A program made the translations under genes and the position numbers. Positions 1-23,753 of a stretch of DNA of 23,753 nt are shown piece by piece. The notes beneath the pieces were generated by a model, which made no database searches, had not been told where the DNA came from, and saw only the letters and a program-made list of their open reading frames with translations. The stretch comes from a virus, in the IMG/VR virus record IMGVR_UViG_3300017731_000057, positions 1 to 23,753 of that record; one strand, given 5' to 3'. The stretch's first letter is position 1; each line of letters starts with the position of its first letter.

Positions 1-327
1 CTTGCTGGTACCATTGGTACTGCAACAGCAATTCTTCCTAGAGATAGAAATCTTGCTGGTGTTGACATTGATACTATTGTTACACCATTCGGTGCAATTG
101 GTATGATGGTCATAGACCCTAATATCATGCCTGCAGGCACAGCATACATTCTTGACTTTGCTTTCATACAACCAGTATTTACCAATATCCCAGGATTTGG
201 TACTGTGTTTGTAAGAGACTTAGACCAAGACGACTATGCAAGAGTTGGAAAAGCTATTTATATGGAAATGGGTTATGACTTCGGTCCTTCCTCATACCAT
301 TTGCTTTTTGAACAAACAAATAGTTAA
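1..327 (+). CDS. Major capsid protein, C-terminal part (5' end outside window)
   Basis: The frame is open from base 1 and ends in TAG, so only the last 108 residues are present. The segment MPAGTAYILD followed by an aromatic/proline strand, then GTVFVRDLDQDDYARVGKA and a final beta hairpin, resembles the C-terminal domain of the DUF5309/SU10-type phage major capsid family, where a late RD-(L) ... A(K/R)xG element precedes a last strand. An internal ATG at 103 is not the start, because coding sequence runs upstream of it. It is followed by a hairpin and then by small virion genes, which fits a capsid gene at the head of the structural block. The family call rests on recalled motif layout only. 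Confidence 0.6.
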   Translation, partial: LAGTIGTATAILPRDRNLAGVDIDTIVTPFGAIGMMVIDPNIMPAGTAYILDFAFIQPVFTNIPGFGTVFVRDLDQDDYARVGKAIYMEMGYDFGPSSYHLLFEQTNS

Positions 328-345
328 ATATAATTAAAGAACTTT

Positions 346-367
346 GGGAGTTGCTCCACCAGCTCCC
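346..367 (+). terminator. Hairpin after the capsid gene, possible weak terminator
   Basis: GGGAGTTG pairs with CAGCTCCC (8 bp with one G.U) around a 6-nt loop, 19 bases after the capsid stop. No strong T tract follows (ATTGTTCT), so it may attenuate, or protect the 3' end of the abundant capsid mRNA, rather than terminate fully. Confidence 0.35.
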
Positions 368-411
368 ATTGTTCTGCTATAGTAATAAAAGAGATTACAA
401 GGAAAATATTT

Positions 412-744
412 ATGGCACAGAAATTAATAAGCGTTACCTACACTGGTAGTGTTACTCAAAGTCCTCCAATTGCAACAGAAGGTTTGTTGATTGCAGGGTT
501 TTGGCCTAATACTGCTTTCAACGGTACATCTATTTCTATACAATGGTCACCAACAAATGGTGGTACATTTTATGATGTAAAAGAAACAGATGGTTCTGCA
601 GTTTCATATACAGTAGCTGCAGATAAAATTACAAGAGTTGACCCTTCAGGTTGGGCATTTGCTTCAACAGGTTGGATTAGAGTAGTATCAGGTTCAACAG
701 AAGATACCAGTTCAGCAGTAACAATATTATTAAGAAGTAGTTAG
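412..744 (+). CDS. Small beta-rich virion protein, unknown role
   Basis: This 110-aa protein is probably a single beta-sandwich domain. The pattern of a hydrophobic strand (LLIAGFWPN), SISIQWSPTNGGTFYDV, then D-G-S-A-V and a final strand ending ILLRSS resembles a small protein often seen downstream of phage capsid genes, in which a predicted strand is followed by Q-S-x-DGxTFxD. An AAGGA ribosome-binding site lies 8 nt before the ATG. Position next to the capsid gene suggests a head decoration, head-completion or tail-associated component. No enzymatic motif is visible. Function is inferred from position only. Confidence 0.6.
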   Translation: MAQKLISVTYTGSVTQSPPIATEGLLIAGFWPNTAFNGTSISIQWSPTNGGTFYDVKETDGSAVSYTVAADKITRVDPSGWAFASTGWIRVVSGSTEDTSSAVTILLRSS

Positions 745-752
745 GTACTTTT

Positions 753-923
753 ATGAGTATGCTAACAATGCTCAAAGAAGGTAGATATATAGATATCGAT
801 TCTAAATCAGATATCGAACCTTCTTATGAAATAGTAGATGACCAAATAAAAGCTAATGGTGGTTTTGGTATAGCATCATTTGGTATAACACCATTTGCTA
901 AAGAACAAGATAGAGCTGCCTAA
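753..923 (+). CDS. 56-aa hypothetical protein with FGI-type C-terminal motif
   Basis: A short ORF begins at an ATG 8 bases after the previous stop, with AGG upstream, and ends in a TAATG overlap with the next gene, so it fills the gap exactly. The first half is charged (LKEGRYIDIDSKSD). The C-terminus carries GGFGIASFGITPFAK. The same FGI-x2-FGI-x2-F spacing ends the 641-aa protein at 1930-3855. Glycine/phenylalanine motifs of this kind are common at the ends of phage tail or neck proteins. The product is unknown, and a virion accessory role is inferred. Confidence 0.55.
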   Translation: MSMLTMLKEGRYIDIDSKSDIEPSYEIVDDQIKANGGFGIASFGITPFAKEQDRAA

Positions 924-1930
924 TGAGTACAAATGTTAAAGGATTAATTGATAGAGTATATAGAGAATATCTAGAACCAGCAGATGATATAAACTCTTAT
1001 ACAACTGTTCATACAACTATAAACTCTTCCATCACAACAGTTAAATATGTAGATAGCTTATTAACTTCTGAAGAAGAAGATGTATTAGATGCAGGTACAG
1101 TAATTGAAATTGACCAAGAACTTTTACATTGTACTGCAGTAGATACTGTTAATAATGAAATAACAGTAATTAGAGCGGTAAGAGGAACTACTGCTGATTC
1201 ACATGATGCTGGTGCAGTAATTAAAATAGCTCCTGCTTTTACAAGGAAAGCTGTATTCGATGCAATAGGAGACCAAATAGCTAACTTGTACCCAACACTA
1301 TATGCAGTAGAAACAAAAACATTAACTAGTGGTACTGGTTATTCTCTTATAGGAACTTATGGTAGTGATGTAGATGATAGTAATTATTTAGTAACACCTA
1401 TAAAAGCTATATCACAATATACAGATTGGAGTTCTGGTAGTGACCAAACAGGTTTAACTTTTAAAGGTGTTGCTGTTGAAATGGTAGATTTACCTAATCC
1501 TTTTGTTTGGACTGATGATACTTCAACTGAAAGAACTAAAACATATACAACTGGCCCAGATGTAGTACATGCTTTACAATGGGTAGGTATAGCTGCAGGA
1601 CATACTGCTTATGTAACATTTAAAAAGAAATTCAAACAACCAATATTAGAAAGTGAAACATTAGTATCAATAGGATTAGAAGATGAATATGAAGCAATTG
1701 TTATGGCTGGTGCTGCTGCACATTTACTTTCTGGCAGGGATATACCTGCTGCTACAGCTGATTTTGTAACAGACCAATTAGCAGTTGCAACATACCCTGT
1801 TGGTTCTTCATCAAATATTAGAAATGGGTTATTGTCATATCAAAGATATTTAATAGAACAAGCTAAGAAAGATTTGAAAGCTAGATACCCTGAGCCAGTA
1901 GCTCTAAATCAAATAACTTATCCAACCTAA
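923..1930 (+). CDS. Neck/head-tail adaptor-like virion protein
   Basis: This 335-aa protein has three visible parts. The helical N-terminus (VKGLIDRVYREYLEP) leads into a beta module at about residues 35-105 of the type I-E-I-D-Q-E-L-L-H-C-T-A-V ... ITVIRAVRGTTADSHDAGAVI, a form common in phage proteins that bind the connector. A middle beta region follows, and the C-terminal helices (about 255-320, YEAIVMAGAAAHLL and YLIEQAKKDL) resemble adaptor helices. Both ends join their neighbours through one-base TAATG overlaps, implying translational coupling. Position after the capsid gene and before the propeller/fibre genes favours a neck or adaptor role. No catalytic motif is seen. Confidence 0.55.
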   Translation: MSTNVKGLIDRVYREYLEPADDINSYTTVHTTINSSITTVKYVDSLLTSEEEDVLDAGTVIEIDQELLHCTAVDTVNNEITVIRAVRGTTADSHDAGAVIKIAPAFTRKAVFDAIGDQIANLYPTLYAVETKTLTSGTGYSLIGTYGSDVDDSNYLVTPIKAISQYTDWSSGSDQTGLTFKGVAVEMVDLPNPFVWTDDTSTERTKTYTTGPDVVHALQWVGIAAGHTAYVTFKKKFKQPILESETLVSIGLEDEYEAIVMAGAAAHLLSGRDIPAATADFVTDQLAVATYPVGSSSNIRNGLLSYQRYLIEQAKKDLKARYPEPVALNQITYPT

Positions 1931-3855
1931 TGCCAAGAATAGCACACGCTGGAGTTGTCAATAATCCTAGAAGACAAGGGTATGACTTTAGGGTTGATGA
2001 CTATTTACTTAGAGCAGCAACTACTAGAGAACAACCAATGACTATACAATCTTCGGATGTACAAGCACAAGAAATAAATGTTAAACAAAATCCAGAAGAC
2101 TTCACAAGAAACATTGGCCAAATATATTCAAGAAATAATTTTTCTGGTGGTAGTAATTTAGACTTTGCACATAAAAGAGGAATGTCAGAATCAGACATTA
2201 ATAAATTTTGGGATAGTTCTGGAATAAGTATATTTAATATTAATAAAGGTAATCCTTATGATATACAATTATTACATTCTACTGAATTAAAACAAGCATT
2301 AGATTCATCAGATGGTGACAATGATTTAGCTGTTGTTGGTACTACTGTTTATGTATCTAATGATAATGTACTATATAAATCAATAAATGGAGGAGACACA
2401 TGGAGTACGGAAAGTCATGGACTTACAGCTGGATACCATATAAAAGGATTAGCAGCTCACGGAAATTTGCTATATATAGCAGCAAACAATGGAAGTGCAG
2501 GGGAATTAGAAACTTGGGACGGTAGTACATCTACACAAAAAGTATCTGCTGCAATTTATGATGGCATATGGTCTGTTAAAGGTTTAATGCTTGTATCTAC
2601 TGGTACTACTTTACATCAATATGATGGTGCTACAACAGTAGGTTCGGCCATTGAAACATTACCAGTAGGACAAACTTGGACTGATGTTGTAGATGCTGGT
2701 GCAGTTATATTAGCTGTTGCTAGTGATGGAAGAATATATTCAATTAAAGATAATGCTGGTACATTTGCATCTAAAGGTACAACTGAACTTAAAGATGAAA
2801 TACCTACTTGTATTACTGAAGCACAAGGTAAAATATTTTATGGAACTAAAGTACCAAGAACTGATTCTAAAGTTATTGGAAGATTATATAGTGCTGATTT
2901 AGTTGCAGCTGATGACCTTTATGTATTATCTAACCAACAATTAATTAAAGAATGGAACATTGATGGTGTTGATGCTAGTCCCAATGCTTTGTTTTCAACA
3001 AGAGATTCTGTCTATACGGGTATAAAAGAATCAGGTAGTAATTCTTATTTATGGAGATTTTACTTACCTACTGCAGGTATAGCCAGAGACTTAAAGTATG
3101 GTGCTAGTGGTGTAATAAAAGGTATTGGTAGTATAGATGAAGCTATACTATCTACTGTTCAAGCTAGTGGTGTGTACAAAGAAACAGATAACTATGAAGA
3201 AGAAGGTTATATAATAACACCTTTAGCAGATTTTTTTACTGCTGAACAAAAACAATGGGTTGAAGCTTTATTAGAAACAGGTAGTGTTTTAGCAGGAGAA
3301 GAAGTAGAACTATATGTATCTACAGAAATAGCATCTATTAATGATTCTACACATAGTAGTTGGGATAAAGTTGTATTTGACCAAGAAGGTAATTCATTAA
3401 AAACAGCACAGATGGATAAAATATCTAGATATGTTACTGCAAAACTTGTACTTAAATCACAAGGTAATGTAACTACACCTGTAGTAAATTCTATACAAAT
3501 TAGAGCATTAGCAAGACCTGAATTAGTTGTAGTACAAATACCTGTAAATATTTCTGATAGAGTTGAAAGACCATTTAGAAAACCATTTACTGTTAAAAAT
3601 TTAGGTGAAACAATTTATCAATCATTAAAACAAAAAGAAGGTTCTCCTGTTACATTAGAAATTTATGACCCTGCTGAAGTTATTAGAGGAGTAGTTGAAT
3701 CTATTCAATACCCAATTGACAATAACGCAAATATTGGTAGTGTTACTAGAGTAGCAATTTTAACAATAAGGGGGACAAGACAAACTGTTTCTGCTACAGT
3801 AACATCAGGAGATACATTTGGAATAAATGCATTTGGTATTATGAGATTTGGATAA
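1930..3855 (+). CDS. Large tail protein with beta-propeller-like repeats
   Basis: This 641-aa protein carries recurring blade-like segments of the form hhVVGTTVYVSNDN-hhYKSINGGDTW (about residues 135-162, a BNR/sialidase-type Asp box SxDGGxTW variant), followed by similar strands at about 175-330 (LLYIAANNG, GLMLVSTGT, VILAVASDGRIYSI, GKIFYGTK). The N-terminus (IGQIYSRNNFSGG, then LDFAHKRG) resembles tail-surface proteins that precede fibre genes. A second beta region spans about 430-600. The C-terminus ends FGINAFGIMRFG. It is probably a tail nozzle, tail-hub or receptor-contacting component. The Asp-box motif marks a fold and does not show sialidase activity. Confidence 0.55.
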   Translation: MPRIAHAGVVNNPRRQGYDFRVDDYLLRAATTREQPMTIQSSDVQAQEINVKQNPEDFTRNIGQIYSRNNFSGGSNLDFAHKRGMSESDINKFWDSSGISIFNINKGNPYDIQLLHSTELKQALDSSDGDNDLAVVGTTVYVSNDNVLYKSINGGDTWSTESHGLTAGYHIKGLAAHGNLLYIAANNGSAGELETWDGSTSTQKVSAAIYDGIWSVKGLMLVSTGTTLHQYDGATTVGSAIETLPVGQTWTDVVDAGAVILAVASDGRIYSIKDNAGTFASKGTTELKDEIPTCITEAQGKIFYGTKVPRTDSKVIGRLYSADLVAADDLYVLSNQQLIKEWNIDGVDASPNALFSTRDSVYTGIKESGSNSYLWRFYLPTAGIARDLKYGASGVIKGIGSIDEAILSTVQASGVYKETDNYEEEGYIITPLADFFTAEQKQWVEALLETGSVLAGEEVELYVSTEIASINDSTHSSWDKVVFDQEGNSLKTAQMDKISRYVTAKLVLKSQGNVTTPVVNSIQIRALARPELVVVQIPVNISDRVERPFRKPFTVKNLGETIYQSLKQKEGSPVTLEIYDPAEVIRGVVESIQYPIDNNANIGSVTRVAILTIRGTRQTVSATVTSGDTFGINAFGIMRFG

Positions 3856-3861
3856 ATGAGG

Positions 3862-3867
3862 TATAAT
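3862..3867 (+). promoter_or_regulatory. Candidate -10 box placed for a leaderless transcript
   Basis: TATAAT lies 8 bases before the ATG at 3876, so a normal start site would fall at or next to the start codon. The -35 match (TTATGA, 17-bp spacer) is weak. No well-placed Shine-Dalgarno sequence is present, GAGG being 14 bases away. The same geometry occurs at 6905 and 19763. Confidence 0.35.
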
Positions 3868-3875
3868 AGAAAAAT

Positions 3876-4940
3876 ATGACAGCGTTAGAATCAAACATAG
3901 GTAATGCAGTTGAGGTAACACTTGACGCACAATTAAACTCAGGCAGTGGTAATACTACACTTGATATGGCATCAGACCCTGGTATAGCTGCTCCTGCTTA
4001 TTTAGTTTTAAATCCAGATAACGATAGTAAAAGAGAAGTTGTTAAATGGACAAGCGGTGCTTTTGGTTCCGCAACAATAGAAAGAGATAAAGATAATAAA
4101 AACAGTGGTAATGGTTATACACATGCTGCTGGAGATACAGTAAGACAAGCTGTAGTTAAACAACATTTTGAAGATGTACATGATGCTATTCAACAAGGTT
4201 TTATATTAGAAGATGGAGATGGAACAGAAGTAGAGATTAAACCTACTGTTGCTTCAGGTGCTTATACGGCAAGAGAAGTAAAATTTGTTGAAGGTGCAGG
4301 TATTGATATTAACTGGAGTGATGTTACAGATGGTACTGATGCAGACCCATACGATTTAACATTCACAGTTGGTGGATTAACTACATCAGAAATTGCTGCA
4401 GGTAGTTTAGTAATAGAATCAGAAACAATTACATCAAATGATAATGATACAACTATACCTACATCAGCAGCAGTTAAGAATTATGCAGATGCAGAAACAG
4501 CTACCCTAACAAATAAAACATTAGGTGCTGTTACTTTATCAGGTGCTGTGACAGGTGGCGACCAAACAATATCAGCAGCAGTATTAAAAGATTATAATGA
4601 AACAACAGCAGCTATTACATCAGCAGAAGATATGTCCATAGACTTAGCAAATGGTAATACAGGTACAGTAACATTAGCACACAATGTTGATGACTTACAT
4701 TTTTTAAATGTACCAGCAACAGGAGTAACAACATTTACTTTAGTAGCAACACAAGATGGAACTGGTTCAAGAACAATGGACATAGATGCAGTAAGTGTTA
4801 ATGGTGGAGGAGATGTCGCAGCTAAAACTGCAGGTGGTGCAGGACTAACGCTATCAACAGCAGCTAATGCTATAGACATACTTACATTTGTATTCGTAGG
4901 TACAACACCATATTTATTTAGCCAACTAGCGTTTGCGTAA
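3876..4940 (+). CDS. Tail fibre-like protein
   Basis: This 354-aa protein has the low-complexity Thr/Ala/Gly/Asn composition of phage fibres. The N-terminal domain (about 1-110) ends in a helix (VVKQHFEDVHDAIQQGFI) that could attach to the tail. The central part contains the hallmark SNDNDTTIPTSAAVKNYAD and ATLTNKTLGAVTLSGAVTGG (about 185-230), repeat-like elements found in many trimeric fibre shafts. The C-terminus is a beta domain ending in PYLFSQLAFA. It precedes three fibre-tip-like paralogues and overlaps the first by one base. Receptor binding is inferred from composition and context. Confidence 0.65.
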   Translation: MTALESNIGNAVEVTLDAQLNSGSGNTTLDMASDPGIAAPAYLVLNPDNDSKREVVKWTSGAFGSATIERDKDNKNSGNGYTHAAGDTVRQAVVKQHFEDVHDAIQQGFILEDGDGTEVEIKPTVASGAYTAREVKFVEGAGIDINWSDVTDGTDADPYDLTFTVGGLTTSEIAAGSLVIESETITSNDNDTTIPTSAAVKNYADAETATLTNKTLGAVTLSGAVTGGDQTISAAVLKDYNETTAAITSAEDMSIDLANGNTGTVTLAHNVDDLHFLNVPATGVTTFTLVATQDGTGSRTMDIDAVSVNGGGDVAAKTAGGAGLTLSTAANAIDILTFVFVGTTPYLFSQLAFA

Positions 4941-5521
4941 TGGCTCCATTAGGTGTAGCTAGAGCCATAATCACAATGGGTGGAGACCTAGGTGTGTATC
5001 AACTTATTCAATCACAAACTGTTAGTGGTGTATCAGCAATTAATTTTACATCTATTAAAGAAAGTCAATATGGAACACATGTAGTGTTTTATCAATTAGA
5101 TAATGCTACTGATAATGCAATAGCAAGTATTAGATTATTTGAAAGTGGTACATTAGAGGACCAAGGTGTTTATAAAGAACATTGGTTTGAAAGTGTTGCA
5201 GATGGTTCTAGTGAAAATTCAGGAGCTCAAACATCTACAGCAAGTACAAGTCGTAATCATATTAGAGTTGGAGAAAATCAAGGTAATGCTAGTTTAGAAT
5301 TTAGCACAGGATATTTTTATATTTTTAACGCAGGTAACTCTTCTTTTCACACAACTGTGAATGGTCACAATCATGCACTAGGTACAGGAAATGAAGTTAT
5401 ACAAGGATTTGGTGGTGGAGTATTACCACAAGCATCTACTGTAGATGGGTTCAGAGTATTTGATAGTAACAATGGTGGTAACTATACAGGCACTGTAAGT
5501 TTATATGGATTGGAACAATGA
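4940..5521 (+). CDS. Tail fibre tip-like protein, paralogue 1
   Basis: This 193-aa protein begins VYQLIQSQTVSGVSAINFTSI and ends in TVDGFRVFDS then YTGTVSLYGLEQ. Between them is a strand-rich core with a YFYIFNAGN element. This order (opening strand with alternating S/T, a central Y-h-Y/I-F-N strand, then GI/F ... GNxxxGTVSLYG) matches a receptor-binding module frequent in marine phages and is shared with the two following genes. The start overlaps the previous stop (TAATG) and its stop overlaps the next start (ATGA). It is probably a virion surface protein contacting the host. Specificity cannot be read. Confidence 0.55.
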   Translation: MAPLGVARAIITMGGDLGVYQLIQSQTVSGVSAINFTSIKESQYGTHVVFYQLDNATDNAIASIRLFESGTLEDQGVYKEHWFESVADGSSENSGAQTSTASTSRNHIRVGENQGNASLEFSTGYFYIFNAGNSSFHTTVNGHNHALGTGNEVIQGFGGGVLPQASTVDGFRVFDSNNGGNYTGTVSLYGLEQ

Positions 5522-6036
5522 AATTAATTAAAGCAGAAACACTAAGCACAGGAGTAAACTTCGATAAAATATCTGATGTATTTTCTGCTGATTATAAAGT
5601 ATACAAGATAGTCGTATCAGGATTAGTAGGTAATGAAAGTACAGCTACAGGTGCAAATGCTAGGTTAGTAAAGGCATCTGATGATAGTGTAGAAAGTGGT
5701 ACTGTTTATGAATATGGATTATATTCTTTAAAAGCTGAAGCATCTAACACAGTTAGTAGAGATACAGATGACACTAGGTGGTTTAATGCTTTTGGTGGTA
5801 TAGATGATGGAGCACAAGCAAGTGGTGGTGCATTGTATGTATTTAATCCATTTGATAGTGCTAATACTTTTGCTATATGGCAAGGTACAAATCATGCAGG
5901 TGGTCCAAACTTTAGAAGTTATTGGGGTAAAGGTGTTATACTAAACACAACTTCTTATGATGGTATTGTAATAGATTTAAATGAAAGTGATGCAAGAATT
6001 GGTGGAGGCATTGTGTCAATATATGGTGTTTGTTAA
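5518..6036 (+). CDS. Tail fibre tip-like protein, paralogue 2
   Basis: This 172-aa protein shares the plan of its neighbours: an opening strand (IKAETLSTGVNFDKISDVF), Y-K-V-Y-K-I-V-V-S-G, a GALYVFNPFDS strand corresponding to YFYIFNAGN in paralogue 1, and the end YDGIVIDLN then IGGGIVSIYGVC. Sequence identity to the flanking copies looks low, so the duplication is old or exchange has been frequent. It starts four bases inside the preceding gene (ATGA). A role in host recognition is inferred from the shared fold and the adjacent fibre gene. Confidence 0.55.
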   Translation: MKLIKAETLSTGVNFDKISDVFSADYKVYKIVVSGLVGNESTATGANARLVKASDDSVESGTVYEYGLYSLKAEASNTVSRDTDDTRWFNAFGGIDDGAQASGGALYVFNPFDSANTFAIWQGTNHAGGPNFRSYWGKGVILNTTSYDGIVIDLNESDARIGGGIVSIYGVC

Positions 6037-6569
6037 TGAGTAAATATACACAATTAAGTACAGCTACAGCTAGTAATACAGGTTCAGTAACATTAACAGG
6101 AATTACTTCAGAGTACCCTGTTGCAATACTTTATTATGATAGTGCTCTTCCTGCTACTGATGGTGCAGATTTAATGTTTAGATTGCGTGAGAGTGGTGGT
6201 TCTGATAATTCTAATTCTAATTATAATTCGGTTATAGCGTATCAGAGAAGCGATAGAGATTTCGATGACGAGGACGGCGATAACTTAGGACTAGGAGATA
6301 AAGATAAAGTTAACTTAACAGGCTCTACTCATGATGGTGCTAATCAAGGTTATGGAGGTATCTTATATATACATAATGCTGCTAATGGTAGTGAAGCAAC
6401 TTATGTTCAATATGATACAGTTTATTTAACAAATGGTAGTCCATTTATGTTAGGACAAATAGGTGGAACAGTTCTAAGAGAAGCTACAACAGTTACAGGT
6501 ATAACTTTATTTTATGACACAGGCAATATAGCAACAGGTAATTTTACATTAGTTGGTATTAAAAATTAA
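6036..6569 (+). CDS. Tail fibre tip-like protein, paralogue 3
   Basis: This 177-aa protein is the third copy, with TASNTGSVTLTGITSEYPVA at the start, YGGILYIHNAANG in the middle and TTVTGITLFYDTGN-(IA)-TGNFTLVGIKN at the end. The ATG at 6036, in TAATG overlap with the previous stop, is preferred over an in-frame TTG at 6030. Unlike its siblings it has an acidic insertion at about residues 65-92 (RSDRDFDDEDGDNLG). That stretch and its flank (about 6184-6292) use CG-containing codons that are scarce nearby, suggesting local exchange. Confidence 0.55.
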   Translation: MSKYTQLSTATASNTGSVTLTGITSEYPVAILYYDSALPATDGADLMFRLRESGGSDNSNSNYNSVIAYQRSDRDFDDEDGDNLGLGDKDKVNLTGSTHDGANQGYGGILYIHNAANGSEATYVQYDTVYLTNGSPFMLGQIGGTVLREATTVTGITLFYDTGNIATGNFTLVGIKN

Positions 6570-6592
6570 AAATATGGTAACATAGGAGAACA

Positions 6593-6895
6593 ATGGCAAC
6601 AAGAGATGAACTAGAAGTACAAGCTACATCAGAGATTGAAGCAGCTAAACCGATTAATAAATCGGAGAATGGTGTTGTATCTGAATTTTCTGATGCAGAT
6701 TATGCACAGGCAATAACAGACCTTACCAATAGTAAATGGGATAACCAAGAAAATGGTTGGCTCTATGCAAGAAAAGCTGCTTATCCATCTATAGGTGACC
6801 AACTAGATATGCAGTATCATGATGCTGTTGATGGTACAACTACTTGGAAAGATGCAGTAGCTAAAGTTAAATCAGATAATCCTAAACCTTCCTAA
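6593..6895 (+). CDS. XkdW-like small tail-region protein
   Basis: This 100-aa protein has the pattern NGWLYARKAAYPSIGDQLDMQYHDAV followed by a helix and a KSDNPKP end. The R-x2-AYPxIxDQLD signature is recurrent in small phage proteins encoded after fibre genes (XkdW or tail-fibre-assembly type). AGGAG is well placed before the ATG. The N-terminal half is helical and acidic. A fibre-assembly or tail-accessory role fits the position directly behind the fibre genes, but the biochemical function of this family is not established to my knowledge. Confidence 0.6.
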   Translation: MATRDELEVQATSEIEAAKPINKSENGVVSEFSDADYAQAITDLTNSKWDNQENGWLYARKAAYPSIGDQLDMQYHDAVDGTTTWKDAVAKVKSDNPKPS

Positions 6896-6904
6896 CTAAT
6901 ATGA

Positions 6905-6910
6905 TATAAT
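6905..6910 (+). promoter_or_regulatory. Candidate -10 box placed for a leaderless transcript
   Basis: TATAAT stands 7 bases before the ATG at 6918 in the only real gap (22 bases) between the XkdW-like gene and the next block. No Shine-Dalgarno sequence lies between. The -35 region is poor (CTAAAC). It may start the block of membrane and lysis-type genes separately from the fibre genes. Confidence 0.35.
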
Positions 6911-6917
6911 CCAATTT

Positions 6918-7049
6918 ATGGATTATGTAATAGGTTTTATTTTCGGTTATTTTTTAAAAGATTTTAGTTTCTATCTTAAAAGAATAGCTAACAATCGTTA
7001 CGATTGGGATACTGAATTTGAAGAATGGAACTCTGATGACCTCCCATAA
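6918..7049 (+). CDS. 43-aa small membrane protein
   Basis: The short ORF starts with a hydrophobic stretch (VIGFIFGYFL, residues 4-13) followed by a basic juxtamembrane segment (LKRIANNR) and an acidic tail ending WNSDDLP. It overlaps the next gene by 14 bases and begins just downstream of a TATAAT box without a ribosome-binding site. One membrane span with the N-terminus possibly outside is the likely topology. It leads a run of small membrane proteins, so a lysis or envelope role is possible but unproven. Confidence 0.5.
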   Translation: MDYVIGFIFGYFLKDFSFYLKRIANNRYDWDTEFEEWNSDDLP

Positions 7050-7227
7050 CGGCAATGGATTTACACAAAAAGAAATGCTTCAACTTATACTGGAAGGGCA
7101 ACAAGATATAAACAAACGCATAGATGAATTACATGAAAAGGTTAATCAGAAAATATCAAGACAAGAATTATCTGGATGGTTAGTTGCAATTTCTGCACTG
7201 GTGGTGTTAATCAATAACTTAATGTGA
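7036..7227 (+). CDS. XhlA-like membrane protein
   Basis: This 63-aa protein has a polar N-terminus, an amphipathic coiled-coil helix (about 12-40, LILEGQQDINKRIDELHEKV) and one C-terminal membrane span (GWLVAISALVVLINNL). This is the layout of haemolysin XhlA-type phage proteins that accompany holins. ATG 7036 is preferred over TTG 7018 because GGAA lies 6 bases before it and the upstream residues add nothing. The stop overlaps the GTG of the next gene. It could help membrane permeabilisation. The family call is by layout only. Confidence 0.5.
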   Translation: MTSHNGNGFTQKEMLQLILEGQQDINKRIDELHEKVNQKISRQELSGWLVAISALVVLINNLM

Positions 7228-8927
7228 AAAAGTTATTAGCTGTTGTAGCTTCAGTATTATTAATAGCTACTCCTGTATATGCATATCATACTGAAACACA
7301 GACACCTTATGGTATAAACATATCTGTTGATAATGAAACAGGAGAGATAGAACTTACTTGGCAAGAAAGTGATGCGTTAGAAGTTAATCCACCTGAGTAC
7401 TATAGGTTATTTTTTGGTGATGATGACCAAGCAGCAGACTTCTCTATAGATACTAGCTTTGGTTTCAATGAAGCATTGTCCTGGAGAACTTATTACTTTA
7501 CTCCTGCATTTATAGATGAGAAATTTGAAACAACAACACTTACATTCTATGCAAAGATACAAGCAAGAAATGACACAGGTAGTACAGTTAGTGACTTTAC
7601 AGCAGTAGTTAGTGTACAATATGATTATGATTATGTACCTAATACAACGACATCTAGTTCGTCAACAACAACGCCCACCACGTTACCTGCGGCAGAAGAT
7701 GTGGTCGAAGATAACATTACTACGTACCTTGCTTGGGACGAATATGGATGTCCACATCCGAACAATCCGTTATCGTATAAACAATATCTTGAAGCGGTAG
7801 AGAGTGGAGATTGGTTTGGATATCAACCCGATGATTGCACTAACGTACCTGATGTTATTACTATTATTATCGAGGAAGAAGAAGATTTAGATGAGCTGGA
7901 CGAAGAGATACTTGGAGATGACACCTTACCAGAGGAAGATATTTTTATTGAAGAGGAAGTTATTGAGCTCACGGAAGAAGAAATAGCTGCTATTGAAGCT
8001 GAAGAACTAGATGCTGAAGAAGAATTACTTATACTTGAGGAGTTAGAAAATAGTGTAATTATTCTTGAGGATTTATCTGAAGAAGAGATACAAGAGTTTG
8101 TAGATGTCATACAGGAAATAGAAGATACTATTGAGATTATAGAAATTGTAGAAGAGATTATAGAATTAGATGTACCTGATGATATAATATTAATAATAGA
8201 GGAGGAAGTACTTGAAGAAGAAATTATCATTGATGAGACTGATGAGGAGATTTTGGATGAGCCAATACAGGAAGATGTTAAAGAGGCAGAAGATTTAACT
8301 GAAGAAGAAGTAGCTGTTGAAGTTGCTGAAATTGAAGAAGCCATTAAAGAAATTATTGAAATAGAAGAGGATTTATCTAATGAGGAAATTGAAGAAGCCA
8401 TCGAAGTATATGTGCAAGAACTCCCACCCGAAGAAATTGTAGAAGTACTTGAAGAAGTTAATGATGTCGGTGTTCAAAATTTAGAAGATGTATCTGAAGA
8501 GGTACAAGAAGTTATACAAGCAGTAGTTGAAGAAGCTATTGAAGATGTTGAAGAACTTACAGAAGAACAAGTTGAAGTTGTTGCTGAAGTATTACAAGTT
8601 GAAGCTGAAGACGTTGCTATTATTGCAGAGTCTATTAAATCAGATGAAGTAATAGCTGAAGCAGTAGAAGAATATATAGAAAGAGCTGTAGATAACTCAG
8701 ATGTAGAGAATTACACTCTTGCTGATGTTGTCACAGAAGTGCAATATGAAGCATTCATAGAAAATCCAATAGAAGTGTTTATTGATTTAAACATAGAAGA
8801 TATCAATATTACTGACATAGGTAATGACATGACACAAGACCAAAAAGAAAAAGCTCAAGAAGTTGTAGTTCCAGTTATTTTGACTAGAATAGCTACAATG
8901 GCATCCTTTATATTTAGGAGAAGTTAA
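7224..8927 (+). CDS. Secreted, extremely acidic repeat protein with FN3-like domain
   Basis: This 567-aa protein starts at GTG 7224, overlapping the previous TGA. A clear signal peptide occupies residues 1-20 (basic MKK, hydrophobic core, VYA cleavage end). An FN3-like beta domain follows (about 30-135, IELTWQES and YYRLFFG). Next comes a Ser/Thr/Pro linker (about 139-157) and a small segment with two cysteines (about 176 and 204). Residues about 210-545 are almost entirely Glu/Asp/Ile/Val/Leu helices with recurring (L/V)(T/S)EEE-type starts. The last 20 residues are hydrophobic and end in RRS, like a membrane anchor. The function is unknown: surface or periplasmic, perhaps structural, ion-binding or exclusion-related. 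Confidence 0.6.
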   Translation: MKKLLAVVASVLLIATPVYAYHTETQTPYGINISVDNETGEIELTWQESDALEVNPPEYYRLFFGDDDQAADFSIDTSFGFNEALSWRTYYFTPAFIDEKFETTTLTFYAKIQARNDTGSTVSDFTAVVSVQYDYDYVPNTTTSSSSTTTPTTLPAAEDVVEDNITTYLAWDEYGCPHPNNPLSYKQYLEAVESGDWFGYQPDDCTNVPDVITIIIEEEEDLDELDEEILGDDTLPEEDIFIEEEVIELTEEEIAAIEAEELDAEEELLILEELENSVIILEDLSEEEIQEFVDVIQEIEDTIEIIEIVEEIIELDVPDDIILIIEEEVLEEEIIIDETDEEILDEPIQEDVKEAEDLTEEEVAVEVAEIEEAIKEIIEIEEDLSNEEIEEAIEVYVQELPPEEIVEVLEEVNDVGVQNLEDVSEEVQEVIQAVVEEAIEDVEELTEEQVEVVAEVLQVEAEDVAIIAESIKSDEVIAEAVEEYIERAVDNSDVENYTLADVVTEVQYEAFIENPIEVFIDLNIEDINITDIGNDMTQDQKEKAQEVVVPVILTRIATMASFIFRRS

Positions 8928-9148
8928 TGCTAAAAAAAATTTGGAACTGGTTTATAACTATAGTTAAAGAGACTTTGAATTTAAGCTGGACACTTGTCGG
9001 TTTGGTTATTGCGACCCTAACGCTAACTGGCAGTGCTCAGCAAGTTACAGGTCTTGCTACTGTAGTTACATTAGCTGTATGGTTATTAACTATAGGGTTT
9101 AGAAAAGATAAACCTGAACCAAGTAAAAACAAAGGGGTGAGTAAATAA
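8927..9148 (+). CDS. Small two-span membrane protein, holin candidate
   Basis: This 73-aa protein has two hydrophobic segments (about 18-35, LSWTLVGLVIATLTLTG, and 41-57, VTGLATVVTLAVWLLTIG) joined by a short turn, with a basic C-terminal tail (RKDKPEPSKNKG). Short length, two spans and a charged tail are the classical class II holin layout, and it sits among other small membrane proteins. Both ends are TAATG overlaps. A better holin-family match lies at 13804-14091, so this could be an antiholin, a second holin or an unrelated membrane protein. Confidence 0.5.
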   Translation: MLKKIWNWFITIVKETLNLSWTLVGLVIATLTLTGSAQQVTGLATVVTLAVWLLTIGFRKDKPEPSKNKGVSK

Positions 9149-9186
9149 TGGATTGTTGTGGCAGTGGTTGTTGCGGAGGTAGGTAA
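9148..9186 (+). CDS. 12-aa cysteine-rich micropeptide
   Basis: MDCCGSGCCGGR is encoded in the exact space between two genes. Its ATG overlaps the previous stop by one base (TAATG), and its TAA overlaps the next ATG by one base. Without it the two flanking genes would be separated by 37 bases, unlike the surrounding tiled junctions. AGGGGTGAG upstream could serve as ribosome-binding site. Four of 12 residues are cysteines in two CC pairs, which could bind metal or form disulfides. Alternatively its translation may only carry ribosomes to the next start. Confidence 0.45.
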   Translation: MDCCGSGCCGGR

Positions 9187-9398
9187 TGGAAGCTAAAATT
9201 AATTTAAGTCAGATACTACAAGGTGGATTAGCTGCCTTAGTAGGTTGGTTGTTCAAAACAGTTAATGATTTACAACAAGAAGTTGCAACACTTAAAGCAC
9301 AGGTTGAAGCATACCAAAACTCAATATCAGGATTTAATCAAAATTTAACAATCATTGAAGAAGTAATTAGAGAGATATTATTTAAGGTAGGAGGATAA
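9186..9398 (+). CDS. Small membrane-anchored coiled-coil protein
   Basis: This 70-aa protein has a weakly hydrophobic N-terminal segment (ILQGGLAALVGWLF, about 10-23), then a heptad-like helix (about 27-65, TVNDLQQEVATLKAQVEAY). This is compatible with an N-terminal anchor and a projecting coiled coil, a shape seen in inner-membrane spanins and in XhlA-like proteins. It lies between the holin-like gene and the DUF5675 gene, with TAATG overlaps on both sides and GGAGG just before the following gene. A lysis-cassette role is inferred from neighbours. Confidence 0.45.
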   Translation: MEAKINLSQILQGGLAALVGWLFKTVNDLQQEVATLKAQVEAYQNSISGFNQNLTIIEEVIREILFKVGG

Positions 9399-9982
9399 TG
9401 GAATTAGAAGTAGTAAGAATAAGTTCACAGAAAGATAGTACGTCTGGAATTTTGTTTGATATCGTTAATGGTAAAAGAAGTTTTCTTTGTTATACCCTTG
9501 AAGATGAACAAAGAGATGTAAAAGTATGGGGTGAAACTAGAATACCTGCTGGTAAATACAAACTTTCTTTAAGAAAAGAAGGTGGATTCCACAGTAAATA
9601 TCAAGCTAAATATGGTGACATGCACAAAGGTATGATACATGTGAATGATGTACCAGGATTTGAATATATTTTATGGCACACTGGTAATACTGATGAGAAT
9701 ACTGCTGGTTGTTTATTATTAGGTAATTCACAAACTAGTAATCTTGTGCAAAAAGATGGCTTTGTTGGTTCAAGTGTTAATGCATATAAAGATGTTTATC
9801 CTTATGTTGCAGCTGCTATATCACAAGGTGATGTATGGGTTACATATATAGACTACGATGGAACTGTAAATAGTAGTGACAATTCAACTGTAAATAGTAA
9901 TGACATAACAGAAAAGTTGGAGGAAATATCTGGGGAGATACAAGTGTTATCTGCCAAACTGGATAGACAAGTAATTCTCTAA
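9398..9982 (+). CDS. DUF5675 family protein with C-terminal coiled coil
   Basis: The N-terminal domain of this 194-aa protein (about 1-155) shows the DUF5675 signature: CYTLEDEQRD (31-40), KVWGETRIPAGKYKL (42-56), HVNDVPGFEYILWHTGNT (81-98) and TAGCLLLG (102-109). His94 and Cys105 in H-x-G-N-x(n)-T-x-G-C spacing recall the catalytic region of YkuD L,D-transpeptidases, but activity is not shown. An Asn/Ser linker made of a 24-bp tandem duplication leads to a short coiled coil (about 168-192). GGAGG precedes the ATG. Location among membrane proteins suggests cell-wall or lysis work. It could also be virion-borne. Confidence 0.65.
   Translation: MELEVVRISSQKDSTSGILFDIVNGKRSFLCYTLEDEQRDVKVWGETRIPAGKYKLSLRKEGGFHSKYQAKYGDMHKGMIHVNDVPGFEYILWHTGNTDENTAGCLLLGNSQTSNLVQKDGFVGSSVNAYKDVYPYVAAAISQGDVWVTYIDYDGTVNSSDNSTVNSNDITEKLEEISGEIQVLSAKLDRQVIL
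9862..9904 (+). repeat. 24-bp tandem duplication in the DUF5675 linker
   Basis: AACTGTAAATAGTAGTGAC at 9862 recurs at 9886 with one change, giving a period of 24 bases and two copies. It encodes TVNSSDNS followed by TVNSNDIT, a flexible Asn/Ser spacer between the conserved domain and the coiled coil. In-frame length variation here would alter only linker length. Confidence 0.75.
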
Positions 9983-12900
9983 TGGCTAAACAAAAAGATA
10001 AATTAACTTTATTAAAAGAAGAGTTAGCAAGTTTATTAAAATCTGGTGGTGACCGAAAAAGAGCCCAAGAGTTAATGAAAGAAATAAACCTTCAAACTAG
10101 AATGCAGAAACAAGAAAAGATAGCATTAGAAGGAACAGCAATTTTTGGTGATGCTTATACTGAAGCTGCTGAAAAATCAGCTAAGAAATCTGCTAAGAAA
10201 ACTCCTCAACCTACTTTTTCAAATTATACAGACAAACAAAAAATACAAATTCAACAAAATATTAGAGAACGTAATAAAAATATTTCTGATAGAAGTAAAA
10301 GAAATATTTATAATATGTCTAACAGAAGAGAAACAGGTTTAAAAAATCCTACTCCACAAGAAATTGAAGCACAAAAAAGAATCCGTAAAGAATTAGATGA
10401 TGCTAAGAGAAGACAATTTGTTAATACATCAGATGCTTTAAATTTAAAACTTCCTCCAGGAATAGACGCTCAAATTCGTACAGTAGGAAAAGATAATATA
10501 AATCAAAGAGCTGAAGAATTAGTTAATAAAGATTCAACACTTCAATTTGCTAATGAAGGTCAGAGAGAAACATTTATTACAGATGTAGCAGATGAAATGG
10601 CTGCACAAGTTGAAGAAGCAGCTAGGTCAGATGCAGGCAAGATGAACATTATGGATTTTTCTGAAGGTAATCCTATGATTATTGATACAAGAAATGGTGC
10701 TGTAAAAGATATGGCAGAATCAGTTGACCCTAAGTCAAAATCTGCTGCAGCTTATGCTAAAGAATTTGGTATAGAAACTAAATCAGCAACAGATAGCGGA
10801 TTTAACATATCTATTAGAACATTAGAAAGTCAACTAGATATGATTACTAATACAATAGAAAATACTAAAGGTGAAAGATTAAATGTTGAAGAGAATCTAA
10901 CTCCTAGAATATTAAATATTGAAAGAGTTAATAAGCGTAATGCAGAAGTTGATAAAACAGTAGCTGGATTAGAAAAACAAAAAAATGTTGTTTCTAATTT
11001 ACTAGAAGAACAAGTAGAAACACTTAATAAAGAAACAGCTTATAGATACTTACAAGGTAAAGGTGTTATTGATAAATCTGGAAGTAAATCAAACAGAGAA
11101 TCAGCAGACAAAATAATTAATAAATTAAATATAACAGGTGACAAAATAATAGATGTAGATGATTTAGATATTATGTATAAATCAAAATTTGAAAAGACAA
11201 TTCAAAAAGATACTCCTGTAACTAAAGAACAATTAATTATGTCTGAATCAGAAAGACTTATTTCTAACTGGCAAAAACAAATAACCCCTGGTCAACATGC
11301 TGGTAAATGGGCTGGTAAAGAAGGACCCAAAGAATCACAACTAGCCGAACCAGATGTAGTTGACCCTGATGCTGCAAAATATCAAACTAAAAAACAATCT
11401 GAAACAAGAAGTAAATTTGAAAAATCCCAGTCTCCTATGCCTAATCTTCTTAAGAATGCACTACAAGATGCTGGTACTTTACCAGGTGAAGCAGGAATGA
11501 TTTCAGAAAGAATGGAATACATTGAAGGAGTTAATGAACCTAGAGGTAGGGAATGGTGGTCAGAAGGAGAGATTATTGAAAGTGCTCAACCTTCTGCAAG
11601 TAAAGGCCAAAAAGATATTGGTTCGTTTACAGAAGGTTTTCAAATTAAGGGTGTTGCTGGTCAACAAATTGATAAAGCTTTAAAAGGTCAACAAATTGCA
11701 GACGCTTTACAAAATCCTGTAGTATTAGAAACAAATGTAACATTTGCTTGGAAGCCAACAAAATATATGAAGAGTGGAAGGGTATCACATCTAATAAGTG
11801 GTACAATGCAACGTGATGTTAAGGGAAACATCATACCTTTTACACCAGAAAAAAGTGATGAATTAAGAGAAATAGTTAATCTTGGTAAACAATTAAAAGT
11901 AAAAGATTTTATAGATGATAAAGGAAATCTTACTGCAGAAGGTAGGAAATTTAGAGTTGAAGTACCTAAGAAACCAGAATTAAAGATACCAGACTGGCAG
12001 AAATACCCAGCTAAAGATGATTTTGAAAAAGCAAAAAAAACTTCTTTAAGTAATTTCAAAAAAGCAGAAAAAATTTATCTAAGTAACCTAGACCAACCTG
12101 CAGTAGCTACTGTACTTCAAAAAGATTTACCAGGATATGAAGCACCTGAGATAGAATTAAAAGCAGAGGCTAGTGGTAATATACTTAGAGGTGCTAAATC
12201 TAAAGATGTAAATGTTACTATTACAGGTAGTTTAAAAGATACTTCGTTTACTATTGGCCTAGATGTACCAGATAAACCAGCAATAGTTCCATTTAAAGAT
12301 AAAAAAGGTAAACGATATATTTCTAAAGCAGAACCTGTAATACGACTTGAAGGCCCACCAAAAATTATAAAAGAAACTGTAACAACAGATGCAGGTCAAG
12401 CTATTAAAGATGCAAAAAAAGAAATAGCTGAAGCTAAACAATATATAAAAACAGCAACTGCTAATAAAGCTTACACACCAGAAGACATAAAATATGGAAA
12501 GGCTAATTTGTCTGCAGCAGAATCAAAATTAAAAAAAGCACAACGAGATAAAAGCCCTAGAACAAAAGAAATTACTAAGACAGAATCTCTTTATAGACAT
12601 CTAAACCCTCAAAAGCGAAATGTTGTAATGAGTGAGAAAATTCCTCAAACAAAAACTGTTACACGAGAAGTTAAACCAGGGGTAAGTGTATATGGAAAAC
12701 AATATAAACGAGGATTAAAAGATATAGCTGCACAAGGAATTGAAATACCAGGTAAAGTTAGAGTTACTGATTACGGCCAAGGAGCTACAGCTTCTTTTGA
12801 AGTTAGCAATAGTGATTTTAAAAAACACCTTTCAAAATTAGAAAGAGTTAAAGATACTAAATATGGTCAAACAGAATTAGATTCATTAGCAAAAGGTTTA

Positions 12901-13797
12901 AGAGGTGGAAAAGCAGCAACATCTATGGGGTTGAAAGACTTCAATATAGGTAGTCAAAAAGTATTTGATGTTCTTTACGATGAAGCTGTACAAGTTAGAA
13001 ACATTAAAAAAGGTATAGAAGAAAAGCTTATAACTAGTAGCAAAGCAGCATATGCAGAAGGTTTGAAATCGGAACCAAGTGTAGCTAAAGCTCCATTGAA
13101 TTATGCAGAAGTTGATAAAGGTAGTTTTATAAATTTCATGGATAAGAATAATTTATGGAAAAAGAATAAAGGAGGTGAAGTTTTATTAGATAAAAATAAA
13201 AAGAAAATTGTACCACAGAATTTATTTAGATATCAAGAGGGTGGAGATGCTAGACAAATAACAAAATCATTAACTTATGAGCAGTTGAAAAGTATTGCAC
13301 CTAAAGGTGAAAAATATTTATTTGAATCAGATGCTCAGCGTTCTCCGAAGAATACATTTAAATACAAAACAACAGGTATATTAGATGAGAAGAATAAGTT
13401 CACTCATTTATTTAAACAACAAGATTACACTACTCTTAGAAAAAGCTATGAAAAAGAATTAGTATGGAAAGCTTATAAAGAATCTCTAAAGATGACAGGT
13501 GGTACTGCAAAGTTTAGTAGTAAAGCAAAGACTGAACAATTATTAAAAGCTGCTGGACCAGAAGCAGTCAATAAGATTTTAAATCAAGCTTCATCTAAAA
13601 TGACAGGCAATGAAATATCAAAGAACTTTTATAAAAAAGATGGTTCATTTGATATTAAATCATTAAGTCAAATAGCTCAACAACGAATTTCAAATGACGC
13701 AAAATTGTATGCTGATAAAAATCTTAAAGGTGCTGTTAGTAAAAAATTCTTAACAGAACTTAAAAAAGGTATTAAGATGGTAATTGGAAAAGGATAG
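9982..13797 (+). CDS. 1271-aa lysine-rich protein, candidate internal virion/ejection protein
   Basis: This is the largest gene of the window. The product is rich in Lys, Glu, Ala and Gln, with no signal peptide or obvious membrane span. Long helices are visible at about 1-60, 277-350 (coiled coil, RTLESQLDMITNTIENTK onward) and 804-856 (DAKKEIAEAKQYIK and AAESKLKKAQRDK). A beta-prone middle (about 590-760) is proline-rich. The C-terminus (about 1170-1271) is helical and basic. I recognise no catalytic motif. Size, charge and position after fibre genes fit the large internal or ejected proteins of podoviruses. A polymorphic enzyme or scaffold cannot be excluded. Confidence 0.5.
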   Translation: MAKQKDKLTLLKEELASLLKSGGDRKRAQELMKEINLQTRMQKQEKIALEGTAIFGDAYTEAAEKSAKKSAKKTPQPTFSNYTDKQKIQIQQNIRERNKNISDRSKRNIYNMSNRRETGLKNPTPQEIEAQKRIRKELDDAKRRQFVNTSDALNLKLPPGIDAQIRTVGKDNINQRAEELVNKDSTLQFANEGQRETFITDVADEMAAQVEEAARSDAGKMNIMDFSEGNPMIIDTRNGAVKDMAESVDPKSKSAAAYAKEFGIETKSATDSGFNISIRTLESQLDMITNTIENTKGERLNVEENLTPRILNIERVNKRNAEVDKTVAGLEKQKNVVSNLLEEQVETLNKETAYRYLQGKGVIDKSGSKSNRESADKIINKLNITGDKIIDVDDLDIMYKSKFEKTIQKDTPVTKEQLIMSESERLISNWQKQITPGQHAGKWAGKEGPKESQLAEPDVVDPDAAKYQTKKQSETRSKFEKSQSPMPNLLKNALQDAGTLPGEAGMISERMEYIEGVNEPRGREWWSEGEIIESAQPSASKGQKDIGSFTEGFQIKGVAGQQIDKALKGQQIADALQNPVVLETNVTFAWKPTKYMKSGRVSHLISGTMQRDVKGNIIPFTPEKSDELREIVNLGKQLKVKDFIDDKGNLTAEGRKFRVEVPKKPELKIPDWQKYPAKDDFEKAKKTSLSNFKKAEKIYLSNLDQPAVATVLQKDLPGYEAPEIELKAEASGNILRGAKSKDVNVTITGSLKDTSFTIGLDVPDKPAIVPFKDKKGKRYISKAEPVIRLEGPPKIIKETVTTDAGQAIKDAKKEIAEAKQYIKTATANKAYTPEDIKYGKANLSAAESKLKKAQRDKSPRTKEITKTESLYRHLNPQKRNVVMSEKIPQTKTVTREVKPGVSVYGKQYKRGLKDIAAQGIEIPGKVRVTDYGQGATASFEVSNSDFKKHLSKLERVKDTKYGQTELDSLAKGLRGGKAATSMGLKDFNIGSQKVFDVLYDEAVQVRNIKKGIEEKLITSSKAAYAEGLKSEPSVAKAPLNYAEVDKGSFINFMDKNNLWKKNKGGEVLLDKNKKKIVPQNLFRYQEGGDARQITKSLTYEQLKSIAPKGEKYLFESDAQRSPKNTFKYKTTGILDEKNKFTHLFKQQDYTTLRKSYEKELVWKAYKESLKMTGGTAKFSSKAKTEQLLKAAGPEAVNKILNQASSKMTGNEISKNFYKKDGSFDIKSLSQIAQQRISNDAKLYADKNLKGAVSKKFLTELKKGIKMVIGKG

Positions 13798-13803
13798 TGT
13801 ATA

Positions 13804-14091
13804 ATGTTAAATAGATATAAGAGAAAAAGAAACTCTGATGGGACGTTCAAAAAGGATGTGGCGTGGACCCCTTGGAATGAAGCATGGAGTTATAAAATGA
13901 GTGAAGACCTCAAAGATATGTTGGAGCGTACTGCTTGGACATTCATCGAAGCATTTATTGGTGCCTTAACAGTTGCTCCTCTTGTTGGTGTAGATGCTGA
14001 AGTAGTTCAGTTAGCTGCATTAGCTGGTGGTGGTGCAGCATTGGCAGTAATAAAAACATATGCAAAGAAACAAGTTACAAAAAATAGCTAA
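13804..14091 (+). CDS. r1t-type holin candidate
   Basis: In this 95-aa protein a basic/aromatic N-terminus leads to DMLERTAWTFIEAFIGALTVAPLVG (about 39-63) and LAALAGGGAALAVIKTYAKKQ (about 70-90). The pattern of E-R-(T/A)-x3-F before a first span, a short loop, then an alanine/glycine-rich second span resembles the phage r1t holin family. AGGA lies about 10 bases before the ATG. The muralytic enzyme is not adjacent; a lysozyme-like gene lies on the opposite strand at 16294-16710. It would form membrane lesions timing lysis. Confidence 0.6.
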   Translation: MLNRYKRKRNSDGTFKKDVAWTPWNEAWSYKMSEDLKDMLERTAWTFIEAFIGALTVAPLVGVDAEVVQLAALAGGGAALAVIKTYAKKQVTKNS

Positions 14092-14612
14092 TGTCTGAGA
14101 AGTTATTTTTTAATAAGTATCAGGGGCCTCATGATGAATATATGAATATAATAAAAAAATCAAAAAGAGGAATGAGATTAGCTGCTCAACAAACAAACTG
14201 GATTAAAAAAGGTCCTATGGGGATAACCGACCCTAAGTATGGTAAAATCTCTCCTAAGAACTCTAGTGGTATTAGAGAAATAAAACGTGCATTTGATTAT
14301 GGTTATAGAACTATGTCTAAGGATGTTGCAAAAAACGTTGCTAGTTTTAATAAACAGTATCATTTAGCAGCAAAAGGTTTAAAAGCTGGATTTCCTGAAG
14401 AGAGAATGGTTAGTGCTCAGTTGGCTAAGTATGGTAAAGCTGCTCCTGCAATAGCTAAAGGGAGTAAATTATTAGGTGGAATAACTCCTGGTGCTGTAGC
14501 TATGTTAGCTGCTGAAGGATTATATAAAGGTACTAAACGTGCTTTAGGTCCTGGTGGTACAGAGTTTCATACTAAGAAGAGTAAAAACAAATATGGAACT
14601 AAAGGATACTAA
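14091..14612 (+). CDS. Basic hypothetical protein, probable virion component
   Basis: This 173-aa protein is strongly basic throughout, with many Lys/Arg/Gly/Tyr and few acidic residues. One alanine-rich hydrophobic helix is present near 130-148 (LLGGITPGAVAMLAAEGLY), followed by a polar basic tail ending KSKNKYGTKGY. It starts in a TAATG overlap with the holin gene and ends in one with the next gene. The charge suggests nucleic-acid contact, perhaps packaging with the genome or ejection, but no family is recognised. Confidence 0.5.
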   Translation: MSEKLFFNKYQGPHDEYMNIIKKSKRGMRLAAQQTNWIKKGPMGITDPKYGKISPKNSSGIREIKRAFDYGYRTMSKDVAKNVASFNKQYHLAAKGLKAGFPEERMVSAQLAKYGKAAPAIAKGSKLLGGITPGAVAMLAAEGLYKGTKRALGPGGTEFHTKKSKNKYGTKGY

Positions 14613-14977
14613 TGTCAGCTATAGACCCTAAGAAAGATTGGACTACTCATGGTTTAGGTGAGCGTGAAATGAAAGCTCGTATTAAATCTCATACAGCTAT
14701 GAGAGATAAAGCTAGAGAACGAATGGTAACTACCTGGATAGATAAAGATTTTTCAAGTCCAGGATTTAATATGTGGTTTAAAAATAATCCTAATTCACCT
14801 TGGTTTGACAAAGGTGGAGGTTATGAAAAATATGTAGACCGAATATTTAGTCATGCAGGTTCTAGAAGGAATTACAATAAACGATATGATACTGTTCAAG
14901 GATTAAAAAAACAACAAGCTTTAAATAAACAAATAAAATTAAGAAACAATCTTAAGAAAATAACAAGAGGATATTAA
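14612..14977 (+). CDS. Basic hypothetical protein
   Basis: This 121-aa protein is very basic and rich in Lys, Arg, Asn and aromatic residues, for example FSSPGFNMWFKNNPNSPWF (about 48-66), with a C-terminal Lys/Asn/Gln helix ending KKITRGY. The ending resembles the YGTKGY end of the preceding protein, suggesting related small virion proteins. It starts in a TAATG overlap. No domain is recognised. A DNA-binding or packaged role is plausible from charge alone. Confidence 0.45.
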   Translation: MSAIDPKKDWTTHGLGEREMKARIKSHTAMRDKARERMVTTWIDKDFSSPGFNMWFKNNPNSPWFDKGGGYEKYVDRIFSHAGSRRNYNKRYDTVQGLKKQQALNKQIKLRNNLKKITRGY

Positions 14978-14978
14978 T

Positions 14979-15029
14979 ATGCCAATTACTAAAACTGGTA
15001 AGAAGAAAAGATACAAGAAAAAATATTAA
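14979..15029 (+). CDS. 16-aa lysine-rich micropeptide
   Basis: MPITKTGKKKRYKKKY is encoded one base after the previous stop, with AGAGG 8 bases before its ATG. It ends the + strand arm. Nine of 16 residues are Lys or Arg, continuing the basic trend of the two genes before it. Short proteins starting MP and rich in Lys occur at the ends of phage structural blocks. Because of its size the call rests on the ribosome-binding site and the tight spacing only. Confidence 0.4.
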   Translation: MPITKTGKKKRYKKKY

Positions 15030-15132
15030 CCTGAATACCCCTGAGAGACGAATAGAGCCCTTTTAAGAGATACAAATTGCCCGTCTGCCATTGCCTTATA
15101 TTCTATTATGTATTTAAAAAAAAAGCAGAAGG
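15030..15132. other. Convergent junction between the two gene arms
   Basis: These 103 bases separate the last + strand gene from the last - strand gene. They hold a run of nine A (15116-15124), which reads as a U tract shortly after the - strand SET gene, but I find no stable stem directly before it. AGACG (15046-15050) could pair with CGTCT (15082-15086) across a long loop. Transcript ends must lie here, but no textbook terminator is visible. Confidence 0.35.
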
Positions 15133-15438
15133 TTAATCATTGTTGATATCATACATATGGTATTTTAAAGTAAGTTCTTCTCCAGTAATGATGAGCTTAT
15201 TTGTAAATAAAAAATACTCGTCATCTCTAATTTCAAGTATGCAATTAGGATAGTCAGAATGATTAATGAAACCTCCTAAAGGCGTTCTAATAACATCATG
15301 TGCTGTCTTTTTATCTGTCTTGTAATGTGTTATTCCTAGTTCTGTATTTTTCTCAATAGTTCTAGTTGAAAAGAGGCCAAGGCCTTCTACCTTGGACCTC
15401 TTAATAGTTACTTCTTTAGGTAATGGTTTATAACTCAT
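15133..15438 (-). CDS. SET-domain protein, putative lysine methyltransferase
   Basis: This 101-aa protein is essentially a minimal SET domain: KRSKVEGLGLFSTRTI (13-28, SAM-binding GxG region), GGFINHSDYPNC (55-66, the RFxNHSxxPNC element) and GEELTLKY (86-93, the ELTxxY element with the catalytic-type Tyr). SET enzymes transfer methyl groups from S-adenosylmethionine to protein lysines. The ATG at 15438 overlaps the previous gene by 11 bases and directly precedes the conserved domain, so a longer upstream reading is not needed. No substrate-binding or post-SET extension is present. The target, host or viral, is unknown. Confidence 0.7.
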   Translation of the reverse strand: MSYKPLPKEVTIKRSKVEGLGLFSTRTIEKNTELGITHYKTDKKTAHDVIRTPLGGFINHSDYPNCILEIRDDEYFLFTNKLIITGEELTLKYHMYDINND

Positions 15439-16021
15439 CAGGATATGACCATGTTCCTTCTGGTACAAAGTATATACTTTCTGGAAGATTACAGTAATCC
15501 ATAATGTCATGTTGAGTTACATCAGTTCCTACATAAATAGCATCTGCAATGTATTTAAACATTAACTTTGTAGGTTTGTCTTTAACAAAACCTTTGTGAA
15601 AATTAATATCAATTAGTTCATATAGTCGCTGCAAATAGTTTAGAGTTTGGATGGTTACTTCTCCACCTCTTTTCTTGTCTAACTTTCTTGTCATTAAGTC
15701 AAAGCTAATGTTAGGTCTAGTTTTCATTTCAAATGTATATCTGTCATTCGCAAGTTTGGCACCTTCTTCCGTTAAGATACGCAGCTGATGAGAGAAAGAC
15801 ATCTTTAATTTTAAATCGGAAAGATTAAATTCATAAGAAACAAAGACAGGTTTACCTGCTTTAGTTAATCCTAGAAATCTTTTACCACCATAACTTTTAA
15901 GTAATAAAGTTTTAGCTTTCTTTTCTTCTTTAAGTTTAAGCTTATTTATATGTGTTGTTGATATTAAATTATCATTTAATTCTTTTTGTGTTTTTGTCAT
16001 AAATTTTGTATTTATAGACAT
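15428..16021 (-). CDS. 197-aa hypothetical protein
   Basis: A perfect AAGGAGG lies 6 bases before the ATG, stronger than most genes here, implying high expression. The N-terminal third is a lysine-rich helix (about 22-45). The middle contains strands (GGKRFLGLTKAGKPVFVSYEF) and a basic segment (RKLDKKRGG, about 112-120). The C-terminal third is helical and ends with DYCNLPESIYFVPEGTWSYPDEL. No family is recognised. It overlaps the SET gene downstream and a 27-aa ORF upstream, so the three are probably co-translated. Confidence 0.5.
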   Translation of the reverse strand: MSINTKFMTKTQKELNDNLISTTHINKLKLKEEKKAKTLLLKSYGGKRFLGLTKAGKPVFVSYEFNLSDLKLKMSFSHQLRILTEEGAKLANDRYTFEMKTRPNISFDLMTRKLDKKRGGEVTIQTLNYLQRLYELIDINFHKGFVKDKPTKLMFKYIADAIYVGTDVTQHDIMDYCNLPESIYFVPEGTWSYPDEL

Positions 16022-16095
16022 ATATGTCCTCCTTCTTCTAAATCTTTAAAGCATTCTTCACAAAAATATTCTAACCCTGGTATTGGGTGACTCAT
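16012..16095 (-). CDS. 27-aa cysteine-containing micropeptide
   Basis: The peptide begins MSHPIPGLEYFCEECFKDL and ends HICL. Its ATG overlaps the preceding stop (TAATG), and its 3' end overlaps the next gene by 10 bases. Cys12 and Cys15 form a CxxC knuckle with a further His24 and Cys26, enough for one metal site. The Glu-Glu-Gly-Gly codons also encode the AAGGAGG of the next gene, so this stretch may be kept partly for that site. Confidence 0.4.
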   Translation of the reverse strand: MSHPIPGLEYFCEECFKDLEEGGHICL

Positions 16096-16301
16096 TATTC
16101 TTCTTCCTCTCTCATTTTATTGTAGTAAAAGTTATAATCTTTAACGAATTGTCCTATTAACTCATCTACTTTTGTTGTATTAGGTAATGTATTTGTTCTA
16201 CTATCTCCTAAGTATCCTATTAATGTTACTGCCCAATGTCTTAATTTCATTGGTGCATTAAATATATTATCTACAGAATCATCTCTTTTTGGTTTAGCCA
16301 T
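16095..16301 (-). CDS. 68-aa hypothetical protein
   Basis: The 68-aa product is probably helical: a basic N-terminus (MAKPKRDD), a central segment LRHWAVTLIGYLGD (about 20-33) that is only moderately hydrophobic, and an acidic helix ending KMREEEE. The ATG overlaps the end of the lysozyme gene by 8 bases, and its stop overlaps the next small ORF by one. No motif is recognised. Being coupled to the lysozyme-like gene it could modulate lysis, but nothing in the sequence proves it. Confidence 0.5.
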   Translation of the reverse strand: MAKPKRDDSVDNIFNAPMKLRHWAVTLIGYLGDSRTNTLPNTTKVDELIGQFVKDYNFYYNKMREEEE

Positions 16302-16710
16302 GTTTATCTACATCTCCCCAACAGTGTTTGCTACTATTCCAATGATACCAACCGTCATTGTACACTAACCATGAAGCCACTGCTGTTGATACTTTAGGGT
16401 TAGTTCTATTGCTTTTTATTTTTAATTTTGGTTTTAGCCATGCCCATGTATCATCATTAAATTGCCATAGTCCTATGTCTCTTGTTCCATTTGTATTGTC
16501 ATTTACTACATAGTCTCTACCTGAAGATTCACAATATATAATTGCTAATGCTTTAGGTATGTCTTCTTGTTTAAAGTATTCAGATACTAATGGTTTCCAT
16601 TCAATAACATATTCTATTTTTTTTTCAATGTTTCTACATTGGACATACTCAGCTATACTGTCTAGGCTCACAGGCAAAGATAATGCACAACTGAGTAATA
16701 TTCCAACCAC
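16294..16710 (-). CDS. Lysozyme-like (SLT-type) muralytic protein
   Basis: After a short hydrophobic N-terminus (VGILLSCALSLPVS, a weak signal or anchor) this 138-aa protein has IPKALAIIYCESSGRDY (51-67, catalytic-type Glu61 in CESSGR), NTNGTRDIGLWQFNDDTW (72-89) and VASWLVYNDGWYHWNSSKHCW (111-131). This is the lysozyme/transglycosylase fold of cell-wall enzymes typical of actinobacteria and their phages, which cleave the glycan strand. GTG 16710 is chosen because the frame opens only 3 bases after the previous stop. It may be the endolysin, or an entry enzyme, although it is far from the holin. Confidence 0.7.
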   Translation of the reverse strand: MVGILLSCALSLPVSLDSIAEYVQCRNIEKKIEYVIEWKPLVSEYFKQEDIPKALAIIYCESSGRDYVVNDNTNGTRDIGLWQFNDDTWAWLKPKLKIKSNRTNPKVSTAVASWLVYNDGWYHWNSSKHCWGDVDKHG

Positions 16711-16712
16711 TT

Positions 16713-17027
16713 CTAGGCCATTGCTTTTCTTAACTTATTAAGTAAGCGTTGTCCTTTCTTTTTCATAGTTGTACTATCTGCAGGTGTACTAACTAAGTAA
16801 TAAAGGTAATGTCCTCTTTTCTTAGCTGGCATAGTTGCAATATCATAACCTTCAGCTCTAAGGTTAAACAATGTACTACCGAATCTAGTACATCTAAGGT
16901 CAAAAACAAACTCACCATTACTAATAGGTTCTTTAAAACGATTTGTTTCTAAAGCCCATCTAATGAGTTCCTCTTTTGATTTAATATCTTTAGGAACAGT
17001 TATGCCCCTAAACGATTCTACTATCAT
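16713..17027 (-). CDS. Winged-helix/HTH-like small protein
   Basis: This 104-aa protein carries the stretch FDLRCTRFGSTLFNLRAEGYDIATMPAKKRGHYLYYLV (about 42-79), which has the pattern of a helix, (N/D)LRxxGYxI, a wing and a final strand seen in small phage winged-helix proteins. The C-terminus is basic (KKKGQRLLNKLRKAMA). The ATG has AGGAG upstream and overlaps the TGA of the preceding 42-aa gene. It probably binds DNA as a regulator or replication accessory factor. The partner site is unknown. Confidence 0.5.
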   Translation of the reverse strand: MIVESFRGITVPKDIKSKEELIRWALETNRFKEPISNGEFVFDLRCTRFGSTLFNLRAEGYDIATMPAKKRGHYLYYLVSTPADSTTMKKKGQRLLNKLRKAMA

Positions 17028-17152
17028 TTATTTCTCCTAATCTCTACCATATATTGAAGACAACCTAAATTGTTACAAGCAATAATACGATAGTTTTTTT
17101 TTCTTTTTTTTATAGATAGAATTTTAGTACAGTCTTTACACTGTTCCTTCAT
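17024..17152 (-). CDS. 42-aa zinc-finger-like protein
   Basis: This short gene fits between two others: its ATG lies inside the last codons of the zinc-ribbon gene upstream, and its TGA overlaps the next ATG. Cysteines stand at 5 and 8 (CKDC) and 26 and 31 (CNNLGC), a four-ligand zinc-knuckle layout split by a Lys/Arg-rich loop (KKRKKN). That loop is encoded by A8-G-A9 on the - strand, a sequence prone to polymerase or ribosome slippage. A nucleic-acid-binding role is inferred. Confidence 0.5.
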   Translation of the reverse strand: MKEQCKDCTKILSIKKRKKNYRIIACNNLGCLQYMVEIRRNK

Positions 17153-17687
17153 TTAAGTTCCAGTCTTCGGGGATATCATTATTATCCATCCACCAAGACT
17201 TTCTCCATTTACCACTATGTCCACCGCATATAGCAGGGTCATTAGTAGAACAAACAAAGTCTGGACTTTTATCTGATTTTTTATTGTTACGATTATCAAA
17301 GACCATTTGTCCACAGTAAGGACATTTTAAATCGTCTCTATATTTTTTTGCTTCGGCCATTTTACTAACCACTCCTTGAATAGTTGATGAGTTATCTCCA
17401 CCTTCTATTTCTATCTCTGTAACTTCTCCCATTATACTAGATACTTTTTCTATAAGGGGTAGTTTTTCAAATGATTCTTGTGTGAATACCTCTGGCATAT
17501 CTGATAATTTTTCAATAAATCCAAAGTATTTATCTAATTGTTTATCATTATAATCAGTAAGTTTCATAGGAAATTTAAGTACTTGACAGTATTGATTAGC
17601 TAATCCTAGAATTTTCATTCTAGTTTCACTATTCTTTCCCTCTAACATAGCGTTAACAGTTGTTTGTATAAACTCCATATCTGCCAT
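17136..17687 (-). CDS. Zinc-ribbon protein paired with the annealing protein
   Basis: The N-terminal 115 residues of this 183-aa protein are helical and unfamiliar. The C-terminus has CPYCGQMVFDNR (122-133) and FVCSTNDPAICGG (145-156), giving Cys122, Cys125, Cys146 and Cys154 as a zinc ribbon, then a Trp-rich end (KWRKSWW). The CPxCG-x2-V-x-D-NR ... PDFxC form is common in phage proteins next to recombination genes. The start overlaps the annealing-protein stop (TAATG), so the two are made together, and a role in single-strand DNA handling is likely. Confidence 0.55.
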   Translation of the reverse strand: MADMEFIQTTVNAMLEGKNSETRMKILGLANQYCQVLKFPMKLTDYNDKQLDKYFGFIEKLSDMPEVFTQESFEKLPLIEKVSSIMGEVTEIEIEGGDNSSTIQGVVSKMAEAKKYRDDLKCPYCGQMVFDNRNNKKSDKSPDFVCSTNDPAICGGHSGKWRKSWWMDNNDIPEDWNLNEGTV

Positions 17688-18229
17688 TAGAAAGGTGCCT
17701 CAGCTATAGTTCCATCATCATTTAACTTAACTTCATCTATAGGTTTTGGTTCTGGTTTAGGAACTTTGTTCTCTTTTAAACGCATGTCAACTTTAGTAAC
17801 TTCAACTGAAGCTTCTCTAGCTGCCTCAGCCGCAGCCTCTTCTTCAGTCTGAGTTGAACCTGACCATAGCTCTACACCAAGACCAAACCTCATACATGCA
17901 CGCTTAAATGCATCTGATTCTGCGTCTTTAAGGTTAGTACCATCATTGAACTTATCATTGTTCATTTTAAATGTATCTATATCACCAAAGCCATCGTAAC
18001 TTCCCATACCTTCAATAGTTATAGTACCTTTAGCACCTACTATTCTCTTTTCACCGTTGTGTGTACTATATACTGGTTCACATTTCCAGGTATAGTTAAT
18101 ACCACTATCTCTTAGTCTTTCAACATAATTAGCGTGTGGTACATAGTCCCCAAACTTCCCAGCTGGTGCTTTCTTAACCAAATGGGGTGGAAAAGGGGAT
18201 AATAATTTCTTGGTATCTTTTTCTACCAT
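17687..18229 (-). CDS. Rad52/Sak-like single-strand annealing protein
   Basis: This 180-aa protein shows APAGKFGDYVPHANYVERL (21-39), a central beta sheet (WKCEPVY, AKGTITIEG) and LKDAESDAFKRACMRFGLGVELWS (100-123), the signature block of Rad52/22-type phage recombinases. These proteins bind single-stranded DNA and anneal complementary strands in recombination-dependent replication and repair. The last 55 residues are acidic and disordered, a possible partner-binding tail. AGGAAGG precedes the ATG, and a clear terminator lies just upstream, so this gene opens its own transcription unit. Confidence 0.75.
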   Translation of the reverse strand: MVEKDTKKLLSPFPPHLVKKAPAGKFGDYVPHANYVERLRDSGINYTWKCEPVYSTHNGEKRIVGAKGTITIEGMGSYDGFGDIDTFKMNNDKFNDGTNLKDAESDAFKRACMRFGLGVELWSGSTQTEEEAAAEAAREASVEVTKVDMRLKENKVPKPEPKPIDEVKLNDDGTIAEAPF

Positions 18230-18258
18230 AATATCCTTCCTATATATTCATAATAGAG

Positions 18259-18286
18259 AAAAGAAATAAAGGGACCGATAGGTCCC
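18259..18286 (-). terminator. Rho-independent terminator
   Basis: On the - strand GGGACC, loop TATC and GGTCCC form a perfect 6-bp stem followed by TTTATTTCTTTT. It lies 8 bases after the stop of the 44-aa gene and upstream of the annealing-protein gene, ending the HTH-phosphoesterase unit. The + strand side lacks a comparable T tract. Confidence 0.75.
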
Positions 18287-18294
18287 GTTAATTC

Positions 18295-18429
18295 TTAACC
18301 TATTTTTTCTTTTTCTAAGTTAGTTATACCTCTTTCAATTGGCACTAGTTCAACTCTTTCATCTTCATATCTTACTATAAAGTAAGGTTGAGTCCCAATT
18401 CCAGCGTATTCTATTCCTATTACTTTCAT
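18295..18429 (-). CDS. 44-aa hypothetical protein
   Basis: This short ORF lies between the phosphoesterase stop and the terminator, with AGAAGG about 11 bases before its ATG. The sequence reads as a small beta sheet (KVIGIEYAG, PYFIVRYEDERVELVPI), then a charged tail (NLEKEKIG). The terminator placed right behind it supports it as the last gene of its operon. No family is recognised. Confidence 0.55.
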   Translation of the reverse strand: MKVIGIEYAGIGTQPYFIVRYEDERVELVPIERGITNLEKEKIG

Positions 18430-18457
18430 TGCTTGACATACCTTCTGTTAATATGTA

Positions 18458-19513
18458 CTATACATCTTCCAATTTTACTAGATATTCTGCTGTTACGCCA
18501 GTACCTGCCTTACAAAATAGTAACCATTGACATGGTCTACCCATGCTAGCTAACTGTTCTAATGCATATGTATTGTAACTTTCAGTACTACCATTAACCC
18601 ATAACCTTATATCATTAAGATACATTGTTGTAGGTGTATGAAAATGGCCTGCTACAGCGTTGTCAAAGTCTGGCATAAGACCATTAGCTGCTAATGTTTT
18701 CCAACCTTGTAGCTTCTTACCGAAACCATACCATGGAAATCCACTAAAACCTCTCACATTGTCTCCGTGCCACAATAAAAACTTACATTCTTTACCTAAA
18801 TCAGCTATGTCGAACCAATGATTGTCTCCTGTACTGTCAGGTATTGTAAATTTTATACGCTTTTCATCTCTAAATACCATCTTCATGATGTTACCTAGCA
18901 TCCTATCAGCGTTAGAATCTGGATGATAGTCTTTACGACTACGACCACCTAAATGGCCATGATTACCTATAACCCAATGAACATCTACTTCATTAAAGTT
19001 AGCAAGTAATATATCAAAGAACTTACCTATAATTCTAGGCCCATCAACTGTTACTTGTTTGTATAAGCTGCTGTCAATTAAATGTGATTGGCCTGGAAAT
19101 ATTAATTCACCTTCTATAATATCTCCAACTGCAAACACTGCAACTTTATTAACAGGATGAGATTGTCTTTGTACATTAGTAATGTCAACTATCTTTTTAG
19201 CATAAGCTATTACTCTTTCTTCTGCTACTTCTGTATTGTAATCAGGTGTAACTTTAGCAAGTTGTATGTCACTTAATACTGCTATGGCTATTTCTTCATC
19301 CTTAGTCTTCTTTAAGTTAGAAGGTTTAGGTATTGAAGGTTTGTCCCATGTTCTTAAGTTAGCTGATACTGCATCATATACTGCATCAACCATCTCTTCT
19401 TTTTTATTCTTTGACTTCTCAAGTTTTTTTAAAAGATTTAAGTTATCTTTTTTTAAATCTTGAATAACTTTAGATTCAACTTCAGCCATTAAGCTATCAA
19501 TATCTTTAGACAT
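18458..19513 (-). CDS. Calcineurin-like metallophosphoesterase
   Basis: After an N-terminal coiled coil (about 1-45), this 351-aa protein has the metallophosphoesterase motifs in order: SDIQL (81-85), GDIIEGE (130-136), GNHGH (183-187), WHGD (248-251) and GHFHTP (289-294). They bind two metal ions for phosphodiester hydrolysis. The usual Asp-x-His of motif I is Asp-x-Gln here (Gln84), a variant I have seen in other phage members. Phage relatives are usually taken as SbcD-like nucleases, but no Rad50/SbcC partner lies nearby. It overlaps the HTH gene by 8 bases, suggesting a joint role on DNA. Confidence 0.75.
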   Translation of the reverse strand: MSKDIDSLMAEVESKVIQDLKKDNLNLLKKLEKSKNKKEEMVDAVYDAVSANLRTWDKPSIPKPSNLKKTKDEEIAIAVLSDIQLAKVTPDYNTEVAEERVIAYAKKIVDITNVQRQSHPVNKVAVFAVGDIIEGELIFPGQSHLIDSSLYKQVTVDGPRIIGKFFDILLANFNEVDVHWVIGNHGHLGGRSRKDYHPDSNADRMLGNIMKMVFRDEKRIKFTIPDSTGDNHWFDIADLGKECKFLLWHGDNVRGFSGFPWYGFGKKLQGWKTLAANGLMPDFDNAVAGHFHTPTTMYLNDIRLWVNGSTESYNTYALEQLASMGRPCQWLLFCKAGTGVTAEYLVKLEDV

Positions 19514-19751
19514 TGTTATCCCTTTCTAGCTTTTGTAAGTATCTTCTTATTGCAGATTCAGATATTTCTATACCAAATTCATCATGCAATAACCTATGTA
19601 CTACATAAGGTCTCATCTTTATTTTCTTTTTTACTATTCTATCTTTTAAAGCAATCCAAAAAGGTTCTGCTTCTGGAGTAATTCTATCCTCAACATAGTT
19701 ACCTTTCTTTCCATGCTCTGCTTCATTAAGTAGTTCATCTATATTTGTCAT
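19506..19751 (-). CDS. HTH DNA-binding protein
   Basis: The 81-aa product has an acidic N-terminus and a helical C-terminal half: RPYVVHRLLHDEFGIEISESAIRRYLQKL (47-75), two helices with a G-I-x-(I/V)-S turn and a recognition-type helix. There is no Shine-Dalgarno sequence. A TATAAT box 6 bases before the ATG suggests leaderless transcription. It heads an operon with the metallophosphoesterase. It may regulate that operon or guide the enzyme to DNA. A small-terminase-like role was considered but lacks support. Confidence 0.55.
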   Translation of the reverse strand: MTNIDELLNEAEHGKKGNYVEDRITPEAEPFWIALKDRIVKKKIKMRPYVVHRLLHDEFGIEISESAIRRYLQKLERDNNV

Positions 19752-19757
19752 AAGATA

Positions 19758-19763
19758 ATTATA
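19758..19763 (-). promoter_or_regulatory. Candidate -10 box placed for a leaderless transcript
   Basis: TATAAT on the - strand is followed by six bases and then the ATG at 19751. TTGTAT lies upstream with a short 15-bp spacer across a T8 tract. It comes after the U-rich end of the structured RNA element, consistent with a fresh transcription start for the HTH-phosphoesterase-44aa operon. Confidence 0.4.
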
Positions 19764-19801
19764 GTTGATTTAAAAAAAATACAAGTAAATATAAAAGAAA
19801 A

Positions 19802-19952
19802 TGGTGGAGGTGGGAGGAGTTTAACCTCCGTTAGCATAATATCAACGGGTAGTTGTTTATGCTCTAACTTGGACACCCCCATCCACAGATGGAATACCGT
19901 GCTTAAGGTCGGAAAGGAGTACAACCCACTGTTGCCAGTTGCACGGTACCCC
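19802..19952 (-). ncRNA. Structured RNA with tRNA-like 3' domain (candidate)
   Basis: The gap of 216 bases between two - strand genes is structure-rich. 3' part, read on the - strand: GGGGGTG (19880-19874) pairs with CACCTCC (19812-19806). Inside, a long hairpin joins 19868-19857 with 19839-19830 (10 bp, two-base bulge), capped by CAAC/GTTG. Next comes GGAGG-TTAAACT-CCTCC (19829-19813), a 5-bp stem with a 7-base T-loop-like loop, then A and CCA (19805-19802). The closing stem can extend and is followed by a T-rich run. 5' part: TACCGTGC/GCACGGTA (19948-19941 with 19902-19895), with GGGGTAC/GTACTCC (19952-19946 with 19922-19916) as a competing pairing. Two G.U pairs here would be A.C mismatches on the other strand. 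Confidence 0.5.
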
Positions 19953-19967
19953 TAATTTTCCTTCCTT

Positions 19968-21482
19968 CTATTGTAGCTGATTCAGTTGATAAGCAAACTC
20001 TTTTACTTCATCAACATCAGCTAGCCTAGTAATTCCTGAACGCTTACATTGTTCAATACAATCTTTTAATAAGTTATTTGAGTTTGAATTATGTAATCCA
20101 AAGACATACATATCACTAACCCATATTCTTTTAGGTGGTTGTTTAGCCAGCCAAGCTAACGCTGGGCCATCAACTAAGTTACCACCGCCAGTCCATCTAT
20201 CTAGATAGTCTTGATTAACTCTCTTACCATTTTGACCAATGATACGCAATGAACCTGTTTCCCAATCCTGACCTCTATCGTTATACATAGCAATAGTAAC
20301 TGCAGGTAACATCTGCATTATTTCTAGTATATCTTCGCCACTAAAGGACATAGAACCTGACGCATCTATTAGTATTGTTCCACCATATACTCTTTGTTTT
20401 TGTTTGAATACTTTTTTATCCACACACCAACGATTCATATACTTTGGATTTACACCGTAATCCATAGGCCTGTATTCTCTACCACCTTTAATTTTAGATT
20501 GTAGATTTACTTCAAGATGAGGTTTGAATATTTGCATCTTACCCCACTTACCTGCCATATCATTTAGATTAGGTTTATAATTCATATTACTATTACTCTG
20601 AGATGTCATTTCAAACATCTGCTCTGCATTTCTAGACATTAATTCATCAAGTGAAGCTATATCATCACCTTCACCTTCTGAACTGTTACCACTTGTTTGC
20701 TTATTAGCACTATTAGCTTTTTGTTTAGCTAATGCAGCTTTTCTGGCTTGTTCAAGAACCTGTTCCTCTTTAGGTGGTTCACTAAACTGTTCCATAAGTT
20801 TAAACAAGATTTTAGCTGCATTTCTAGTTTTAATATACTTACTAGGTTTTTTATAATAACCTCTAGTATATGTAATTCTTTCCCATAAATTATTTGCTTG
20901 TTTAAAGCACCAATTTATTTGATTGAGTCGCAAATTAGTTAATGCTTTTGCTGAGTCCCTAGGTATTTCTCTTAGGTCTTCAAATATTTCTATCAAAGAT
21001 GCAAACTCTTTACTAGCTGGCCTTCTTCCAGAATAATAACTATTGCTATTAGTTTCTATAGGTGCCATACATATCATAATATATGAAACTATATCGAACA
21101 AAGAACTATTATAAAATAAATCTATAGCTCTTTCTTCATGAATAGGTTGACATACAACCCAATCATCTAGATATATATCTTTTATACCTAAGTTATAGTT
21201 AATACGAATTTCTTCACATATCTCAATGCATTTTTCATTCTCATTCTCTTTGAGTTTACCTACAGTTTTAGGACTCCACTTAGCATGGCCAAGTTCATGT
21301 CTTCTAATTTGTTTGTTATGGTTTGAACCACATAATGAACATAGTTCATCATCTGTAGGAACATACATTTCATGAGATAGAGTAGAAGTTCTAGGTTGAT
21401 TTGCATCATCATAGATTTTCCATGGTCCCTCCCCAGAAGCTATTTCTGGAAAGGGTACCTTACTATTCTTCTTCTTGTACAT
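19968..21482 (-). CDS. CobT/DUF2201-like protein with HExxH and VWA domain
   Basis: The N-terminal part of this 504-aa protein has CSLC (48-51), RRHELGHAKWSP (60-71), a metallopeptidase-type HExxH, and CEEIRIN (89-95), a possible third ligand. A helical middle (about 130-235) is followed by a Lys/Gln/Ser-rich linker (about 245-300). The C-terminal von Willebrand A domain carries TILIDASGSMS (369-379), the MIDAS DxSxS, with later WTGGG and WVSD elements. This matches predicted metallopeptidase/VWA proteins that work with MoxR-type ATPases, which act as chaperones remodelling target complexes. It overlaps its ATPase gene by 20 bases. The target is unknown; cobalamin synthesis is unlikely without chelatase genes. 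Confidence 0.7.
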   Translation of the reverse strand: MYKKKNSKVPFPEIASGEGPWKIYDDANQPRTSTLSHEMYVPTDDELCSLCGSNHNKQIRRHELGHAKWSPKTVGKLKENENEKCIEICEEIRINYNLGIKDIYLDDWVVCQPIHEERAIDLFYNSSLFDIVSYIMICMAPIETNSNSYYSGRRPASKEFASLIEIFEDLREIPRDSAKALTNLRLNQINWCFKQANNLWERITYTRGYYKKPSKYIKTRNAAKILFKLMEQFSEPPKEEQVLEQARKAALAKQKANSANKQTSGNSSEGEGDDIASLDELMSRNAEQMFEMTSQSNSNMNYKPNLNDMAGKWGKMQIFKPHLEVNLQSKIKGGREYRPMDYGVNPKYMNRWCVDKKVFKQKQRVYGGTILIDASGSMSFSGEDILEIMQMLPAVTIAMYNDRGQDWETGSLRIIGQNGKRVNQDYLDRWTGGGNLVDGPALAWLAKQPPKRIWVSDMYVFGLHNSNSNNLLKDCIEQCKRSGITRLADVDEVKEFAYQLNQLQ

Positions 21483-22236
21483 TTTTCAAGCTATTGTCAT
21501 GTATATTAACATCAGATAATTTAATAGCGTCAAGCAGTTCATCTGCTCTTTCACCAAATATTAAATTACCTGCCATTTTCATTTCAACACCACGTTGTTG
21601 TAACTCAAAGTATTCTCTCCAAGCTCTAACTGATACTCTATCTTCCATATTTTCTGTTAATGAAGTATCACTAATTACCTGATGCCATGTTTTTGGAAAC
21701 ATTTTTAATGCACTAGGGTGTATTGTATCTACATGTATTTTAACTGGGAACCTATCTTTAAGTGCCATGGGTAGGCTCTCTGGTAGGCTGTTAGTTGTAG
21801 CTATAACATTAAAACCTTTCTTTGGTCTTACTGTTTCTTTGTCGTCATTATTTAATGTCAACTGTGCTATATCTTTATCATCTAATACAGCATGTAAGAA
21901 TGTCATAGCATCTGGTGAAGCGTGGTCAATTTCATTGACTACTAATCTTCCACCATTTCTCCATGATTGGATTGCTATACCATCATGCCATTCAAATCCA
22001 CCTGACGAATTGGGTTTATAAAACCCTTCTAAGTTTGCACTAGCAGTGTCTTCTGTCATAGTAATTTGATAAACATTAGGTTCTCCACTCATGTTTAATC
22101 CTATTTTATTAGTTGCAGCTGCATATGTTTTACCAGTACCAGGTGGCCCGTATAACAGTATTCTATCTGCATTACCTATAGCTGATGCGACTTTGTCCCA
22201 ACAAGTTATAGGTCCTTTCTCCATTGTTTCTTCCAA
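21463..22236 (-). CDS. MoxR/dynein-type AAA+ ATPase
   Basis: This 257-aa protein contains Walker A GPPGTGKT (30-37), a Walker B-like segment RLVVNEIDHA (96-105), sensor 1 in FNVIATTNS (141-149) and the Arg-finger region MALKDRF (156-162). The Walker B aspartate is Asn100, followed by the catalytic-type Glu101. TTG 22236 is taken as start because AGGAG lies 6 bases before it; ATG 22224 (GGAAGA upstream) is an alternative. Such ATPases form hexamers that drive a VWA partner, encoded directly downstream with overlap. The pair may remodel a host or virion complex. Confidence 0.75.
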   Translation of the reverse strand: MEETMEKGPITCWDKVASAIGNADRILLYGPPGTGKTYAAATNKIGLNMSGEPNVYQITMTEDTASANLEGFYKPNSSGGFEWHDGIAIQSWRNGGRLVVNEIDHASPDAMTFLHAVLDDKDIAQLTLNNDDKETVRPKKGFNVIATTNSLPESLPMALKDRFPVKIHVDTIHPSALKMFPKTWHQVISDTSLTENMEDRVSVRAWREYFELQQRGVEMKMAGNLIFGERADELLDAIKLSDVNIHDNSLKNVQEEE

Positions 22237-22249
22237 TGTATTCTCCTGT

Positions 22250-22564
22250 CTAGAATGTATTATCTACATCCTCTAATTTAATAAAACGACAATAGATATC
22301 TATTTCTCCATCGTCATTTTTTCTTTGTTTAACTTCAAACTTACCAACATCTTTAAGATGTCTGATATTAGTTTGAGTCATATTTTCTATATTTTGTTTA
22401 ACACCTGATACCCAATTGCTACAACTAGCTATTAAATACCATTCATAAGGTGTACTTAACAAAGTTTCTACTTTTTCATCTGTTAATATCGTAGCTGTCT
22501 TACCTTTTCTACTATGATTTGAAGCAGGTGGATTTTGTCTAACAAGCTTACTCTTGCTCGTCAT
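22250..22564 (-). CDS. 104-aa hypothetical basic protein
   Basis: A basic, Ser/Asn-rich N-terminus (1-27) leads to a compact domain: TPYEWYLIASCSNW (38-51), a helix (VKQNIENMTQTNIRHL), GKFEVKQRKNDDGEIDIYCRFIKLED (74-99). The order W-Y-hhA, N-x-(4)-M, G-x-FEx-(K/R)xR, IYxRFI resembles small proteins of actinobacterial phages, but no function is known to me. ATG 22564 is chosen over GTG 22573. It overlaps the previous gene by 17 bases and precedes the ATPase by 13. Possibly a nucleic-acid-binding accessory. Confidence 0.5.
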   Translation of the reverse strand: MTSKSKLVRQNPPASNHSRKGKTATILTDEKVETLLSTPYEWYLIASCSNWVSGVKQNIENMTQTNIRHLKDVGKFEVKQRKNDDGEIDIYCRFIKLEDVDNTF

Positions 22565-23117
22565 TTTTACCACTATTCTCTGTCATATCTTTAAGCCAAT
22601 CTTCTGCTAAGTCACCAGTATGACTCATAACATGAGTAGTAGCTTCCATAGCTTTATCAATTAACTTATTTTCATTCTCTACAAGAACAACTTGTATTCC
22701 TGTAGGTTCACTAAAGAAAAATCTGTTAAATAATCCTGAGTTACCAACACTATTTAATACTTCTCCCATATCATCTGTACTTATTTCATCAGGTAAACAG
22801 TTCCACCAACCTGTCATAATAGAAGCTTTACGATAACTATCTAATCTCATCGCTGCATCTATTGCTTCTTTTGGTCCAACTGCATCAACTTCATATCTAG
22901 TCATTAATTCATCTGTTTCATTAAAATTTGCAAATCTATCTTTCCAAAAATTAACATATTCATCATCTTTTAGATAAGTTAAAACAACTGCATATGCTTT
23001 TAAGTCTACATCAACAATTTTTACTGCATCGTGACTACCAAACATTGATTTTCCTACAAAATCATCGTTCAGTTCGTTACAATTATCACAGCAGTCTTCT
23101 CCGTCATGCTCACTCAT
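22548..23117 (-). CDS. 189-aa hypothetical acidic protein
   Basis: The ATG at 23117 is preferred because AGAGGA lies upstream at normal spacing and the reading then overlaps the preceding gene by only 8 bases (ATGAGTGA); a longer reading would run deep into it. The N-terminus has CCDNC (9-13), a partial metal knuckle. The centre alternates strands (KIVDVDLKAYAVVLTYL) and helices (EAIDAAMRLDSYRKA). The C-terminus is acidic and helical. No family is recognised. It sits in the ATPase/VWA operon and might be a substrate or adaptor of that pair. Confidence 0.5.
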   Translation of the reverse strand: MSEHDGEDCCDNCNELNDDFVGKSMFGSHDAVKIVDVDLKAYAVVLTYLKDDEYVNFWKDRFANFNETDELMTRYEVDAVGPKEAIDAAMRLDSYRKASIMTGWWNCLPDEISTDDMGEVLNSVGNSGLFNRFFFSEPTGIQVVLVENENKLIDKAMEATTHVMSHTGDLAEDWLKDMTENSGKNDEQE

Positions 23118-23406
23118 ATATTTTATTCCTCTCTTCAATTTCCCATGGTTCGTAAATAGATTCACATCTTTTACACCACCATAGTTCTGAATGTTCATCA
23201 TCAAATGCCAATTGTTCATGACATTGATGACATACATATCCTGTTTCTAATTCTTCTGACATTAAATCAAACATATTCAATACGATTTGTTTTTCTAATT
23301 TAAATTGCATGTTATTATATCTAAACCAACGCACAATGTTATAATTAAATTCACTTAATCGCATATATACTAAATTAAAGTATCGAACATAGTCTTTATA
23401 TGTCAT
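23110..23406 (-). CDS. 98-aa zinc-ribbon protein
   Basis: An aromatic/basic helical N-terminus (about 5-45) is followed by a clear four-cysteine ribbon: CHQC (59-62) and CKRC (78-81), spaced by 15 residues rich in acidic and Trp residues. The C-terminus (EPWEIEERNK) is acidic. The ATG overlaps the previous stop by 11 bases. A later in-frame Met (33 or 45) could also start it, since no strong ribosome-binding site precedes the first. It is probably a nucleic-acid or protein adaptor. The family is unknown. Confidence 0.5.
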   Translation of the reverse strand: MTYKDYVRYFNLVYMRLSEFNYNIVRWFRYNNMQFKLEKQIVLNMFDLMSEELETGYVCHQCHEQLAFDDEHSELWWCKRCESIYEPWEIEERNKIYE

Positions 23407-23611
23407 CTTCTTCGTCTAGTTTTTCTTCTATTAAGTCAATGCTATGACTTAAAAAAGTAAACAACTTATTGTTATCAGCTAGTTTCACAAGTTCATCAAC
23501 TTGTTCATCTATCTGTTCACTTGTTGTTTCCTCTGGAAATGTTAGAGTTATTACGCAATCTTTATCCCAATCTTTTTTCATTGGGTTTTTATATACATAA
23601 GGCTCTGTCAT
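23396..23611 (-). CDS. 71-aa acidic hypothetical protein, first gene of the operon
   Basis: ATG 23611 is chosen because AGGAGG lies 4 bases before it; a longer in-frame reading would run through the leader hairpin and inverted repeat. The protein has a short strand region (CVITLTFPEE, 19-28), then two acidic helices (SEQIDEQVDELVKLAD and SHSIDLIEEKLDEEDDI). It is strongly acidic and lacks a known motif. Being first after an elaborate leader, it is likely expressed early. Small acidic phage proteins often bind host factors, but no such role can be shown here. Confidence 0.55.
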   Translation of the reverse strand: MTEPYVYKNPMKKDWDKDCVITLTFPEETTSEQIDEQVDELVKLADNNKLFTFLSHSIDLIEEKLDEEDDI

Positions 23612-23625
23612 ATTTCCTCCTCTCT

Positions 23626-23641
23626 CTATCTGTATAGATAG
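23626..23641 (-). promoter_or_regulatory. Leader hairpin before the operon's ribosome-binding site
   Basis: CTATC, loop TATACA and GATAG form a 5-bp stem on the - strand transcript, ending 4 bases before the AGGAGG of the first gene. It shares bases with the left arm of the larger inverted repeat (23639-23657), so the two pairings compete. It could modulate access to the start or mRNA stability. Confidence 0.4.
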
Positions 23642-23731
23642 CTTATAGTATGTATGGAAAATTGGTCTTGGTATAACGTAATTAAAAAACCTCACAATTT
23701 TTACTATGAAAACCATACATACTATAAGCTA
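23639..23731. repeat. 19-bp perfect inverted repeat upstream of the minus-strand operon
   Basis: TAGCTTATAGTATGTATGG (23639-23657) is matched exactly by its reverse complement at 23713-23731, separated by 55 bases. It lies in the 142-base leader region before the first - strand gene and contains no gene of its own. On the - strand the loop holds TTGTGA and TTATAC at 15-bp spacing, a possible weak promoter between the arms. A pair of operator sites, a phage origin element or an RNA stem-loop are all possible. Confidence 0.7.
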
Positions 23732-23753
23732 CCTACCTCCACCTAACAACAGC

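Follow-up and report, generated by a model that had tools for sequence, protein, structure and literature searches.

The question raised by this locus is what kind of RNA is encoded in the gap between two phage genes, and what such an RNA could do during infection. The gap lies in a 23.7-kb virus record with 33% G+C, which we analyzed over its whole length of 23,753 nt (the window). An earlier note, made from the letters alone, had described a single structured RNA at 19802-19952. The structure is real and lies on the - strand, but it comprises two RNAs rather than one, which we call RNA A and RNA B. Read along the - strand, the order is VWA-type gene, RNA A, RNA B, a gene for an 81-aa protein, and a phrog_284 phosphoesterase gene, with the following features:

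19968..21482, - strand: upstream gene, 504-aa protein, phrog_33218 (function unknown; PHROG match, no Pfam match)
19952-19891, - strand: RNA A (fold and alignment)
19912..19921, - strand: P3 loop of RNA A, UACUCCUUUC, anti-Shine-Dalgarno-like (UCCUUUC in 21/21 alignment rows)
19880-19802, - strand: RNA B (G1 = 19880, A76 = 19802)
19874..19880, - strand: acceptor stem, 5' strand GGGGGUG, G3 at 19878 (7/7 pairs with 19806-19812, G3.U70 included)
19869..19873, - strand: D-loop-like linker UCCAA, D-stem absent (UCCAG in the other eight subtypes)
19830..19868, - strand: P2-like hairpin replacing the D and anticodon arms (fold, subtype alignment)
19813..19829, - strand: T-arm, 5 bp and 7-nt loop UUAAACU (double-sided changes at 3/5 pairs across subtypes)
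19806..19812, - strand: acceptor stem, 3' strand CACCUCC, U70 at 19808
19802..19805, - strand: A73 (19805) and encoded CCA (19804-19802; CCA encoded in 3/9 subtypes)
19506..19751, - strand: downstream gene, 81 aa, no family match
18458..19513, - strand: "exonuclease" family phrog_284 gene (related records are calcineurin-like phosphoesterases)

We take the phrog_33218 protein to be VWA-type on the strength of its DASGSM motif. Neither this protein nor the window protein encoded at 7224-8927 has relatives among annotated phages at E 1e-5, and blastn with the locus as query found just two short archaeal-virus matches (E 0.1-0.3) in 50,697 phage records. The phosphoesterase search returned 43 records, mostly from haloarchaeal viruses. 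Its top two matches (a Streptomyces phage and an Actinomycetia phage), together with a relative of the VWA gene (L078) that sits in the Actinomycetota MAG RS345, tentatively suggest an actinobacterial host.

Fold, strand, and covariation of RNA B

Folded as the - strand, the 181 nt at 19790-19970 reach -66.1 kcal/mol (z -5.05; 0/200 shuffles equal it), whereas the + strand of the same 181 nt has a z of only -1.57 (11/200 shuffles equal it). Given this difference, the earlier call of a - strand transcript is supported. The 79-nt RNA B folded alone has a z of -3.89, again equaled by 0/200 shuffles.

From 5' to 3', RNA B consists of GGGGGUG, a 5-nt linker, a 39-nt hairpin, the T-arm, CACCUCC, A, and CCA. 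The individual parts that the earlier note had picked out were all found, namely the stem GGGGGTG (19880-19874)/CACCTCC (19812-19806) on the - strand; the T-arm GGAGG-TTAAACT-CCTCC (19829-19813) followed by A73 and CCA; a T-loop with one deviation from TTCRANY (C56 -> A here); and one hairpin (19868-19830) in place of the D and anticodon arms, as seen in the - strand fold. Mutually exclusive stems had also been claimed upstream. The window clade does have them (GGGGTAC with GTACTCC); on inspection, however, the complement is absent in clades lacking RNA B, and these alternative stems are probably incidental.

The fold of RNA B has support from compensatory changes. The alignment holds nine distinct subtypes and 15 pairs (acceptor, T-stem, and the first three hairpin pairs), and pairing is standard in 135/135 cells. 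Covariation is 0.289 versus 0.103 in shuffled alignments, with 0/500 shuffles as high, and the cells with double changes are likewise matched by 0/500 shuffles. Two simpler counts are not extreme: four pairs are changed on both sides, a number reached by 38/500 shuffles, and the pair-type count is attained by 195/500. Across the nine subtypes, 6/7 acceptor pairs are invariant.

Resemblance to the tRNA-like domain of tmRNA

RNA B shares with bacterial tmRNA (RF00023) a G3.U70 acceptor, A73, a D-loop region without a stem, a P2-like helix, and the T-arm. Bacterial tmRNA also has a tag frame and pseudoknots, whereas RNA B has no tag reading frame and no pseudoknot or room for one, the 39-nt hairpin being all that lies between its linker and its T-arm. 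It is 79 nt long, compared with ~340 nt for tmRNAs of the putative host order. Because the message domain is missing, RNA B is not a complete tmRNA. With tRNA-Ala it shares G3.U70 (the alanine identity pair), A73, the T-arm, and CCA, but tRNA-Ala has a D-stem and an anticodon arm and RNA B has neither. An ordinary tRNA was rejected because these arms are missing and because ARAGORN called a gene neither in the window nor in any of 22 related loci. On inspection, RNA B and host-order tmRNAs both have 4 nt separating the acceptor from the D-loop GG, versus 10 nt in tRNA-Ala. In RNA B this step reads TCCA-GG in 8/9 subtypes but TCCA-AG in the window copy, and the D-loop motif GGUUUCGAC is absent throughout the window clade.

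Covariance models separate the two possibilities more clearly. The RF00023 match spans positions 1-374 in 15/15 contigs bearing RNA B (30.2-52.4 bits; E 2e-12 to 2e-22 per contig), and 0/10 contigs lacking RNA B were matched. The lowest score (30.2 bits) belongs to the two contigs identical to the window, in which both ends of the model are matched and the middle is missing. The gathering score of 47 is passed by 5/15 contigs, with L008 (51.4) and L022 (52.4) above it and the window below; the other 10/15 would therefore be missed by standard annotation. Rfam at its gathering threshold found no family in the window, and under relaxed settings RF00023 gave 12.7 bits there (E 0.003, a partial match) and 23.9 bits in L009. 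The tRNA model gave 24.8-29.7 bits in 7/13 B-bearing contigs searched, one of them above threshold, and nothing in the remaining 6/13 (window, L008, and L022 types). It should be noted that RF00023 also picks out ordinary tRNAs (as much as 40 bits for host tRNA-Ala, and matches even in archaeal control genomes), so that its score alone is no proof and the contrast between the two models carries the argument. The two tRNA-Ala genes of MAG RS345, the putative host, show the opposite pattern, with 69-73 bits for the tRNA model and 35-38 bits for the tmRNA model. The likeness to the tRNA-like domain of tmRNA that had been proposed from the letters is thus borne out by the RF00023 match, the tmRNA-type 4-nt spacing, and G3.U70.

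In 42 marine actinobacterial genomes we found 33 tmRNAs over the cut-off, and 30/30 examined share the acceptor GGGGGUG/CACCUCC with RNA B; no tRNA among those listed for genome G001 has it. This acceptor differs little from the general tmRNA consensus and is thus a weak pointer to host identity. SmpB was found in 35/41 genomes of the putative host order and in 0/19 phage contigs, fragments included. The strict mini-RNA pattern (see below) is absent from 396/396 genomes of the putative host phylum.

Occurrence among relatives

Relatives were gathered via searches with the VWA protein, which gave 36 loci whose DNA runs past the VWA stop. The earlier note had expected a genuine RNA to show compensatory changes in homologs and to keep its stems wherever the flanking genes stay intact. 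Compensatory changes are seen, but RNA B is at the VWA junction in 10/36 loci and missing there in 26/36, while the RNA A loop is kept in 36/36. This patchy presence beside a constant RNA A indicates that RNA B is an accessory module. Four of the 26 loci (L022-L025) have RNA B elsewhere; in the L022 and L025 types it precedes the VWA gene by ~1.6 kb. A separate contig, L165, carries RNA B as well. A search with the pattern GTGTCCAGG...CACCTCCAC returned 52 stretches, of which 13 are RNA B and 39 look like chance, without a T-arm. The pattern GTGTCCAGGT...GGTTCRANNCC returned 26 stretches; 14 were new, and by eye none of these was judged to be RNA B.

A wider set of viral RNAs

A pattern combining acceptor, D-loop, and T-loop found at least 120 stretches in IMG/VR, including at least 115 new loci. 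Full closure (7/7 acceptor and 5/5 T-stem pairs) is seen in at least 80 of these, and at least 88 reach 6/7 and 4/5 or better, compared with 0-3 closures in slid controls. Of the 115 new loci listed, 35 fail full pairing (several are tRNAs), and the 88 listed as partly or fully paired include several tRNA-Asp matches and one tRNA-Ala. A stricter pattern, which leaves the acceptor 3' strand and the outer three T-stem pairs free, found 37 stretches, and 37/37 close 7/7 and 5/5.

Pooling both patterns gave at least 78 distinct sequences, chosen for full pairing and excluding the window clade. All 78 listed pair G3 with U, although C at position 70 would pair too, and 77 have A at residue 73. Compensated variation is seen at acceptor pair 5 and T pairs 49-51, CCA is encoded in 26/78, and UCGA or CCGA follows shortly after GGU in 53/78 (a motif that the stricter pattern partly fixes). 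In one sequence, L250, the D region ACCAGGTTAG bridges the window clade and the remaining wider set. Viral RNAs with the shape of RNA B form a continuum that includes RNA B.

Standard annotation overlooks many copies: ARAGORN, which made no call in the 22 related loci, called a tmRNA on 12 of the 78 listed wider sequences and a tRNA overlapping four. One of the four, L226, was rejected as a tRNA-Ala artefact and still stands in the counts, as do L328, which is doubtful, and L316 and L356, which retain the tmRNA-type D-loop. In a chosen sample of 16 wider loci, nine are over the Rfam tmRNA threshold. The best tmRNA match is 66-84 nt long in 19/20 larger contigs. The 123-kb contig of L231 (G473) holds both a full-length tmRNA (77588-77979, 392 nt) and a mini form (46486-46567).

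Of 18 chosen neighbor proteins, 15 have PHROG matches and three have none. Among the families are portal, major head, head protease, helicase, endolysin, and exonuclease, a set typical of tailed phages. The L223 contig has a short stretch in common with Gordonia phages. Two mini-RNA queries against annotated phages matched full-length tmRNAs or tRNAs exclusively.

In 10 of the 78 listed wider sequences (L223, L228, L238, L245, L270, L281, L287, L341, L351, and L355, several apparently from one phage group), the upstream ORF stops 1 nt inside the mini-tmRNA, so that cleavage at G1 would leave the mRNA non-stop. We also noted a manA RNA (L296:4328-3940) 111 bases upstream of a mini-tmRNA, and Pistol ribozymes in L244 and L257.

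Proposed function

With moderate confidence, we propose that RNA B is a tag-less tmRNA that acts as a dominant-negative blocker of host trans-translation. It would represent the tRNA-like domain of tmRNA, with a short hairpin substituting for the message-like domain. To the observed structure, conservation, and spread this adds four steps that we infer (excision, charging, SmpB binding, and inhibition). Host tRNA-processing enzymes would excise RNA B from its transcript during infection, the excised RNA would receive alanine, and the charged RNA would occupy SmpB and EF-Tu instead of host tmRNA. Having no tag, RNA B would be unable to finish ribosome rescue and would therefore inhibit trans-translation as a dominant-negative. 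The "decoy" suggested in the earlier note is probably right, although SmpB/trans-translation appears a likelier target than the CCA-adding enzymes named there. If the proposal is true, phages commonly hit the main bacterial ribosome-rescue pathway via a mimic RNA, and trans-translation would limit phage growth. Because RNA B is short and self-contained, the idea of a mimic is directly testable.

Several observations count against a tag-less tmRNA. The window copy of RNA B is the most diverged (lowest RF00023 scores, C56 -> A, D-loop G altered, and no evident compensation) and may be decaying. In addition, UUCGAC is missing in the window clade, the presence of RNA B is patchy, CCA is encoded in only 3/9 subtypes, and L231 carries a full-length tmRNA beside the mini form. 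Finally, subtype L025 carries A3-U70, with G3.U70 in the remaining 8/9 (the window included). A3-U70 should abolish recognition by bacterial AlaRS; as the inhibition reported for a similar molecule (see below) needs no charging, this subtype would also fit.

This kind of RNA is already known. In the available text of PMC4131195, the ssrA of mycobacteriophage DS6A is described as "TLD only," and by that description it resembles RNA B in being phage-borne and in having little beyond the tmRNA tRNA-like domain. The same text states that a TLD-only-like molecule inhibits tmRNA strongly, whether chargeable or not, perhaps by titrating SmpB, and credits Mao et al. 2009; the excerpted text of PMC11915505 restates the inhibition for E. 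coli. Our proposal of inhibition leans on this one reported experiment, known through these two papers. The CDS-less plastid tmRNA of Mallomonadaceae (~65 bp) is, by its description in PMC11915505, also tag-less and of similar size, but plastid rather than viral. In a literature search that most subscription papers fell outside, DS6A was the sole phage TLD-only tmRNA found. Thus, the earlier label of a "novel phage RNA" stands in part: a TLD-only tmRNA had been reported in DS6A (PMC4131195), whereas the wide occurrence of tag-less tmRNAs in viruses, the present members, and RNA A look new. SmpB-like domains have been tied to anti-phage systems, as proposed for CoCoNuTs in the accessible part of PMC11090510, and a counter-defence role for an RNA B decoy is accordingly conceivable.

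The broader claim, that tag-less tmRNAs form a class found widely in viruses and that many tailed-phage lineages carry a ~60-90 nt dominant-negative tmRNA disabling host trans-translation, we regard as evenly balanced between true and false. If true, this class would be an RNA counterpart to anti-defence proteins.

Alternative explanations

RNA B could instead be a processing signal, a tRNA-like mark cut by RNase P and 3' tRNA nucleases that splits the VWA transcript, with the excised RNA functionless. This would suit its intergenic position in the window clade and the upstream ORFs that end 1 nt inside the RNA in 10/78 listed wider sequences. We nevertheless think it unlikely, given that a processing signal needs no fixed acceptor, yet 6/7 acceptor pairs stay the same across subtypes, in contrast to the T-stem pairs; G3.U70 is retained in 78/78 listed wider sequences; and a tmRNA-type D-loop would be unneeded. 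Quite improbable, in our view, is a tag-less rescue factor serving the phage, which would add alanine onto stalled chains and pass the ribosome to another release pathway; we know of no such downstream release step. A rescue factor would account for G3.U70 being kept nearly everywhere though inhibition is reportedly independent of charging (PMC4131195), and the text available from PMC11915505 suggests that a mitochondrial tag-less tmRNA still benefits cells. However, the sole test of a similar molecule reported in the available text of PMC4131195 gave inhibition.

The earlier note had also offered a regulatory terminator, its closing stem followed by a T-rich run and a new promoter. The T-rich run is real and would give a U-rich tail 3' of RNA B in the window, and the closing helix can be extended through the CCA (UGG-A-UGGGGGUG with CACCUCCACCA). 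The promoter did not hold up, as the single promoter-like match lies below the shuffled mean of 2.4. We consider an intrinsic terminator whose closing stem resembles a tRNA by chance very improbable: a simple scan for a GC-rich stem with an immediate U-run finds none; on inspection, the U-tract is missing after RNA B in L025 and in the L165 contig and reduced to a short TTTCTT in L022; and the conservation of the T-loop, G3.U70, and the D-loop would be left unexplained. The regulatory terminator is weakly supported at best. It is hardly credible that RNA B is the remnant of an attachment site, left where a phage integrated at a tmRNA or tRNA gene of the host. As far as the excerpts of PMC10865867 go, mycobacteriophage integration sites often overlap such genes, with the 3' half of the gene lying within the shared attachment core. 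Unlike such a core, RNA B also has the 5' acceptor strand; moreover, its T-stems show co-variation from phage to phage, and the T-arm of the host-order tmRNAs examined is found in none of the subtypes. The terminator, ordinary tRNA, and attachment-site readings fit RNA B worse than a tag-less tmRNA does.

RNA A and other structured RNAs

All 36 loci have RNA A, a conserved three-way junction, on the downstream side of the VWA gene. The RNA A alignment comprises 21 rows (19 distinct sequences) and 20 pairs; both sides have changed in 18 of the pairs, and 90% of cells are paired. Covariation is 0.677 versus 0.254 when shuffled, with 0/500 shuffles as high. A GCAA loop sequence occurs in 17/21 rows, and the UCCUUUC loop resembles the 3' end of 16S rRNA. 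Rfam gave no match to RNA A at the gathering threshold in the window and ten relatives, and nothing convincing at a relaxed threshold. Our guess is that RNA A, at the 3' end of the VWA transcript, could be a 3'-end stabilizer or a regulatory RNA with a C-rich loop. The heptamer complementary to its loop, GAAAGGA, has two copies on the - strand; both lie inside ORFs, and a role for RNA A as a decoy of Shine-Dalgarno sites is therefore also a guess.

Further RNAs may lie nearby. Two distant relatives, L034 and L071, have a longer similar stretch (AATAGAGTGCA...GGAGA...GCAAC) after RNA A that may be one. In a second clade, an apparently structured RNA lies directly upstream of RNA B (L022:2200-2365 and the same region of L188), with alternative stems on inspection, GTGCTATC/GGTAGCAC versus TAGCACGCAGC/GTTGCGTGCTA.
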